Assembly (NCBI RefSeq): GCF_015291625.1
Contig: NZ_CP030047.1
Span: 5,766,001-5,830,000 of the forward strand
Direction: 5' to 3'
Length of the DNA stretch: 64,000 nucleotides
Source: Bradyrhizobium sp. CCBAU 53421
Lineage (GTDB): Bacteria > Pseudomonadota > Alphaproteobacteria > Rhizobiales > Xanthobacteraceae
The position numbers and the translations under genes were made by a program. A model generated the notes under the pieces. The model was not told the origin of the DNA. It did no database searches and saw only the letters and a list, made by a program, of their open reading frames with translations. Positions 1-64,000 of this stretch are shown piece after piece. Each line of letters opens with the position of its first letter. Position 1 is the stretch's first letter.

Positions 1-156
1 CGGCACGTTGGGCGGAAGATTATTCCCCTGTTCGGCAAGCGCGGTAGAACCGGCCACTCCCGCCATCGCGGAGCCACCGGCCAGTGCTGCGCCCGCCTGA
101 AGGAATCGCCTGCGAGACGCCTCTCGCACGCGCTTGTCCGTCGTGTGTTCGCTCAT
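1..156 (-). CDS. Tat-exported protein, N-terminal fragment (possibly a SoxC-like sulfite dehydrogenase)
   Basis: Only the first 52 codons lie in the window; the gene runs off the left edge. The ATG is at 154-156. The N-terminus shows a classic twin-arginine signal: an S-R-R-R-F-L-Q motif at about residues 14-20, then an Ala/Gly-rich hydrophobic core and an A-L-A cleavage site near residue 42. This implies export of a folded, probably cofactor-bearing protein to the periplasm. The residues after the predicted cleavage (Q-G-N-N-L-P-P-N-V-P) resemble mature starts of SoxC-type molybdenum sulfite dehydrogenases, but this is from memory and too short to settle. The Tat signal is seen directly; the enzyme identity is a guess. 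Confidence 0.6.
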   Translation of the reverse strand, partial: MSEHTTDKRVREASRRRFLQAGAALAGGSAMAGVAGSTALAEQGNNLPPNVP

Positions 157-288
157 CGACGTTTTCCTCTGACGTTACGAGACGCAGCCTAACACCAAAC
201 GTCCGAGGCGAGGCAAGGCCTGGACGCGCAGAGCTGCATCGACGGCGCGTCGTGGCCGTTGCTCGCCGGCCCCGACTTGCGCGGCCAC

Positions 289-771
289 TCACATCCGTTC
301 GCCGGGCAATTGGCTGGCCTGCTTCACCCAGGCGGTGAACTGGGCTTCGTCGATCTCGTCGTTCTCGTGAAGGTGGAGATAACGCGTGTGCTGCTGCTTG
401 GACTCACCCGGCGGCACCGGATGCAGCGAGGCGCCGCGAAAGAACGCCACCTTGACGTAGCGCGTCAAGACATGGATGCCGAGGAACCAGCCTTGCCCAT
501 CCATGCCATACAGTGGCGAATTCCACTTCACCGCCTTGTGCACACCGGGAATGGTGCGCACGATGAGGCCGTCAAGCTTGCGTCCGATATCGCGCTTCCA
601 CCCCGGCATCGCCGCGATATAGGCTTGCACGGGCGAGTCACCATACCCTTTCGCGATCTGCGGATTGCCACCCGAAAGCAGGCGCGGCTTTGCTGCACCG
701 CGCTTCGTCGCGCTCTTCTTGACACTCTTCTTCGCACGCTTCGCTGACGTCTTGGGCGTCTTGCCGGCCAT
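289..771 (-). CDS. DUF1801 (YdhG-like) domain protein
   Basis: 160 aa. A Lys/Ala-rich N-terminal tail (residues 1-30) precedes a DUF1801 fold: a P-V-Q-A-Y-I-A-A-M-P-G-W-K-R stretch, then V-K-W-N-S-P-L-Y-G and a hydrophobic W-F-L-G-I-H strand, typical of the YdhG/YjbR-like fold. No catalytic residues are known for the family and no reaction can be assigned. I chose the ATG at 769-771 because the open frame further upstream has no family character and the basic tail is common in rhizobial homologues. It is flanked by the Tat protein and the dioxygenase on the same strand but with gaps over 130 bp, so it is probably monocistronic. Confidence 0.8.
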   Translation of the reverse strand: MAGKTPKTSAKRAKKSVKKSATKRGAAKPRLLSGGNPQIAKGYGDSPVQAYIAAMPGWKRDIGRKLDGLIVRTIPGVHKAVKWNSPLYGMDGQGWFLGIHVLTRYVKVAFFRGASLHPVPPGESKQQHTRYLHLHENDEIDEAQFTAWVKQASQLPGERM

Positions 772-920
772 TGTGCCTATTCCCATCAGTTCACTATCGC
801 GCCCAGCGTCGACCGCTCGAGCCGGATCATATCGACTATGCGTGCATGTTGTCGTCATCCACTTTAGATGTGCGCGGCGGCGGATCGACGCGCTTGATCT
901 TGCGCCGTACGACCCGACGC

Positions 921-1877
921 CTAGCCGGCCACCGGCGGCGTGCCGTGGGTGTGGAACGACTCGATCGTCTTCAATCCCCAGGCCTGGCCCTTCTTGCGTT
1001 CCTCCTCGGTCCACACGATCGGCTTCCAGTCCGGCGCGAGGATCAGCCGGGCGCCGGCATTGGCGACCTCGACGCGGTTGCCGCCGGGTTCATAGACATA
1101 GAGGAAGAAGGTCTGCTGGATCGCGTGCTTGTGCGGCCCGGTCTCGATATGCACGCCGTGCTCGAGGAAGATGTCCGCGGCCCGCAGGATCTCCTCGCGG
1201 CTGTCGAGCGCGTAGGTCACATGATGGAAACGGCCGCTCTTGCCGTAGTGGTCGCGCGTATAGGCGAAGTCGTAGCTCTTGTTCGACATCGTCATCCACA
1301 TCGCCGCTTCCGTGCCGTCGTTGAGCACGATCTGCTCGGTGGTCCGGCACCCCAGGTAGGTCTCGAAGAACAGGCGATTGGCCTTGATGTCGACCGCGAG
1401 GCAGTTGAGATGGTCGAGCCGGCGGACGTTGACGCCGCGCGCCGGAAAGCGTTGCGCCTGGTTCTTCAACGCGGGCTTCAGCTCGGCCGGCGCCTCATAC
1501 CATTCGGTCTCGTAATAGAGCTCGATGACGTGGCCGTCGGGATCGCGGCAGCGGAATGCCGGTCCCTGCCCCATGTCGCCTTCAATCCAGCCGATGTCGA
1601 AGCCGGATCCTTTCAGCGCGGCAACGCGGCGCTCGAGCGCCTGCGGGCTGCGGGCCCGCAGCGCCATGTGCTCCATGCCTGATGTCTTCGACGCGGTCAG
1701 CTTCAGCGAGTAGCGCTCGTAATCGTCCCAGCCGCGCAGATAAACCGACTCGCCCTTCCGGCCACTGACGGTCATGCCCATGACATCGACGAAGAACGAC
1801 AAACTCTCGTCCGGCTTCGGCGTCAGCAGCTCCATGTGCCCGAGATGCGCGAGATCGAAGATCGGTTCCGGCTGCAT
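921..1877 (-). CDS. Extradiol ring-cleavage dioxygenase (catechol 2,3-dioxygenase-like, VOC superfamily)
   Basis: 318 aa, the usual length for two-domain type I extradiol dioxygenases. Two VOC modules are visible (about residues 8-125 and 152-275). The Fe(II) ligands of the 2-His-1-carboxylate triad fit His156 (D-H-L-N-C-L), His219 (R-F-H-H-V-T-Y) and Glu270 (N-R-V-E-V). The enzyme would insert O2 into a catecholic ring next to the hydroxyls. The exact substrate cannot be read from sequence, and no other meta-cleavage genes are adjacent. A perfect inverted repeat 70 bp upstream of the ATG is a likely operator. Family assignment is firm; catechol itself as substrate is inference. Confidence 0.88.
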   Translation of the reverse strand: MQPEPIFDLAHLGHMELLTPKPDESLSFFVDVMGMTVSGRKGESVYLRGWDDYERYSLKLTASKTSGMEHMALRARSPQALERRVAALKGSGFDIGWIEGDMGQGPAFRCRDPDGHVIELYYETEWYEAPAELKPALKNQAQRFPARGVNVRRLDHLNCLAVDIKANRLFFETYLGCRTTEQIVLNDGTEAAMWMTMSNKSYDFAYTRDHYGKSGRFHHVTYALDSREEILRAADIFLEHGVHIETGPHKHAIQQTFFLYVYEPGGNRVEVANAGARLILAPDWKPIVWTEEERKKGQAWGLKTIESFHTHGTPPVAG

Positions 1878-1946
1878 GGGCGGTCTCCCTCCGCGGCAAC
1901 GCCGGACCGACCTCTTTCAGCTCGGAGGGCAGCTGCGGCGCGTCGA

Positions 1947-1964
1947 TTTGTACTAGTGTACAAA
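1947..1964. promoter_or_regulatory. Operator-like inverted repeat TTTGTACTAGTGTACAAA
   Basis: Seven-base perfect arms (TTTGTAC / GTACAAA) around TAGT, in the 156-bp gap between the dioxygenase start (1877) and the small membrane protein gene. The GTAC-centred arms resemble binding sites of FadR-subfamily GntR regulators and of some TetR repressors. No regulator gene is adjacent, so it would be controlled in trans. Confidence 0.5.
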
Positions 1965-2033
1965 GGATTAGGTCTCGTCAACAAAATGTTGAGACCGGAA
2001 GATTGCAGCATCCGCCGAAGCCATCGTCCGTGC

Positions 2034-2219
2034 CTAGCCCTTGGACGCCATCACCGCTGCGGGTCCGTGCGGCCGGAAGATGGTCGCCGACACAGTCAGC
2101 GCAACGGCGAGCGCGCACACCATGCAGAGCTTCATCCGCGCAGTGCGGCGATCGGTCATCGGCAGGAAGAAGAAGAACGCGATTGCCAGAACGAGAAGCG
2201 CATTCACGAGAATGTACAT
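2034..2219 (-). CDS. Small two-helix membrane protein
   Basis: 61 aa. A hydrophobic N-terminal helix (about residues 2-20, including a run of four Phe) is followed by a short basic loop and a second hydrophobic segment (about 30-48). The start is supported by an AAGAGGG ribosome site seven bases before the ATG. The family is not recognised. It lies downstream of nothing obvious on its strand and 96 bp before the end of the c-di-GMP gene, so it could be its own unit. A perfect hairpin (2231-2249) sits immediately upstream of the ribosome site. Confidence 0.65.
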   Translation of the reverse strand: MYILVNALLVLAIAFFFFLPMTDRRTARMKLCMVCALAVALTVSATIFRPHGPAAVMASKG

Positions 2220-2230
2220 GGCGAGGCCCT

Positions 2231-2249
2231 CTTGTTGCGTATCAACAAG
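2231..2249 (-). promoter_or_regulatory. Hairpin directly upstream of the small membrane protein RBS
   Basis: CTTGTTG and CAACAAG form a perfect 7-bp stem with a 5-nt loop, ending two bases short of the AGAGGG ribosome site. It may be the terminator of the gene at 2316-4232 or a translational control element. The lack of a T-run argues weakly against a classical terminator. Confidence 0.3.
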
Positions 2250-2315
2250 ATGGACCGCCGCTCCCGCGGCCTTCCGTGGCTGAAATCACATATTGAAAAC
2301 GGCCGAGGCCGGCGG

Positions 2316-4232
2316 TCAGGCGACCGAGACCGCCTTCTCGCGATGCGACGACAGCAGCTTGCGGATTTCGACATCCGGCACCGGCCTGCTGAACAGGTAG
2401 CCCTGCATCTCGGTGCAGCCGAGGATGCGAAGCAGATTGCGCTGCTGCTCGGTCTCGACGCCCTCCGCGGTCGTCGTCATGTCGCTGGCGGCGGCGATGT
2501 TCACGACGGCCTGGACGATCGTGGACGATGCGCCGGTCCCCGCGAGATCCCTGATGAAGGCGCGGTCGATCTTGATCTTGTCGAACGGGAAGCGCTGCAG
2601 ATAGCTCAGCGACGAATAGCCGGTGCCGAAATCGTCGAGCGCGATGCGGACGCCGAGGTCGCGCAGCTGATGCAGGATGTCGAGCGCGACCTCGTCGTCG
2701 CGGATCAGCACCGCCTCGGTGATCTCGAGCTCGAGCCGCGAGGGCGCGAGCCCCGACGCCGCCAGCGCGGCGGCGACGTTCAGCGCCAGCGTCTGGCTCT
2801 TGAACTGGATCGGCGACACGTTGACGGCGACATGGATGTGATCCGGCCAGTTCACGGCTTCCCGGCACGCGGTGTTGAGCACCCAGTGCCCGAGATCGTT
2901 GATCAGGCCGGTATCCTCGGCGACCGGGATGAAATCGGCCGGCGAGATGGTGCCGCGCTCGGGATGACGCCAGCGCACCAGCGCCTCGCAGCAGCTGACG
3001 CGGCCGTCCTCGAGATGAAGCAGCGGTTGATAGTGCAGCTCGAAGCTGCCGTCAGCGATGGCCTGGCGCAATTCCAGTTCGAGGCTGCGCCGCGCCTTGG
3101 CGCGCGCGTCCATGCCGGCTTCGAAGAACCGGTAGGTGCGGCGGCCGTCGCTCTTGGCGCCATAGAGCGCAAGGTCGGCGTTGCGCAGCAATTGATCGAG
3201 CTCGAGCCCGTCGGCAGGCGCAACGGCGATACCGATGCTGGCATCGGTGGTGATCAGATGTCCGCTGCAATCGATCGGCCGGCGGATCGCCTGATAGATC
3301 GCTGCGAGGAGTTGCATGGTCTCGGTCTGGTCGCGGACCGCGGTCTGGATCACCGCAAACTCGTCACCGCCGAGCCGCGCCGCGACATCGGTTTCACCGA
3401 CGCAGCTGCGCAGCCGATCGGCAATCGCGCTGAGCAGCTCGTCGCCGATCTGATGGCCGAGCGCGTCGTTGACGCTCTTGAACTCGTCGATGTCGATATA
3501 CATGACCGCGAGCTGCTGATCCGGCCTGATCGCCTTCAGCGCCTGCTCCAGGCGCTGGCGGAACAGCACGCGGTTGGGCAGATCGGTGAGCGCATCGTAG
3601 TGCGCCATGTGGGCGATCTTGTTCTCGGTGCGCGTGCGATCGGTGACGTCCTCGATGGTCGCCACCCAGCCGCCTTCCGGCAGCGGCGTGTTGACGATCT
3701 CGATCGCGCGCCCACCCGGCGCCTGGGTCAGCTGGCGCGTAGCCCGGCCGAGCTTCACGTTGCCGATGATGGCATCGCAGAAATCGTCGACGTCGCCATC
3801 GAACGAGCCGGTCTCCTGCCGGTGCGCGATCAGCCGCTGCATGGTGCTGCCCGGTTTCGCCACATCTGGCGAGAGCCCGAACATCTCGATGTAGGGACGA
3901 TTGCAGATGATGATGCGCGCCGAGGCATCGTACAGCACGAGGCCCTGCGGGATGTTGTTCACGGCGGTCATCAGATTGCGACGTTCGGTGGCAAGCCGTG
4001 CGTCGGAGATTTCGTGCCGCTTCAGCAACAGGAAGACGATCACGGCCATGATCGCGAACGCCGCCATCAGCAGGCCTTCGCGCTCGCTCCACTGAGCCGT
4101 CGCGGTTCCGAACAGGCTGCCGACCAGCAGGCCGGCACAGAACGCCAGCCCCTTGGTCGAGCGGGTGTCGGCATTCCCTGACGTTGAATTGCGGTCTTCG
4201 TTGCGCACGCTGATCTCTCCCGGGCGCGGCAT
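2316..4232 (-). CDS. Membrane PAS-GGDEF-EAL protein (c-di-GMP cyclase/phosphodiesterase)
   Basis: 638 aa. Order: two membrane helices (about 28-46 and 53-70), a PAS domain (about 85-200), a GGDEF domain with intact G-G-D-E-F at 288-292, and an EAL domain with E-A-L at 416-418 and the metal-site D-D-F-G-T-G-Y motif. Both catalytic signatures are intact, so it could both make and degrade cyclic di-GMP. The RxxD inhibitory site expected just before GGDEF is not present (G-E-T-D instead), so product inhibition at the I-site is unlikely. The PAS domain suggests a small-molecule or redox input. The gene is divergent from the HerA-type ATPase across a 348-bp gap. Which activity dominates cannot be told from sequence. 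Confidence 0.95.
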   Translation of the reverse strand: MPRPGEISVRNEDRNSTSGNADTRSTKGLAFCAGLLVGSLFGTATAQWSEREGLLMAAFAIMAVIVFLLLKRHEISDARLATERRNLMTAVNNIPQGLVLYDASARIIICNRPYIEMFGLSPDVAKPGSTMQRLIAHRQETGSFDGDVDDFCDAIIGNVKLGRATRQLTQAPGGRAIEIVNTPLPEGGWVATIEDVTDRTRTENKIAHMAHYDALTDLPNRVLFRQRLEQALKAIRPDQQLAVMYIDIDEFKSVNDALGHQIGDELLSAIADRLRSCVGETDVAARLGGDEFAVIQTAVRDQTETMQLLAAIYQAIRRPIDCSGHLITTDASIGIAVAPADGLELDQLLRNADLALYGAKSDGRRTYRFFEAGMDARAKARRSLELELRQAIADGSFELHYQPLLHLEDGRVSCCEALVRWRHPERGTISPADFIPVAEDTGLINDLGHWVLNTACREAVNWPDHIHVAVNVSPIQFKSQTLALNVAAALAASGLAPSRLELEITEAVLIRDDEVALDILHQLRDLGVRIALDDFGTGYSSLSYLQRFPFDKIKIDRAFIRDLAGTGASSTIVQAVVNIAAASDMTTTAEGVETEQQRNLLRILGCTEMQGYLFSRPVPDVEIRKLLSSHREKAVSVA

Positions 4233-4580
4233 CGTTACGCGGCACTGATGGAAAGGTCGTTACAAGTCGCAGTTAGCAATCGGTTACGCGATACCTGGAG
4301 GCAGGGTGCCACAAATCGCGCCGACACCCCCGTAAAGATACGGAGCTGCCGCTCACTCCGCGGAGATGGTGAATCCCGCCTTAACGGCAAAACCGCGAAA
4401 CAGACCCGGCTGTGCCGGAAAGCGACGATTTCGCCGCCGATGCGCGCGACGAAGCGCAATGTCGCGGCACGATAGAAACAAATCGTCACCGGGAAGGTGT
4501 AGATTTAGCCGATGCGCAACCCCGGCGACTTAACGGTTTTTCCAATCCCGGGCGGGCATATTGGTCCGGACATTTAGATT
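4233..4580. other. Intergenic region between divergent genes
   Basis: 348 bp between the c-di-GMP gene (leftward) and the HerA-type ATPase gene (rightward). It must hold promoters for both. I see no clear palindrome, repeat or small ORF with a good ribosome site. Confidence 0.5.
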
Positions 4581-6353
4581 TTGAGAACGAGCCAGGCTGG
4601 AACTGTGACATCCTTCGGACGTGTGATCTCTGTGCGCGGCTCGCAGGCCCGGGTTGGGCTGCTGGCTGGCGGCCAAATGCAGCTTTCAGAGATGCGCGCA
4701 ACCGTCGGCCGGTTCGTCAGCATCCGCTGCGCGAGCTCGATCATCGTCGCCATGATCACCGAGGTGACGTGCGAGAACCTGCCGCCGTCCGACGAATACA
4801 TGGCGACCGCCTCGGTCGACCTGCTCGGCGAAATCCTCGGCGGCGACCGCCCGAAATTCCAGCGCGGCGTCACCCACTATCCGACCATCGGCGACAGCAC
4901 CGACCTGATCACGAACCAGGAGCTGCGCACGGTCTATGCGCCGAGCGGCTCGGACCAGATCAATGTCGGCACGCTGCAGCAGGATCGCTCTGTCATCGCC
5001 TATGTCGACGTCGAGGAAATGCTGTCCAAGCACTTCGCGGTGCTCGGCTCGACCGGCGTCGGCAAATCCACCGGCGTGTCGCTGCTGCTCAACGAGATCC
5101 TGAAGTCGCGGCCGAACCTGCGCATCTTCCTGCTCGACGTGCACAACGAATACGGCCGCTGCTTCGGCGAGCGCGCGCAGGTGCTCAACCCGCGAAACCT
5201 GAAGCTGCCGTTCTGGCTGTTCAACTTCGAAGAGATCGTCGACGTGCTGTTCGGCGGCCGGCCCGGCGTGCCCGAAGAGCTCGACATCCTCGCCGAAGTG
5301 ATCCCGATGGCGAAGGGCATCTACACCCAGTACCAGAACTCCGACCGGGTCGGTCTCGGGCTGAAGCGGGTCGACCCCAAGCAGGTCGGCTACACCGTCG
5401 ATACCCCGGTGCCCTACCGCCTCGTCGACCTGATCTCGCTGATCGACGAGCGCATGGGCAAGCTCGAGAACCGCTCCTCGCGCATCATCTATCACAAGCT
5501 GATCTCGCGCATCGACGCGGTGCGCAACGATCCGCGCTACGCCTTCATGTTCGACAATGCCAATGTCGGCGGCGACACCATGGCCGAGGTGATCAGCCAT
5601 CTGTTCCGCCTGCCCGCCAACGGCAAGCCGATGACCATCATGCAGCTCGCGGGCTTCCCCGCCGAAGTCGTCGATTCCGTGGTGTCGGTCTTGTGCCGCA
5701 TGGCGTTCGATTTCGGGCTGTGGAGCGACGGCGTCTCGCCGATGCTGTTCGTCTGCGAGGAAGCGCACCGCTACGCCTCCGCCGACCGCAACATCGGGTT
5801 CGGGCCAACCCGCAAGGCGGTGTCGCGCATCGCCAAGGAAGGCCGCAAATACGGCGTCTATCTCGGCCTGATCACCCAGCGCCCGGCCGAGCTCGACGCC
5901 ACCATCATCTCCCAGTGCAACACGCTGTTCACGATGCGCCTCGCCAACGACCGCGACCAGGCGTTGCTGCGCTCCGCGGTGTCGGACGCCGCCGCCAATT
6001 TGCTGTCGTTCGTGCCCTCGCTCGGCACCCGCGAGGTGCTGGCGTTCGGCGAAGGCGTGGCGCTGCCGACCCGGCTGCGCTTCAAGGAGGTGCCGCCGCA
6101 CCAGCTGCCGCGCGGCGAGGCCACCATCGCAACGGTGCCGTCGGTCACCGCCGGCCACGACATGCATTTCGTCAGCGCCGTGCTGGAGCGCTGGCGCGGC
6201 GCCACCTCGCATCGCGATTCGCCGAGCGGCGACGCCAGCTTCAACGCGCCGCCACCGGCGCGCACCATGGCGCCCGCCGAGGCGCCGATGCTGCAGCCGT
6301 CACTGGGCCTCGATCCCGACCGCTTCTCGCTCCTGAAGAAGCCGCTGCGTTGA
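4581..6353 (+). CDS. HerA-type (FtsK/HerA superfamily) ATPase
   Basis: 590 aa. The N-terminal HAS-barrel-like beta domain (about 5-60) begins within a few residues of a TTG start. The next Met (residue 33) would cut into it, so I kept TTG. The P-loop G-S-T-G-V-G-K-S-T is at 156-164. Walker B is at 388-394 with C-E-E-A-H, where the Glu-rich signature is typical of HerA. A conserved G-R-K-Y-G followed by I-T-Q-R-P lies at 421-435. HerA proteins are hexameric DNA translocases, usually with the nuclease NurA or, in defence systems, with other effectors. No nuclease, SIR2 or other effector gene is adjacent, so the role is unknown. Family certain, function inferred. Confidence 0.9.
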   Translation: MRTSQAGTVTSFGRVISVRGSQARVGLLAGGQMQLSEMRATVGRFVSIRCASSIIVAMITEVTCENLPPSDEYMATASVDLLGEILGGDRPKFQRGVTHYPTIGDSTDLITNQELRTVYAPSGSDQINVGTLQQDRSVIAYVDVEEMLSKHFAVLGSTGVGKSTGVSLLLNEILKSRPNLRIFLLDVHNEYGRCFGERAQVLNPRNLKLPFWLFNFEEIVDVLFGGRPGVPEELDILAEVIPMAKGIYTQYQNSDRVGLGLKRVDPKQVGYTVDTPVPYRLVDLISLIDERMGKLENRSSRIIYHKLISRIDAVRNDPRYAFMFDNANVGGDTMAEVISHLFRLPANGKPMTIMQLAGFPAEVVDSVVSVLCRMAFDFGLWSDGVSPMLFVCEEAHRYASADRNIGFGPTRKAVSRIAKEGRKYGVYLGLITQRPAELDATIISQCNTLFTMRLANDRDQALLRSAVSDAAANLLSFVPSLGTREVLAFGEGVALPTRLRFKEVPPHQLPRGEATIATVPSVTAGHDMHFVSAVLERWRGATSHRDSPSGDASFNAPPPARTMAPAEAPMLQPSLGLDPDRFSLLKKPLR

Positions 6354-6449
6354 CGTCATCGTGGCGGGGCGCCGATGCGGCTTGCGCCCAAGCCGTCATC
6401 CACTATGGTTTCGCGTGACGCCGCATATGCGGCATGCCGGAACCATGTC

Positions 6450-7028
6450 ATGACGCAGCCGACCGCAAAGCGCTTCCCGACGCCCGCTCTCGACAAGCTC
6501 CCCGAGGACGTCCGCGCCCGCATCCTGGCGGTGCAGGAGAAGTCCGGCTTCGTGCCGAACGTTTTCCTCACGCTGGCCTACCGCCCCGACGAGTTTCGCG
6601 CCTTCTTTGCCTATCACGACGCGCTGATGGAGAAGGACTCCGGCCTCTCAAAGGCCGAGCGCGAGATGATCGTGGTGGCAACCAGTGCCGCCAACCAGTG
6701 CCAGTATTGCGTGATCGCCCACGGTGCGATCCTGCGCATCCGCGCCAAGAACCCCGAGATCGCCGACCAGATCGCGGTCAACTACCGCAAGGCCGATATC
6801 ACGCCGCGGCAGCGCGCGATGCTCGACTTCGCGATGAAGGTCAGCCGTGCGGCCGAGGAGGTCTCGGAGGCGGACTTTACCGCGCTCGCCGCCCATGGCT
6901 TCAGCGACGACGACGTCTGGGACATCGCCGCTGTCGCGGCCTTCTTCGCGCTCTCGAACCGGCTCGCGAACGTCACCGGGATGCGGCCGAACAGCGAGTT
7001 CTACCTGCTCGGCCGGCAGCCGAAATAG
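6450..7028 (+). CDS. AhpD-like/peroxidase-related carboxymuconolactone decarboxylase family protein
   Basis: 192 aa. The signature C-Q-Y-C-V-I-A-H contains the CxxC and downstream His of AhpD-type alkylhydroperoxidases, which reduce peroxides through a Cys pair. The length fits the uncharacterised peroxidase-related subgroup. I chose the ATG at 6450, since the longer frame from 6375 adds a tail with no family resemblance. It is followed after 8 bp by the MgtC-like gene, so the two are probably co-transcribed. The redox role is a family inference. Confidence 0.85.
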   Translation: MTQPTAKRFPTPALDKLPEDVRARILAVQEKSGFVPNVFLTLAYRPDEFRAFFAYHDALMEKDSGLSKAEREMIVVATSAANQCQYCVIAHGAILRIRAKNPEIADQIAVNYRKADITPRQRAMLDFAMKVSRAAEEVSEADFTALAAHGFSDDDVWDIAAVAAFFALSNRLANVTGMRPNSEFYLLGRQPK

Positions 7029-7036
7029 AGGACGCC

Positions 7037-7549
7037 TTGACAGACTGGAGCGAGATCATCCTGCGTCTCGGCGCGGCCACGCTTGCCGGCAGCGCGATCG
7101 GGCTCGACCGCGACCTGCGCGGCAAGCCGATCGGCCTGAAGACGCTGGGTCTCGTCAGCCTCTCGACGGCCACGGTTGTGCTGCTGGCCTTGCATGGGGT
7201 CGATCCCGGGAAATTCACCGATGCGGTCAGTCGCGTGATCCAGGGCGTGCTGACCGGCATCGGCTTTCTCGGCGCCGGCGTGATCGTCCGGCGGGGCGAC
7301 CGCGATCAGGTGCACGGCCTGACCAGCGCGGCCTGCGCGTTCTTCGCCGCGTGCGTCGGGATCGTCTGCGGCGCCGGGCATTGGCCGATCGTCCTCACCG
7401 CGCTCGCGCTGGCATTCCTGCTGCTGACTTTCGGCAAGCGAACCGAGCGGTGGCTGCACCACGCGCTCGGCGGCAGGGAAGATCCACCCAAACCGGAGGC
7501 CGCGCCCGGTCAGTCGTCGGATGCCGGTCCGCACCAGCCGGGCAAGTAG
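7037..7549 (+). CDS. MgtC/SapB family membrane protein
   Basis: 170 aa, TTG start at 7037 preceded by GAGGA. It has the MgtC/SapB core: R-L-G-A-A-T-L-A-G-S-A-I-G-L-D-R-D near residues 10-26 with the conserved G-x-x-R-D-type motif, then L-T-G-I-G-F-L-G-A-G and four or five hydrophobic segments. The C-terminus is short and hydrophilic, without the ACT-like domain of virulence MgtC. MgtC relatives affect Mg2+ limitation growth and membrane potential; the exact role is unknown. Its last 40 bp overlap the end of the convergent ParB-like gene. Confidence 0.85.
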   Translation: MTDWSEIILRLGAATLAGSAIGLDRDLRGKPIGLKTLGLVSLSTATVVLLALHGVDPGKFTDAVSRVIQGVLTGIGFLGAGVIVRRGDRDQVHGLTSAACAFFAACVGIVCGAGHWPIVLTALALAFLLLTFGKRTERWLHHALGGREDPPKPEAAPGQSSDAGPHQPGK

Positions 7550-8136
7550 ACCGCGTCCTTGCTGCGGCCGAGCGCCAGGCCCTTCTCCAGCGCCTTGGCG
7601 AAATTGTTCTCCACCGTCTTGCGCGGGATGTGGCGGCGCAGGAAATCGGCCCACAGGAATTCGCTGAATGGCGTCGTGTCCTTGGCGAAGCCGCCGGCCC
7701 GGCGCATTTCGCCGGCAAGGCTGCGGAACGGATCGTCCTTGAGATCCTTGATCGACTTCGGAATGTCCCTGAAGTGGCAGCGCTCGCCCTTGGAATTGTA
7801 GGGATAGACCCAGCGCTTGTTGTCCATCACGCCCCAGAACACGTCACGCTCGACCATGGTGAGATCGCCGATCACCGTGACCAGGATGTCCTTGACGCCC
7901 TCCTCGTGCAGCGCCCGCGCCATGTGATGATGATCGACCACGTAGTAGCGATCGTCGGGACCGTGGACGACCGGGATCATGTGCTTGCCCAGCAGCTCGG
8001 CGCGCTTCTTCTCCGAGGCGTGCTCGCGCCAGCGCTTCCGCTTCTCCTTCACCTCCTGCATGCCGACCGTCATCTGGGTCGGCCGCAGCGACATGATCGG
8101 GACCGGTTTGACGTAAGGCTCGCGCGTATGGGCCAT
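7510..8136 (-). CDS. ParB-like (ParBc_2 type) nuclease-fold protein
   Basis: 208 aa. A run D-D-R-Y-Y-V-V-D-H-H-H-M-A-R-A matches the core of the ParB/sulfiredoxin-like fold (ParBc_2 group), with an E-K-K-R basic segment before it. There is no ParB HTH or dimer domain, so this is not a chromosome-partition ParB. I chose ATG at 8134-8136, eight bases after GGGAG; a GTG three codons earlier would leave no spacing. The 3' end overlaps the MgtC-like gene, and the start faces the KirBac gene across an 87-bp gap with a small palindrome. Biochemical function unknown. Confidence 0.8.
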   Translation of the reverse strand: MAHTREPYVKPVPIMSLRPTQMTVGMQEVKEKRKRWREHASEKKRAELLGKHMIPVVHGPDDRYYVVDHHHMARALHEEGVKDILVTVIGDLTMVERDVFWGVMDNKRWVYPYNSKGERCHFRDIPKSIKDLKDDPFRSLAGEMRRAGGFAKDTTPFSEFLWADFLRRHIPRKTVENNFAKALEKGLALGRSKDAVYLPGWCGPASDD

Positions 8137-8181
8137 GATTTGCACTCCCGTTTGACCGGCACTCCGGAATGGGTTCCATTA

Positions 8182-8194
8182 TGACATGATGTCA
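8182..8194. promoter_or_regulatory. Operator-like palindrome TGACATGATGTCA
   Basis: Perfect 6-base arms around one G, in the shared promoter gap of the ParB-like and KirBac genes. The position fits a repressor site that could control both. The cognate regulator is unknown. Confidence 0.4.
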
Positions 8195-8223
8195 GAGGCA
8201 GGCGGAAGAGCCGGTTCGGCGGA

Positions 8224-9105
8224 ATGGCTTTGAGAGCAAGCGAACGCGCGAAAGCGCGCACGGTCCGTCTCGGCAACCGCGAGGTCGTGACCGAGGGGTT
8301 GGAGCTCAGTTTCTGGGCAGACATCAGCCATCGCTGCATGACCGCATCCTGGCCCGCCTTTATTGGCGGTGCAGCATTGGTGTTCATCGCCTTCAACGCC
8401 GTCTTCGCGTTGTTGTATTGGCTCGGCGATCATCCGATCGCCAACGTGCCTGACGGCCAATACATCGACTACCTCTATTTCAGCATCGAGACGCTCTCGA
8501 CCGCGGGCTATGGCGACATGCACCCGCAGACACACTACGGGCACTTCATCGCCACCATCGAGCTCTTTACCGGCATCTTCTCGATGTCGCTGATGACCGG
8601 ACTGATCTTCGCCCGCTTCTCGCGGCCGAGCGCGCGCCTGTTGTTCGCCGACAATCCCGTGATCTCGGATCATGAGGGCCAGCGGACGCTGATGATCCGC
8701 CTTGCCAACGAGCGGCACAACATCATCGCCAATGCCACCGCGCGGCTGTGGCTGTTCAAGAGCGGCGTCAGCAAGGAAGGCATGCCCTATCGCCGGTTCT
8801 ACGAACTGCCGCTGCTGCGCAGCGAGAGCCCGGCGCTCGCGCTGAGCTGGACCCTGTTTCATGTGATCGACCAGGACAGCCCGCTTTACGGTCTCGACGC
8901 CGCGGGCCTTGAGGCCGTCAACGCCGGTCTCGGCCTCATCGTGTCAGGCTATGACGACGTTGCAGCGCAAAACGTGCACGCGCGAAAATCCTACGAACAT
9001 TTCGACATCCGCTTCGGCCATCGCTATGCCGAGATCCTGCAGGCGACCGACGACGGCCGTCTGCGGATCGACTACAGTCGGTTCCACGAGACCATCGAAG
9101 GATAA
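8224..9105 (+). CDS. Inward-rectifier potassium channel (KirBac family)
   Basis: 293 aa. Two membrane helices (about 43-66 and 105-130) flank a pore loop with selectivity filter T-A-G-Y-G-D at 93-98, followed by M-H-P-Q-T. A C-terminal beta-rich cytoplasmic domain (about 140-290) carries the Kir-type immunoglobulin-like fold pattern. The filter has Ala where T-V-G-Y-G is most common. A short amphipathic slide helix around residue 28-38 (S-F-W-A-D) precedes the first helix. The protein would conduct K+ across the inner membrane. It joins two Kup transporters and an MgtC-like protein in this window. Confidence 0.92.
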   Translation: MALRASERAKARTVRLGNREVVTEGLELSFWADISHRCMTASWPAFIGGAALVFIAFNAVFALLYWLGDHPIANVPDGQYIDYLYFSIETLSTAGYGDMHPQTHYGHFIATIELFTGIFSMSLMTGLIFARFSRPSARLLFADNPVISDHEGQRTLMIRLANERHNIIANATARLWLFKSGVSKEGMPYRRFYELPLLRSESPALALSWTLFHVIDQDSPLYGLDAAGLEAVNAGLGLIVSGYDDVAAQNVHARKSYEHFDIRFGHRYAEILQATDDGRLRIDYSRFHETIEG

Positions 9106-9153
9106 ATACCACCTCTGCGCGCATCAAGATTTTAGGTGTGAAGCGCGGCGAAC

Positions 9154-9549
9154 ATGCTAAACATGAGCGGCGACGCGACCGGACTGACAGCAGTGAAGAC
9201 GCAGCGGCCAATTTCCTCGGATGACGAGCACGTGGTGCTCAAATTCCGGCCGCGTACTTCGGCGCAGCCGCCCGGCAAGCGCGAGAACCCGGTCCGATCG
9301 ACCCGCCCGGCTTCCGTCGCTCCCGTTTCCGTCGCCAACGATCTCTCCCGCTATGAGAAGCCGCGCGAGGAGCCGGATGATTTCCGCCAGCGCATGCTTG
9401 CCAATATCGCCGCCTTCGCCTTCACCGTGGCACTCACCGCGATCGGCATCTGGCTCGCCATGAGCATCGCCGATTTGCGCAAGACCCAGGATTGCGTCCT
9501 GATGGGACGCCGGGATTGCGCGAAGATTACGGTGATGCCGCGCACCTAG
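9154..9549 (+). CDS. Hypothetical single-helix membrane protein
   Basis: 131 aa. A long polar, Arg/Pro/Ser-rich N-terminal region (1-80) is followed by one membrane helix (about 84-105) and a short tail with two Cys. I do not recognise a family. An ATG three codons downstream is an alternative start. The coding character (third-position GC) matches the neighbours, and the gene precedes the lipid A fatty acid operon by 178 bp. Confidence 0.7.
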   Translation: MLNMSGDATGLTAVKTQRPISSDDEHVVLKFRPRTSAQPPGKRENPVRSTRPASVAPVSVANDLSRYEKPREEPDDFRQRMLANIAAFAFTVALTAIGIWLAMSIADLRKTQDCVLMGRRDCAKITVMPRT

Positions 9550-9727
9550 GCAGGCCGGAACCGTACCCGAAAACCGTCCTTGCCAGGCCGGCCAAGCTCC
9601 ATTGAACTAACGGCCCTGCTCCGATATACGGGCACACGACTCCGGCAGCAGCAATAGGGCAATCCGGGGCACCGCGCCCGCCTCCTCCGAGCCGACCCGG
9701 AATTACCTTCAATATATCAAAGGCTTA

Positions 9728-10030
9728 ATGATGTCTTCCACATTCGAGCAGATCGCCAACATTATCGCGGAGACCTGCGACATCCCGCGCGATACGATCA
9801 AGCCGGAGAGCCACGCGATCGACGATCTGGGGATCGACAGCCTCGACTTCCTCGACATCGCCTTTGCCATCGACAAGGCTTTCGGGATCAAGATGCCGCT
9901 CGAGAAGTGGACCCAGGAGGTCAACGACGGCAAGGCCACGACGGAGCAGTACTTCGTGTTGCAGAATCTCGCCGACCGCATCGACGAGCTGGTTGCGGCC
10001 AAGAACGCGGGCACGGGCTCGGCCACGTAA
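9728..10030 (+). CDS. acpXL: Acyl carrier protein AcpXL for very-long-chain fatty acids of lipid A
   Basis: 100 aa. The phosphopantetheine site is D-S-L-D at residues 37-40 (Ser38), in a helix context [12 protein letters not shown]. The length is greater than the ~78 aa of AcpP, as expected for AcpXL. In rhizobia this carrier holds the growing C26-C28 hydroxy acid that LpxXL puts on lipid A. It is the first gene of a five-gene operon with gaps of 9 bp or less, or overlaps, to the next genes. The assignment is strong because of the gene order. Confidence 0.93.
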
Positions 10031-10039
10031 TCGCCCGTC

Positions 10040-10516
10040 ATGCAGCTTGAAACTTTTCAGCTGATCGATCGGATCGTCGACCTCAACCTCGACGCAAGGA
10101 CCATTGTCGTCGAGGCGGATGTGCCGCCGGACAGCCATTCCGTGTTCGCGGGGCATTTCCCGGGCTACCCGATCATGCCCGGCGTGCTGCTCACCGAAGC
10201 GATGGCCCAGAGCTCGGGCTGGCTGATCCTCGGTCTGACCAAGTTCGAGCGCATGCCCTTCCTGGCGATGGTCAAGGAAGCCAAGATGCGTGGCTTCGTA
10301 AGCCCCGGCTCGACATTGACGATCGACGCCAAGATCGAACACGAAGGTTCAGGCTTCACCGTGACCTCGGCGAAAGTCCGCGTCGGCAAGGAGCTCAAGT
10401 GCAATGCCGAGCTGACCTTCCGTCACATCCCCTTCCCCAGCCCGGACTTGCGTGTGCACATGGATGCGATGGCCACCAAGATCGGGTTTCCGCAGCAGGC
10501 AATGAGTAATGGCTGA
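10040..10516 (+). CDS. fabZXL: 3-hydroxyacyl-ACP dehydratase FabZXL
   Basis: 158 aa hotdog-fold dehydratase. The active-site helix motif G-H-F-P-G-Y-P-I-M-P-G carries His39, and the partner acid is Glu53 in L-L-T-E-A-M-A-Q. It would dehydrate 3-hydroxyacyl-AcpXL in each elongation cycle of the very-long-chain fatty acid. The stop overlaps the start of fabF2XL by 8 bp, implying translational coupling. Confidence 0.92.
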   Translation: MQLETFQLIDRIVDLNLDARTIVVEADVPPDSHSVFAGHFPGYPIMPGVLLTEAMAQSSGWLILGLTKFERMPFLAMVKEAKMRGFVSPGSTLTIDAKIEHEGSGFTVTSAKVRVGKELKCNAELTFRHIPFPSPDLRVHMDAMATKIGFPQQAMSNG

Positions 10517-11693
10517 GAAGGAAGTCTGGATCACCGGTGTCGGCCTGCTCTCTTCGCTCGGCGAAGGGCTGGATGCGCATTGGGAGGCGCTCGGCGAAAG
10601 GCGCGTCAATGCCGACGACAAGCGTCTCGCGCCGTATGTGATCCATCCGATTGCCCCCGTCAGCTTCGACGCCCAGATCCCCAAGAAGGGCGATCAGCGT
10701 CAGATGGAGACGTGGCAGCGCATCGGCACCTACGCCGCCGGGCTGGCGCTCGATTCCGCCGGCGTCAAAGGCAATCAGGAAATCCTGTCGCGAATGGACA
10801 TGATCATCGCAGCCGGCGGCGGCGAGCGTGACCTCAATGTCGACCTCGCGATCATGAATGCCGATGCGCAGGGCAAGCTGCCGCCCGCCCTGCTCAACGA
10901 AAAGCTGATGAACGAGCTGCGCCCGACGCTGTTCCTGGCGCAGCTCTCCAACCTGCTCGCCGGCAACATCGCGATCGTTCACGGCGTGTGCGGGACCTCG
11001 CGCACCTTCATGGGCGAGGAAGCCTCAAGCATCGACGCCGCGCGGATCGCGGTCGCGCGCATCGGCGCCGGACAGAGCGACATCGCGCTGGTCGGCGCGG
11101 CCCATAATGGCGATCGCGGCGACCTCTTGATGCTCTATTCGTTCGGCGACTTCGCACTCAAGAATCAATACGCGTCGGTTTGGGCCCGCCGAAACAATCC
11201 GGGCTTCGCCATCGGCTCCGCCGGCGCCTTCCTGGTGATGGAATCGCGCGAGCACGCCGAGGCGCGCGGCGCCAAGCCCTACGCCAGGCTGACCAAGGTG
11301 GTCGCCGATCTTGCCAAGCGCAAGGAGCCCGGCGCAGTGACCAAGTCGCTGCAGGCGATGTGGCCGCAGCTCGGGGTCAGCAACGACAACGCCATGCTGA
11401 TCACGGGCGCCACCGGCGCCGAGCCCGCGACCGCCGAGGAGCGCGAATTCCTCGGCCAGCATCCCGGCCTTGCCGTGCGCGCCACCGGAACGACCTTCGG
11501 GCACACCATGGAGGCGCAGTTCCCGCTTGGGCTGGCGCTGGCCGCGCTGTCGATTTCCCGCGGCGCGCTCTATCCGGCCAACGACCCGACCGGGCTGGAG
11601 GTTGAAAAGACCGAAGCGCCAACCCAGATTGTCGTGTTGGGGGTCGGCCATTGGCAGGGCGAAGGCATGGCACTGGTCGAGGCCGTCAAGTAA
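10509..11693 (+). CDS. fabF2XL: Beta-ketoacyl-ACP synthase FabF2XL (incomplete catalytic set)
   Basis: 394 aa thiolase-fold condensing enzyme, second position in the rhizobial order. The nucleophile Cys161 is present (G-V-C-G-T-S) and the second His is present (F-G-H-T, His332). The first His, normally in N-A-H-G-T, is missing: the aligned segment reads I-T-G-A-T-G at about 298-303. The Lys of the S-N-K-S motif is also replaced (T-G-T-T at about 326-329). It therefore probably does not catalyse decarboxylative condensation alone. I infer it pairs with FabF1XL, much as a chain-length factor pairs with a ketosynthase. Confidence 0.88.
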   Translation: MAEKEVWITGVGLLSSLGEGLDAHWEALGERRVNADDKRLAPYVIHPIAPVSFDAQIPKKGDQRQMETWQRIGTYAAGLALDSAGVKGNQEILSRMDMIIAAGGGERDLNVDLAIMNADAQGKLPPALLNEKLMNELRPTLFLAQLSNLLAGNIAIVHGVCGTSRTFMGEEASSIDAARIAVARIGAGQSDIALVGAAHNGDRGDLLMLYSFGDFALKNQYASVWARRNNPGFAIGSAGAFLVMESREHAEARGAKPYARLTKVVADLAKRKEPGAVTKSLQAMWPQLGVSNDNAMLITGATGAEPATAEEREFLGQHPGLAVRATGTTFGHTMEAQFPLGLALAALSISRGALYPANDPTGLEVEKTEAPTQIVVLGVGHWQGEGMALVEAVK

Positions 11694-11720
11694 CTCGACG
11701 CAAGCACCGACGGGGACACC

Positions 11721-12998
11721 ATGACAGCACCACGCGATAAATTCGGCCGACCGATCGTCGTCGTGACCGGCATGGGAATCGTGACGTCGCTCGGCGGCGG
11801 CAAGGCCGACAATTGGAAGCGCCTCACCGCCGGCGAGTCCGGCATCAAGACCGTGACGCGCTTCCCGCTCGACAGTCTGAAGACGACGATGGCCGGCGCC
11901 GTCGATTTCGTCACCGTCGATCCGTTCTCCTCGACCAGCCTGTCGCAACGTCTCGCTGAGATCGCGACCGAGGAGGCGCTGGAGCAGTCCGGCATCGGCA
12001 GCAAGGGCGACTTCCCAGGCCCGCTGTTTCTCGCGGTCGCGCCGATCGAAACCGAATGGCCGCAGCGGCTCGAGGTCGCGCGGGAGGTTCCGACCAAGGA
12101 CTTCGGCATCATCGATTATCTGGCGACCTGCAGCGGCGGCAAGTTTGCGCACTTCCACCGGCGCTTCACCTTCGGCTCGGTCGCGCTCAACCTCGCCGAG
12201 ACCTTCGGCACCAAGGGGTCGCCGATCTCGCTCTCGACCGCCTGCGCATCCGGCGCGACCGCGATCCAGCTCGGCGTCGAGGCGATCCGCCGCGGCGAGA
12301 CCGATGCAACGCTGTGCGTTGCGACCGACGGTTCGGTCAATCCCGAAGCCATGGTGCGCTTCTCGCTGCTCTCGGCTCTCTCGACCCAGAACGATCCGCC
12401 GCAGGGCGCCTCGAAGCCGTTCTCGAAGAACCGCGACGGTTTCGTGATGGCCGAAGGCGCCGGCGCGCTGGTGCTGGAGAGCTATGAGGCCGCGATGGCG
12501 CGCGGCGCCCGCATCCTCGGCGTCGTCGCCGGTTGCGGCGAGCTCACCGACTCCTTCCATCGCACCCGCTCTGCTCCGGACGGCAAGCCGGCGATCGGCT
12601 GCGTGCGCAAGACGCTCGCCGATGCCGGGATGGAGCCCGAGCAGATCGATCACATCAACGCGCACGGCACCTCGACGCCGGAGAACGACAAGATGGAATA
12701 TCTTGCGACCTCCGCGGTGTTCGGCGAGCACACCAAGAACATCCCGGTGTCGTCGAACAAGTCGATGGTCGGCCACACCATCTCGGCAGCCGGCGCGGTC
12801 GAGGCGATCTTCTCGCTGCTCACGCTCGAGCATCAGAGGATTCCGCCGACGATCAATTACGAGGTGCCGGATCCCGCGATCCCGTTCGACGTGGTCGGCA
12901 ACAAGGCGCGTGACGCCAAGGTGACCGCCGTGATGTCGAACTCGTTCGGGTTCGGCGGGCAGAACGCTTCGCTGATTCTGACGCGCGAGCCGGCCTAA
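11721..12998 (+). CDS. fabF1XL: Beta-ketoacyl-ACP synthase FabF1XL
   Basis: 425 aa KAS-II type enzyme with the full catalytic set: Cys175 in T-A-C-A-S-G, His315 in N-A-H-G-T-S-T, Lys347 in S-N-K-S and His352 in V-G-H-T. It would extend acyl-AcpXL by two carbons per cycle from malonyl donors. It starts 27 bp after fabF2XL in the same operon and very likely forms the active half of a FabF1XL-FabF2XL pair. Confidence 0.93.
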   Translation: MTAPRDKFGRPIVVVTGMGIVTSLGGGKADNWKRLTAGESGIKTVTRFPLDSLKTTMAGAVDFVTVDPFSSTSLSQRLAEIATEEALEQSGIGSKGDFPGPLFLAVAPIETEWPQRLEVAREVPTKDFGIIDYLATCSGGKFAHFHRRFTFGSVALNLAETFGTKGSPISLSTACASGATAIQLGVEAIRRGETDATLCVATDGSVNPEAMVRFSLLSALSTQNDPPQGASKPFSKNRDGFVMAEGAGALVLESYEAAMARGARILGVVAGCGELTDSFHRTRSAPDGKPAIGCVRKTLADAGMEPEQIDHINAHGTSTPENDKMEYLATSAVFGEHTKNIPVSSNKSMVGHTISAAGAVEAIFSLLTLEHQRIPPTINYEVPDPAIPFDVVGNKARDAKVTAVMSNSFGFGGQNASLILTREPA

Positions 12999-13019
12999 GA
13001 CAGCGCCCTCGCCCGTCAG

Positions 13020-13955
13020 ATGAAACGCCTGCTCCTTCGTACCAGGGCGCACCTGCGTGACGCCGCAAAGCCCGTGACCGATGCGGCGATCGGCGGGCTG
13101 ACGATCGGCCTGCTGCGCACCGCACGCTATTTCGATCCGGAGAAGTCCGCACGGTTCTTCGGCCGCGCCGCGCATTTCATCGGCCGCCGGTTGCGCGAGG
13201 ATCGCATCGGCCGCGAGAACCTCAAGGCCGCCTTCCCGGAAAAGTCACCGCAGGAGATCGAAGAGATCCTGACGGGCGTCTGGCACAACCTCGGACGCAT
13301 CGGCGCCGAGTTCGCGCACATCGACCGTATCTGGGACCACGATCCGCAGAACCCCGACAAGCCGGGTCGCGTCGAATTCTCGGCGCGCAGCAAGCAGCTG
13401 TTCGACCAATTGCGCGACGACGGCAAGCCGGCCTTGTTCTTCGCCGCACATCTGGGGAACTGGGAGCTCTCGCCAATTGCTGCGGCGGCACATGGGCTCG
13501 ATGCGACGATCCTGTTCCGGCGGCCGAACATCGAAGCCGCCGACCGCGCCATCGAACGCATCCGCGCGGTCAATCTGGGCACGCTGGTGCCGGCAGGCCG
13601 CGACGCGCCGCTCAAGCTGGCGCAGGCGCTCAAGAACGGCCAGCACGTCGCGATGCTGGTCGACCAGTATTTGACCAACGGCGTTCCCGTCACCTTCTTC
13701 GGCCGCAAGACCACCGCCAATCCGCTGCTGGCGCGCCTGCGCCGGCAGATCGACTGCCCGATCCACGGCACACGGATCATCCGCCTGCCCGACGGCCGTT
13801 TCCGCGGCGAGGTCACCGAGGAAGTGAAGCCGGTGTTCGACGCATCCGGCGAGATCGATGTCCAGGGCACGATGCAGGCGATCACCGACATCGTCGAGGG
13901 CTGGGTCCGCGAATATCCGGATCAATGGCTCTGGCTGCACCGGCGCTGGCGGTAG
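13020..13955 (+). CDS. lpxXL: Lipid A very-long-chain acyltransferase LpxXL (LpxL/HtrB family)
   Basis: 311 aa. The acyltransferase motif H-L-G-N-W-E gives the H-x4-E catalytic dyad at His144/Glu149. The family-typical V-D-Q motif, D-G-R-F-R and the C-terminal W-L-W-L-H-R-R-W-R are present. It transfers the 27-hydroxyoctacosanoate-like acid from AcpXL to lipid A at the inner membrane. It starts 21 bp after fabF1XL. In Rhizobium an alcohol dehydrogenase gene (adh2XL) sits just before lpxXL; it is absent here. Confidence 0.92.
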   Translation: MKRLLLRTRAHLRDAAKPVTDAAIGGLTIGLLRTARYFDPEKSARFFGRAAHFIGRRLREDRIGRENLKAAFPEKSPQEIEEILTGVWHNLGRIGAEFAHIDRIWDHDPQNPDKPGRVEFSARSKQLFDQLRDDGKPALFFAAHLGNWELSPIAAAAHGLDATILFRRPNIEAADRAIERIRAVNLGTLVPAGRDAPLKLAQALKNGQHVAMLVDQYLTNGVPVTFFGRKTTANPLLARLRRQIDCPIHGTRIIRLPDGRFRGEVTEEVKPVFDASGEIDVQGTMQAITDIVEGWVREYPDQWLWLHRRWR

Positions 13956-13974
13956 GCTGGCAGTAGCGCTTCCT

Positions 13975-14087
13975 CGTCATTGCGAGGAGCGAAGCGACGA
14001 ACCAATCCATGCTTCAGCAAGCGCGCGATGGATTGCTTCGCGGAGCCTGTCATCGGGCGCGCGTTCGCGCGACCCGTTGGCTCGCAA
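13975..14087. repeat. Interspersed palindromic element (CGTCATTGCGAGGAGCG family)
   Basis: It begins with CGTCATTGCGAGGAGCGAAG and has the inverted pair CCAATCCAT / ATGGATTG around a short loop. The right arm is diverged: after ATGGATTGCTTCG it runs into unrelated GC-rich sequence ending at CTCGCAA. This type of element is abundant between genes in Bradyrhizobium-like genomes. It sits between convergent lpxXL and the PotF-like gene and may serve as a transcription end. Confidence 0.75.
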
Positions 14088-14098
14088 GCACGGAGAGG

Positions 14099-15208
14099 CT
14101 ATTTGCCCGTCTTCACCCGCGTCCACAGCCGGTTGATGATCCGCTGCGTCGCCGGATCGCGCGCCGTGATCACGAACAGCTTCTTCTGCATCGCCTCGTC
14201 GGGATAGATGTTCTTGTCGTTGAGGATCTTCGGATCGATCAGCTTCTGGCTCGCCAGATTGCCGTTGGCGTAGGACAGGAAGTTCGAGTTCTTCGCCGCG
14301 ACCTCGGGACGGTAGAGGTAGTTGATCAGCTCATAGGCTTCAGTGACGTTCTTGGCGTCCGCCGGAATCGCGAGATTGTCGAAGAACATCTGCGCGCCCT
14401 CCTTCGGGATCGTGTAGCCGATCTCGACGCCGGTGTTGGCTTCCGCCGCCCGGCTGCGCGCCTGCATGATGTCGCCCGACCACCCGACCACGAAGCAGAT
14501 CTCGCCCGAGGCCAGCGCGCTGAGATATTCGGACGAGTGGAATTTGCGCACATAGGGCCGGATCTTGATGACGAGATCGGCGGCCTTCTCGAGGTCGGCC
14601 TGCTTGGTCGAGTTCGGATCGAGCCCGAGATAGCTCAGCGCCGCCGGCAGGATGTCGTCGGCGGAATCCAGCATGTGGATGCCGCAGTCCTTGAACTTGG
14701 CGAGGTTCTCCGGCTTGAACACCATGTCCCAGCTGTCGATCTTCGCATCAGGCCCAAGGATCTTCTCCGCGATCTTGACGTTGTAGCCGATGCCGGTGGT
14801 GCCCCACATGTAGTTGGCGCCGTAATTGTTGCCGGGATCGTAGGTCGCAAGCTGGCCGGTCACCACGGGCCATGCATTGGCAAGGTTGGGCAGCTTCGAC
14901 TTGTCGAGCTTGAGGAACACCTTCGCGGTGATCTGGCGCTGCAGGAAATAGCCGGTCGGCACCACGACGTCGTAGCCCGACTTGCCCGCGAGCAGCCGCG
15001 TCTCCAGCGTCTCGTTGGCGTCGAACGTGTCGTAGACCACCTTGATGCCGGTTTCCTTGGTGAAGTCCTCGAGGACTCCCGGCGCCATGTAGTTCGACCA
15101 GTTGTAGAAATTGACCGTGCGCTCCTCGGCGCCGGCGGAGGCAGCGAACAACAGAGCCGTGGCGATCATACCTGCGAGGCTGACGAGACGACGGCTCTGC
15201 TTCTGCAT
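14099..15208 (-). CDS. Polyamine ABC transporter substrate-binding protein (PotF/PotD family)
   Basis: 369 aa. A signal peptide (about residues 1-27, ending A-S-A-G-A) precedes the mature start E-E-R-T-V-N-F-Y-N-W-S-N-Y-M, which is the hallmark of PotF/PotD proteins. A later Y-V-R-K-F-H-S-S-E-Y segment and the V-V-G-W-S-G-D hinge also fit. It would bind putrescine or spermidine in the periplasm. No permease or ATPase genes follow, so it would rely on a transporter encoded elsewhere. It is the third gene of a tight operon after a rhodanese and an aminotransferase (gaps of 8 and 6 bp). Confidence 0.92.
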   Translation of the reverse strand: MQKQSRRLVSLAGMIATALLFAASAGAEERTVNFYNWSNYMAPGVLEDFTKETGIKVVYDTFDANETLETRLLAGKSGYDVVVPTGYFLQRQITAKVFLKLDKSKLPNLANAWPVVTGQLATYDPGNNYGANYMWGTTGIGYNVKIAEKILGPDAKIDSWDMVFKPENLAKFKDCGIHMLDSADDILPAALSYLGLDPNSTKQADLEKAADLVIKIRPYVRKFHSSEYLSALASGEICFVVGWSGDIMQARSRAAEANTGVEIGYTIPKEGAQMFFDNLAIPADAKNVTEAYELINYLYRPEVAAKNSNFLSYANGNLASQKLIDPKILNDKNIYPDEAMQKKLFVITARDPATQRIINRLWTRVKTGK

Positions 15209-15214
15209 TCTGGT

Positions 15215-16384
15215 CTACCTCTTGCGACGATGCACGGCGTCGGACAACCGCTCCAGCGCGGTGTCGAGCGTCGAGTCCTTTTTGGCGAAACAGAAACGCA
15301 CCACCGACGTCACCGCATCCTGCTCGTAAAACGCCGACACCGGAATAGCCGCGACCTTGTAATCCTGCACAATTCGCCAGCAGAACTCCGCATCGGTCTC
15401 ATTCAAACCAAGCGGCGACAGGTCGACGGTGAGGAAATAAGTCCCCTGCGACCTCAGCACCGGAAAGCCGATGCTCTCCAGCCCCTTGGTCAGTCGGTCG
15501 CGGCTCCGCGCCATGTCTTTGCGCATCTCGAGGAAATAGTCGTCCGGCTTGCTGAGGCCGTACGCCACCGCCGCCTGCAGATTGGGCGCCGTCGTGAAGG
15601 TGAGGAACTGGTGCACCTTCGCCGCGACGCGCAGCAGCGGCGGCGCGGCGCAGACGAAACCAATCTTCCAGCCGGTCAGCGAGAAGATCTTGCCGGCGCT
15701 GCCGACCTTGATGGTGCGATCGCGCATGCCGGGGATTGTGATCAGCGGGATGTGCTCGCGGCCGTCGAACACGACGTGCTCCCAAACCTCGTCGCAGATC
15801 GCGACCACGTCGAACTCCTGGCAGAACCGTGCCAGCAGTTCGAGGTCCTCGCGCGGATAGACCACCGCCGCGGGGTTGAGCGGATTGTTGAACAGCACCG
15901 CCTTGGTCTTGTGGTTGAAGACGCTGCGCAGCATCTCCTCGCTCAGCCGCCACTCCGGCGGCTCGAGCCGCAATAGCCGCGGAATGCCGCCGGCCTGGCG
16001 GATGATCGGCAGATAGGAATCATAGACCGGCTGGAAGCACACCACTTCGTCGCCCGGCTCGACCACGGACAGGATCGAGGAGGTCAGCGCCTCGGTGCCG
16101 CCGGAGGTGACCATCACCTCGGTCATCGGATCGAGCTTGAGCCCGTGCCAATGGCCGTAATGCGAAGCGATCGCCTGACGGAGTTCCGGAATGCCCATCA
16201 TCGACGGATACTGGTTGTAGCCGTTGATGGACGCGTCCGCGGCGGCGCGGCGGATGTCCTCCGGTCCCGGATCGTCGGGAAAGCCCTGGCCGAGATTGAT
16301 GGCGGCATTGTCGCGCGCAGCCTGCGACATCGCCTCGAAGATGGTGACGGGAAGGTCCGCGAAGACCTTGTTCATGGAGGTCAT
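15215..16384 (-). CDS. Class I/II PLP aminotransferase
   Basis: 389 aa. Fold type I signature features: N-N-P-L-N-P for substrate carboxylate binding, I-C-D-E-V for the PLP pyridine Asp, and the Schiff-base Lys in S-A-G-K-I-F-S-L-T-G-W-K. The sequence resembles the YbdL/kynurenine- and methionine-aminotransferase-like group. The amino donor is unknown. An ATG three codons in (16373-16375) is an alternative start. The position just before a polyamine-binding protein hints at amine or amino acid catabolism, but that is speculative. Confidence 0.88.
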   Translation of the reverse strand: MTSMNKVFADLPVTIFEAMSQAARDNAAINLGQGFPDDPGPEDIRRAAADASINGYNQYPSMMGIPELRQAIASHYGHWHGLKLDPMTEVMVTSGGTEALTSSILSVVEPGDEVVCFQPVYDSYLPIIRQAGGIPRLLRLEPPEWRLSEEMLRSVFNHKTKAVLFNNPLNPAAVVYPREDLELLARFCQEFDVVAICDEVWEHVVFDGREHIPLITIPGMRDRTIKVGSAGKIFSLTGWKIGFVCAAPPLLRVAAKVHQFLTFTTAPNLQAAVAYGLSKPDDYFLEMRKDMARSRDRLTKGLESIGFPVLRSQGTYFLTVDLSPLGLNETDAEFCWRIVQDYKVAAIPVSAFYEQDAVTSVVRFCFAKKDSTLDTALERLSDAVHRRKR

Positions 16385-16392
16385 GTCAGGGA

Positions 16393-16722
16393 TCAGCCGC
16401 CCGCCTTGGTCGGCAGTCCCGCCGCCTTCCAGCCGATGATCCCGCCCGCGAGGTGCTTATCGTAGGGCAGGCCCGCGGCCTGGGCGGCCAGCGAGGCCGT
16501 CACCGAGCGCTTGCCGGAGCGGCAGGCGAACACCACCTGCTTGCCCTGCGGATCCGGAATCGCTGATGGATCGAACGTCGACAGCGGCACCACGACGCTG
16601 TCGGGATAGGCCTCTGCTGCGACCTCATTGGGCTCGCGGACGTCGACGAGCAGATAGCGGCCTTCCGCTATGCCCTTCGACACCTCGTCCGGAAACAAAT
16701 CTTCCACCTTGTGGTCCGCCAC
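16393..16722 (-). CDS. Single-domain rhodanese-like sulfurtransferase
   Basis: 109 aa. Rhodanese fold with catalytic loop F-A-C-R-S-G-K-R-S (Cys near residue 67) and the D-V-R-E-P-N-E motif of the CH2-like region. The C-R-S-G-K-R loop is typical of GlpE/PspE-type single-domain sulfurtransferases. It would carry a persulfide in the cytoplasm. It is the first gene of the operon with the aminotransferase and PotF-like genes. Confidence 0.9.
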   Translation of the reverse strand: MADHKVEDLFPDEVSKGIAEGRYLLVDVREPNEVAAEAYPDSVVVPLSTFDPSAIPDPQGKQVVFACRSGKRSVTASLAAQAAGLPYDKHLAGGIIGWKAAGLPTKAGG

Positions 16723-16859
16723 GGAAATATCCTCCCGACTATCCGATTGGCGAGCGTCTCGCGGCTCGCCGGTCCGGGCCGCAAAGTCGCCTCTCGCGGG
16801 AAGAAAATCAAGCGCTCGAAACGGGTTAGATGCCGCGCGGAAACGCGGGATCGCGGGCC

Positions 16860-18785
16860 CTAGATCGTAACCTGGGTGCCGACCTCGACCACCCGCCCGG
16901 TCGGGATCTGGAAATAGTCGGTGGCATCGTTCGAGGAGCGGCTCAGCGCGATGAACAGATGGTCCTGCCAGCTCGGCATGCCCGAATGCGCCGCCGGCTT
17001 CAGCGCACGGCGGGACAGGAAGAACGAGGTCGACATGATGTCGAATTGCCAGCCGAGCTTGCGGGCGATCGCAAGCGTCTTCGGCACGTTCGGCTGCTCC
17101 ATGAAGCCGAACTTCAGCGTCACCTTGGAGAAGGTCTCGGTCAGCTGCTCCATCCGCACCCGCTCGGACGGATCGATGCGCGGCGTCGGCGCGGTCTCGA
17201 TGGTCAGGATGACGTTCTTCTCGTGCAGCACCTTGTAGTGCTTGAGGCTGTGCATCAGCGCGGTCGGCGCGCTGACGGGATCGCTGGTCAGGAACACCGC
17301 GGTCCCGGAGACGCGCTGCGGCGGCCGCTTCTCAAGCATCGCGACGAGATCGGCGAGCGGGAATTCCAGCTTGCGCGACTTCTCGAACAGCAGCCGGCTG
17401 CCGCGCCGCCAGGTGTACATCACCACGATCATGGCTCCGCCCAGCGCCAGCGGCACCCAACCGCCCTCGAACACCTTGAGCAGGTTGGCGGCGAGGAACG
17501 TGATGTCCAGGAACAGGAACGGCGCCACCAGCGCAGCCGCAGCGAGCGGCGACCAGCGCCAGACCTTCCAGATCACCACAAAGCCCATCATCGCCGTCAC
17601 CACCATGGTGCCGGTTACCGAGATGCCGTAGGCCGACGCCAGCGCGCTCGACGAGCGGAACATCAGCACCAGCACGATGACCGCGATGAACAGGAAGCGG
17701 TTGATGCGCGGCATGTAGATCTGGCCGGAATGCGCTTCCGAAGTGTGGCGGATCTCGAACCGCGGCATCAGGCCGAGCTGGATCGCCTGTCGCGTCAGCG
17801 AATAGGCGCCGGTAATGACGGCCTGGCTCGCGATCACCGTTGCGAGCGTTGCGAGCGCGACCATCGGGATCAACGCCCAGTCGGGGAACATCAGGAAGAA
17901 CGGGTTCTCGACGCCCTTGGGATCGCCGATCAGCAGCGCACCCTGCCCGAGATAGTTCAGCGCCAGCGACGGCAGCACGATGAACAGCCACGCGGTCTGG
18001 ATCGGTCGTTTGCCGAAATGGCCGAGGTCGGCGTAGAGCGCCTCCGCGCCGGTCACGGCGAGGAACACGGCACCGAGGGTGATGAATCCGATCACGCCGT
18101 GATGCAGCATGAACGACACCGCAAGCATCGGGTTGAACGCGAAGAACACCTCGGGATGCCGCGCGATCTGCGGCAGCGCCGCGATCGCGATCACAGCGAA
18201 CCACACGCACATCACCGGCCCGAAGAAAGCCGCGACGCGCGCGGTGCCGCGCGACTGCACCGCGAACAGGGCAACCAGGATCACCACCGTGAGCGGGACG
18301 ACATAGGGATCGAATGTCGAGGTGACGAGCTTGATGCCTTCGATCGCCGACAGCACCGACAACGCCGGCGTGATCACGGCATCGCCATAGAACAGCGCAC
18401 CGCTGATGATGCCGAGCAGCACGATCGCGGCTCCGCCCTTGGTCACCGCGCGCTGCGCCAGCGCCATCAGCGCCAGCGTCCCGCCCTCGCCGTTGTTGTC
18501 GGCACGTAGCAGGATCACGACATATTTCAGCGTGACGACGACGATCAGCGCCCACAGGATCAGGCTGAGCACGCCGAGCACCGCATGCGTCGTCACGGCG
18601 CCCTCGCCGCCGGCAGCAGCGACGACGGCCTCGCGCAGCGCGTAGAGCGGGCTGGTGCCGATGTCGCCATAGACGACACCGATGCTGCCGAGCATCAATG
18701 CTTTGAAGGTGGCGGTCGAATGCGCCTCGCCATGGCCGTTTGCCGCGGGCGTTTCCGCCGCGGTGATCGCACTCTCGGATGACAT
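16860..18785 (-). CDS. kup: Low-affinity potassium uptake protein Kup (copy 1)
   Basis: 641 aa. The Kup/HAK/KT signature [10 protein letters not shown] is at 40-49. About 12 membrane helices occupy the first ~440 residues, and a cytoplasmic C-terminal domain follows. It imports K+ with protons. I chose the ATG at 18783-18785; the longer frame has an Arg/Cys-rich tail not seen in the family. The last residues ([17 protein letters not shown]) are identical to those of the next gene, showing a tandem duplication. Confidence 0.95.
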
Positions 18786-18939
18786 GGGAAGTTGCGCCTC
18801 TGTCTTCTGCCGCACTGCACAATGCCGGGTTGCAGGCCTATACTCCCGGCAGGAATGCATAGGTTAGCACGGATTCAGGCCTCCACTATGCGTATCACGC
18901 ATAGATCACGGCTTTTCAACGCCGGAATTTGCTGTCAGC

Positions 18940-20850
18940 TCAAATAGTTACCTGAGTACCCACTTCAACCACCCGACCGGTTGGGATCTGGAAATAGTCG
19001 GTGGCATCGTTAGCCGACCGGCTCATGGCGATGAATAGGTGGTCCTGCCACTGCGGCATCCCGGACTGGGCGGACGGCTTCAGCGACCGCCGCGACACGA
19101 AGAACGAGGTCGACATGATGTCGAACTGCCAGCCGAGCTTGCGCGCGACCGCGAGCGCCTTCGGCACGTTCGGCGATTCCATATAGCCGAACCGCAGCCG
19201 CACCGCGGTGAACTTGTCGCTGACCTTCTCCATGTTGACGCGCTCCGACACGTCGACGCGCGGCGTTGGAGCAGTCTCGATGGTCAGGATCACATTGTGC
19301 TCGTGCAGCACCTTGTTGTGCTTGAGATTGTGCAAGAGCGCGGTCGGCACGAAGCTCGGGTCGCTGGTCAGGAACACCGCGGTGCCCTTGACGATATGCG
19401 GCGGCCGCTTCTCCAGACTGTGGATCAGATCGCGCAGCGGCACCTCGATGCGGCGGGTCTTCGCGATGAGGATCGCGGCGCCGCGACGCCAGGTCCAGAT
19501 CATCGTCGCCATCACGACGCCGAACAACAGCGGCACCCAGGCGCCCTCGAACAGCTTCAGCAAATTCGCGCTGAAGAAGGTCATGTCGACGATCACGAAC
19601 GGCAGGATCAATGCCGCGGCCGACGCCACGCGCCAGTTCCACAGCCTCCAGATCACGATGAAGCCCATGATGCCGTCGGCAACCATGGTGGTGGAAACGG
19701 CGATGCCGTAGGCCGAGGCGAGCCCGCTCGAGGTGCGGAACAGCAGCACCAGCAGCAGCACGCCGATCAGCAGCAGCCGGTTGACCCGCGGCAGATAGAT
19801 CTGGCCGGCATGGGTCTCCGAGGTGTAGCGGACCTCGAAGCGCGGCAAGAGCCCGAGCTGCACCGCCTGGCTGATCAGCGAATAGGCGCCGGTGATGACG
19901 GCTTGGCTCGCGATCACGGTCGCGGCGGTGGCGAGCCCGACCAGCGGCAGCAGCAGCACGTCGGGCACCATGCGGTAGAACGAGTTCTCGATCGCGGCGG
20001 GATCGGACAGCACCAGCGCGCCCTGCCCGAAATAATTCAGCAGCAGCGAGGGCAGCACGAAGAACAGCCAGCCGGACTGGATCGGCTTGCGGCCGAAATG
20101 CCCGAGGTCGGCGTACAGCGCCTCGCCGCCGGTGACCGCGAGGAACACCGCGCCCAAGGTCACCAGGCCGACGGTGCCGTGAGTCAGCAGGAATTGGATC
20201 GCGTAATAGGGATTGATCGCCGCCAGCACCGACGGATCGTCCATGATGTGGACGACGCCCATCACCGCGAGCGAGGCGAACCACGTGACCATCACCGGCC
20301 CGAACGCGGAGGCGACGCGCGCGGTGCCGGAGCTCTGCACCGAGAACAGCAGCACGAGGATCAGGATCGTCAGCGGCACCACATAGTGCTCGAGATGCGG
20401 CGTGGCGAGCTTGAGGCCCTCGACCGCCGACAGCACCGAGATCGCCGGCGTAATCATGGAATCGCCGATGAACATCGAGGCGCCGACCACGCCGAGTGCG
20501 AGCAGCGGCCAGCTGCGCCGCCCGATCGCGCGCTGGCCGAGCGCCATCAGCGACAGCGTGCCGCCCTCGCCATTGTTGTCGGCGCGCAGCAGCAGCAGCA
20601 CGTATTTGGCGGTGACGACGGTGAACAGCGCCCACAGGATCAGGCTGAGCACGCCCAGCACCATGATCCGGGTCACCGGCTGGCCGTGCGCGGCGCCGCC
20701 GACCGCCTCGCGGAATGCGTAGAGCGGCGAGGTTCCGATATCGCCGAACACGACGCCGATACTGCCCAGTGTCAGCGCCCAGAAGCCGGCGGCGCCTTGG
20801 CCTTTGCCGTGAGTTTCCTGGGCTTCGGTGGAAGAGACGCTGACAGCCAT
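18940..20850 (-). CDS. kup: Low-affinity potassium uptake protein Kup (copy 2)
   Basis: 636 aa, start ATG at 20848-20850. The signature [10 protein letters not shown] is at 36-45, with about 12 helices and a C-terminal domain as in copy 1. The two copies are clearly paralogous along their whole length, and the C-terminal 17 residues are identical. It lies upstream of copy 1 on the same strand with a 154-bp gap, so each copy may have its own promoter. Confidence 0.95.
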
Positions 20851-20964
20851 GGCGAGGTTGGAACGCCCGATCGGTTGATTTTGATCCGCGCGGCTATCGA
20901 CGCTTCCGCCCCGCCTGTCAACCAACCAACTGGGCTAGCTTGACGGTAGCATGGTAACCCGAAG

Positions 20965-21795
20965 CTACGGCTTCAGGTCCGGCGGCAGCGGCGGATTTTC
21001 CCGCATCAACGTGATGGTCACGCGACGGTTCGCCGGCAGCGTCGGATCGTCGGGAAACAGCGGCTGGCCGTCCGCCTTGCCGGAAACCGCGAAGACGTGG
21101 GACGGCGGCAGCCCTTCCCGCTCCAGGATCTGCCGCACCGCATTGGCGCGGTCGGCGGAGAGGTCGAAGGCGTCGTAATCGCTGCGCGCCGGCACGAAGC
21201 CTGCGGCTGTATGCCCCACGATCGCGACCCTGAGCGGCGTCGCCTTCAGGGGCGCTGCGAGTTTCTGGATCAGCCGGCGGGTGCGCTCATACGGCTCCCT
21301 GGAACCGTCGGCGAACATCGAGCGGCCGTCCTGGTCGACGATCTCGAGGTTGAGCCCCTCCTTCGTCTCCTCGAACATGATGTTCTTGGAGACCTCGGTC
21401 AGCTCCGGCATGTCCTGCAGCGCCTGGCGGAGCGAGGCGGAGGCGAGCGCGAATTCGCGATCGATCTTCAGCCGCGCGCCGTTGATCTGGCTGCGCTCCT
21501 GCTCGTCCGGCGTCGGATTGGCGGAGGATTCCTCCGGCGAGATGTGCTCGACATTCTTGAGCTTCGGCCGGGTCGGCAGACCGTCGGACTCGACGATCCC
21601 TGAATAGCGCACATTGGTCTGCACGCCGAAGGCGTCGCGCATCGAGCCGGCGACGATCTTCAGCTTGTTGTTGTCCATGGTCGAGAACGCGACGAGCATC
21701 ACGAAGAAGCTCATCATCAGGCCCATCAGGTCGGCGAAGGTCACGAACCAGCCGTGACCTCCACCGTGGGCGTCGCCGCGCTTTTTCTTGGCCAT
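20965..21795 (-). CDS. motB: Flagellar motor stator protein MotB-like (OmpA domain)
   Basis: 276 aa. A short cytoplasmic basic tail precedes one membrane helix (about 16-38) with the proton-channel Asp22 in F-A-D-L-M. A long linker and a C-terminal OmpA/MotB peptidoglycan-binding domain (about 150-270) follow, ending with the N-R-R-V motif. With MotA it would form the stator. It starts 42 bp after motA on the same strand. No other flagellar genes are in the window. Confidence 0.9.
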   Translation of the reverse strand: MAKKKRGDAHGGGHGWFVTFADLMGLMMSFFVMLVAFSTMDNNKLKIVAGSMRDAFGVQTNVRYSGIVESDGLPTRPKLKNVEHISPEESSANPTPDEQERSQINGARLKIDREFALASASLRQALQDMPELTEVSKNIMFEETKEGLNLEIVDQDGRSMFADGSREPYERTRRLIQKLAAPLKATPLRVAIVGHTAAGFVPARSDYDAFDLSADRANAVRQILEREGLPPSHVFAVSGKADGQPLFPDDPTLPANRRVTITLMRENPPLPPDLKP

Positions 21796-21837
21796 TGTCG
21801 CGTTTTTCCGGCTGCGTTTCCCGAACCCGCCGGCCGG

Positions 21838-22611
21838 TTAGGCCGGGACCGGCTCGCCTTCCTCGTGGCGATGCTTCTCCGGCAGATAGGCCAGCAGCAT
21901 CTCGCGCACCAGCGCGGGGCTCTTGGAATCGCGGATCATCAGGATGCCGTCGATGATCAGCGTGCGGTTGGTCTCCTCGTCGAGCAGCTTGCCGTGCAGC
22001 TTGTCGGCGATCGGCAGACAGAACAGGTTGGCGACCAGCGCGCCGTACAAGGTCGCGAGCAGCGCGGTCGCCATGAACGGGCCGAGCTTGGAGGGATCGG
22101 TCATGTTGGCGAACATCTGCACCATGCCGATCAGCGTGCCGATCATGCCGAAGGCCGGGGCGCAGTCGCCGATCGCGCGGTAGATCTTGCTGCCCTCGTC
22201 GAGGTGCATCAGGAAATTGTCGCGATCGCGCTCCATGTTGTCGCGGATGAATTCGAGATCGTAGCCGTCGGCGACGTAGCGGATGCCCTTGGCGAGGAAC
22301 GGCTCGTCGGTCTCGACCTTCTCGAGGCCGACCGGGCCCTGCTTGCGGGCGATCTCGGCGATGCGGGCGAGCTCGTCGACGAGGTCGCGGGCCGACAGCC
22401 GGCTCATGGTGAAAGCGAACTTGGCGCCGAGCGGCAGGCCGTGCAGCATCACGCCGAGTGGAAAGCGGATCATCGTCGCGGCGATCGAGCCGCCGAAGAT
22501 GATGATCATGGCGTGTTCGGAGATGAACATGTGCAGGTCGCCGCCCATGAACATCATCACCGCGATGACGATGATGCCAGCTAACAGCCCGGCGCCAGTC
22601 ATGATATCCAT
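21838..22611 (-). CDS. motA: Flagellar motor stator protein MotA/PomA-like
   Basis: 257 aa with four membrane helices: near 5-25, 32-50, about 145-168 (G-M-I-G-T-L-I-G-M-V) and about 178-200. A large cytoplasmic loop between helices 2 and 3 holds charged residues that contact the rotor. The compact PomA-like form suggests a stator of the single-domain type. The ATG at 22609-22611 is preceded by GGAG at proper spacing; the four-codon longer start is less likely. It forms an operon with motB. Confidence 0.9.
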   Translation of the reverse strand: MDIMTGAGLLAGIIVIAVMMFMGGDLHMFISEHAMIIIFGGSIAATMIRFPLGVMLHGLPLGAKFAFTMSRLSARDLVDELARIAEIARKQGPVGLEKVETDEPFLAKGIRYVADGYDLEFIRDNMERDRDNFLMHLDEGSKIYRAIGDCAPAFGMIGTLIGMVQMFANMTDPSKLGPFMATALLATLYGALVANLFCLPIADKLHGKLLDEETNRTLIIDGILMIRDSKSPALVREMLLAYLPEKHRHEEGEPVPA

Positions 22612-22854
22612 AGGAGACTCCAACGCGTACGCAACCTGCCCGTCCTGGACGGCGCGCAGCCCAAGGCGGGCCGCGTGGAAAACCCTAACGTTAACGCCAT
22701 TAAGGACGCGTTACCGAATTTGGTAGGGATAACAACGGGTAAACGGTCGCCTTTTCGCGATGTCGTTGAAGATGCTGGCTTTCCGCATGGGGCGCCGTCG
22801 CCGCATGCGCAAAAGCCCTCCCCGTAGAACAACGGACATGAGATAGGTTCAACC

Positions 22855-22958
22855 AGAGCGTTTTCGAGCGAAGTGGGTACCGGTTCGCGTAAAGAAACGC
22901 GTCAACACAAGAATCTGGAGCCCCGTTCCGATTCAATCGGAACGGAAAAGGCTCCAGA
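22855..22958. repeat. Interspersed element with 11-bp perfect hairpin, in the 373-bp gap before the quinone oxidoreductase
   Basis: It begins AGAGCGTTTTCGAGCGAAGT and ends at GGCTCCAGAG. It contains the perfect inverted repeat CCGTTCCGATT-C-AATCGGAACGG (22923-22945), enclosed by CTGGAG / CTCCAG. Elements with this start are common in bradyrhizobial intergenic DNA. The rest of the gap (22612-22854) between motA and the rightward gene shows no gene. Confidence 0.7.
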
Positions 22959-22984
22959 GGAAACGAACAAGCGAGCAGCACAGG

Positions 22985-23962
22985 ATGAAGGCGGTCGTCG
23001 TCGAGCAATATGCGCCCATCGATCAGATCGGGCTGAAGGAGATCGCCACGCCCGAATCCGGCCCCGGACAGATCCGTATCCGGGTCCACGCCGCGAGCAT
23101 CGGCTTCGTCGACGGCCTGAAGGTCGAGGGCCGCTACCAGACCAAGGATACCCTGCCCTTTACGCCCGGTGCGGAATTCGCCGGCGTGGTCGACGCGGTC
23201 GCGGACGATGTCGCCGGCATCAGGCCGGGCATGCGGGTGATGGGCGCGGCGCGCTCGGGCGCGCTGGCCGAGTACATCGTGGTGCCCCCTGCCGCCGTCG
23301 AGGTGATGCCTGACGGCCTGTCGATGGAGGCCGCCGCGGCCTTCCGCACCAATTACCTCACCGCGCTCTATGCGCTCGCCGAGCGCGGCTCGCTCAAGGC
23401 CGGCGAGCAGCTGCTGGTGCTTGGTGCCGCCGGCGGTACCGGCATCGCCGCCATTCAGGTCGGCAAGCTGCTCGGTGCGCGCGTCATTGCGGCCGCCTCG
23501 ACCGACGAGAAGCGCAGCTTCGCCGCCGGCTTCGGCGCCGACGCCACCGTCGACTATACGAAGCCGGATTGGCGCGACGCGCTGAAGGACGCGACCGGCG
23601 GCCATGGTCCGGACGTAATCTTCGATCCGGTCGGCGGCGAGGTCTCGCTGCAGGCCTTCCGCTCGATCGCCTGGAACGGCCGCCATGTCGTGGTCGGCTT
23701 CGCGGCCGGTCGCATCCCCGCTTTGCCGTTCAACCTGCCGCTCCTGAAGGGCGGCATTCTGGTCGGCGTCGATGCCGCGCAGATCGCGCGCCGCGAGCCC
23801 GAAGCGCAGGCGCGCGTGATGACGCAATTGTCGACCTGGCTGAACGAGGGCCACTTGACGCCTGTCGTCGGCAAGGTGTTCGAGCTTGAAGATTTCCGTG
23901 CGGCGTTCACGACCATGCAGACCCGCGCGGCGCTCGGCAAGATGGTGGTGCGGATCGGTTAG
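22985..23962 (+). CDS. Zinc-independent NADPH:quinone oxidoreductase (MDR family)
   Basis: 325 aa. GroES-like N-terminal domain and a Rossmann domain with the A-A-G-G-T-G-I-A-A motif near residues 144-152. The structural and catalytic zinc-binding Cys residues are absent, placing it in the quinone oxidoreductase branch of medium-chain dehydrogenases. It would reduce quinones or enoyl/enone compounds with NADPH. The start is close behind an interspersed element; no operon partner follows. Confidence 0.88.
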   Translation: MKAVVVEQYAPIDQIGLKEIATPESGPGQIRIRVHAASIGFVDGLKVEGRYQTKDTLPFTPGAEFAGVVDAVADDVAGIRPGMRVMGAARSGALAEYIVVPPAAVEVMPDGLSMEAAAAFRTNYLTALYALAERGSLKAGEQLLVLGAAGGTGIAAIQVGKLLGARVIAAASTDEKRSFAAGFGADATVDYTKPDWRDALKDATGGHGPDVIFDPVGGEVSLQAFRSIAWNGRHVVVGFAAGRIPALPFNLPLLKGGILVGVDAAQIARREPEAQARVMTQLSTWLNEGHLTPVVGKVFELEDFRAAFTTMQTRAALGKMVVRIG

Positions 23963-24022
23963 CGGGAGAGGCGAAGGAACGTCGATCGCACGTCCCCTGC
24001 CGCAGAACTGCCGCGGCCGCGA

Positions 24023-24226
24023 TCAGCCGAACAGCGCCGGAAACGCATCCTGCCCGGTCAGGGCGAGGCGCTCGAGCCGCTCGGCCAGTCCGCCGCGGAT
24101 TTGCCGCTTCACCGCGCGGAATCCCGGCTGCGCAGCGAGGCTCCTTGCGGCCGCGATCGATTTGGATTGCAGATCCGCGCCCGCGCACAGCGCATCGAGT
24201 AAAAAGCCTGCCCGACGTTCTCGCAT
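24023..24226 (-). pseudogene. Possible C-terminal remnant of an enoyl-CoA hydratase-like gene
   Basis: A 67-codon open frame just downstream of the quinone oxidoreductase, opposite strand. The segment A-A-A-R-S-L-A-A-Q-P-G-F-R-A-V-K-R-Q-I-R-G resembles the C-terminal helix of crotonase-fold proteins. The body of such a gene would have to lie where the haloalkane dehalogenase gene now starts (24257), so it would be truncated. There is no clear ribosome site. This may be chance; confidence is low. Confidence 0.3.
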
Positions 24227-24256
24227 GGCCGAACGACGAACCGAAAAGGGAGAGAC

Positions 24257-25144
24257 ATGCAGACGCTTCGAACAGCGGACGAGCGCTTCGCGGAGTTGCC
24301 GGGATTTGGCTTCGCACCGCGTTACATCGAGATCGGCCCGTTGCGCATGCACTATCTCGACGAGGGACCGAAGACCGCGCCGGTGGCGCTTTGCCTGCAT
24401 GGCCAGCCGACCTGGGCCTATCTCTATCGCAAGATGATCCCGGCGCTGCTCGCCGCGGGATTCCGCGTCGTGGCACCGGACCTGTTCGGCTTCGGCCGGT
24501 CCGACAAGCCGGTGGACGAGGACATCTACACTTTCGACTTCCATCGATCCTCGGTGATGTCCCTGATCGAGGCGCTCGACCTGCGCCGCATCATGCTGGT
24601 GTGCCAGGATTGGGGCGGATTGATCGGACTGACGGTGCCCATGGACATGACGGATCGCTTCGATCGACTGCTCGTGATGAACACGATGCTGGGCACGGGA
24701 GACGCGCCGCTCGGCGAAGGCTTTCTCGCCTGGCGCGCCTTCTCCAATCGCAGCCCGGACATGGACATCGCGGCACTGATGCAGCGCGCGGTCCCTGGTC
24801 TCACGGACAAGGAAGCCGCCGCCTACGCCGCGCCCTATCCGGACCAGCGATACAAGGCCGGCGTCCGACGCTTCCCCAATCTGGTGCCGGACCGGCCCGA
24901 CGCCGGCGGCGCCGCGCTGTCGCGCCGCGCACGGGACTTCTGGTCGCAGCAATGGGCTGGACAGAGCTTCATGGCTGTCGGCATGAAGGACCCGGTGCTC
25001 GGGCCGCCCGTGATGAACGCGCTGCGACAGGTGATCCGGAATTGTCCGCTGCCGCTCGAACTGCAAGACGCCGGGCATTTCGTACAGGAGGCCGGCGAGA
25101 TCATCGTCGTAGAGGCGATGAAGGCGTTCGGTCCGGCACGCTGA
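24257..25144 (+). CDS. dhmA: Haloalkane dehalogenase (HLD-I type)
   Basis: 295 aa alpha/beta hydrolase. The nucleophile is Asp118 in C-Q-D-W-G-G, where the adjacent Trp119 is a halide-stabilising residue in this family. The oxyanion motif H-G-Q-P-T-W-A-Y-L-Y is at 49-58. The catalytic acid fits Asp245 in G-M-K-D-P and the base is His274 in D-A-G-H-F. This order (acid late, after the cap) matches subfamily HLD-I. It would hydrolyse C-halogen bonds of haloalkanes; the natural substrate is unknown. No regulator or haloacid dehalogenase lies adjacent. Confidence 0.9.
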   Translation: MQTLRTADERFAELPGFGFAPRYIEIGPLRMHYLDEGPKTAPVALCLHGQPTWAYLYRKMIPALLAAGFRVVAPDLFGFGRSDKPVDEDIYTFDFHRSSVMSLIEALDLRRIMLVCQDWGGLIGLTVPMDMTDRFDRLLVMNTMLGTGDAPLGEGFLAWRAFSNRSPDMDIAALMQRAVPGLTDKEAAAYAAPYPDQRYKAGVRRFPNLVPDRPDAGGAALSRRARDFWSQQWAGQSFMAVGMKDPVLGPPVMNALRQVIRNCPLPLELQDAGHFVQEAGEIIVVEAMKAFGPAR

Positions 25145-25254
25145 CGCGCGTGATGACACCATTGTCGTCCCGGCGAAAGGCAAATTATCACACGTTATTG
25201 TCGCCCGGTTTCACGCCTCCTACCGTTTGCCGAAAACGGCAGTGGGGTGAGAAA

Positions 25255-25443
25255 ATGCAGGACATGCTGACGCATCTGGAGAAGCTTCGCACCGACGCTG
25301 CGGAGTGCGCTTTGATCCGCGACCTGGCCACTGACATCCAGAAGCGCGAATTGTTCACCAAGCTCGCCGCGCATCTTGCGGCCCTCGCCGCGGAAGTCGA
25401 GAAGGCGATCGCCGCGGCCGGCAAGCAAGGCGAAGCCGTCTAG
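25255..25443 (+). CDS. Small helical hypothetical protein
   Basis: 62 aa, nearly all predicted helix: leucine- and alanine-rich with heptad-like spacing (L-x-x-L-A-A-H-L-A-A-L-A-A-E-V) suggesting a coiled coil. The ATG at 25255 follows GGGGTGAG at good spacing. I do not recognise the family, but similar short proteins are common in rhizobia. Confidence 0.65.
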   Translation: MQDMLTHLEKLRTDAAECALIRDLATDIQKRELFTKLAAHLAALAAEVEKAIAAAGKQGEAV

Positions 25444-25733
25444 TACGCGGCAGGGACCGGTTTGGGTCACGCGAGCGCGCGATCTCCCACACTGCAATCG
25501 GATCGCGGGAACCAACGCCGCGGCGGCGCATTGTCGCTTCACTCATCGGTTGAGAGGTCACATGCTGCCAGTATCGGTATGCGCGCCGATAATGTAGCAT
25601 TCCTTGTCCGACGAAGAGCCAATTTGCCGCCGTCTGTTTTATTTCAGGATTCCCCCTTGGCAGTTTTCTTGGCACTTTTTGCATATCGAGCGTCCCGGTC
25701 GCGCGAGCGGATCTCCTCCGCCAGAGCCGCGCG

Positions 25734-25967
25734 ATGAAGACGGACAAGGCCATATGGTATGTCTCGTTCGCCATGAGGACGCCTGACGCCGGACATCACC
25801 GCTTCGCGCGCCAGACCCGTACCTTCACGACCGAGCAGGACGCCAAGGCGTTCGCGCGCACCCTGCTCGATCAGACCCAGGACGTCAGCGCCGGAACGAT
25901 CAATCCGCATGTGCCGAGACGCGTGGTCGCACCGGCTGCGATCACCGCTTGGGCCGGCGAGAGTTGA
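25734..25967 (+). CDS. Small hypothetical protein
   Basis: 77 aa, basic, with W-Y-V-S-F-A-M-R-T-P and a central T-F-T-T-E-Q-D-A-K-A-F-A-R segment that looks like an alpha/beta fold. No family recognised. The 290 bp before it hold no other gene, and this stretch has a somewhat lower GC than the surroundings. It ends 16 bp before the convergent D-amino acid dehydrogenase gene. Confidence 0.6.
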   Translation: MKTDKAIWYVSFAMRTPDAGHHRFARQTRTFTTEQDAKAFARTLLDQTQDVSAGTINPHVPRRVVAPAAITAWAGES

Positions 25968-25983
25968 GGCTTGCGTTTCGTCC

Positions 25984-27255
25984 CTACAGAAACCGCGACG
26001 GCGCAAACGGTTGCAGCGAAATCTCCGGCGGCTTGCCGCTGAGCAATTGCGCGACCAGCCGGCCGGTGCGAGCCGAGCCGACCAGCCCGACATGGCCGTG
26101 GCCGAACGCATACACCACGTCGCGCGAAGCACGGCTGTGGCCGATGCAGGGCCGCCCGTCGGGCATGCTCGGGCGGTGGCCGAACCAGGTCTTGATGCGC
26201 GAGGCTGGAATGTCCTTCGGCAGCTTCGGGAACATGCTGAGGAGATGCTCGCGCAGGATCTCGGCGCGCTTCCAGTTCGGTGCGGCGTCGAGCCCGGCGA
26301 TCTCCACCGTGCCGGCGGCACGCAGGCCCTTGTCGGTCCAGTTGACCACCATCTTGGCGTCGGAGGCCATCATCGAATTGCGCGGTCCGGTCTCCGGATT
26401 CTCGATCATGACGTGATAGCCGCGCTCGGTTTCGAGCGGCAGCGGATCGCCGATCGACGCGGTCAGCTGCTTCGAGCGCGCGCCGGCGGCAACCACCGCC
26501 GCATCGCAGGCGATCTCGCCGGTTTCGGTGACCACGGCTACGAGCCTGTCACCCGCAAGCCTGAGGCCTGTGGCCTTGGCGGCGATGCGCTCCGCGCCGT
26601 TCGCGACCGCGTGCGCGGCGAGCGCTGCGACGTAGGCGCCGGGATCGCGGCAGCGGCCGGCCTCCTCCACCACGACGCCGAACTTGTAGCGCGGATGCAG
26701 ATCGGGCTCGCGCTGGCGCATCTCGTCTTCATCGAGCTCCAGCCATGCGATGCCGACGCGCTTGCGGATGCGCCAGCCGAGGTCGCGGTCGAACGGCGCG
26801 CGCGACGGAAACACGTGCATCACCCCGCGCCGCTCGATCAGCTCGGGCACGCCGGCCTCCTCGGCGAGTTGCCGGTGCAGCAGCGGCGCGTCCTTCAGCA
26901 GATCGCGCATCGCCCGCGCAGTGGCTTCGACCTGCGGCTCGGTCCAGCTCGACAGCAGATACTTGACCAGCCACGGCAGAGCCTTCGGCAAATACGACCA
27001 GCGGATCGCGAGCGGCCCGAGCGGGTCCATCAGATAGCCCGGCACCTTCTTCCAGGTGCCAGGCTCGGCCGGCGGAATCACCGAATGCGACGACAGCCAG
27101 CCAGCATTGCCATAGCTCGCCGCCTGGGTGCCACCGGGCTCGCCCGGATCGATCAGCGTGACACGATGTCCCTCGCGCAGCGCCTCGATGGCGCTGATCA
27201 CGCCGACCGCGCCGGCGCCGATGATCGCGACGTGACGGCGAGCCGGCTCGGACAT
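25984..27255 (-). CDS. D-amino acid dehydrogenase-like FAD oxidoreductase (DadA family)
   Basis: 423 aa. The dinucleotide-binding motif G-A-G-A-V-G is at 13-18, followed by the DAO-family substrate domain, and the C-terminus has G-H-G-H-V-G-L near residue 390. It would oxidise D-amino acids or related amines and pass electrons to quinone at the inner membrane. Its ATG overlaps the TGA of the upstream ThDP enzyme by one base (TGATG), so translation is coupled. That pairing suggests both act on one pathway. Substrate unknown. Confidence 0.88.
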   Translation of the reverse strand: MSEPARRHVAIIGAGAVGVISAIEALREGHRVTLIDPGEPGGTQAASYGNAGWLSSHSVIPPAEPGTWKKVPGYLMDPLGPLAIRWSYLPKALPWLVKYLLSSWTEPQVEATARAMRDLLKDAPLLHRQLAEEAGVPELIERRGVMHVFPSRAPFDRDLGWRIRKRVGIAWLELDEDEMRQREPDLHPRYKFGVVVEEAGRCRDPGAYVAALAAHAVANGAERIAAKATGLRLAGDRLVAVVTETGEIACDAAVVAAGARSKQLTASIGDPLPLETERGYHVMIENPETGPRNSMMASDAKMVVNWTDKGLRAAGTVEIAGLDAAPNWKRAEILREHLLSMFPKLPKDIPASRIKTWFGHRPSMPDGRPCIGHSRASRDVVYAFGHGHVGLVGSARTGRLVAQLLSGKPPEISLQPFAPSRFL

Positions 27256-28919
27256 CAACGCGCGGCCTGCTCGGGTACGAAATCCTTTCCGACCGACAGC
27301 GCGCGCTGATCGACCAGGCAGTGCACGATCGCCGGCTTGCCGGAGGCCAGCGCCCGCTCGAACGCCGGCGCGAAGTCTTCGGTGCGCTCGACCCGCTCGC
27401 CATGGCCACCGAACGCCTTGGCATAGAGCGCAAAGTCCGGGTTCTTGAGCTGGGTGCCGACGACACGGCCGGGATAATCGCGCTCCTGATGCATGCGGAT
27501 GGTGCCGTATTGCGCGTTGTCGATGACAACGACGATCAGCGGCGCGTCGTACTGCACGGCGGTGGCGAATTCCTGCCCGTTCATCAGGAAGCAACCGTCG
27601 CCGGCAAAGGCGACGACGACGCGATCCGGATGATGCCGCTTGGCCATCACGGCCGCCGGCACGCCATAGCCCATCGAGCCCGAGGTCGGCGCGAGCTGCG
27701 CGGCGAAGGCGTGGAATCGATGGTGGCGATGGATCCAACCGGCGTAATTGCCGGCGCCGTTGCAGACGATCGCATCCTTCGGCAGCCGGTCGCGCAGCCA
27801 CGTCATGACCTCGCCGTATTGGAAATGGCCCGGCAGCTCGCGCGGCTTGTCGGTCCAGGCGAGATAGTCCGCGTGCGCCTTAGCCGCCTCGCCCTTCCAG
27901 GCCGGAGTGGCTGACGGCTTCATACTTTCGACTGCAGCTGCGAAGGCCGCAGGCGTCGCCTGGATCGCCAGCGCCGGCTGGTAGACGCGGCCGAGCTCTT
28001 CGGAGCCTGGATGCACGTGAATGAGCTTCTGGCTCGGTACGGGAATGTCGAGCAGCGTGTAGGATGACGACGGCATTTCCGACATGCGGCCGCCGATCAA
28101 CAGAATGACGTCGGCGCCGGTGATGCGATCCTTCAGCTTCGGGCTCGGGCCGATGCCGAGATCGCCGGCATAATGCGAGTGGTCGGCGTCGAACAGCGAG
28201 GCGCGGCGGAACGAGGTCGCGACCGGCAGGTCGAAGCGCTCGGCAAAGCGCGCGATGCCCTTGGCGGCCTCTGCGGTCCAGGCCGAACCGCCGAGCACCA
28301 CGATCGGCGCCGTGGCGCCGGCGAGCATGGTTCCGAGGCGTTCGAGATCCGACGGTGCCGGCCAGGTCGCCGCGGGCTCGACCTTCGGCGCGTCGGCGAC
28401 CGCTGCGGTCTCGGTCAGCATGTTCTCCGGCAGCGAGATCACGACCGGACCGGGGCGGCCCTGCAGCGCGACGCGGAAGGCGCGCGCGACCAGCTCCGGA
28501 ATGCGGTCCGGACGATCGATCTCGACGGCCCATTTCGCCATGGTGCCGAACACCGCCTTGTAGTCGAGCTCCTGGAACGCCTCGCGCTCGCGCATGCCGG
28601 TGTCGACCTGGCCGACGAACAGGATCATCGGCGTCGAATCCTGCATCGCGATGTGCACGCCATGAGCGGCGTTGGTCGAACCCGGGCCACGGGTCACGAA
28701 GCAGATGCCGGGACGCCCGGTGAGCTTGCCATAGGCCTCCGCCATCATCGCAGCACCGCCCTCGGCGCGGCAGATCACCACATCGATCGGGCTGTCATGC
28801 AGGGCGTCGAGCGCCGCCAGGTAGCTCTCACCCGGCACGCAGGTGACGCGCTCCACCCCTTGCGCGACCAGCTGGTCGATCAGGATCTGGCCTCCGGTGC
28901 GGGCATTGCTTTTGGTCAT
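27255..28919 (-). CDS. Thiamine diphosphate-dependent enzyme (acetolactate synthase-like)
   Basis: 554 aa with the three-domain ThDP layout. The activating Glu53 is in C-R-A-E-G-G-A. The ThDP/Mg motif begins G-D-G at 440-442 and ends in D-N near 470. The FAD-like middle domain is about 185-330. It resembles the large-subunit acetolactate synthase/benzoylformate decarboxylase group but has no small-subunit gene nearby, so it is unlikely to be the biosynthetic ilvB. It is coupled to the DadA-like gene. It might act on a 2-oxo acid formed by that oxidase, which is inference. Confidence 0.88.
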   Translation of the reverse strand: MTKSNARTGGQILIDQLVAQGVERVTCVPGESYLAALDALHDSPIDVVICRAEGGAAMMAEAYGKLTGRPGICFVTRGPGSTNAAHGVHIAMQDSTPMILFVGQVDTGMREREAFQELDYKAVFGTMAKWAVEIDRPDRIPELVARAFRVALQGRPGPVVISLPENMLTETAAVADAPKVEPAATWPAPSDLERLGTMLAGATAPIVVLGGSAWTAEAAKGIARFAERFDLPVATSFRRASLFDADHSHYAGDLGIGPSPKLKDRITGADVILLIGGRMSEMPSSSYTLLDIPVPSQKLIHVHPGSEELGRVYQPALAIQATPAAFAAAVESMKPSATPAWKGEAAKAHADYLAWTDKPRELPGHFQYGEVMTWLRDRLPKDAIVCNGAGNYAGWIHRHHRFHAFAAQLAPTSGSMGYGVPAAVMAKRHHPDRVVVAFAGDGCFLMNGQEFATAVQYDAPLIVVVIDNAQYGTIRMHQERDYPGRVVGTQLKNPDFALYAKAFGGHGERVERTEDFAPAFERALASGKPAIVHCLVDQRALSVGKDFVPEQAAR

Positions 28920-29770
28920 GAGGGCTCCCTGCGGCACTGGCGCGCGCTTGCGGCTCGCGCGGAATTTGGTCCGACCGGGGTATGATAGACGGGAATATGG
29001 TGCAAGGCCGAAGCCGGGTCTCGCCGGCGAAGCGGGGTCAAGCCATGCGGTAGGCAACGGGCATCGTCGTTTCACCGTCGATTTCCGCAGGGCGGACGGC
29101 AGCCGGTGCAATCGTCGCAGCCCAGCCGGCGGGCACGCTGGTGACCCTCCGCCGATTTCAGCGCCCCCTCGCCGTCAACTTTCGGACGGCATCGTCACCG
29201 GTCGGCAGGTCGATCCGATCCTGTGCCGCGCCATGATCAACCTGTGCGCGTTTCTTTCAACGGCACGCCGAGCGGCGATGCGGCAGCCTCGCGCTCATCA
29301 CGCGGCACCGATCGCCGCAGCAGCGCGCATGCGGAGAGATGATCCGCCAGGATCGCAAAGACCGACAGCGCGCGAGACGACAGCGTGGCACAAACTGCAT
29401 GCACATCGCGCTATATGCACGACAACAATCATTCGAAATGCGTGTGCGCGTTTCCGTAAGACTACGGTGCAGCGATCGGTCGCTTCCCGCCTTTCATTCA
29501 GGATCGTGCGGATTTTGCGGCAAATCACCGTCGTAAACGTCGATTTCGGTGCACTTATCACTCGCATCGCGCGTTGGGCTTTGCGCGACCACGCACGGCG
29601 CACTGCATGCACTTCTTGATGGAACTCGAATCGCCTACGGTTTCATGCAGTCAGAGATTGCAAATCGTGTATCGCACCTGCCCGCCACCCGGCGGCAGAA
29701 GGTTTTCTGCTACCGATCAGGTGCATCGCTTTTGAATTCAACAATCGATTACCAATGCTGGAGGCAATGC
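28920..29770. other. 851-bp stretch without a convincing gene
   Basis: It lies between the divergently oriented ThDP enzyme and chemoreceptor genes. Short open frames here lack ribosome sites or family resemblance. The right part (about 29430-29770) is visibly richer in A+T than the coding DNA around it, as expected of a promoter region. I saw no clear operator, repeat or RNA. Confidence 0.5.
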
Positions 29771-31261
29771 ATGTTGGGGATGAAGAGCGTCGCAAGCATG
29801 GTCGGCTCGGACAGTTCATACCGGCTGTTCGACGACATGCCGATCAGTGTCATGCTCTGCGAGCTGGACAATTTCAGGATCACCTACATCAACGAGTCGA
29901 CGCGGCACAATCTGAAGAAGATCGAGCATGTGCTGCCGGTGAAGGTCGACGCGCTGATCGGACAATCGATCGACATCTTTCACAAGAATCCGCAGCATCA
30001 GCGCCGGCTGTTGTCCGATCCGAAGAACCTGCCGCACAAGGCGCGCATCACCATCGGCGGCGAGACGCTCGATCTCACCGTGACGGCGATGACCAATTCG
30101 CGCGGCCGCTACTCGGGGCCGATGCTGACCTGGGAACTCGCCACCGAGAAGGCGCGGCTCGAAACCCAGACCGAGCGGCTGTTGCAGATGCTCGACAACA
30201 TGCCGATCAACATCATGATGTGCGATACCGATTTCAACATCACCTACATCAACCAGACCAGCCTCAAGACACTCGACACCGTGAAGCATTTGCTTCCGGT
30301 GCCGCCGGACAAGATCCTCGGCAACTCGTTCGACATCTTCCACAAGAACCCGGCGCACCAGCGCCGGATCGTCGGCGATCCCAAGAACCTGCCGCACGCG
30401 GCCAAGATCAAGCTCGGTCCGGAAACGCTCGACTTGCGGGTGTCCGGCCTGACCGACAAGCGCGGCAACTATACCGGCGCGATGCTGAGCTGGTCGGTAG
30501 TCACAGGCAACGTGAAGCTGGCCGACGATTTCGAGAAGGACGTGAAGGGCCTTGCGGGCATGCTGGCGTCGGCTTCGACGCAAATGCAGGGCACCGCACG
30601 ATCGCTGACCACGACAGCCGAATTCGTCAATCAGCGCTCGGCGAGTGCCGCGTCGGCCTCCGAAGAGCTGTCGTCCTCGGTTAACGAGATCAGCCGCCAG
30701 GTGTCCGAAGCGAGCCGCATCGCCCGCATGGCAGTCGAGGAAGCCGAGAAGTCCGACAAGCTGGTCGCGGGTCTCGTGACCATGGCGCAGAAGATCGGCG
30801 ACGTCGTCGCACTGATCAGCCAGATCGCCGGTCAGACCAATTTGCTCGCGCTCAACGCCACGATCGAGTCCGCGCGCGCCGGCGAGGCGGGCCGCGGCTT
30901 TGCCGTCGTCGCCTCCGAGGTGAAGGCACTGGCCAACCAGACCGCCAAGGCAACCGAGGACATTTCGGCGCAGATCAACGAGATGCAGGCCGCGACAGGC
31001 AACACCGCCACGGCGCTGAAGGCGATCTCACAGGTCATCATCCAGATCAGCGAGATCTCGACCGTGATCGCCAGCGCCGTCGAGGAACAGGCCGCGGCCA
31101 CCAAGGAGGTCACCGCCAACATCAACGGCACGACCAAGGCGATCGACGACGCCACCAAGGCCGCCGAGAACGTGCTGGCCGCCTCCGGCGAGCTCGCCAG
31201 CAACGCCTCCGAGCTGGAAGTCCAGGTCGACAAGTTCCTCAAGAACGTGCGGGCGATGTAG
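29771..31261 (+). CDS. Soluble methyl-accepting chemotaxis protein with two PAS domains
   Basis: 496 aa. Two PAS-like repeats (about 17-125 and 137-245) are close copies: each has an N-F-(R/N)-I-T-Y-I-N motif and F-H-K-N-P-x-H-Q-R-R, spaced exactly 120 residues apart. The signalling domain holds the invariant hairpin tip with [10 protein letters not shown] near 372-381. There is no membrane helix, so it is a cytoplasmic receptor. The start ATG at 29771 is preceded by GGAGG; the longer open frame upstream has none. There is no C-terminal CheR-docking pentapeptide. The signal sensed (redox, oxygen or a ligand) is unknown. Confidence 0.92.
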
Positions 31262-31284
31262 GCGCCGCCGGATCGCGCGCTTGC

Positions 31285-32430
31285 CTAGAGCGAGCGCGCG
31301 ATCACGAGCTTCATGATCTCGTTGGTGCCGCCGTAGATCTTCTGGATGCGGGAATCGATGAACATGCGCGAGATCGGATATTCCTGCATGTAGCCGTAGC
31401 CGCCATGCAGCTGCAGGCATTCGTCGGCGGTCTCGACCTGCTTCTGCGAGCACCACCATTTCGCCATCGACGCCGTCACGGTGTCGAGGTCGCCGGCGAC
31501 CAGGCGTTCGACGCACCAGTCGACGAACACGCGGGCGATCATCGCCTCGGTCTTGCGCTCGGCCAGCTTGAACGCGGTGTTCTGGAATTCGATTAGCGGC
31601 TTGCCGAACGCGGTACGCTGTTTGGTGTAGTCGGCGGTGATCCTCACCGCGCGCTCCATCGAGGCGACCGCGCCGATCGCCAGCGACAGCCGCTCCTGCG
31701 GCAGTTGCTGCATCAGCTGCACGAAGCCGTTGCCCTCCTCATTGCCGAGCAGGTTCTCCGGCGGGACCGTGACATTGTCGAAGAACAGCTCCGACGTATC
31801 AGAGGCGTGGAGGCCGATCTTGTCGAGGTTGCGCCCGCGCCGGTATCCCTCGGCGCCAGCGGTTTCAACGACGATCAGCGAGATGCCTTTCGCGCCCGGC
31901 GCTCCGGTGCGCGCCACCACGATCACGAGGTCCGCGGCCTGGCCGTTGGTGATGAAGGTCTTCTGGCCGTTGATGACGTAGGAATTGCCCTGCTTCTTCG
32001 CCGTGGTCTTGACGGCTTGCAGGTCGGAGCCGGTGCCGGGCTCGGTCATCGCGATGGCGCCGACCATCTCGCCGGACGCCATCTTCGGCAGCCAGCGCTT
32101 TTTCTGCTCCTCGGAGCCGTAGTTGACGATGTAGTGCGCGACGATCGCGCTGTGCACGGAGACGCCGGTGGTCAGCTCCGGCACCGTGCTCTCGAGGTCA
32201 TCGAGCACGGCAGCGTCATAGGCGAAGCTGGCTCCCAAGCCGCCATAGGCTTCCGGGACGCTCGGCAGCAACGCGCCCATCTCGCCGAGCGCGCGCCAGG
32301 CAGAGCGGTCGACCAGCTTCTGCTCGCGCCATTTTTCGGCGCGCGGCGCCAGGTCTTTGGCGAGGAATTTCCGGAACTGGTCACGGAACGTGTCCAGCTC
32401 CTCGGTCATCCAGGACGATCGGTAGTGCAT
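31285..32430 (-). CDS. Acyl-CoA dehydrogenase
   Basis: 381 aa, the usual length. It has an A-M-T-E-P-G-T-G-S-D-L FAD-binding motif, the Q-L-H-G-G-Y-G-Y-M-Q-E-Y-P motif near the C-terminus and an R-x-Q-x-I-Y-G-G-T-N-E-I-M-K C-terminal helix. It introduces a double bond between C2 and C3 of an acyl-CoA. It lies 12 bp after the SDR gene on the same strand and belongs with the cluster 31.3-35.5 kb. The second Met (32407-32409) is an alternative start. Confidence 0.93.
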   Translation of the reverse strand: MHYRSSWMTEELDTFRDQFRKFLAKDLAPRAEKWREQKLVDRSAWRALGEMGALLPSVPEAYGGLGASFAYDAAVLDDLESTVPELTTGVSVHSAIVAHYIVNYGSEEQKKRWLPKMASGEMVGAIAMTEPGTGSDLQAVKTTAKKQGNSYVINGQKTFITNGQAADLVIVVARTGAPGAKGISLIVVETAGAEGYRRGRNLDKIGLHASDTSELFFDNVTVPPENLLGNEEGNGFVQLMQQLPQERLSLAIGAVASMERAVRITADYTKQRTAFGKPLIEFQNTAFKLAERKTEAMIARVFVDWCVERLVAGDLDTVTASMAKWWCSQKQVETADECLQLHGGYGYMQEYPISRMFIDSRIQKIYGGTNEIMKLVIARSL

Positions 32431-32442
32431 TCTGCCCTCGTG

Positions 32443-33270
32443 TTAAATCAGCAGACCGCCGCCGGCGACGATCACTTGACCACTGATGTAGTTCGATTCC
32501 GGAGCGCAGAACAGATAAACCGCGTCCGCCGCCTCTTCCGGCGTGCCGCCGCGGCCGAGCGGGATCATGCGGCCCATCGCCTCCAGCATCTGCGGCTGGA
32601 CGCCGACCTTGATGTCGCGGCCGGCGACGTCGATGGTCTTCTGCTGTGCTTCGATCGGCTGAGTCAGGCGGGTGTTGATCAGACCGAACGCCACGCAATT
32701 GACGTTGACCTTGTAGCGGCCCCACTCCTTGCACATCGTGCGCGTCAGCCCGATCAGCGACGCCTTGGCCGACGAATAGCTCGCCTGCCCGGCATTACCG
32801 TAGAGGCCGGCGATCGAGGAGATGTTGACGACCTTGCGGAACACCTCGCGCCCCGCCTCGGCTTCCTTCTTCGCCATCACCCGGATCGGCTCCGACGCCG
32901 CGCGCAGGACCCGGAACGGGGCGACCAGATGGACATCCAGCATGGCCTGGAACTGCTCGTCCGACATCTTCTGGATCGTCGAGTCCCAAGTGTAGCCGGC
33001 ATTGTTGACGATGACGTCGAGGCCGCCGAATTTTTCGATGGCACCGCCGACGAAGCGATCGGCAAAGCCTGCTTCCGTCACGCTGCCATTGACGGCGATC
33101 GCCTCGCCGCCCATGGCCGTGATCTCGGCGACGACCGCATTGCCCGGCTCGGCATCGAGGTCGTTGACCACAACACGCGCGCCCTCGCTCGCGAGCTTCA
33201 GCGCAATCGCTCGCCCGATGCCGCGGCCCGATCCGGAGACGAGCGCAACTTTACCTTGCAGCTTCGACAT
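32443..33270 (-). CDS. SDR-family 3-hydroxyacyl-CoA dehydrogenase / 3-oxoacyl reductase
   Basis: 275 aa. Cofactor motif G-S-G-R-G-I-G at 13-19, N-N-A-G at 89-92 and catalytic Ser151/Tyr165/Lys169 (S-S-I, Y-S-S-A-K). The likely step is interconversion of 3-hydroxy- and 3-oxoacyl-CoA, given its place beside an acyl-CoA dehydrogenase, MaoC hydratases and a thiolase. A 122-bp palindromic element separates it from the MaoC genes. Confidence 0.88.
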   Translation of the reverse strand: MSKLQGKVALVSGSGRGIGRAIALKLASEGARVVVNDLDAEPGNAVVAEITAMGGEAIAVNGSVTEAGFADRFVGGAIEKFGGLDVIVNNAGYTWDSTIQKMSDEQFQAMLDVHLVAPFRVLRAASEPIRVMAKKEAEAGREVFRKVVNISSIAGLYGNAGQASYSSAKASLIGLTRTMCKEWGRYKVNVNCVAFGLINTRLTQPIEAQQKTIDVAGRDIKVGVQPQMLEAMGRMIPLGRGGTPEEAADAVYLFCAPESNYISGQVIVAGGGLLI

Positions 33271-33304
33271 GATTTCTCCCTCAAACGAGATGATTTCTTC
33301 CTCA

Positions 33305-33426
33305 CCTCTCCCGCTTGCGGGGGAGGTCGGAGCGCATCGTCAGATGCGTTCCGGGTGGGGGCTCTCTCTGCGATGCAACTCGTGGAGAGAGCCCCCACCC
33401 CAGCCCTTCCCCGCAAGCGGGAGAGG
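33305..33426. repeat. Nested palindromic element
   Basis: Outer arms CCTCTCCCGCTTGCGGG (33305-33321) and its perfect reverse complement (33410-33426), 17 bp each. Inner arms GGGTGGGGGCTCTCT (33353-33367) and its perfect complement (33386-33400), 15 bp. A third small hairpin GCATC-GTCA-GATGC lies at 33333-33346. The nested form is typical of REP/BIME-like elements in this group. Confidence 0.85.
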
Positions 33427-33459
33427 GAGCACAAGTCCGTGCTCGGCGAGACCTTCTCC

Positions 33460-33864
33460 CTACACCGCGATAATGGCTTCGCCGGCGAGCTTGATCTCGC
33501 CGTTCTGATCCTTGGTCGTGAGCGCGATCTTGGCCCGCTTCTCGCCGCCTTGCTCGATCAGCTCCGTCACCGTGCCCTCGCAGGTCAGCTGAGCGCCGAG
33601 CTGGGTAATCGCGGCAAAGCGCGTCGAGAACGAGCGGATGCGCGACGGCGCGACCGTGTCCGTCAGAGCCTGGCCGAGATAGCCCATGACCAGCATGCCG
33701 TGCGCGAACACGTCGGGAAACCCGGCCGCCTTCGCGAAGTCGATGTCGACATGGATCGGATTGTGATCGCCGGAAGCACCGCAATACAGTGCGAGGCGAT
33801 GCCGGGTGATCGGCGGAAACGCCTTGTGGACGATGCGGTCGCCGATCGACGGGGTGCTGCTCAT
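33460..33864 (-). CDS. MaoC-like enoyl-CoA hydratase, C-terminal half type
   Basis: 134 aa single hotdog protein. The hydratase-2 motif Y-C-G-A-S-G-D-H-N-P-I-H-V-D with F-A-H-G-M gives the catalytic Asp and His. It would hydrate an enoyl-CoA. Its start overlaps the stop of the preceding hotdog gene by 4 bp (ATGA), so the two probably form a heteromer, as known for split MaoC dehydratases. Confidence 0.88.
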   Translation of the reverse strand: MSSTPSIGDRIVHKAFPPITRHRLALYCGASGDHNPIHVDIDFAKAAGFPDVFAHGMLVMGYLGQALTDTVAPSRIRSFSTRFAAITQLGAQLTCEGTVTELIEQGGEKRAKIALTTKDQNGEIKLAGEAIIAV

Positions 33865-34292
33865 GACGGTCTCGCATTGCGCACCACGATGGTGCGCGAG
33901 GTATCGGCGACATGGACGCCGGCCTGGTTGGTGACCGCGGTCTCGACCACGATCAGCGTCATCGCGCCGCCCTTCTTGTCGGTCACGCTGGCGACGCGCG
34001 GCCGGAACGTCAGCGTATCGCCGACCACCACAGGAGCGTGATAATCGAAACGCTGCTCGCCGTGCAGCACCCGGGCCAGATCGATGCCGAGCGCGGTCAG
34101 GAACTCGAACGGATCGAGCGCATCCATCATCTCGAGACAGAACAGATAGGTCGGCGGCACCGGAGCCGCCGGCCCTTCCCGATAGACCGGGTTCTTCTCG
34201 CCGAGCGTGTCGAGGAAGAAGCGCAGGCGCCCCGGCTCGACGCGCGCGGTCACGGGCGTGAATTCACGCCCGATGGCAGATTGATCGACCAT
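33861..34292 (-). CDS. MaoC-like/FAS1-type dehydratase, N-terminal half type
   Basis: 143 aa hotdog protein beginning at ATG 34290-34292. It has the D-T-L-T-F-R-P-R-V strand and E-K-N-P-V-Y but lacks the D-x4-H catalytic pair, as expected for the structural partner of a MaoC hydratase. Overlap with the next gene and the shared strand support a two-subunit hydratase. Confidence 0.8.
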   Translation of the reverse strand: MVDQSAIGREFTPVTARVEPGRLRFFLDTLGEKNPVYREGPAAPVPPTYLFCLEMMDALDPFEFLTALGIDLARVLHGEQRFDYHAPVVVGDTLTFRPRVASVTDKKGGAMTLIVVETAVTNQAGVHVADTSRTIVVRNARPS

Positions 34293-34300
34293 GGGTGACC

Positions 34301-35485
34301 TCAGGCGCGTTCGTAGAGCGTCACCACGCAGGCGCCGCCGAGACCGAGATTGTGCTGGAGCCCGAGCCGCGCGCCGTCCACTTGCGTCGCAGCTGCCGTG
34401 CCGCGCAGCTGCCGCGTCAGCTCGTAGCACTGCGCCAGGCCGGTGGCGCCGAGCGGATGACCCTTCGACAGCAGCCCGCCTGACGGGTTGGTGACGATCC
34501 TGCCGCCATAGGTGTTGTCGCCGTCGTCGATGAACTTCGCGGCCTCGCCCTCGCCGCACAGGCCGAGCCCCTCATAGGTGATCAGCTCGTTATGGGCGAA
34601 GCAGTCATGCAGCTCGACGACGTCGATATCTTTCGGTCCGATGCCGGCGGCTTCATAGACCTTCTTCGCGGCGTCGCGCGCCATGTCGTAGCCGACCACC
34701 TGCATCATGTCGTCGGCACCGAACGTCGACGGCGTGTCGGTCGTCATCGCCTGCGCGGCGATGCGAACGCTCTTGTTGAGGCCGTACTGGTCGGCGAACT
34801 TCTCCGAGACCAGGATCGCAGCGGCACCGCCGCAGGTCGGCGGGCACGCCATCAGCCGTGTCATCACGCCGGGCCAGATCACCTGGTCGTTCATCACGTC
34901 GTCAGCGGTGACCTCCTTGCGGAACAGCGCCAGCGGGTTGTTCTTGGCGTGACGGCTCGCCTTGGCCCGCACCTTGGCAAACGCGGACAGCGGCGTGCCG
35001 TATTTCTTCATGTGGCTGAGGCCGGCGCCGCCGAAATAGCGCAGCGCCAGCGGCACGCCGGGCGCGTCGACCAGCTTGTCCGCCGCGGCGTCGAAATCGT
35101 CGAACGCGCTGGGGCGATCGGTGAACACGGCGCCTAATGCGCCGGGCTTCATCTGCTCGAAGCCGAGCGCCATCACACAGTCGGCCGCACCCGACTCGAT
35201 CGCCTGACGCGCCAGGAACAGCGCGGTCGAGCCGGTCGAGCAGTTGTTGTTGACGTTGACGATCGGGATGCCGGTCATGCCCACCGGATAGAGCGCGCGC
35301 TGCCCGCAGGTGGAGTCGCCATAGACATAACCGACATATGCCTGCTGGACCTTGCCGTAGTCGAGCCCGGCATCAGTCAGCGCGAGCTTCGCCGCCTCGG
35401 CGCCCATCACGTGATACGGCGCATTGGCGCCGGGCTTGACGAACGGGATCATGCCGACCCCGGCAACATAGGTGCGTGACGTCAT
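34301..35485 (-). CDS. SCP2-type thiolase / lipid-transfer-like thiolase
   Basis: 394 aa. Nucleophile Cys82 in N-N-N-C-S-T-G. Second active-site region E-L-H-D-C-F-A near residue 290, and H-P-L-G-A-T-G near 345. The family is the sterol-carrier-type thiolase group, which usually works with a DUF35 Zn/OB-fold partner. No such partner gene is adjacent. It ends the leftward acyl-CoA cluster 96 bp before the divergent TetR gene. Substrate chain type unknown; the related actinobacterial enzymes act in sterol side-chain cleavage. Confidence 0.85.
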   Translation of the reverse strand: MTSRTYVAGVGMIPFVKPGANAPYHVMGAEAAKLALTDAGLDYGKVQQAYVGYVYGDSTCGQRALYPVGMTGIPIVNVNNNCSTGSTALFLARQAIESGAADCVMALGFEQMKPGALGAVFTDRPSAFDDFDAAADKLVDAPGVPLALRYFGGAGLSHMKKYGTPLSAFAKVRAKASRHAKNNPLALFRKEVTADDVMNDQVIWPGVMTRLMACPPTCGGAAAILVSEKFADQYGLNKSVRIAAQAMTTDTPSTFGADDMMQVVGYDMARDAAKKVYEAAGIGPKDIDVVELHDCFAHNELITYEGLGLCGEGEAAKFIDDGDNTYGGRIVTNPSGGLLSKGHPLGATGLAQCYELTRQLRGTAAATQVDGARLGLQHNLGLGGACVVTLYERA

Positions 35486-35502
35486 CGCGTGTCCTCCCGG
35501 AA

Positions 35503-35538
35503 ATTACCCACTGGACTATTTATTACCCATGGGTAATA
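35503..35538. promoter_or_regulatory. Operator: palindrome TATTACCCATGGGTAATA plus an upstream half-site
   Basis: A perfect 18-bp palindrome (35521-35538) lies between the divergent thiolase and TetR genes. A further copy of the half-site ATTACCCA lies 19 bp to the left (35503-35510). It is the expected binding site of the adjacent TetR regulator, which would then control both the thiolase operon and itself. Confidence 0.65.
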
Positions 35539-35580
35539 TACGGGCCATCTCCCGGAGTCAATGCGACAACAACCGACGCG

Positions 35581-36354
35581 ATGGACGCCAGCTCTCCCTC
35601 CTCCAACAACGAGTCGCCCTGGCTGCCGTTCGAGAGCCGGCGCCGCGCCCGCGACGAGAAGCGCGAGGCGGTGCTGCGCACGGCGGTCGCGCTGTTCCTC
35701 GAACAGGGCTATCACCGCGCCACGCTGAACGAGGTCGCCAAGCGGCTCAACATCACCAAGCCTGCGCTCTACAACTACTTCCGCGGCAAGGACGAGATTC
35801 TCTACGAGTGCTGGTCGCTCGGCAACGAGCTGGTCGACGAATGCATCGCCGAAACCAGCGCCGGCGGCGGCAGCGGGCTTGCCAAGCTGCGCAAGCTGAT
35901 CGTCCGCTATGCCGAGTTGATGACCGAGGACTACGGCAAGAGCCTGGTCCGCTTCGACATCCGTGACCTCAGCGAAGACAATCGCAAGATCGTGCAAACC
36001 GCCAAGCGGCGGATCGACCGCGCCTTCCGCGACTATATCGCAGATGGCATCAAGGACGGTTCGGTGAGGCAGTGCGATCCGAAGCTCTCGGCTTTCGCAA
36101 TTGCGGGCTCGCTGAACTGGATTGGACACTGGTTCCAGCCCGGCGGCGAGATGACCGGACGCGCCGTCGCCGAGGAATTCGCGATCCGCCTCACCGAGGG
36201 GATTACCACAACATCAACGCTCAAGAAGGCGGACAAGCCGCCTCGCAAGGCAAACGCGGGAAACGCATCAAGGGAGGACGGGAGTGAACATCACACACGG
36301 ACTGCGGCGCGCACTGCAGGTCAATCCAAACGGGCTCGCGGTCGTCTGCGGTGA
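35581..36354 (+). CDS. TetR/AcrR-family transcriptional regulator
   Basis: 257 aa. The N-terminal HTH (about 28-70) has the TetR pattern: A-L-F-L-E-Q-G-Y-H, T-L-N-E-V-A-K-R-L, K-P-A-L-Y-N-Y-F-R-G-K. A helical ligand domain follows. The last ~45 residues are polar and basic, and their coding sequence overlaps the start of the next gene by 71 bp. Its likely ligand is an acyl-CoA, since it faces an acyl-CoA operon and precedes the ligase gene. I chose ATG at 35581, since upstream sequence holds the operator and the thiolase start. Confidence 0.88.
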   Translation: MDASSPSSNNESPWLPFESRRRARDEKREAVLRTAVALFLEQGYHRATLNEVAKRLNITKPALYNYFRGKDEILYECWSLGNELVDECIAETSAGGGSGLAKLRKLIVRYAELMTEDYGKSLVRFDIRDLSEDNRKIVQTAKRRIDRAFRDYIADGIKDGSVRQCDPKLSAFAIAGSLNWIGHWFQPGGEMTGRAVAEEFAIRLTEGITTTSTLKKADKPPRKANAGNASREDGSEHHTRTAARTAGQSKRARGRLR

Positions 36355-37840
36355 GCGGCGGCGCACCTGGCGCGAGGTCGGCAGCCGCGTCGCCCACCTC
36401 GCCTCGGCGATCTGCTCGCTCGGCGCCGGCAATGGCGACCGCGTCGCGATCCTGTCGCTGAACTCCGACCGCTATCTCGAACTCTATCTGGCCGTCGGTT
36501 GGGCCGGCGCGGTGATCGTGCCGCTCAACATCCGCTGGTCTCCCATCGAGAATGAGGACGCACTGCGCGACTGCCGTGCGACAATCCTGTTCGTCGACAA
36601 GGCGTTCGCGGCGGTCGGCGCGACGCTGGCGGGCGCCATCCCCGGGCTCAAGCTGGTGTATGCCGACGAAGGCGAGACACCCGCCGGCATGGAGAATTAC
36701 GAGACGCTGATCGCGCGCAGCGAGTCGATCCCGGACGCGATGCGCACGCGCGACGATCTCGCCGGCATCTTCTACACCGGCGGCACCACCGGCCGCTCCA
36801 AGGGCGTGATGCTGAGCCACGGCAATCTGATGGCCAATGCGCTGAACGCGCTCGGCGAAGGCCTGTGGCCGGGCACCTCGATCTACCTGCACGCCGCACC
36901 GATGTTTCACCTCGCCAACGGCGCGGCGATGTATTCGGTGCTGCTGTCCGGCGGCTCCAATGTCGTGATCCAGGGCTTTACGCCGGACGGAGTTGCCGCT
37001 GCGGTGCAGAAGGAGCGCATCACCGACGTGCTGCTGGTGCCGACCATGATCCAGATGTTCGTCGATCATCCAACGCTCGGCTCTTATGACCTTTCGTCCT
37101 TGAAGCGCATCTCCTACGGCGCCTCCGTCATCAGCGATGCCGTGCTGATGCGCGCCATGAAGGCGCTGCCGCATGTCGAGTTCACCCAGGCCTATGGCAT
37201 GACCGAGCTGTCGCCGATCGCGACGCTGCTGCACTGGAAGGAGCATATCGGCGACGGCCGCGCCAAGGGCCGGCATCGCGGCGCCGGCCGCGCCACGCTT
37301 GGCGCCGAGGTCAAGATCGTCGATGCCGAGGACAAGGTGGTGCCGACGGGCACCGTCGGCGAGATCGCGGTGCGCGGCGATATGGTGATGATGGGCTATT
37401 GGGAGCGGCCCGAGGAGACCGCACGCGCCGTGATCGACGGCTGGATGCACACCGGAGACGGCGGCTACATGGACGAGGATGGCTTCGTCTATGTGGTCGA
37501 CCGCGTCAAGGACATGATCATCTCCGGCGGCGAGAACGTCTATTCCGCAGAGGTCGAGAACGCCCTCGCCCAGCATCCGGCGGTGGCGCAGTGCGCCGTG
37601 ATCGGCATCCCGAGCGAGCGCTGGGGCGAGCAGGTCCACGCCGTGGTGGTGATGAAGAGCGGCGCCAGCGCCACGCCGGAGGAGCTGATGGAGCACTGCA
37701 AGGCGCTGATCGCCGGCTACAAATGCCCGCGCAGCGTCGACATCACCGCGACCCCGCTGCCGCTCTCCGGCGCTGGCAAGATTTTGAAGCGCGAGCTGCG
37801 CAAGCCGTATTGGGAGAACCGGGAGCGGCGGGTGAGCTGA
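36284..37840 (+). CDS. Acyl-CoA ligase (AMP-binding, FadD-like)
   Basis: 518 aa, GTG start preceded by AGGGAGG. Adenylation motifs: Y-T-G-G-T-T-G-R-S-K-G-V at 164-175, Y-G-M-T-E near residue 305 and G-W-M-H-T-G-D near 390. The C-terminal Lys lies in G-K-I-L-K-R. It activates a carboxylic acid as acyl-CoA, feeding the cluster on the other strand. It overlaps the TetR gene, so expression of the two is linked. Confidence 0.93.
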   Translation: MNITHGLRRALQVNPNGLAVVCGERRRTWREVGSRVAHLASAICSLGAGNGDRVAILSLNSDRYLELYLAVGWAGAVIVPLNIRWSPIENEDALRDCRATILFVDKAFAAVGATLAGAIPGLKLVYADEGETPAGMENYETLIARSESIPDAMRTRDDLAGIFYTGGTTGRSKGVMLSHGNLMANALNALGEGLWPGTSIYLHAAPMFHLANGAAMYSVLLSGGSNVVIQGFTPDGVAAAVQKERITDVLLVPTMIQMFVDHPTLGSYDLSSLKRISYGASVISDAVLMRAMKALPHVEFTQAYGMTELSPIATLLHWKEHIGDGRAKGRHRGAGRATLGAEVKIVDAEDKVVPTGTVGEIAVRGDMVMMGYWERPEETARAVIDGWMHTGDGGYMDEDGFVYVVDRVKDMIISGGENVYSAEVENALAQHPAVAQCAVIGIPSERWGEQVHAVVVMKSGASATPEELMEHCKALIAGYKCPRSVDITATPLPLSGAGKILKRELRKPYWENRERRVS

Positions 37841-37865
37841 CGGCGCTGCTCAGACTTAGTTCCAG

Positions 37866-37966
37866 TCATTCCGGGGCATGCGAAGCATGAACCCGGAATC
37901 TCGAGATTCCGCGATGCGCAATTGCGCATCTGAGGTTCGATGCTGAAGCATCGCCCCGGAATGACG
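37866..37966. repeat. Interspersed palindromic element (GTCATTCCGGGGC family)
   Basis: Starts GTCATTCCGGGGC (37866-37878) and ends with its exact reverse complement GCCCCGGAATGAC (37954-37966). Internal small palindromes include GGAATCTCGAGATTCC and ATGCGCAATTGCGCAT. The same family recurs at 51217-51296. The 225-bp gap after the ligase gene holds little else. Confidence 0.8.
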
Positions 37967-38065
37967 ATGTCCCTTAGGCCGTCGCATGGCGCCGCGCGAA
38001 CGGCCGATGTTGACATCGCAGCTTGCTGCCGATTGGATTGACTCATTTCAATCCAGCGAGTTCCG

Positions 38066-38662
38066 ATGTCCGCACCCGATACCAACGCCGACGGCAAGTC
38101 CCGCCGCCTGATGCACCGCCGCTCCGTCGAATGTCTCGGTTATCTCCGTGACGACGGGCTGTGGGAAGTCGAGGCGCAGCTGGTCGACACCAAGCCTTAT
38201 GCGCGGCAGGACAAGCATCGCGGCCTGCAGCAGCCTGAGGATCCCGTGCACGACATCAGGCTGCGGCTCGCGGTCGACGATAGTTTCACGATCCGCGAGA
38301 CCGGCACCACGATGGCCTCGACGCCCTACCCGTCCTGCCTCGACGTCGAAGGCATTCTGCAGCGCCTGGTCGGCGAGCGCATCGGCAAGGGCTGGCGCGA
38401 GCTGGTCCGCCACAAGATCGGCAAGCTCGAGACCTGCACCCATCTCGCCGAGTTGCTGGGCCCCGCGGTGACGACGCTGTTCCAGACCGCGACCTCGGGC
38501 AAGGACCCGCAGGGCCGCGGCGCGCTCGATCATCAGCGCGATGTCACCGAGCCGCCGTTCTTCGTCGGCGGCTGCTACTCGTGGCGGCTGGACGGGCCGG
38601 TCGTGGCCGAGACCTTCCCGCAGTTCGCGAAGCGGCCTGTCGAGGTGAAGCAGGGTTCGTGA
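38066..38662 (+). CDS. DUF2889 domain protein
   Basis: 198 aa. The start of the domain shows R-R-S-V-E-C-L-G-Y-L-R-D-D-G-L-W-E-V-E-A, and D-V-E-G-I-L-Q-R-L and C-T-H-L follow, matching the DUF2889 pattern. No function is known for the family. It stands alone on this strand, followed by GrpB after 49 bp. Confidence 0.8.
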   Translation: MSAPDTNADGKSRRLMHRRSVECLGYLRDDGLWEVEAQLVDTKPYARQDKHRGLQQPEDPVHDIRLRLAVDDSFTIRETGTTMASTPYPSCLDVEGILQRLVGERIGKGWRELVRHKIGKLETCTHLAELLGPAVTTLFQTATSGKDPQGRGALDHQRDVTEPPFFVGGCYSWRLDGPVVAETFPQFAKRPVEVKQGS

Positions 38663-38711
38663 GTGACGCCCGGCCGCCGCTCGCGGATACTCTGCGAGAA
38701 GCAATCAGGGG

Positions 38712-39269
38712 GTGAATGTGGAGAAATACGGCGCCGGATCGATCGTGGTCTCCGACTATGACCCCAACTGGCCCGCACTGTTCGCGCAGGAGCGCGTGCG
38801 GATCGAGCGAGCGCTCGGCGCGTCCGCCTTGGCCATCGAGCATATCGGCAGCACGGCCGTTTCAGGTCTCCCGTCGAAACCCATCATCGACCTGCTGGTT
38901 GGCGTTCGCAGCCTCGAAGAGGCCCGGCAACAATGCATCAAGCCGCTCGCGCCACTTGGCTACATCTACATGCCGGAATACGCGCAATGGCTCCCCGGCG
39001 AGTTGTTCTTCCGCAAGGGGCCGCCGGGTCCATGGACCCATCATCTGCATATGATGGAGCCGTCCCATCCGCGCTGGGAAGCACGCCTAGTGTTTCGCGA
39101 TTATCTGCGCGCACATCCCGGGGCCGCCCGCACCTACGCCGACATCAAACGGGCCCTCGCCGCCTCCTCAAATGAGGACATCGAAGCCTATCGAACCGGC
39201 AAGGATGCTTTCGTCCAGGAGACAACGGCCAAGGCGCGCGCATGGCGCGCGGCTGCACGAGATCAATAG
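38712..39269 (+). CDS. GrpB/UPF0157 family protein (nucleotidyltransferase-like)
   Basis: 185 aa, GTG start directly behind CAGGGG. Motifs: S-D-Y-D-P-N-W, the central I-E-H-I-G-S-T-A-V-S-G-L-P-S-K-P-I-I-D-L with Ser and Asp residues of the nucleotidyltransferase fold, and H-H-L-H. The biochemical role of GrpB proteins is unsettled. Confidence 0.88.
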   Translation: MNVEKYGAGSIVVSDYDPNWPALFAQERVRIERALGASALAIEHIGSTAVSGLPSKPIIDLLVGVRSLEEARQQCIKPLAPLGYIYMPEYAQWLPGELFFRKGPPGPWTHHLHMMEPSHPRWEARLVFRDYLRAHPGAARTYADIKRALAASSNEDIEAYRTGKDAFVQETTAKARAWRAAARDQ

Positions 39270-39371
39270 CGCAATCGGCTGCCGGCAAGCGAGCACGTTC
39301 GTCGCCGAGGCCAGTCAGCCCTGCATCGCGATGGGTTGATCCATTCCGGAAGCTCACGTAGTCGTCCGGGC

Positions 39372-40289
39372 ATGAGCGAACACAAGGCCGGCGCCAAGAC
39401 CAAGACCCTTCCTGATACAAAAGCCATACTGCTCGGGATCGCATGCGGTCTTGGCGCGGCGCTTTGCTGGGCTCTCGGCTTCGTCGCGACCCGGCACGGC
39501 CTGAAAGTCGGGTTCACGCCGGTCGACCTCTTGATGCACCGCTTCCTGTGGTCGGGCCTCGTGTTCATCCCGCTCGTCGTGCGCGCCGGCTTGAGAAATC
39601 TCTGCGGCATCGGATGGGGCCGCGGCATGGCATTGATGGTGCTGGGCGGGCCGGTGATGTCGCTCATCAGCTATACCGGCTTCATGTTCGTGCCCCTCGG
39701 GCATGGCAGCGTGATCCAGCCTTTCTGCGCGACCCTGGGCGGACTGTTTCTCGCGGTCGTCCTGCTCAAGGAATCGATCTCCCTCTCCCGGGTCGCCGGC
39801 GCCGTCGTCATCGTGGTCGGCCTTGCCGTGATCGGCAGCGAGTCGATCGGACATATGGGATTGAGCGCCGTGATGGGCGATTTGATCTTCGTGACGACCG
39901 GATTGATGTTTGTAGGCTTCGCCACCTTGGTCCGCTATTGGCGCGTGTCTGCGTTCTCGGTGGCGACGGTCATCAGCGTGCTGTCGCTCTCGCTGTTTCC
40001 ACTGTATGTCGCCTCGGGCGGGCTGGCGCGCGATGCGGCCATCGGCCTGCACGAGAATGCGCTGCAAGCCGTCAGCCAGGGCATCCTCGCCGGCCCCGCG
40101 GCCATGTATTTGTTCGCGCTGTCGATCCAGCAGCTCGGGGTTGCCCGCGCCGCGGTCTTTCCTGCGACCGTGCCGGTGCGGACCTTGCTGTTGGGATGGC
40201 TCCTGATCGGCGAGCCGCCGACGACGCTGCAGGCGGCCGGATTGGTCACGGTACTGGCTGGGTTCTATCTCGCGCAGCGTCAGAGCTAG
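39372..40289 (+). CDS. DMT-family permease (EamA)
   Basis: 305 aa with two EamA repeats and about ten membrane helices. The first repeat has W-A-L-G-F-V-A-T-R. It is an inner-membrane exporter or permease of unknown substrate. I chose ATG at 39372; the upstream open part has no ribosome site. A perfect hairpin immediately follows the stop. Confidence 0.85.
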   Translation: MSEHKAGAKTKTLPDTKAILLGIACGLGAALCWALGFVATRHGLKVGFTPVDLLMHRFLWSGLVFIPLVVRAGLRNLCGIGWGRGMALMVLGGPVMSLISYTGFMFVPLGHGSVIQPFCATLGGLFLAVVLLKESISLSRVAGAVVIVVGLAVIGSESIGHMGLSAVMGDLIFVTTGLMFVGFATLVRYWRVSAFSVATVISVLSLSLFPLYVASGGLARDAAIGLHENALQAVSQGILAGPAAMYLFALSIQQLGVARAAVFPATVPVRTLLLGWLLIGEPPTTLQAAGLVTVLAGFYLAQRQS

Positions 40290-40293
40290 TTCT

Positions 40294-40315
40294 TAGGGTG
40301 GGCTAACCCACCCTA
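40294..40315. terminator. Hairpin TAGGGTGGG-CTAA-CCCACCCTA between convergent genes
   Basis: 9-bp perfect arms with a 4-nt loop, located 5 bp after the permease stop and 6 bp before the end of the convergent AhpD-like gene. There is no T-run. It probably acts as a bidirectional end or mRNA-stabilising hairpin and may be a fragment of a common repeat. Confidence 0.6.
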
Positions 40316-40320
40316 CGAGA

Positions 40321-40788
40321 TCACGCCGCAGCGGAATGCCCGGCTACGGCCTGCGGCGGGTTGCGGAAGCCGATCGCGATCCGATTGTAGGTGTTCATCA
40401 GGCCGATCGCGATGGTCAGGTCGACCAGCTGCTTCTCGCTGAACACCGCGCGGGCCGCCTGGTAATCCGCATCCGGGATTGCGGTGTCTGCGACGCGGGT
40501 GACGGTTTCGGCCCAGGCCAGCGCGGCGCGCTCCTCGGCGTCGAACAGTACCTCGGCCTCGCGCCAGACCTGCAGCAGCGCCAGCTTCTCAATCGCAACG
40601 CCCATTTTTCGCAACGAGCGCGTATGCATGTCGAGACAGTAGGCGCAGCCGTTGATCTGCGAGATGCGCAGATAGACGAGCTCGATCAGCGTCGCCGAAA
40701 GGCCGCACTGCGTGAGGTAACCATAGACGCCACCGAGCGCCTTGATGCCCGCAGGCGCGACCTTGTTGTAATCGATCCGCGTGCTCAC
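40321..40788 (-). CDS. AhpD/carboxymuconolactone decarboxylase family alkylhydroperoxidase
   Basis: 155 aa. The redox motif C-A-Y-C-L-D-M-H (CxxC plus His) is near residues 48-55. It would reduce peroxides. Its start overlaps the stop of the upstream cupin gene by 4 bp, so the two are coupled. Both face the MocR-type regulator. Confidence 0.9.
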   Translation of the reverse strand: MSTRIDYNKVAPAGIKALGGVYGYLTQCGLSATLIELVYLRISQINGCAYCLDMHTRSLRKMGVAIEKLALLQVWREAEVLFDAEERAALAWAETVTRVADTAIPDADYQAARAVFSEKQLVDLTIAIGLMNTYNRIAIGFRNPPQAVAGHSAAA

Positions 40789-41192
40789 TGCTTGTGTCCT
40801 TCCTTGTCATAGACGGTCAGCGCCTTGTCGCTGCTGTCGACGACAAACACCGCGAGGATCTTCGCCGGCTCGGTCGCGCTGGCATTTCGTCCGAGCATAT
40901 GATGCGCGCCGGGTGGCTCGAAGAAACTTTCCCCGGCCCGATAGGTGTGCGCGGCCTCGCCCTCCAGCTGGCTCTCGATCGCGCCCTGCAGAACGTAGAC
41001 GTAGAGAAAAGCCGACTTGGCGTGGTGATGCGGCGCCGAGGGCTCGCCCGGCGGGAAGTTGACCTCGACCGCGATCAGCGACTTGCCGGGAATGTTGGTG
41101 ATGCCGTGCTCGAACTTCGGCGTCACCGATTGCGCTTTTGCAGGGCTCGCAAGCGCGGCGCAGGCCAGCAACGCCATCCATAAGGTCTTCAT
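40785..41192 (-). CDS. Secreted cupin-domain protein
   Basis: 135 aa. A signal peptide (about residues 1-20, ending A-K-A-Q) precedes a single cupin. Metal ligands fit the first motif with three consecutive His (A-P-H-H-H-A-K) and the second with G-A-H-H. It may bind a small molecule or act as a metal-dependent enzyme in the periplasm. It forms a coupled pair with the AhpD-like gene under a shared promoter facing the MocR gene. Confidence 0.82.
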   Translation of the reverse strand: MKTLWMALLACAALASPAKAQSVTPKFEHGITNIPGKSLIAVEVNFPPGEPSAPHHHAKSAFLYVYVLQGAIESQLEGEAAHTYRAGESFFEPPGAHHMLGRNASATEPAKILAVFVVDSSDKALTVYDKEGHKQ

Positions 41193-41245
41193 CTCGTGCC
41201 TCCATTGCTGTCGGATAGATGCGGAAGCGCGAGCCTGAAAAGAAG

Positions 41246-41269
41246 CACCAAGAATGAACCGAATTGGTG
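41246..41269. promoter_or_regulatory. Inverted repeat CACCAA-N12-TTGGTG in the cupin/MocR promoter
   Basis: 6-base perfect arms, between the divergent cupin and MocR genes. It overlaps the first possible MocR ATG (41254), which would make sense if translation really starts at the next ATG (41281). It is a candidate MocR operator. Confidence 0.35.
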
Positions 41270-42723
41270 TACCACGGGCCATGCCCAACCCGCTTTCCAT
41301 CGCGCTCGACCGCTCGGCCAGGACGCCGCTCTCCGAGCAGATCCGCAAGGCGATTGCGGCAGCGATCGACAATGGCGTGCTGGTGCCGGGTGCGCGGCTC
41401 CCCTCGTGGCTCGACCTCGCCGCCCAGCTCGGCGTTGCGCGCGGCACGGTGCGGGCGGCGTATGACAAACTGGCGGACGCCCAGCACATCGTGTCGTCGA
41501 AGGCGAACGGCACCACCGTCGCCAGGCGGCCAGGGAAAGCGGCCAAGCCGGACACACCGGTTGCGCCCGGATCGGTCGTGGAGATGTTTCAGGACCTGAG
41601 CGGTCAGGGGCACTTCCGGATGGGTGTGCCCGCGCAGGACACTCTTCCCGCAAAGTTGCTCGCCCGCATCCGCGCCCGCGCCGTTCGGGCGGAACTGAGC
41701 GCAGTGAACCGCTATACCGATCCGCGCGGCGAGATCGAACTCCGGCGCGAGATCGCGGCGCACCTCGCGATTGCGCGCGGGCTCGAATGCTCGCCCGCGC
41801 AGATCGTCATCACGTCAGGCTTCAGCGGCGGACTTGGCCTCGCGCTGCGCGTGCTCGGGCTCGAAGGCCGCCGCGCATGGATGGAAGAGCCGGGATTTCC
41901 ATTGACCCGAAGGGGGCTCGAGCTCGCCCGGCTGGAGCTCGTCCCGATCCCCGTCGATGGCGACGGCATCGATGTCGACCATGGTCTCGAGCACGGCCCC
42001 GACGCGGCACTCGCGGTCGTGACACCGGGCCAGCAGGCGCCGCTCGGGCCGCCGCTGTCAGCCAAGCGTCGCGGGCAGCTGCTCGACTGGGCCGCGCAAA
42101 CCGGCGCCTGGATCATCGAGGACGACTATCTCGGCGAGCTGCAGCTCGACGGCCGCGCCGCGCCCGCCCTTGCCTCGCTCGACCGGGCCGGCCGCGTGAT
42201 CCATCTCGGCTCCTTCAGCAAGACGATCTCGCCGACGCTTCGGCTCGGCTTCCTGGTTGCGCCCGAACAATTGGCGGCGCAGTTCGCCGATGTCGCGACA
42301 TGCCTTGCCCCCGCTCCCGGACCAGCGGTGCAGCTCTCCACCGCGGAGTTCATGCGCGACGGGCACTACATCCGCCATCTCAGGCGAACCAAGCGCGCCT
42401 ATTGCGACAGCCGCGACGCATTGACGGCTGCGCTGCGGCCATGGAGCAACGACGTGCGGGTTGCCGGCCTCGCGGTCATGCTGACGCTGCCGGGCAACGC
42501 CGATGATGTCGCGATCGTGCGGCAGGTATTGGCGCATGGGCTAGCACCCGCGCCGCTCTCGCCATGGTATCTTGAATCGAGACGCGCGCAGCCGGGCTTG
42601 CTGCTCGGCATCGCGACGGTACCCGATCGCGGTGTTCAAGCCGCCTGCAAGCGCCTGTTCGACACGATCCGAACCGAAAGCGCGCCGGCCGCGCGCCGCG
42701 TCAGGAAGCCCGCAGCCCGGTGA
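41254..42723 (+). CDS. MocR/PdxR-type GntR regulator with aminotransferase domain
   Basis: 489 aa. An N-terminal winged HTH (about 20-90; S-E-Q-I-R-K-A-I, A-R-G-T-V-R-A-A-Y-D-K-L) is fused to a fold-type I aminotransferase domain with the PLP Lys323 in G-S-F-S-K-T. The D-D-Y motif of the domain is at 290-292. MocR proteins sense PLP or its adducts. The divergent cupin/AhpD pair is the likely target. An ATG at 41281 is an equally good start. The 3' end overlaps the convergent SDR gene by 23 bp. Confidence 0.9.
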   Translation: MNRIGVPRAMPNPLSIALDRSARTPLSEQIRKAIAAAIDNGVLVPGARLPSWLDLAAQLGVARGTVRAAYDKLADAQHIVSSKANGTTVARRPGKAAKPDTPVAPGSVVEMFQDLSGQGHFRMGVPAQDTLPAKLLARIRARAVRAELSAVNRYTDPRGEIELRREIAAHLAIARGLECSPAQIVITSGFSGGLGLALRVLGLEGRRAWMEEPGFPLTRRGLELARLELVPIPVDGDGIDVDHGLEHGPDAALAVVTPGQQAPLGPPLSAKRRGQLLDWAAQTGAWIIEDDYLGELQLDGRAAPALASLDRAGRVIHLGSFSKTISPTLRLGFLVAPEQLAAQFADVATCLAPAPGPAVQLSTAEFMRDGHYIRHLRRTKRAYCDSRDALTAALRPWSNDVRVAGLAVMLTLPGNADDVAIVRQVLAHGLAPAPLSPWYLESRRAQPGLLLGIATVPDRGVQAACKRLFDTIRTESAPAARRVRKPAAR

Positions 42724-43534
42724 GCGCAAGGCTCAACGCCTTGAGCCGCTTGCGCGCCTCGGCGTCATAGGCCTGGGCATGGGCGCGGGCCTCGCGCTTG
42801 CCGTCGAAGAACAGCCCGCTCCGACCCGCGACGTCATCGTCCTGGACCAGACGCAGGATGGCGTCGCCGCCCTGCTCGACGGTCGAGATCGGCGTCGCGC
42901 CGCTGGCGCGCACCATCGTGGTGTTCATGTAGGTCGCCGGATGCAGCGAATTGACGGTCACGCCCGAGCCTTCGAGCTCGGCGGCGAGGTCGATGGTGAA
43001 CATGATCTGCGACAGCTTGCTCTGCGCATAGGCGCGAGCACCGCTGTAGTTCCTGGTGATCATCACGTCCCCGAAATCGATCGGGTGCTGGCCGAGCGAG
43101 GCGACATTGACGATGCGCGCCGGGGTGCTCGCCTTGAGCCGCGGCAGCAGCAGATGCACGAGCAAGAAGCCGGCGAGATAATTCACCGCAAAACGCAGCT
43201 CGTGGCCGTCCTTGCTGGTCTGCCGCGCCGGCCCCTCGTTCTGCGAGCCGATGCCGGCGTTGCTGACGAACACGTCGAGGCGCTCCTGGTCGTCGAGCAC
43301 AAGCTGGGCGAACTCGCGGACCTCGGCGAGCGAGGACAGATCGGCCTGGTAGAACATCGGTTCACGGCCGGAGACCCGCTTGATCTCGTCGGCAAGCACC
43401 TGCGCCCGCTTGGTGTCGCGGCCATGGATCAGGACCCGGGCGCCGGCGGACGCCAGCTTCATTGCCACGTAGCGGCCGACGCCATCGGTGGAACCGGTGA
43501 TCAGCACGGTCTTGCCTGCCATATTCATCGACAT
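42701..43534 (-). CDS. SDR-family oxidoreductase (retinol dehydrogenase-like)
   Basis: 277 aa. Cofactor motif T-G-S-T-D-G-V-G and S-N-A-G. The catalytic Tyr-x3-Lys fits Y-A-Q-S-K after V-A-S-L-G-Q. It resembles the WW-domain oxidoreductase/retinol dehydrogenase branch of SDRs; substrate unknown. An ATG two codons in (43526-43528) has better spacing to AAGGG and may be the true start. Confidence 0.85.
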   Translation of the reverse strand: MSMNMAGKTVLITGSTDGVGRYVAMKLASAGARVLIHGRDTKRAQVLADEIKRVSGREPMFYQADLSSLAEVREFAQLVLDDQERLDVFVSNAGIGSQNEGPARQTSKDGHELRFAVNYLAGFLLVHLLLPRLKASTPARIVNVASLGQHPIDFGDVMITRNYSGARAYAQSKLSQIMFTIDLAAELEGSGVTVNSLHPATYMNTTMVRASGATPISTVEQGGDAILRLVQDDDVAGRSGLFFDGKREARAHAQAYDAEARKRLKALSLALTGLRAS

Positions 43535-43770
43535 CGCCCTTCGTCGTTCTCCCAGCGCTGCCCCAAAGATAAAGGCGCCGGTTGGACTTTGCCATGGCGT
43601 GTCGCGGCGCGATCACCCCAAAACGGCGCCGAAATGGCCCGCCTCCAGGGTCGCGGGTGTACAGCCTGTCGCGCGGCCTGCGGTCGCGCGGCGCCGCGTC
43701 GCGCGTCAAGGCGGATGCGTTCTGATAACGTCGAGATGAACGACAAGGCCGGGATCGGCAAAGGACCGGA

Positions 43771-44115
43771 ATGTCCACGACCATTCCAGACAGGTTCTCG
43801 CGGAAGGCTCCCTCGCTGGAGCCGTCCGGCATGCTCCTGTTGTTCGCAACGCTCACCGCGCTGCCGATCGTCCTGACCGTTCGTCTGGTTGAGCCCGCAC
43901 TCGTGCTGCCCGCGCTCAGCCTGGTGTTGTTCGCAGAGGCAGCCATTGCCGCGCTTGCGGCGCGCGTGATCCACATGCGTGCAAGCGTGGCGAACCTCAC
44001 GCTGTGGGATTTTGCCGGCGCATTCACCTTCATGGGGTGTGCGGCGGCGATCCTCGGCGAGCCGGATCAGGCGGCGCTGTTCTTCGAGGAACAGGCCGCG
44101 CTGCGTCCGGTGTAG
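43771..44115 (+). CDS. Small hypothetical membrane protein
   Basis: 114 aa. Two hydrophobic helices (about 20-40 and 43-65) and a third weaker one (about 78-95) are visible. The start follows AAAGGACCGGA. The family is not recognised. It is followed by two interspersed hairpins and then the TerC leader. Confidence 0.7.
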   Translation: MSTTIPDRFSRKAPSLEPSGMLLLFATLTALPIVLTVRLVEPALVLPALSLVLFAEAAIAALAARVIHMRASVANLTLWDFAGAFTFMGCAAAILGEPDQAALFFEEQAALRPV

Positions 44116-44202
44116 AGCATGATCCGGAAAAGTGTGACGCGGTTTTCCGAACAGATCATGCTCAAGCAAGAAGCGAAAGCGCGATGACGATTCATCGCGC
44201 TT
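44115..44202. repeat. Interspersed hairpin pair
   Basis: First hairpin: GAGCATGATC / GATCATGCTC (44115-44124 and 44154-44163) enclosing CGGAAAA / TTTTCCG. Second: AAGCGCGATGA / TCATCGCGCTT (44177-44202) with 11-bp perfect arms. The first is related to the element at 45877-45925. It starts at the stop codon of the preceding gene and may end its transcript. Confidence 0.75.
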
Positions 44203-44271
44203 GAGCGACCGTAATCCCAGGCCGGGCCCCTCTGGCAGCCACAAGCTGCGATGTCGGACTGGAACTCAGTT

Positions 44272-44393
44272 GGAGTGGCCCTGCTTCGACCCGCGACGCT
44301 GACCGGCGTCGCGGCGGGTTTGCCGTCCGCATGACGGCAACGACCGGTTTCGTCGAAACAGTCCACTCCCCGACCTCAAGGGGAGCATTGCTC
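44272..44393 (+). promoter_or_regulatory. Structured mRNA leader of terC, riboswitch-like
   Basis: Long closing stem: GGAGTGG (44272-44278) with CCACTCC (44363-44369), continued by CTGCTTCGAC (44281-44290) with GTCGAAACAG (44352-44361, one mismatch). Inside are two perfect hairpins: CCGCGACGC / GCGTCGCGG (44291-44314) and TTGCCGTC / GACGGCAA (44320-44340). A competing hairpin pairs CTCCCC (44366-44371) with GGGGAG (44380-44385), which is the ribosome site of terC 8 bases before the ATG. The two folds are mutually exclusive. TerC genes in other bacteria are preceded by the Mn2+-sensing yybP-ykoY riboswitch or by the separate terC RNA motif; I do not see the yybP-ykoY consensus here. Confidence 0.65.
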
Positions 44394-45014
44394 ATGTCCG
44401 AACTGTTTACACTCGACGCCCTCAGCGCGTTGCTGCAGGTCGTCGTCATCGACCTCGTGCTGGCCGGCGACAACGCAGTCGTGATCGGCCTCGCCGCGGC
44501 CGGCCTGCCGGCGAAGCAACGCGGCAAGGCGATCCTGATCGGCATCGGTGCCGCGACGCTGCTGCGCATCCTGTTCGCGCTGCTCACCACGCAATTGATG
44601 CAGATCGTCGGCCTGCTATTGGCCGGCGGCATCCTGCTGCTGTGGGTGTGCTGGAAGATGTGGCGCGAGCTGCGTTCGACCATGCATGAGACCACGGCGG
44701 CAGATGGCACCGATGGCGCCGAGGGCCAGCGCAAGACGCTGTGGCAAGCGACGACGCAGATCATCGTCGCCGACGTCTCGATGTCGCTCGACAACGTGCT
44801 CGCGGTTGCCGGCGCGGCGCGCGAGCAGCCGATCGTGCTGGTGTTCGGCCTCGCGCTCTCGATCGCGATGATGGGCGCCGCCGCCACCTTCATCGCAAAG
44901 CTCTTACAGAACCACCGCTGGATCGCCTATGTCGGCCTTGCCGTGATCCTCTATGTCGCCGTCGACATGACCATTCGCGGCGCGTCCGAGATCGCGAAGG
45001 TCGCGCCGGTCTGA
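44394..45014 (+). CDS. TerC-family integral membrane protein
   Basis: 206 aa from ATG 44394 (ribosome site GGGGAG). About seven membrane helices. Two conserved acidic helices carry D-L-V-L-A-G-D-N-A and V-S-M-S-L-D-N-V, the signature pair of TerC/YjbE-type proteins, now linked to manganese or metal efflux. The short Ser/Thr/Glu-rich loop in the middle (about 95-120) fits the YjbE group. A structured leader precedes the gene. The metal substrate is inferred from the family. Confidence 0.9.
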   Translation: MSELFTLDALSALLQVVVIDLVLAGDNAVVIGLAAAGLPAKQRGKAILIGIGAATLLRILFALLTTQLMQIVGLLLAGGILLLWVCWKMWRELRSTMHETTAADGTDGAEGQRKTLWQATTQIIVADVSMSLDNVLAVAGAAREQPIVLVFGLALSIAMMGAAATFIAKLLQNHRWIAYVGLAVILYVAVDMTIRGASEIAKVAPV

Positions 45015-45030
45015 CGGCCGCAAGCAAAAC

Positions 45031-45050
45031 GGCGGGCCTGAAGGCCCGCC
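45031..45050. terminator. Hairpin GGCGGGCC-TGAA-GGCCCGCC
   Basis: 8-bp perfect GC-rich stem with a TGAA tetraloop, 17 bp after the TerC stop and 29 bp before the end of the convergent RraA-like gene. There is no T-run, but position and strength fit a bidirectional terminator. Confidence 0.7.
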
Positions 45051-45078
45051 GCTCCGCAAATAGACAGTGCGCGTAGCG

Positions 45079-45798
45079 TCAGTGGATTTCCGCCGAACGC
45101 TTCAGGGCTTCCTTCAGCTTCTCGAGCGAGAAGTCCTTGGAGCGCGCGATGTCCAGGATCGGGGTCTCGCGGCGGCCGCACAACTCGGCAGCCTCGGGCA
45201 GCTTGGCCGCGACATCATAGGGGATCACGATCGCGCCGTGGCTGTCGGCGTGGATCAGGTCGTCGGAGCGCACCGTCATGCCGGCAACGCGGACCTCGCC
45301 GCCAAAACTTTCGGCATGCACCCAGGCATGCGACGGGCCGATCGAGCCGGCCAGCGCCTGGAAGCCCGGCGCCCATTGCGGAATGTCGCGGATCGAGCCG
45401 TCGGTGATGACGCCGAGGCAGCCCAGCGCCTTGTGCACGGCGCTCTGCACCTCACCCCAGAACGCACCGTAGCCGACGTCGGGACCGTCGATGTCCTGGA
45501 TGACGGAGATGCGCGGACCGAAGCCGGTGCCGACATATTCGTAATAGTCGATGCGGCGCTTCGATTGCTCCTCGGCCGAGAGGCCGGACTTCAGCACCGA
45601 GCGGATCGCGACCGTGCGCGCATAGCCGACGATCGGCGGCAAGGTCGGGAACGGGCAGACCAGCGGCTTCACGGTGTAGCCGATCAGACGGCGCTCCGGC
45701 GCCACGATCTCCATCGCGTTGCAGATCGTCGGCGTATCATAGCGCGCCAACGCCTCGAGGACGGAAGCAGGCAGCGGGGCGGAAGCGGATGTCGTCAC
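45079..45798 (-). CDS. RraA-like / HMG aldolase-type family protein
   Basis: 239 aa. The fold is marked by T-P-T-I-C-N-A-M-E near residue 22, by G-V-I-T-D-G-S-I-R-D (conserved G, D and R-D of the family) and by D-L-I-H-A-D-S-H-G. Family members include 4-hydroxy-4-methyl-2-oxoglutarate aldolases and RNase E inhibitors. The Arg-Asp pair suggests a lyase rather than an RNase regulator. Substrate unknown. Confidence 0.85.
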   Translation of the reverse strand: MTTSASAPLPASVLEALARYDTPTICNAMEIVAPERRLIGYTVKPLVCPFPTLPPIVGYARTVAIRSVLKSGLSAEEQSKRRIDYYEYVGTGFGPRISVIQDIDGPDVGYGAFWGEVQSAVHKALGCLGVITDGSIRDIPQWAPGFQALAGSIGPSHAWVHAESFGGEVRVAGMTVRSDDLIHADSHGAIVIPYDVAAKLPEAAELCGRRETPILDIARSKDFSLEKLKEALKRSAEIH

Positions 45799-45825
45799 GG
45801 CGTTTCTCTCCTGATTTTTGGTGTC

Positions 45826-45925
45826 AGATCATGATGCGTTTCCACGGAAACGCATCATGATCTCATTTCCTTGTTTGAGCATGATCTTGCCGGAAAACCG
45901 GTCTCCACTTTTCCGGATCATGCTC
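45826..45925. repeat. Two strong palindromes upstream of the RraA-like gene
   Basis: First: AGATCATGATGCGTTTCC and its perfect reverse complement, 18 bp arms with a 2-nt spacer (45826-45863). Second: GAGCATGATC / GATCATGCTC enclosing CCGGAAAA-type arms (45877-45925), related to the element at 44115. They occupy the 347-bp gap between RraA and pssA with a third element at 46028. Confidence 0.8.
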
Positions 45926-46027
45926 GAGCGGGCCGTCTCAGCCTATAGCCGAGATCGCAGGCGAACCCAACCGAGCCACGCTCATGGCTGATATTTGGGA
46001 GAGGAGGACGCACGCAGCTCCATCACC

Positions 46028-46131
46028 GTCACCCTGAGGTGGCCGCTTCTTCAGCGGCCCTCGAAGGGTCGACGGCCCCGCTGGTGGCCGTCCATCCTTC
46101 GAGACGCGCTACGCGCTCCTCAGGATGACGG
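46028..46131. repeat. Interspersed palindromic element (GTCACCCTGAGGTGGCCGC family)
   Basis: Starts GTCACCCTGAGG and ends CCTCAGGATGACG, with internal hairpins (GGCCGCTTCTTCAGCGGCC; GAGACGCGCTACGCGCTC). A related copy lies at 50687-50790. It sits just after the pssA stop. Confidence 0.75.
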
Positions 46132-46145
46132 GGCCGGCAGGTGTG

Positions 46146-47027
46146 TCAGTGCAGATGCGTCGGACGATCGTCGCGGTCCGTGTCAGTGCCCTGCGGCGTG
46201 TAGGGAGCCGCAGGCGACGCCGCCACCGGCGCACTCGCACCCTGCGTCTGCGCCGCGAGCTGGCGCTCCTGGTCGCGATAGGACTTCCAGCCCCAGGGCA
46301 GGCTGATCAAATAGGCGACCGAGCCCGCCGACAGGATGTGCCAGGGATAGCCGATCAGCAGCGCGACGAAGAACACCACGGCAACGAACACCGGCAGCAC
46401 CATCTCCGGCGGCACGCGCATCTTCACGGTCTTGCCGGAGAACACCGGCAGTCGCGACACCATCAGGAAGGCGATCAAGAGCGTGTAGAACGCCGTCAGC
46501 GTCGCCGGCGGCATCGGCACGCCGAGGAAGGCGAGATAGATCGGCAGCAGCACAGTGATCGCACCGGCCGGCGCCGGCACGCCGGTGAAATAGTTGGCGG
46601 CGAAGGCCGGCTTGTTGGGGTCGTCGATCGAGGCGTTGAAGCGCGCTAGCCGCAGGCCGCCCGAGATCGCGAACACCATCGCGGCGATCCAGCCGCCATT
46701 GTTCAGCTCATGCAGCTGCCAGAAGTACAGGATCAGGCCCGGCGCGACGCCGAAATTGACGAAATCGGCGAGGCTGTCGAGCTCGGCGCCGAATTTCGAC
46801 TGGCCCTTGATCATGCGGGCGACGCGGCCATCGATGCCGTCGAGGATCGCGGCGAACACGATGGCGGCGACCGCAAGCTCCATCCGCCCTTCCGTCGATA
46901 GCCGGATCGCGGTGAGGCCGGCGCAGATCGCCAGCAGCGTGATCATGTTCGGCACCAGCATCCGCACCGGGATCGGGCGGAACCGGCGGCGGCGCAACTC
47001 GCTGGAATTGGGATCGAATGGCATCAT
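46146..47027 (-). CDS. pssA: CDP-diacylglycerol--serine O-phosphatidyltransferase
   Basis: 293 aa. The CDP-alcohol phosphotransferase signature D-G-x2-A-R-x8-G-x3-D-x3-D spans 66-88. About seven membrane helices follow, and the C-terminal tail is disordered (Ala/Pro/Asp-rich). It makes phosphatidylserine from CDP-diacylglycerol and serine. It lies 76 bp after psd on the same strand, so the two steps to phosphatidylethanolamine are adjacent. Two consecutive ATG codons are possible starts; I used the first (47027). Confidence 0.95.
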   Translation of the reverse strand: MMPFDPNSSELRRRRFRPIPVRMLVPNMITLLAICAGLTAIRLSTEGRMELAVAAIVFAAILDGIDGRVARMIKGQSKFGAELDSLADFVNFGVAPGLILYFWQLHELNNGGWIAAMVFAISGGLRLARFNASIDDPNKPAFAANYFTGVPAPAGAITVLLPIYLAFLGVPMPPATLTAFYTLLIAFLMVSRLPVFSGKTVKMRVPPEMVLPVFVAVVFFVALLIGYPWHILSAGSVAYLISLPWGWKSYRDQERQLAAQTQGASAPVAASPAAPYTPQGTDTDRDDRPTHLH

Positions 47028-47103
47028 GGTTCTGCAATATAGCAAGCATGGCCCGGCTCCGCCATTGCGACGGGAACCGGCTGATCAAGCTGGCGGAACA
47101 GAG

Positions 47104-47802
47104 TTAATCGGCGCGGTAGGTGCGGCCCGGATCGGCGTTGCGGAAATCCGCCAGGATGGTCTCGCCGGCGACCGCGGTCTGCCCCTCGGAGACCAGGGCC
47201 TTGGTGCCTTCGGGCAGGTAAACGTCGAGCCGCGAGCCGAACCGGATCAGGCCGAAGCGTTCGCCGGCGCCGATCGACTGGCCCTCCTTGACGAAGCAGA
47301 CGATGCGGCGCGCCACGAGGCCGGCGATCTGGACCACGCCGATGCGGCCGTTGGCGCTCGAGATCACTAGCGAGTTGCGCTCATTGTCCTCGCTCGCCTT
47401 GTCGAGCTCGGCATTGATGAAGGCGCCGGGCCGGTAGGCGATGCGGTCGATGCGGCCTGCCACCGGGCTGCGGTTCACGTGGCAGTTGAACACGCTCATG
47501 AACACCGAGACCCGCGGCAGCGGCTTGTCGCCGAGACCGAGTTCGGCCGGGGGCAGCGCCTGCACCACCATGGAGACGCGCCCATCGGCCGGCGACACCA
47601 CAATGCCGTCGCGCAATGGCGTCACGCGGACGGGATCGCGGAAGAACAGCGCACACCAGACCGTGAGCAGCGTCCCGATCCAGCCCAGCGGGGTCCAGAT
47701 CCAGAACAGGATCAGGCTCGCCAGAGCGAAGCCGCCAATGAAGGGATAGCCCTCCGGGTGGATCGGCGGGATCTGCGCGCGGATGGAATTGGCGATCGAC
47801 AT
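47104..47802 (-). CDS. psd: Phosphatidylserine decarboxylase proenzyme
   Basis: 232 aa, the short type found in alphaproteobacteria. Self-cleavage occurs at G189-S190 in R-F-G-S-R-L-D, generating the pyruvoyl group of the alpha chain. A membrane anchor lies at about 20-50. It converts phosphatidylserine to phosphatidylethanolamine. I chose ATG 47800-47802; the eight-codon longer frame is Lys/Arg-rich and less likely. Confidence 0.94.
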
Positions 47803-47855
47803 CAGAGCTCGCTTGCGTTTCCCCACCCCGTTTGGCGGGAGAGGCCCTAAATCGA

Positions 47856-49844
47856 CTATTCCGCGGCGGTCGGCAAGGGCTTCTCGCCGCCAACCGGGGC
47901 GGAATCCTCCGACGATTCAGTGACTGCCGGCGGCAGCCGATTCGGCGCGGAGCCATCGTCGCCGACCTGGGCGAGCCGTTCGCGGGCCTCCTCAGCTTCG
48001 CGCTGCCGGTTCCACATGCTGGCATAGAGGCCGTCGGCCGCCAAAAGCCGCGCGTGGGTGCCGCGCTCGGCGATCCGGCCCTGATCCAGCACGATGATCT
48101 CGTCGGCGCCGACGATGGTCGACAGCCGGTGCGCGATCACCAGCGAGGTGCGGTTGCGCGAAACCCGCTCCAGCGCGCCCTGAATCTCGTGCTCGGTGTG
48201 GCTGTCGAGCGCGGAGGTCGCCTCGTCCAGCACCAGGATCGGCGGCGCCTTCAACACCGTGCGCGCGATCGCGACACGCTGCTTCTCGCCGCCCGAGAGT
48301 TTCAGGCCGCGTTCGCCGACCTGGGTCTCGTAACCCTGCGGCGACATCCGGATGAAGCCGTCGATCTGCGCCAGCCGCGCCGCCTCCTCCACCTCGTCGT
48401 CGCCGGCATCCCAGCGGCCATAGCGGATGTTGTAACGGATGGTGTCGTTGAACAGCACGGTGTCCTGCGGCACCATGCCGATCGCCGAGCGCAGCGAGGC
48501 CTGGGTCACGGTCTTGATGTCCTGGCCGTCGATCAGGATGCGGCCGCTCGATACATCATAGAGCCGGAACAACAGCCGCGAGATCGTCGACTTGCCGGCA
48601 CCGGACGGACCGACGATCGCGACCGTCTTGCCGGCCGGCACCTCGAAGCTCAGGCCCTTGAGGATCTGCCGGTCCGCCTCATAGGCGAAGCGGACGTCCT
48701 CGAAGCGCACGCTACCGGACGACACCACGAGCGGCTTGGCGCCCGGCACGTCCTTCACCTCGGGATCGCGCGCCAGCACGTCGAACATCTTCTCGATGTC
48801 GATGATCGCCTGCTTGATCTCGCGGTAGACCATGCCCATGAAGTTCAGCGGCTGGTAGAGCTGGATCATCATCGAATTGATCAGCACGAAATCGCCGATG
48901 GTGTGGGTGCCGTTGCGGATACCGAACGCGCACATCAGCATGGTCGCGGTCAGCCCCGCGGTGAAGATGATCGCCTGCCCGGTATTGAGCACGGCGAGCG
49001 AGGTATAGGTCTTCACGCTGGCCTGCTCGTAGCGCTCCATCGAGCGATCGTAGCGCCGCGCCTCGCGCTCCTCGGCGCCGAAATACTTCACTGTCTCGTA
49101 GTTGAGCAGCGAGTCGATTGCCTTGGTGTTCGCCTCGGTGTCGGAATCGTTCATCTTGCGGCGGATCTCGATCCGCCACTCGGTCGCGATGTAGGTGTAG
49201 TACATGAACACGACGACCGTGATCAGCACCGCGAGCACGTAGCGCCAGTCGAACTGCCACAGCAGCACCGCCGCCAGCAGCGTGACCTCCACGATGGTCG
49301 GGATCAGCTGCAGGATCACCATCCGCACGATGGTCTCGATGCCGGAGCGGCCGCGCTCCAGCACGCGGGTCAGGCCGCCGGTCTTGCGCTCGAGGTGGAA
49401 ACGCAGCGACAGCTCGTGCATGTGCACGAAGGTGATGTAGGCGAGCCGCCGCACCGCGTGCATTGCGACGCGGGCGAAGATGCCGTCGCGCCACTGCGTC
49501 AGCACCGCCATGATGATGCGCACCGCGCCGTAGCTGATCGTCATCAGCACCGGCGAGGCGATCAGCCAGACCACCCAGTTCGAGGTCGCGACCGGCGCCG
49601 ATCCCGTGCCGTTCAGCGCATCGATCGCCCATTTGAAGGTGAACGGAACCGACAGCGTCGCGAGCTTGGCGAACAGCAGCAGCACCACCGACCAGATCAC
49701 GCGCATCTTCAGATCAGCGCGATCGCCGGGCCAGATGTGGGGCCAGAGATGTACGAGGGTGCCGAGCAGCGTCCCCTTCTCGGCCGCCGGCGTCGTGGCC
49801 GTCGGCTGACCGGCAGCGGTCACAGTCTGTTGCGGTGGCACCAT
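47856..49844 (-). CDS. ATM1/HMT1-type ABC transporter (fused permease-ATPase)
   Basis: 662 aa half-transporter: six membrane helices (about 45-330) then an ATPase domain. Walker [10 protein letters not shown] is near 430, the signature L-S-G-G-E-K-Q-R follows, and Walker B is [12 protein letters not shown]. The motif [11 protein letters not shown] in the permease part is typical of the ATM1 (mitochondrial/bacterial glutathione-related exporter) branch. It would export glutathione-type or metal-thiol compounds. It precedes psd with a 53-bp gap. Confidence 0.92.
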
Positions 49845-50057
49845 CAGGAGCCCGCTCTCGCCGTCATGGCGCGGCGGTCCGCTGCCACATCTTGTCCACG
49901 ATTTGCCATTGTGCCCGTCATATAGATCGTTTGAACGCGGCGTACAGGCTTATGACGAAAATTGTTCCCGATTCGCGGGAATTTACGGGATTTTATGGCC
50001 CTCAATCCCCATATGCGAGTCTTGACCCTGTTTACGCTGCAGTGCCACAAGGATCGT

Positions 50058-50663
50058 ATGAACCAAATCAAGACTGTCTGTGTTTATTGCGGCTCCGGCC
50101 CCGGTAACAATCCCCGCTTCGTTGAAGCTGCCATCGCACTCGGCAAGGCCTTTGCCGACAACAACGTGCGCCTGGTCTATGGCGGCGGCTCGATCGGCCT
50201 GATGGGCGCGGTCGCGAAATCCACCCTCGATCATGGCGGCTCCGTCACCGGCATCATTCCGGAATTCCTGCGGGCGCGCGAGAATGCGCTGACCTCGATT
50301 CAGGAAATGATCGTCACCCCCGACATGCATGAGCGCAAGCGGCTGATGTTCGAGCGCTCCGATGCGTTCGTGGCACTGCCCGGCGGCATCGGCACGCTGG
50401 AGGAACTGGTCGAGCAATTGACCTGGCAGCAGCTCGGCCGTCACTCCAAGCCGATCCTGCTCGCCAACATCGACAACTTCTGGGAGCCCCTGCTCTCGCT
50501 GTTGAACCATATGTGCACGACCGAGTTCATCCGCCCGACGCTGCCGATCAACGTACTGATGGCCGACCGCGTCGACGACATCCTGCCGCGGCTGCGTTCC
50601 GCAGTGGCCGGCAAGCCGGCGGCCGCGAAGGAGCTCGCCCCCGAAGTGGCGCGGCGGCTCTGA
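50058..50663 (+). CDS. LOG-family phosphoribohydrolase (TIGR00730)
   Basis: 201 aa from ATG 50058. Rossmann-like fold with V-Y-C-G-S-G, G-G-G-S-I-G-L-M-G, and the family motif P-G-G-I-G-T-L-E-E at 108-116. LOG enzymes release free bases from nucleoside 5'-monophosphates and activate cytokinins in plants and some bacteria. In a rhizobial context cytokinin release is possible but unproven. Confidence 0.9.
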   Translation: MNQIKTVCVYCGSGPGNNPRFVEAAIALGKAFADNNVRLVYGGGSIGLMGAVAKSTLDHGGSVTGIIPEFLRARENALTSIQEMIVTPDMHERKRLMFERSDAFVALPGGIGTLEELVEQLTWQQLGRHSKPILLANIDNFWEPLLSLLNHMCTTEFIRPTLPINVLMADRVDDILPRLRSAVAGKPAAAKELAPEVARRL

Positions 50664-50686
50664 CCATCCGAGCGCGAATTCGATCC

Positions 50687-50790
50687 GTCATGCTGAGGAG
50701 GCCGCGCAGCGGCCGTCTCGAAGCATGCACGGCCCGGCTGGTGGCCGTTCGCCCTTCGAGGCTCGCTCCGCTCGCACCTCAGGACGACGG
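50687..50790. repeat. Interspersed palindromic element (second copy of the 46028 family)
   Basis: Starts GTCATGCTGAGGAGGCCGC and ends CACCTCAGGACGACGG. Internal hairpins include GGCCGCGCAGCGGCC and GAGGCTCGCTCCGCTCG-type arms. It sits between convergent genes. Confidence 0.75.
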
Positions 50791-50819
50791 GGTGAGATGA
50801 GTGCTCGTCACAGCCCAAA

Positions 50820-51197
50820 TCATGCACTCGGAAACGTCACGGCCTCGATGCGGTTGCCGTCGGGATCGAGGACGAAGGCGGCGTAGTAGCGCACGCGGTC
50901 GTGCGGGCGCAGGCCCGGGGGACCATCGGAGAGACCGCCTGACGCCAGCGCGGCGGCGTGGAAGGCATCGACCTCGGCGGTGGTTTTCGCGCGCAGGCAG
51001 ATATGGCTGCCGCTCTCATGCGCGACATGCGCCATCGTGGCGCGCAGATTGATCCAGAACTCGGGATAGGCCTTGCCGAAACCGATCGTCGCCGGCCGCG
51101 TGACGAGACGGCTCAGGCCGAGCGCGGCCAGCGTCGGTTCATAGAACCGCGCCGCGCGCTCGAGATCGCGGACGCCGACGGAGACGTGGTCGATCAT
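50820..51197 (-). CDS. VOC/glyoxalase-superfamily protein
   Basis: 125 aa. It begins M-I-D-H-V-S-V-G-V-R-D-L-E-R-A-A-R-F-Y and ends D-P-D-G-N-R-I-E-A-V, the usual beta-alpha-beta3 modules with a His and Glu metal pair. It may be a small dioxygenase, a lyase or an antibiotic-binding protein; the substrate is unknown. I chose the ATG at 51195-51197; the earlier one adds a Lys/Arg tail outside the family. Confidence 0.83.
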   Translation of the reverse strand: MIDHVSVGVRDLERAARFYEPTLAALGLSRLVTRPATIGFGKAYPEFWINLRATMAHVAHESGSHICLRAKTTAEVDAFHAAALASGGLSDGPPGLRPHDRVRYYAAFVLDPDGNRIEAVTFPSA

Positions 51198-51216
51198 GGG
51201 CCTCCCCTTCCCGGTT

Positions 51217-51296
51217 GTCATTCCGGGATGGTCCGCAGGACCAGACCCGGAATCTCGAGATTCCGGGTTCGATGCTTCGCATCGCCCCGGAATGAC
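51217..51296. repeat. Interspersed palindromic element (GTCATTCCGGG family)
   Basis: It contains a perfect 22-bp palindrome centred on CTCGAG (51246-51267). Its right end GCCCCGGAATGAC is the same as in the element at 37866-37966. It lies between the VOC gene start and the cimA stop. Confidence 0.8.
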
Positions 51297-51307
51297 GGAT
51301 CAATCAC

Positions 51308-52906
51308 TCACGGCTGCGCGCCCGACTTCACCAACTTGTAAAACACCGAATCCATCAGCGCCTGGAACGAGGCGTCGATGATGTTGGGCGAGACGCCGAC
51401 CGTGGTCCAGCTCTCGCCGGTCTCGTCCTCGCTTTCGATCAGCACGCGCGTGACCGCCTCGGTGCCGCCATTGAGGATACGCACGCGGTAGTCGATCAGC
51501 TTCAGGCCATCGATGTATTTCTGGTACTTGCCGAGGTCCTTGCGCAGCGCCACGTCGAGCGCGTTGACCGGACCGTTGCCTTCGGCGGCCGAGATCAGCC
51601 GCTCGCCGTCGACGTCGACCTTCACCACCGCGAGCGCCACCGTGACACGCTGGCCGTTGGCGTTGTAGCGCTGCTCGACATTGACGTCGAACTGCTCGAC
51701 CTTGAAATATTCCGGCACCTTGCCGAGCGTGCGGCGCGCCAAGAGGTCGAACGACGCATTGGCGGATTCATAGGCAAAGCCTGCGGCCTCGCGCTCCTTC
51801 AACTCCTCGACCAGCCGCGTCAGCCGCGGGTCGCTCTTGTCATAGGCGATGCCGGCGCGGTCGAGCTCGGCCATCACGTTGGAACGGCCGGCCTGATCGG
51901 AGACCAGCACCTTGCGATGGTTGCCGACGGAATCCGGCAGCACGTGCTCATAAGTCTGCGGATCCTTCATCACGGCCGAGGCATGGATGCCGGTTTTGGT
52001 GACGAAGGCGCTCTCGCCGACATAAGCGGCATGCCGGTTCGGCGCGCGGTTCAGCATGTCGTCGAGCGTGCGCGACACCTTCACCAGCGTCGCCAGCTTC
52101 TCCGTGGTGACGCCGATCTCGAATTTTTCGGCAAATTCCCGCTTCAGCTTGAGGGTCGGGATCAGCGAGCAGAGATTGGCGTTGCCGCAGCGCTCGCCGA
52201 GGCCGTTGAGCGTGCCCTGGATCTGCCGCGCGCCGGCGCGCACCGCAGCCAGCGAATTGGCCACCGCCTGCTCGGTGTCGTTATGGGCGTGGATGCCGAC
52301 ATGGGCGCCGGGCACCTGCTTGACGACATCGGCGACGATGGTCTCGATCTCATGCGGCATGGTGCCGCCATTGGTGTCGCACAGCACCACCCAGCGCGCG
52401 CCGGCCTCATGGGCGGCTTTGGCGCAGGCGAGCGCGTAGTCGCGGTTCTCCTTGTAGCCGTCGAAGAAATGCTCGCAGTCGACCATCACCTCGCGGCCGA
52501 GCGCCTTGGCGGCCGCGACGCTGTCGCGGATCGAGGCGAGGTTCTCCTCGTTGGTGGTCTCGAGCGCGACGCGGACCTGATAGGCGGAGGACTTTGCGAC
52601 GAAGCAGATCGCGTCCGCTTTGGCCTCGAGGATGCCGGCGAGCCCCGGATCGTTCGAGGCCGAGCGGCCCGGCCGCCGCGTCATCCCGAACGCGGTGAAG
52701 CGCGCATGGTCGAACGCCGGCTTTTTGCTGAAGAATTCGGTGTCGGTCGGATTGGCGCCGGGATAACCGCCCTCGACATAGTCGATGCCGAGCGCGTCGA
52801 GCATGCCCGCGATCACCTGCTTGTCCTGCAACGTGAAGTCGACGCCATTGGTCTGTGCGCCGTCGCGCAGCGTGGTGTCGAACAGATAGAGGCGCTCGCG
52901 GCTCAT
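51308..52906 (-). CDS. cimA: Citramalate synthase
   Basis: 532 aa. The HMGL-like TIM barrel starts L-F-D-T-T-L-R-D-G-A-Q (8-18) and has the metal-binding H-A-H-N-D motif; a C-terminal LeuA-type allosteric domain follows. It condenses pyruvate and acetyl-CoA to (R)-citramalate for isoleucine synthesis. I chose ATG 52904-52906; it overlaps the stop of the GNAT gene by 4 bp, and cysS lies just before that, giving a three-gene operon. Confidence 0.92.
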   Translation of the reverse strand: MSRERLYLFDTTLRDGAQTNGVDFTLQDKQVIAGMLDALGIDYVEGGYPGANPTDTEFFSKKPAFDHARFTAFGMTRRPGRSASNDPGLAGILEAKADAICFVAKSSAYQVRVALETTNEENLASIRDSVAAAKALGREVMVDCEHFFDGYKENRDYALACAKAAHEAGARWVVLCDTNGGTMPHEIETIVADVVKQVPGAHVGIHAHNDTEQAVANSLAAVRAGARQIQGTLNGLGERCGNANLCSLIPTLKLKREFAEKFEIGVTTEKLATLVKVSRTLDDMLNRAPNRHAAYVGESAFVTKTGIHASAVMKDPQTYEHVLPDSVGNHRKVLVSDQAGRSNVMAELDRAGIAYDKSDPRLTRLVEELKEREAAGFAYESANASFDLLARRTLGKVPEYFKVEQFDVNVEQRYNANGQRVTVALAVVKVDVDGERLISAAEGNGPVNALDVALRKDLGKYQKYIDGLKLIDYRVRILNGGTEAVTRVLIESEDETGESWTTVGVSPNIIDASFQALMDSVFYKLVKSGAQP

Positions 52907-53409
52907 GCGTGGCCTCCAGGCGTCGCAACGCCGTCGAGCTGCTTCTGCATCGTGGTGTTGGCGAGCCATTCGTCGCCGATAGTGACCGAATTGCGCTGCT
53001 GCGCGGCGTAGCCGCGCTTGCGGAAGAATTCGAGCGCGGTGTCGCTGGCATCGACCTTAAGGATCTTGGTGCCGCGGGCACTCGCGATCTTCTCCAGCGC
53101 ATCGCACAGCGCGGCGCCGACGCCCTGCCCCACGGCGCTCGGATGCACATAGAGCATGTCGATGTGATCGGCTCCCTTCAGCGAGGCGAAACCGACCGGC
53201 GCGCCCTGCAAGGTCGCGATCAGCGTGAGCTGCCCGGCGAGCTTCTTGCCGAAGGCCTCCTCGTCATCGGCGGCCATCGCCCATGCTTCCTGCTGCGCCT
53301 CGCTGTAATCGTCGCCGGTCAGGTCCATGATCGACGCCGCGAAGATCGCCGCCAGCAGCGGCGCATCGTCGGGAAGATACGGGCGCAATGCGGGTGCGGA
53401 TCGGCTCAT
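52903..53409 (-). CDS. GNAT-family N-acetyltransferase
   Basis: 168 aa. The acetyl-CoA motif V-G-Q-G-V-G-A-A-L (Q/R-x-x-G-x-G/A type) is near 116-124, with D-M-L-Y-V-H-P before it. The substrate is unknown. It is tightly packed: the start overlaps the cysS stop by 4 bp and its own stop overlaps the cimA start by 4 bp. Confidence 0.88.
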
Positions 53410-54821
53410 CGCGCAACCTCCCAGGTCGTGATCGGCTTTCCTTCGGCATCCTTGCCGTCCTTGATCGCCACGCCCATCGCGGCGAGCTGATCGCGGATCC
53501 GGTCGGATTCCTTGAAGTCCTTCCTCGCACGCGCCGCGGTGCGCTCGGCGATCAGCGCCTCGACGGCGGCGACATCGACGCCGCTGGCCTGCTCCTTGCG
53601 GCCCTTCCACGATGCCGCGCTCTCCGACAGGAAGCCGAGCAGCCGCAGCGAACCGGCAAACTCCTTGCGGGCGGCTTCACTGCTCGCGGCAGCGTTGCGC
53701 AAGCCGTGCAGCACGGCCATCGCCTGCGCGGTGTTGAGGTCGTCGTAGAGCGCCTCGACCATCGACGGCGACGGCGCGCCGGACTCGGCGTCGGCCGCGA
53801 CCGCATACCAGTCGTCGAGCGTCCTTGCAGCTTCTTCCGCACTCTTCAGCGTCCAGTCGAGCGGCGAACGGTAATGCGTCCGCAGCATGCTGAGCCGCAG
53901 CACCTCACCCGGCCAATCGGCCAGGAGATCGCGGATCGTGAAGAAGTTGCCGAGCGACTTCGACATCTTCTCGCTCTCGATCTGCAGAAAGCCGTTGTGC
54001 ATCCAGACATTGGCCATGCGGTCGGTGTGGAACGCGCAGCAGGTCTGCGCGAGCTCGTTCTCATGGTGCGGGAACACCAGGTCGATGCCGCCGCCATGGA
54101 TGTCGAACTTTTCGCCGAGATGCTTCCAGGCCATCGCCGAGCACTCGATATGCCAGCCGGGCCGCCCTTCCACCGCAATGCCTGCGGGCGACGGCCAGGA
54201 CGGCTCACCCGGCTTCGACGGCTTCCACAGCACGAAGTCGGTGTTGTCGCGCTTGTAGGGCGCGACATCGACGCGGGCGCCCGCGATCATCTCGTCGAGC
54301 GAGCGCTTCGACAGCGCGCCGTAGCGCGGCAGCACCGAATTGGCCGCGTTCATCGCCTGCGGCGAGAACAGCACGTGATCCTCGGCGACATAGGCAAAGC
54401 CGCCGCCGACCAGCTTCTCGATGATCGCGCGCATCTCCGGGATGTGCTCTGTGGCGCGCGGCTGCACGGTCGGGGCTAAGCAGCCGAGCGCCGTGACGTC
54501 GTCCTGGTACTGCTGATAGGTCTGCTCGGTGACCTTGCGGATCGCCTCATTCAGGGGGACGCCGGGATAGTCCCGCGCGGCGCGGACGTTGATCTTGTCG
54601 TCGACGTCGGTGATGTTGCGAACGTACTTCACGTGGCCCGCGCCATAGCGATGGCGCAGCACGCGAAACAGCACGTCGAAGACAATAGCCGCCCGGCCGT
54701 TGCCAATATGGGCGAAGTCGTAGACCGTCGGTCCGCAGGCATACATGCCGACATTGTCGGCATCGAGCGGCACGAAGGGCCGCTTCTCCCGGGTCAACGT
54801 ATCGTAGAGGCGCAAATCCAT
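53406..54821 (-). CDS. cysS: Cysteinyl-tRNA synthetase
   Basis: 471 aa. Class I signatures: H-I-G-N at 38-41 preceded by the zinc ligand Cys29, and K-M-S-K-S-L-G-N in the second half; further Zn ligands fit a Cys in E-C-S and the H-H-E-N region. It charges tRNA-Cys. It is the first gene of an operon with a GNAT gene and cimA. A 16-codon ORF with two Cys codons and a strong ribosome site lies 75 bp upstream. Confidence 0.97.
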
Positions 54822-54896
54822 GGGTACCGTTCCCTTGCGGCCGGGCGGTCCAATGCTCTCATGTGTTGAGAAAAGACGGCCTCAGCCAGCGAATCG

Positions 54897-54947
54897 CTAG
54901 CTCATAATCTCGCGGCAAATGCTGCAGATGGCGAGGTGGCCGTTCAT
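54897..54947 (-). CDS. Putative Cys-containing leader peptide upstream of cysS
   Basis: 16 codons: M-N-G-H-L-A-I-C-S-I-C-R-E-I-M-S. The ribosome site AGGAGG ends four bases before the ATG, a near-perfect Shine-Dalgarno. The two Cys codons form a C-x-x-C. It reads toward cysS and stops 75 bp before its start. It could be a leader peptide sensing Cys-tRNA supply, or a tiny zinc-binding protein. No homologue can be checked here. Confidence 0.5.
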   Translation of the reverse strand: MNGHLAICSICREIMS

Positions 54948-54965
54948 GGTTCCTCCTGTCTCACG

Positions 54966-54988
54966 GCCCCTTTATTGCGTCAAGGGGC
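54966..54988. terminator. Hairpin GCCCCTT-N9-AAGGGGC followed by TGTTTT
   Basis: 7-bp perfect stem upstream of the small ORF. Read rightward it is followed by TGTTTT, like an intrinsic terminator. Read leftward it sits just before the AGGAGG of the small ORF, where it might lie in the mRNA leader. Which role applies depends on the cysS transcription start. Confidence 0.45.
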
Positions 54989-55114
54989 TGTTTTCGGGTG
55001 TTTTGCTGCCCGCCCTGCACCGAATTCACGCCAACGCCTTCATGGTTAATCATTATTAAGGAATTGGGCGTATCCGGACGCCAGCGGATCCCCCGCCATT
55101 TTGACCGGTGCACC

Positions 55115-55438
55115 ATGCGGCCCATTTCAGCATTGATTGCCTGCACGTTCGTCCTTGTCCCGCCCGTCCTGGTCTCTTCGGCCGCCCTGGCCGACAGCCG
55201 CGTTTTCATCGTCGCCAATCAGGCCGACGGCTACGGCATCGACCAGTGCCTGGCGCGCGGCGACCGCTGCGGCGCATCCGCCGCCCGCGCCTATTGCCGG
55301 TCACGCGATTTCGCGCAGGCCACCAATTACCGCCGCGTCGATCCCGACGAGATCACCGGCGCGGTTCCGCACGCCACGGGCGAGACATGCCGCGGCAGTA
55401 GCTGCGGCGAATACGTCGCCATCACCTGCCAGCGCTGA
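55115..55438 (+). CDS. Small exported Cys-rich hypothetical protein
   Basis: 107 aa. A signal peptide (about 1-26, ending A-A-L-A) is followed by a compact domain with six Cys, probably three disulfides. It starts near residue 27 as D-S-R-V-F-I-V-A-N-Q-A-D-G-Y-G-I-D-Q-C-L. No family known to me. The ribosome site is weak. Confidence 0.75.
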   Translation: MRPISALIACTFVLVPPVLVSSAALADSRVFIVANQADGYGIDQCLARGDRCGASAARAYCRSRDFAQATNYRRVDPDEITGAVPHATGETCRGSSCGEYVAITCQR

Positions 55439-55581
55439 GCCAAGCCGCTGGACGAACGGGGTTATTGCCACACCGGCGCCCCGGAAACGACGTGACGCTG
55501 CCCCGAGAAACGGCTATTGCAGCGGCCTTGCCCGCGCGCTTTGGCGTTGATCGCCGCGCGGCGTCGTTTTAATGGCCGGAT

Positions 55582-56757
55582 ATGCCCGATAGCTCTCGTT
55601 CTCGCTTCTTCCGCTGGCTCCTGACTTGCGCCGTGTTGGCCGGCATCGCCGTGCCCGCCACACATGCCCTCGCGCAGGTGCCTCCGGGCCCGCCCGGGCC
55701 GGCGCCCCAGGGCGCGCCGCCCAATCCGCAGGCCAATCCGATGTGCGTGCGGCTCGAAGGCCAGCTGGCGGCGATCGATCGCGGCGGCGGCTCTGGCGAT
55801 CCGGCCAAGGACGAGCAGATCCGCCGCTATCAGGATGCGGCAACAAGGCAGCAGGGCGAGCTCGATCGCGTGACCGCGCAGGCCCGGCGCATGGGCTGCG
55901 ACAGCTCCGGCTTCTTCTCGCTGTTCAACAACAACTCGGCGCAGTGCGGACCGGTCAACAACCAGATCCAGCAGATGCGCGCCAATCTCGACCAGATGAC
56001 CGCCAATCTCGAGCGGCTGCGCACCGGCGGGCTCGGCGGCGCCGACCGCGAGAACCAGCGCCGCTCGGTCTTGACCGCACTGGCGCAGAACAATTGCGGC
56101 CCGCAATACGCGGCAGCCGCCGCGCGCGGCCCCGGCAATTTCATCGAGAACCTGTTCGGCGGCGGCGGTGGTGCCAATCCCAACAATCCGCTGCCCCCGC
56201 CCGACGCGCAATATGGCGGGCAGTCCGGCACCTTCCGCACCGTCTGCGTCCGCACCTGCGACGGCGCCTATTTCCCGATCTCGTTCGCGACCACGCAGGC
56301 GCGCTTTGCCGCCGACGAGCAGATCTGCAAGGCGCAGTGCCCGGCGGCGGAGGCCAGCCTGTTCGCCTACCGCAATCCCGGCGAGGACATCAACCAGGCG
56401 GTCTCGATCAGCGGCCAGTCCTACTCGTCGCTGCCGAACGCCTTCAAGTACCGCACCGAATTCAATCCGTCCTGCTCCTGCAAGGCGGCCGGCCAGAGCT
56501 GGGCGGAGGCGCTGAAGGCCGTCGACGACCAGGCGTCCGCCGCGCAGCAGGGCGACATCATCGTCACCGAGGAGAGCGCACGGAAGATGCAGCAGCGCGC
56601 GCAGACCAAGGCTGCCACCGGCAAGAAGGGTGCGCCTGCGGCAGCTGCCCAGCCGCAGCAGCCCGCCGCCGCTGACGCCACCACCGCGCCGGCCGCGCCC
56701 GCAAGCGACGGCCAGATCCGCACGGTCGGCCCGACCTTCATTCCGAAGAAGCAGTAG
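55582..56757 (+). CDS. DUF2865 domain exported protein
   Basis: 391 aa. A signal peptide (about 1-32, A-L-A-Q) precedes a Pro/Gly-rich stretch, a coiled-coil-like part (about 75-150), and the DUF2865 core F-R-T-V-C-V-R-T-C-D-G-A-Y-F-P-I-S-F with several Cys and a later C-S-C. A low-complexity Ala/Pro/Gln tail ends the protein. The function of DUF2865 is unknown; it is a periplasmic protein of rhizobia. Confidence 0.85.
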   Translation: MPDSSRSRFFRWLLTCAVLAGIAVPATHALAQVPPGPPGPAPQGAPPNPQANPMCVRLEGQLAAIDRGGGSGDPAKDEQIRRYQDAATRQQGELDRVTAQARRMGCDSSGFFSLFNNNSAQCGPVNNQIQQMRANLDQMTANLERLRTGGLGGADRENQRRSVLTALAQNNCGPQYAAAAARGPGNFIENLFGGGGGANPNNPLPPPDAQYGGQSGTFRTVCVRTCDGAYFPISFATTQARFAADEQICKAQCPAAEASLFAYRNPGEDINQAVSISGQSYSSLPNAFKYRTEFNPSCSCKAAGQSWAEALKAVDDQASAAQQGDIIVTEESARKMQQRAQTKAATGKKGAPAAAAQPQQPAAADATTAPAAPASDGQIRTVGPTFIPKKQ

Positions 56758-56760
56758 GGT

Positions 56761-58512
56761 TCACCCCTCGAACGCTTCCGCCGACGCGCGCGAGGTGCGC
56801 GTCACCAGCGTCTCGTCCGGCTCCGGCAGCGCCTTGCCAAAGTCGCGGAAGCGGTTGGTGATGGGATAGCGGCGGTCGCGGCCGAAATTCTTCCGCGTCA
56901 CCTTCACCCCCGGCGCGGCCTGCCGCCGCTTGTATTCGGCGATGTTGAGCAGGCGATCGACGCGGGTCACCACATCGCGGTCGAAGCCGGCCTCGATGAT
57001 GGTCGCAAGCGGTTCCTCGCGCTCCACCAGCCGTTCGAGGATCGCATCCAGCACCTCATAGGGCGGCAGCGAATCCTGGTCGGTCTGGTTCTCGCGCAGC
57101 TCCGCGGTCGGCGGCCGGATGATGATGTTGACCGGGATCACCTCGCCCGACGGCCCGAGCGCGCCGTCCGGCTTCCATTCATTGCGCAGGCTCGACAGGC
57201 GGAACACCTCGGTCTTATAGATGTCCTTGATCGGGTTGAAGCCGCCGTTCATGTCGCCGTACAGCGTGGCGTAACCGACCGACATTTCCGACTTGTTGCC
57301 TGTGGTCACCACCATGGCGCCGGTCTTGTTGGAGATCGCCATCAGCAGCGTGCCGCGGGCGCGCGCCTGCAAATTCTCCTCGGTGATGTCGCGCTCCAGC
57401 CCCTTGAACACCGGTGCCAGAATTGTCTCGAACCCGTTGACGGCATCCGCGATCGGCAGGATCTCGTAGCGGATGCCGAGTGCGGCGGCGAGCTTGGCGG
57501 CATCGTCGAGCGACACTTGCGCGGTGTAGCGGAACGGCAGCATCACGCCGCGCACCTTGTCGGCGCCGAGCGCATCGACCGCGATCGCGGCGCACAGCGC
57601 CGAGTCGATGCCGCCGGAGACGCCGAGCAGCACGCCGGGAAAACCGTTCTTGCGGACGTAGTCGCGCAGGCCGAGCACACAGGCCGCGTAATCCGCCTTG
57701 TCGCCCTCGAGCTGCGCCGTGATCGGCCCGTTGCAGCGCCAGCCATCCGCGGTCTTGCGCCAGACGAGCGTCGTGATGTTCTCCTCGAACGCCGGCAGCT
57801 GCGCCGCGACCGAGAGATCGGCATTCAGCGCGAACGAGGCGCCGTCGAAGATCAGCTCGTCCTGGCCGCCAATTTCATTCAAATAGACCAGCGGCAGCCC
57901 GCTCTCGGTGACGCGCGCCACCACGATCGAGAGCCGAAGGTCGGCCTTGTCGCGGGCATAGGGCGAGCCGTTCGGCACGATCAGGATCTCGGCGCCGGTC
58001 TCGGCCAGGCACTCGACGACGTTCTCGTACTCCTCGGATTCCTCGAGCCAGATGTCCTCGCAGATCGGCACGCCGATGCGCACGCCGCGCACCGTCACCG
58101 GGCCCGAGGCCGGGCCGCGCGCGAACAGCCGCTTCTCGTCGAACACGCCGTAGTTCGGCAGGTTGGCCTTGAACCGCAGCGCGGCGATGCGACCGTCGTC
58201 GAGCAGCGCGCAGGCATTGTAGAGCTTGCCGTCCTCGACCCAGGGCGTGCCGATCAGCATCGCCGGGCCGCCATCCTTGGTCTCGCGCGCCAATTCCTCG
58301 ACCGCGGCGCGGCAGGCCGACTGGAACGCCGGCTTGAGCACCAGATCCTCCGGCGGATAGCCGGCGATGAACAGCTCCGACAGCACCACGAGATCGGCCC
58401 CGTCGGCCTTGGCTTTCTCGCGCGCCGCACGCGCTTTCGCGGCGTTACCGGTGACGTCACCGACCGTCGGATTGAGTTGCGCCAGGGTGATCTTGATCTG
58501 TTGTTCGCTCAT
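56761..58512 (-). CDS. nadE: Glutamine-dependent NAD+ synthetase
   Basis: 583 aa. An N-terminal carbon-nitrogen hydrolase (glutaminase) with catalytic Glu46, Lys115 and Cys151 (P-I-C-E-D-I-W), then a synthetase domain with the ATP loop S-G-G-I-D-S at 299-304. It converts deamido-NAD to NAD with ammonia from glutamine. I chose ATG 58510-58512; the longer frame has no glutaminase homology before residue 1. Confidence 0.95.
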   Translation of the reverse strand: MSEQQIKITLAQLNPTVGDVTGNAAKARAAREKAKADGADLVVLSELFIAGYPPEDLVLKPAFQSACRAAVEELARETKDGGPAMLIGTPWVEDGKLYNACALLDDGRIAALRFKANLPNYGVFDEKRLFARGPASGPVTVRGVRIGVPICEDIWLEESEEYENVVECLAETGAEILIVPNGSPYARDKADLRLSIVVARVTESGLPLVYLNEIGGQDELIFDGASFALNADLSVAAQLPAFEENITTLVWRKTADGWRCNGPITAQLEGDKADYAACVLGLRDYVRKNGFPGVLLGVSGGIDSALCAAIAVDALGADKVRGVMLPFRYTAQVSLDDAAKLAAALGIRYEILPIADAVNGFETILAPVFKGLERDITEENLQARARGTLLMAISNKTGAMVVTTGNKSEMSVGYATLYGDMNGGFNPIKDIYKTEVFRLSSLRNEWKPDGALGPSGEVIPVNIIIRPPTAELRENQTDQDSLPPYEVLDAILERLVEREEPLATIIEAGFDRDVVTRVDRLLNIAEYKRRQAAPGVKVTRKNFGRDRRYPITNRFRDFGKALPEPDETLVTRTSRASAEAFEG

Positions 58513-58602
58513 ACCGTTATGTTGTCCCGCACAATGGCAAACTTCAATGGTCGTCCGATCATGGTGCGCTTGCAGAAATCGCACCGGGACGACAGGCGCC
58601 CG

Positions 58603-59748
58603 TCAGGGCGCAAGCTCCGCCCTCACCTCGCCAAGCAGCGCCATGCCGCCCAACCGGCCCAATTCGTCCGAACATTTCGCGCTCTTGCCATAGCAGCCGA
58701 ATGCAACCGTGACCCGTTCGGAAAGAGGTCCGATCGACGGCAGCCCCGTGGTGCCGAAGGTGGTCATGCAGGGCACGACGCGGCGTTCCTCGAATTTGAA
58801 GTCGCGGATCCGGTCAAGGATCTGACTTTGCAGCCGATCGGCCACGTCGACCGATCCGCCCGACCGGAACCAGTCCTTGATCTCGGCCTCGCCGTCGAGC
58901 CGATGGTCGACGGGATCGCCGCCGAGCTTCAGCCAGCTCTGGCCGTCCGGATATGGGATCGGTGGCAGAATGTAGGGATTGTCGCCCTTGGGACCGAGAC
59001 AGCGCATCGACGGCATACCGGCCAGCCGTTGCACCTCCGACGCATCCAGCCGGAACAGCGCCACCGTGCGCCCATAGACGGTCAAGCCCAGCGATCGGCC
59101 GAGCAGTGGTTGGGTGTGCCCGCCGGCCGCAACCAGCACACGCTCGGCCTCGACATCGCCCGATCGCGTCCGGATCGTCACACCGGAGCCGCTTTCCGAA
59201 ATTCCCAGCGCAGGCTCGTCAATGATCCGCGCGCCGGCGCGCTCCGCCGCGATGGTCTGCGCCCGGACCAGGCGGCGCGGTGAGATGTAGCCGGCATTGC
59301 CCGGCTCGAAATAGCCAAGCATTCCCACTGTTGATTTCAGGAACGGAAATCGCTCCGCGAGCGCGGCATCCTGATAGGCCTCACACGCGATCGCCTCGTC
59401 GGCGCAGACCTTGCCGACCGAGGCGACGTCGGTGGTTTCGCGATCGCCGATGTGGAGCGCACCGGCTTCGCGGTAGAACTCGACACCGCTTTCCGTGGCA
59501 ATCTCGCCATAGCGCGCAATCGCGGCGCGGTTCATCTGGCGCCAGAATACGTGCGGATCGTAGGTCCGCGTGATGCGGCCCTCGTCATAGTGACTGCCGA
59601 ACACGCCCTCATGGCGCGCGAAATCGGCCGGCTCGTCGGGCCCGATCAGCGCGACGTCGTGGCCCATTTTGCTCAGGTGGCGCGCGGCGGCCGACCCGAT
59701 CAGACCGCGTCCGACAACCGCAAGCTTGATCGGCTTGCTGCCACCCAT
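58603..59748 (-). CDS. FAD-dependent amine oxidase (sarcosine oxidase-like)
   Basis: 381 aa. The dinucleotide motif G-R-G-L-I-G-S-A is at about 13-20, followed by a DAO-type domain and a C-terminal G-C-Y-G-K-S-A region where monomeric sarcosine oxidase-type enzymes covalently hold FAD by Cys. It would oxidise a secondary amine or N-methyl amino acid. It ends the run of three leftward genes before nadE. Confidence 0.82.
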   Translation of the reverse strand: MGGSKPIKLAVVGRGLIGSAAARHLSKMGHDVALIGPDEPADFARHEGVFGSHYDEGRITRTYDPHVFWRQMNRAAIARYGEIATESGVEFYREAGALHIGDRETTDVASVGKVCADEAIACEAYQDAALAERFPFLKSTVGMLGYFEPGNAGYISPRRLVRAQTIAAERAGARIIDEPALGISESGSGVTIRTRSGDVEAERVLVAAGGHTQPLLGRSLGLTVYGRTVALFRLDASEVQRLAGMPSMRCLGPKGDNPYILPPIPYPDGQSWLKLGGDPVDHRLDGEAEIKDWFRSGGSVDVADRLQSQILDRIRDFKFEERRVVPCMTTFGTTGLPSIGPLSERVTVAFGCYGKSAKCSDELGRLGGMALLGEVRAELAP

Positions 59749-59750
59749 AT

Positions 59751-60104
59751 TCAGAACGCGCCCATCCGTTCGGCGAGGGCGAACAGCCAGAACAGCCCGG
59801 CCATCACGAGCGCGACGCCGACGGCGGCGGAGCCCATGTCCTTGACCCGGCCGATCTGCGGGTCGTGATCCATGGTCAGGCGGTCGGCGAGCTTCTCGAT
59901 CGCGGTGTTGAGCAGCTCGATCACCAGCACCAGCACCACGGTCGCGACCAGCTCGACCCGGCGCATCACGGTGGCGCCGATCAGCCAGGCCAGCGGCAGC
60001 GACAGCACCAGTGCCACCACCTCCTCGCGAATCGCCTGCTCCGAGCGAATGGCAAACGCCAGCCCGTTGCGCGAGTTGATGGTGGCTCGCCAGAACCTCA
60101 GCAA
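59751..60104 (-). CDS. dgkA: Diacylglycerol kinase DgkA
   Basis: 117 aa, three membrane helices. The catalytic surface residues E63, N66 and E70 lie in V-I-E-L-L-N-T-A-I-E, and K88-D89 in K-D-M-G-S-A-A-V. It phosphorylates diacylglycerol to phosphatidate at the membrane. The start is TTG at 60104, inside the last unit of a 14-bp tandem repeat; a stop codon in frame just upstream excludes earlier starts. It precedes the oxidase gene by 2 bp. Confidence 0.93.
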   Translation of the reverse strand: MLRFWRATINSRNGLAFAIRSEQAIREEVVALVLSLPLAWLIGATVMRRVELVATVVLVLVIELLNTAIEKLADRLTMDHDPQIGRVKDMGSAAVGVALVMAGLFWLFALAERMGAF

Positions 60105-60164
60105 GTCACTGCCCTCAAGTCACGGCCCCCAAATCACTGCACCAAGTCACCTGCCCCAAATCAC
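60102..60164. repeat. 14-bp tandem repeat carrying the dgkA start
   Basis: Five copies of CAARTCAC at 60102, 60116, 60130, 60143 and 60157, spaced 14, 14, 13 and 14 bp. On the dgkA strand each unit reads roughly GGGGCAGTGACTTG, so each offers an SD-like GGGG and a TTG. The start codon of dgkA lies in the last unit and the stop codon of the DAHP synthase gene touches the first one. Confidence 0.8.
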
Positions 60165-61549
60165 AGCCCTGCAGCGGCCGGCATCGGTTTGACCTTGCCG
60201 GCGCGCTCCTGCTTCAGCAGCTCGGCGATCAGGAAGGCCATGTCGATCGACTGTTCGGCGTTGAGGCGGGGATCGCAAACCGTGTGGTAGCGGTCGTTGA
60301 GATCCTCGTCGGTGATGGCGCGGGCGCCGCCGATGCACTCGGTGACGTCCTGCCCGGTCATCTCCAGATGCACGCCGCCGGCATGGGTGCCTTCGGCGGC
60401 ATTGATCTGGAAGAACGACTTCACCTCAGCCAGCACGCGGTCGAACGGCCGCGTCTTGTAGCCCGTGGTCGAGGTGATGGTGTTGCCGTGCATCGGATCG
60501 CACGACCACACCACCTTGCGCCCTTCCCGCTGCACGGCGCGGATCAGGCCCGGCAGATGCTCGCCGACCTTGTCGGCGCCGAAGCGGTTGATCAGCGTCA
60601 GGCGTCCCGGCTCGTTGTCGGGGCTGAGCACGTCGATCAACTTCAAGAGCTCGTCCGGCTTCAGCGACGGGCCGCATTTCAGGCCGATCGGGTTCTTGAT
60701 ACCGCGGAAATATTCGACATGGCCGTGATCGAGCTGGCGGGTGCGGTCGCCGATCCAGATCATGTGGCCCGAGGTCGCGTACCAGTCGCCGGTGGTGGAA
60801 TCGACCCGCGTCATCGCCTGCTCGTAGCCGAGCAGCAGCGCCTCGTGGCTGGTGTAGAAATCGGTGGCGCGCAGCTCGGGATGGCTCTCGAGGTCGAGGC
60901 CGCAGGCGCGCATGAAGTTCAGCGCATCCGAGATCCGGTCGGCCAGCTCCTTGTAGCGGCGGGACTGCGGCGAATCCTTCAGGAAGCCGAGCATCCACTG
61001 ATGCACGCTGCCGAGATTGGCGAAGCCGCCGGTCGCGAACGCGCGCAGCAGGTTCAGCGTCGCGGCGGATTGGCGATAAGCCATCAGCTGGCGCTGCGGA
61101 TCCGGGATGCGCGCTTCCGGCGTGAAAGCGATGTCGTTGACGATGTCGCCGCGATAGCTCGGCAGCTCGACATCACCCTGCTTCTCGGTCGGCGACGAGC
61201 GCGGTTTGGCGAACTGGCCTGCGATGCGGCCGACCTTCACCACCGGCAGCGCGCCGGCATAGGTCATGACCACGGCCATCTGCAGCAGCACGCGGAAGAA
61301 GTCGCGGATATTGTTGGCGCCGTGCTCGGCAAAGCTCTCGGCGCAGTCGCCGCCCTGCAGCAGGAAGGCCTCGCCGTTGGCAACCCGCCCCAGCGCCTTC
61401 TTCAGGTTGCGCGCCTCGCCCGCGAACACCAGCGGCGGAAAGGTCGCGAGCTGGGCCTCGACATCGGCCAATGCCTTGGCATCGGGATAATCGGGCACCT
61501 GCAGCACCTTCTTGGCGCGCCAGCTATCGGGTGTCCACCGCTCGGACAT
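60161..61549 (-). CDS. Class II (plant-type) 3-deoxy-D-arabino-heptulosonate-7-phosphate synthase
   Basis: 462 aa. Class II DAHP synthase motifs: [10 protein letters not shown] near 63-72 (metal/PEP site Cys), [11 protein letters not shown], and the C-terminal H-x-E region with [11 protein letters not shown]. It makes the first intermediate of aromatic amino acid synthesis from PEP and erythrose 4-phosphate. The gene stands on the minus strand, divergent from the alpha/beta hydrolase. Confidence 0.95.
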
Positions 61550-61634
61550 GAGGTCAACTCCTGAGCAAAAACCGCGACTTAATCGACGGGAAAGGTCGGC
61601 TTATACACAGCCGCCCGCTCCCCCGCTAGAAGGA

Positions 61635-61682
61635 TTCCTGCAATCCCGTCAAACTCTTGCAGGAAAATGCGAATTCGCATTT
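61635..61682. promoter_or_regulatory. Hairpin and perfect palindrome AAATGCGAATTCGCATTT between divergent genes
   Basis: TTCCTGCAA / TTGCAGGAA (61635-61665) is followed directly by an 18-bp perfect palindrome (61665-61682). They lie between the DAHP synthase start (61549) and the hydrolase start (61696). The palindrome is placed where a repressor of the hydrolase gene would bind; the regulator is unknown. Confidence 0.5.
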
Positions 61683-61695
61683 GCTGGACCATACC

Positions 61696-62622
61696 ATGAA
61701 TGCCAGCCAAATTGCCGTGGCCCAGGCCACGCCGGACGACGTTTTTAGCGACGACATCGTCGTGCCGGCCGCGGACGGCTATCCGCTTGCCGCGACGCTG
61801 TTCCTGCCGCGCGGCAGGAAGCGCCACGCCGTCCTGATCAACTCGGCGACCGCCGTGCCCCGCAAGGTCTATCGCGGCTTCGCCGGCTACCTCGCCCGCC
61901 GCGGCTCGGCGGTGCTGACCTACGACTACCGCGGCACCGGCGACAGCCGGCCGATGGCGGCGACCGGCCTCAACAAGCCGAAGTCGCTGGCCGGCTTCAA
62001 GGCCACGATGGCCGACTGGGCCGCGCTCGACACCACCGCGGCCGTGAGCTGGATGCGCTATCGCTATCGCGACCTGCCGTTCGCCTATGTCGGGCACTCC
62101 TTCGGCGGCCAGGCGCTTGGGCTCCTCGCCAACAACGCCGAGATCCCGCGCGCGCTGCTGGTCGCCTCGCAGGCCGCCACCTGGAAGCTGATGGCTTCGC
62201 CCGAGCGCTACCGCGTCGTCGCCTTCATGAACGGCATCGGCCTGCCGCTGGCGCGTACGCTCGGCTATGTGCCCGGCTGGGCCGGCCTCGGCATGGACCT
62301 GCCGCGCGGCGTGTTCGAGCAATGGCGCGGCTGGGTGATGCGCGAGCGCTACCTGCTCGACGACACGACGCTTGCGGCGCGCGAGAATTTTCCGAAGTTC
62401 AAGGGCAAGCTCCGCGCGCTTGCCATCACCGACGACACCTGGGCGACGCGGCCGGCGGTCGAATTGCTGTGCTCCGCCTTCACCTCGATCACCCCGGAGA
62501 TCATCTCGATCCGGCCCGCCGATGCCGGCGCGAAAGCGATCGGCCATTTCGGCTTCTTCCGCAGCGAACACCGCGACGCCCTCTGGCGCGGCGCCGCGGA
62601 ATGGCTCGAGGCGGAAGGGTAA
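61696..62622 (+). CDS. Alpha/beta hydrolase
   Basis: 308 aa. Nucleophile Ser135 in G-H-S-F-G-G, oxyanion region near N-S-A-T-A, and a late His in G-H-F-G-F-F. It belongs to the uncharacterised cytoplasmic alpha/beta hydrolases (UCP037442-like). Substrate unknown. I chose ATG 61696; the earlier TTG lies inside the hairpin region. Confidence 0.85.
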   Translation: MNASQIAVAQATPDDVFSDDIVVPAADGYPLAATLFLPRGRKRHAVLINSATAVPRKVYRGFAGYLARRGSAVLTYDYRGTGDSRPMAATGLNKPKSLAGFKATMADWAALDTTAAVSWMRYRYRDLPFAYVGHSFGGQALGLLANNAEIPRALLVASQAATWKLMASPERYRVVAFMNGIGLPLARTLGYVPGWAGLGMDLPRGVFEQWRGWVMRERYLLDDTTLAARENFPKFKGKLRALAITDDTWATRPAVELLCSAFTSITPEIISIRPADAGAKAIGHFGFFRSEHRDALWRGAAEWLEAEG

Positions 62623-62640
62623 ACGCACTCGGCCGCCTCC

Positions 62641-62741
62641 GTCGTCCTGGCGAAAGCCAGGACCCATGACCACCGAATTTGCTTGTGAACAGGAACGCGG
62701 TCCCAGCGTCGCGCCACAACGAACACGTGGGGTTATGGGTC
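62641..62741. repeat. Left part of a palindromic element split by the IS30 insertion
   Basis: Starts GTCGTCCTGGCGAAAGCCAG (62641) and runs to GGTTATGGGTCCC. Its counterpart, the perfect reverse complement of the first 21 bases, lies on the other side of the IS at 63781-63801. Together they show that the IS disrupted one larger palindromic element. A related copy lies at 63853-63980. Confidence 0.75.
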
Positions 62742-62745
62742 CCCT

Positions 62746-63777
62746 GAGTTCACAAACGAAGTGCAACACTTCCGACAGGAGGTGTTGCCATGGGGCGGAG
62801 TTACAAGCAGCTCTCGTTGGAAGATCGATGCGAGATTGCCCGGCTTTCGGCCAATGGCCACTCGGTCCGGCAAATCGCGGCAGCTTTGGATCGCCCGCCA
62901 TCAACGATCTCTCGAGAGATGAACCGCAATCGCGGCGTTCAGGTTGGCTACAAGCCAAGCTACGCCCAGCAACAGACGCCGGCACGGCGCTGGAAGGGCT
63001 CTCGCCTCGAACGAGAGGCCGAACTGCGCCGCACCGTCCTGGCGGGCCTCGGCCGCGGCTGGTCGCCCGAGCAGGTTGCCGGCCGGCTGGCCCGCCAGCA
63101 CCGGCGCAAGGTGATCTCTCACGAGAGCATCTATCGCTTCATCTATGCCCAGATCGCCCGCACCTCGGACTTCAGTTGGCGGAACTATCTGCCCCGTCGC
63201 AAGGCCAAGCGCGGTCGTCGCGGCAAGCGAGGGGGCAGTCCCGCAAGCTTCATCGCGGGCCGTGTTTCGCTGGATCAGCGCCCGATCGAGGTCGCCGATC
63301 GCAAGACCCCGGGCCATTGGGAGGCCGACCTCATGATGTTCTCCAAGTACGGCCAGCAGATCCTGGCCGTGCATGAGCGCACCTCCCGTATCCTGCTCGG
63401 CGACCGCCTCGACAGCAAACTCGCGTCCGGGGTCGCCAGCCATCTCGTGCGCCTGTTCGCGGCCCTGCCGCAGCCGATGCGCCGCACCGTGACCTTCGAC
63501 AACGGCACCGAGTTCGCATCGCACCTTTCCTTGCAAAGCCTCTTGATCCAGACGTTCTTCTGCGATCCCCACTCGCCCTGGCAAAAAGGCGGCATCGAGA
63601 ATGCCATCGGCCGGATGCGCCGCTTCACCCCGCGCAAAACTGACCTCGAAACCCTCCCAACCCGACGCCTCCGCCAGGCCTTCGGCGCCTACAACAACAC
63701 CCCGCGCAAGTGCCCTGACTTCAGGACCCCCGCTGAGGCCTTTGCTGCTCAAGTGTTGCACTTCGAGTGTGAATCCA
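62746..63777 (+). mobile_element. IS30-family insertion sequence (about 1.03 kb)
   Basis: Imperfect terminal inverted repeats TTCACAAACGAAGTGCAAC... (62749-62771) and its counterpart (63751-63773), 21 of 23 matching. Possible 3-bp target duplication CCT at 62743-62745 and 63778-63780. It carries one transposase gene. The right inverted repeat lies inside the C-terminal coding part of the transposase frame. Size and DDE spacing fit the IS30 family. The exact ends are uncertain by a few bases. Confidence 0.85.
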
Positions 63778-64000
63778 CCTCCTGGCTTTCGCCAGGACGA
63801 CGCCGAGTGTGTGGCGCAGTTGTGAGGCACGCTGCGCGTCTCAAATTCAGTCGTCGTCCCGGCGCAGGCCGGGACCCATACGCCGCGGCGGATATTGTTG
63901 ACGGGACTCGTCGTTCTAGCGTTGCAAAACAATGGGCAATTGTGGTTATGGGTCCCGGCCCCCGTGCGCAATTGCGCACTAGGACCGATCGACATTCAGG
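62790..64000 (+). CDS. IS30-family transposase, frame open to the right edge
   Basis: ATG 62790 behind AGGAGG. An N-terminal HTH (about 1-48: R-Q-I-A-A-A-L-D-R-P-P-S-T-I-S-R-E-M-N-R-N) precedes a DDE catalytic domain with Asp180 in H-W-E-A-D, Asp237 in T-F-D-N-G-T-E-F and Glu270 in K-G-G-I-E-N; the 33-residue spacing of the last two is classic for IS30. Transposase similarity ends around codon 327. There is no stop within the IS, so the frame continues into flanking DNA to the window end. The true protein would end shortly after the IS or at a stop past 64000. Confidence 0.88.
   Translation, partial: MGRSYKQLSLEDRCEIARLSANGHSVRQIAAALDRPPSTISREMNRNRGVQVGYKPSYAQQQTPARRWKGSRLEREAELRRTVLAGLGRGWSPEQVAGRLARQHRRKVISHESIYRFIYAQIARTSDFSWRNYLPRRKAKRGRRGKRGGSPASFIAGRVSLDQRPIEVADRKTPGHWEADLMMFSKYGQQILAVHERTSRILLGDRLDSKLASGVASHLVRLFAALPQPMRRTVTFDNGTEFASHLSLQSLLIQTFFCDPHSPWQKGGIENAIGRMRRFTPRKTDLETLPTRRLRQAFGAYNNTPRKCPDFRTPAEAFAAQVLHFECESTSWLSPGRRRVCGAVVRHAARLKFSRRPGAGRDPYAAADIVDGTRRSSVAKQWAIVVMGPGPRAQLRTRTDRHS
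63853..64000. repeat. Palindromic element related to the one split by the IS
   Basis: Starts GTCGTCCCGGCGCAGGCCGG with hairpin CCCGGC-GCAG-GCCGGG, ends with GTGGTTATGGGTCCCGG and a further GTGCGCAATTGCGCAC palindrome (about 63964-63979). It belongs to the same family as 62641-62741 and extends to the window edge. Confidence 0.65.

Follow-up and report, generated by a model that had tools for sequence, protein, structure and literature searches.

In the window, by which we mean the whole stretch of 64,000 nucleotides from Bradyrhizobium sp. CCBAU 53421 that was analysed, the leader of terC belongs, judged by its sequence, to a known RNA family and continues downstream in a chain of competing stems. 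It probably works as a two-part cis-regulatory switch, in which a candidate aptamer, the terC RNA (44214-44266, forward strand), would act through a relay platform (44272-44385) to control the translation of TerC. The covariance model of terC RNA (Rfam RF03067; outer stem P1, asymmetric internal loop, inner stem P2) matched over its full length (model positions 1-59; cmscan) with 54.2 bits against a gathering score of 39.9, and this was the sole above-threshold Rfam match in the window and the one match of the family in the whole 9.26-Mb genome. The match lies in the 5' leader region of the terC gene (a TIGR03717 gene starting at 44394), and the model alignment contains the conserved CCGGGCCCCUCUGGC ... 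GAUGUCGG around the two stems, which did not vary in any of the 35 aligned leaders. It ends 5 nt upstream of the interval 44272-44393, which an earlier note on this DNA had described as a candidate metal-sensing leader whose fold lacked a yybP-ykoY consensus that it could recognise. That note had named the terC motif and yybP-ykoY for a search with covariance models but had not spotted the former here; with terC RNA now found at 44214-44266, the interval becomes the expression platform and not the sensing part. The family model of 59 positions stops 5 nt before the first platform element (P), so the relay lies outside it, and as a class the family includes members that precede genes other than terC. 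To our knowledge, terC RNA is an orphan candidate from comparative genomics, and we know of no ligand for it. It was present in 130 of 146 genomes of a genus sample, 125 of 198 of a family sample and 40 of 289 of a class sample, and the loci fetched from each sample were those with the best scores, at most 30 (for the family sample, among the matches listed).

The terC gene (44394-45014, forward strand) encodes a YjbE-type TerC membrane protein of 206 amino acids (NCBIfam TIGR03717, 219.5 bits with a cut-off of 134.8; Pfam PF03741, 157.7 bits), and the genome holds two TerC genes besides it. Its Shine-Dalgarno sequence (SD), AAGGGGAG (44378-44385), lies 8 nt before the ATG at 44394. A longer reading of the gene from 44331, taken from the list of open reading frames, was rejected because that start falls inside the variable arm of the leader and because the start at 44394 agrees with relatives. 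The predicted relay consists of four strands on the forward strand of the DNA, each of which could pair with the next (core:P, P:Q, Q:SD). The core, GGGCCCCUCU (44224-44233), belongs to the aptamer and is also the switching strand for P or the SD; it was invariant in the 35 aligned leaders, and their RNAalifold consensus pairs it with P. Element P, GGAGUGGCCC (44272-44281), is the 5' arm of the closing stem and is complementary to both the core and Q, and element Q, CCACUCCCC (44363-44371), can pair either with P (through 44363-44369) or with the SD (through 44366-44371). Between them stands a variable arm (44281-44361), comprising the continuation of the closing stem and the hairpins 44291-44314 and 44321-44339, which differed in length and sequence among genera and showed two-sided changes in its helices.

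All pairings of the earlier note were found where it had placed them: the long closing stem 44272-44290/44352-44369 (GGAGUGG:CCACUCC, CUG:CAG and UUCGAC:GUCGAA, with small internal loops between), the two internal hairpins, and the competing stem of CUCCCC (44366-44371) with GGGGAG (44380-44385). Its structure covered the downstream half of the leader only and left out the competing upstream strand; the closing stem corresponds to P:Q plus an extension and the competing stem to Q:SD, but core:P is a third pairing that had been missed. Core:P and Q:SD are each incompatible with P:Q, and the idea of mutually exclusive folds centred on the SD is upheld in this wider form. The minimum free energy of 44267-44399 was -63.6 kcal/mol compared with -49.5 kcal/mol (sd 4.07) for shuffled sequences (z -3.46, 0 of 200 as good), and that of 44205-44420 stood out similarly (z -3.81, 1 of 200).

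Successive complementarity would allow two states, one with core:P and Q:SD and the other with a free core, P:Q and an open SD. In the proposed ON state, the folded, ligand-holding aptamer would make its 5' strand unavailable, P would take Q, the SD would be free and TerC would be made; in the proposed OFF state, reached when ligand is missing, the core would take P (or the SD itself), Q would mask the SD and no TerC would be made. Constrained folding of 44205-44420 gave -90.4 kcal/mol for core:P with Q:SD, -90.3 kcal/mol for P:Q with a free SD, and -78.8 kcal/mol for the aptamer with P:Q and a free SD, and the unconstrained minimum (-98.0 kcal/mol) was a third state in which the core is paired with the SD while P:Q is formed. 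The RNA without ligand is predicted by these models to be OFF, and the ON state would need a ligand and probably also the order of transcription, since the gap of 11.6 kcal/mol between ON and OFF is large for ligand alone and co-transcriptional folding would have to contribute. Translational control of TerC, as the earlier note had proposed, is the likely outcome. The scheme resembles the translational riboswitches with anti-SD and anti-anti-SD strands, a general class, in that strand exchange would expose or hide the SD, and differs from them in that the terC RNA candidate has direct as well as relayed platforms of equal predicted sign. No description of such a relay platform was found in the literature searched, the original description of the terC motif lying outside that search, and to this extent the platform is undescribed.

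The relay was compared among YjbE-type leaders taken from the best-scoring Rfam loci and from 70 DNA stretches that a search pattern including P had picked out in Bradyrhizobium, Afipia, Tardiphaga, Rhodoplanes, Azospirillum, Inquilinus and others; core:P is therefore present in those 70 by construction, Q and the SD lying outside the pattern, and the tests were repeated without pattern-chosen loci (loci up to L090). After removal of L067, L087, L089, L074 and one site of L088, the 71 long leaders were reduced to 27 non-redundant representatives (string similarity below 0.72), 13 start codons having been set by hand. The best partner of P ended at most 34 nt from the start codon in 23 of these 27, where uniform placement would give 6.7, the exceptions being L061, L076, L104 and L127, and it did so in 11 of the 13 that were not pattern-chosen (3.4 expected). 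Q, defined by P alone, paired better with its own SD (mean -11.2 kcal/mol) than with swapped SDs (-9.3 kcal/mol; z -4.6, 0 of 20000) across 24 of the 27 representatives, three with a P partner more than 55 nt from the start having been dropped; without pattern-chosen loci the difference was smaller (z -2.5, 123 of 20000; 11 of 13 representatives, two dropped likewise). When the Q region was widened to 42 nt in a looser swap test, the difference fell short of significance (z -1.3, 1819 of 20000), P:Q was not significantly better than its swapped versions (4143 of 20000), P being nearly invariant, and in single-locus shuffles Q:SD was often no better than shuffled. Core:P reached -14 kcal/mol or lower in 35 of 37 YjbE-type loci that were not chosen by the P pattern, compared with 25 of 91 sites followed by other genes. 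By eye, Q and the SD change together between clades (CUCCCC/GGGGAG, CUUCC/GGAAG, CUCCUU/AAGGAG and CCUCCU/AGGAGG). These tests ignore relatedness, and their probabilities are therefore optimistic.

For an alignment, 64 of the 71 long leaders were kept (L061, L076, L127, L053, L104, L150 and L138 were left out), and from these the 35 Bradyrhizobium leaders that resemble that of the window formed the set analysed; six divergent rows look shifted by one base at Q. In the RNAalifold consensus of the 35 leaders, core:P formed together with part of Q:SD, and the 5' strand of the outer stem lengthened core:P. The aptamer, closing stem and hairpins were paired in 89.1% of the cells, compared with at most 51.3% when the partners were slid. 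Compensatory changes among orthologues, to which the earlier note had looked as a check, are present in this set: two-sided changes occurred in 10 of 45 pairs (reached by 13 of 500 shuffles) and 28 cells (0 of 500 shuffles), but slid versions reached up to 8 pairs and 19 cells, and neither the covariation score (131 of 500) nor the count of different pair types (239 of 500) exceeded shuffles. The aptamer helices did not vary within the 35 leaders and the OFF pairings showed no two-sided change there; the group of the window has no variation in core, P1, P2 or P, which explains why core:P does not covary. As expected of a riboswitch, the comparison yielded two conserved folds that exclude each other and are coupled to the SD, alongside these negative results from the swap tests, the single loci and the OFF covariation.

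In a second architecture, seen in 11 short leaders of YjbE-type genes, pairing of the core with the SD zone has energies of -16.0 to -20.0 kcal/mol, compared with a median of -9.6 kcal/mol for 242 control genes; six of the 11 were chosen through Rfam and five through the pattern, and several are near-identical. The ATG follows the P element, ACGGAGYGGCCC, after 0-3 nt in ten of the 11, and L086 carries a variant. P itself is the SD region in these leaders, so that the direct and relayed designs predict the same sign, with the folded aptamer being ON; the core would mask the SD directly, and the long form would add two inversions. The core:SD pairing was modest in short leaders of other genes (n 31, median -12.1), with p 0.001 against SD-picked control starts and 0.05 when compared with the best among all control starts. 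Among Alx-type leaders, 22% of 37 representatives have an unusual core partner within the 60 nt examined. Among 11 representatives of YkoY-like TerC leaders, eight have an unusual element complementary to the aptamer 3' strand GAUGUCGG, but seven of the eight belong to a single genus and the second platform is thus a lead only. In L183 and L184 a six-codon ORF (M-Q/K-P-S-S/T-A-stop), possibly a leader peptide, was seen by eye after the terC RNA, about 120-130 nt before terC; in L183 its SD region pairs with the core at -16.8 kcal/mol, which is not unusual compared with shuffles (0.1). The leader of L152, titled Mycobacterium sp. KBS0706, is near-identical to that of Inquilinus limosus (L135), and its name is possibly wrong or the contig foreign.

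Genes downstream of terC RNA were recorded at 191 distinct sites, found in the fetched loci by regular expression and not by covariance score, which makes them no unbiased sample. The first gene encodes TerC at 150 sites (YjbE 93, Alx-like 42, YkoY-like 15), and at the other 41 it encodes DUF4112 (8), lipid kinase (5), TerB (4), NhaD-like (4), CaCA (3), CitMHS (3) or small membrane proteins (3), NhaA (1), a lipoprotein (1) or a product without label (9). The unlabelled products include two P-type ATPases, nearest calcium types but below curated cut-offs, and two DUF533 proteins, and two of these nine sites (L147, L151) have at most 340 nt downstream. TerC follows further down the operon at three of four TerB, four of five lipid-kinase and all three small-protein sites. 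In L088 a Ca2+/Na+ antiporter (TIGR00367, above cut-off) follows the terC RNA, and in L032 an nhaA gene follows the RNA at a distance of 345 nt that includes a 57-aa ORF; the latter arrangement resembles that of the Li+ and Na+ riboswitches, which precede nhaA and related genes. The Rfam scan of the window gave terC RNA only. The protein of L126 is similar to NhaD in NCBIfam far below the cut-offs. In L144 and L185 a protein resembling it follows the terC RNA and precedes a CitMHS-like permease, and in L128 the RNA stands before a CitMHS permease. Divergent pairs of terC RNAs were seen in L022, L039, L048 and L056, one RNA preceding an Alx-like TerC gene and the other a DUF4112 gene (L039, L048, L056) or a lipid-kinase-like gene (L022).

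The signal read by the switch is most probably a cation or linked to pH, with which the gene contexts agree. It is quite possible that this is a cation other than Mn2+ or alkaline pH (e.g., Ca2+ or Na+/OH- stress), as suggested by the Ca2+/Na+ antiporter, the Ca2+-like P-type ATPases, NhaA, the weakly NhaD-like proteins, CitMHS, TerB and DUF533 downstream of terC RNAs, targets that are unlike those of the Mn2+ riboswitch. On the other hand, the sites without TerC as first gene are a minority (41 of 191, nine of them unlabelled), several of them are operons that carry TerC further down, the specificity of the transporters was guessed from their families, and GDT1 and one Na/Ca exchanger occur under the Mn2+ riboswitch too.

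That terC RNA is a second Mn2+ riboswitch, in which Mn2+ would fold the aptamer and switch on an exporter or metal chaperone, appears doubtful. In Bacillus subtilis, meeY (ykoY), a TerC family gene, is under a Mn-responsive riboswitch (yybP-ykoY, RF00080), and TerC proteins are linked to Mn2+ homeostasis (PMC10550928); the TerC of the window belongs to the same family, its genome has no yybP-ykoY, and the P-type ATPases nearest Ca2+ types (below curated cut-offs) also follow terC RNAs. The leader itself is not a yybP-ykoY RNA, an identity that we rejected with no match in the window (gathering score), in 44000-44700 (E up to 10) or in the genome, and the earlier note had rightly seen that its consensus is absent. 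In the 289 genomes, 40 have terC RNA, 38 have yybP-ykoY at E <= 0.001 (28 over the cut-off) and 18 have both (Fisher 4e-8, ignoring relatedness), and the two RNAs precede different genes where they occur together: in the 15 shared genomes that were read, yybP-ykoY (13 of the 15 matches over the cut-off) is followed by GDT1 (11), MntP (3) or a Na/Ca exchanger (1) and never by TerC. Neither GDT1 nor MntP was found up to 2.6 kb downstream of any of the 191 terC RNA sites, and no protein of the TerC panel matched in the 18 yybP-ykoY loci. The differing targets in shared genomes argue against plain Mn2+ sensing by terC RNA and are taken here as evidence for signals that are not simply identical in the two RNAs; with a single ion, a division of targets between two sensors by threshold could nevertheless arise. 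Tentatively, terC RNA might be a riboswitch for a non-Mn2+ signal, with Ca2+ or alkaline pH leading, that controls alphaproteobacterial cation-stress genes (TerC, TerB, Ca2+-type ATPase, Na+/Ca2+ and Na+/H+ antiporters) beside a separate Mn2+ riboswitch, with one aptamer serving direct or relayed platforms.

Less probable again is a leader that binds no ligand, being instead the target of a protein or a static structure in the 5' UTR that reduces translation of TerC; we know of no ligand, and the invariant sequence could serve as a protein site, but the alternative pairings are kept as alternatives and two architectures have the same predicted sign, neither of which a static inhibitory stem needs. 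Transcriptional control by Rho or pausing in place of ribosome access, which leaders of about 100 nt or more after the aptamer would permit, is very unlikely, as a simple consensus scan of 43700-45100 found no terminator-like site and the alternatives converge on the SD. A sigma-70 consensus scan of 43700-45100 found no site either, which does not decide whether the leader is part of the terC mRNA. The relay as proposed offers a mechanism for the orphan terC RNA and indicates the strands suited to mutation and the sign of the expected effects. Setting the RNA beside the Mn2+ riboswitch in genomes that carry both narrows the search for its ligand, and a reporter that allows core, P, Q and SD to be disrupted and repaired one at a time would put the ligand to a direct test.

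Directly after terC, a G+C-rich inverted repeat without a T run was seen at 45030-45051, where the terminator scan reports none. Between the terC RNA and the ORF upstream of it lies a copy of a dispersed palindromic repeat (44113-44194); a 104-nt query gave 41 matches in the genome including itself, and sub-threshold matches to Rfam BASRCI408 and BASRCI27 overlap this repeat and were not taken as RNAs. By eye, the repeat is missing at this place in 13 of 20 long-leader Bradyrhizobium loci (L001-L021 without L008), and the other seven have it or a look-alike; in the loci without the repeat, the ORF seems to finish near the terC RNA. This ORF (43771-44115, forward strand), directly upstream of the terC RNA, resembles a small membrane protein and matched no family in Pfam or NCBIfam. 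A similar ORF in L067 (1562-1921; no match in Pfam) is placed between the terC RNA and terC, so that the position of the RNA in the operon differs, and by eye a similar small ORF also stands between the RNA and terC in L087 and L089.
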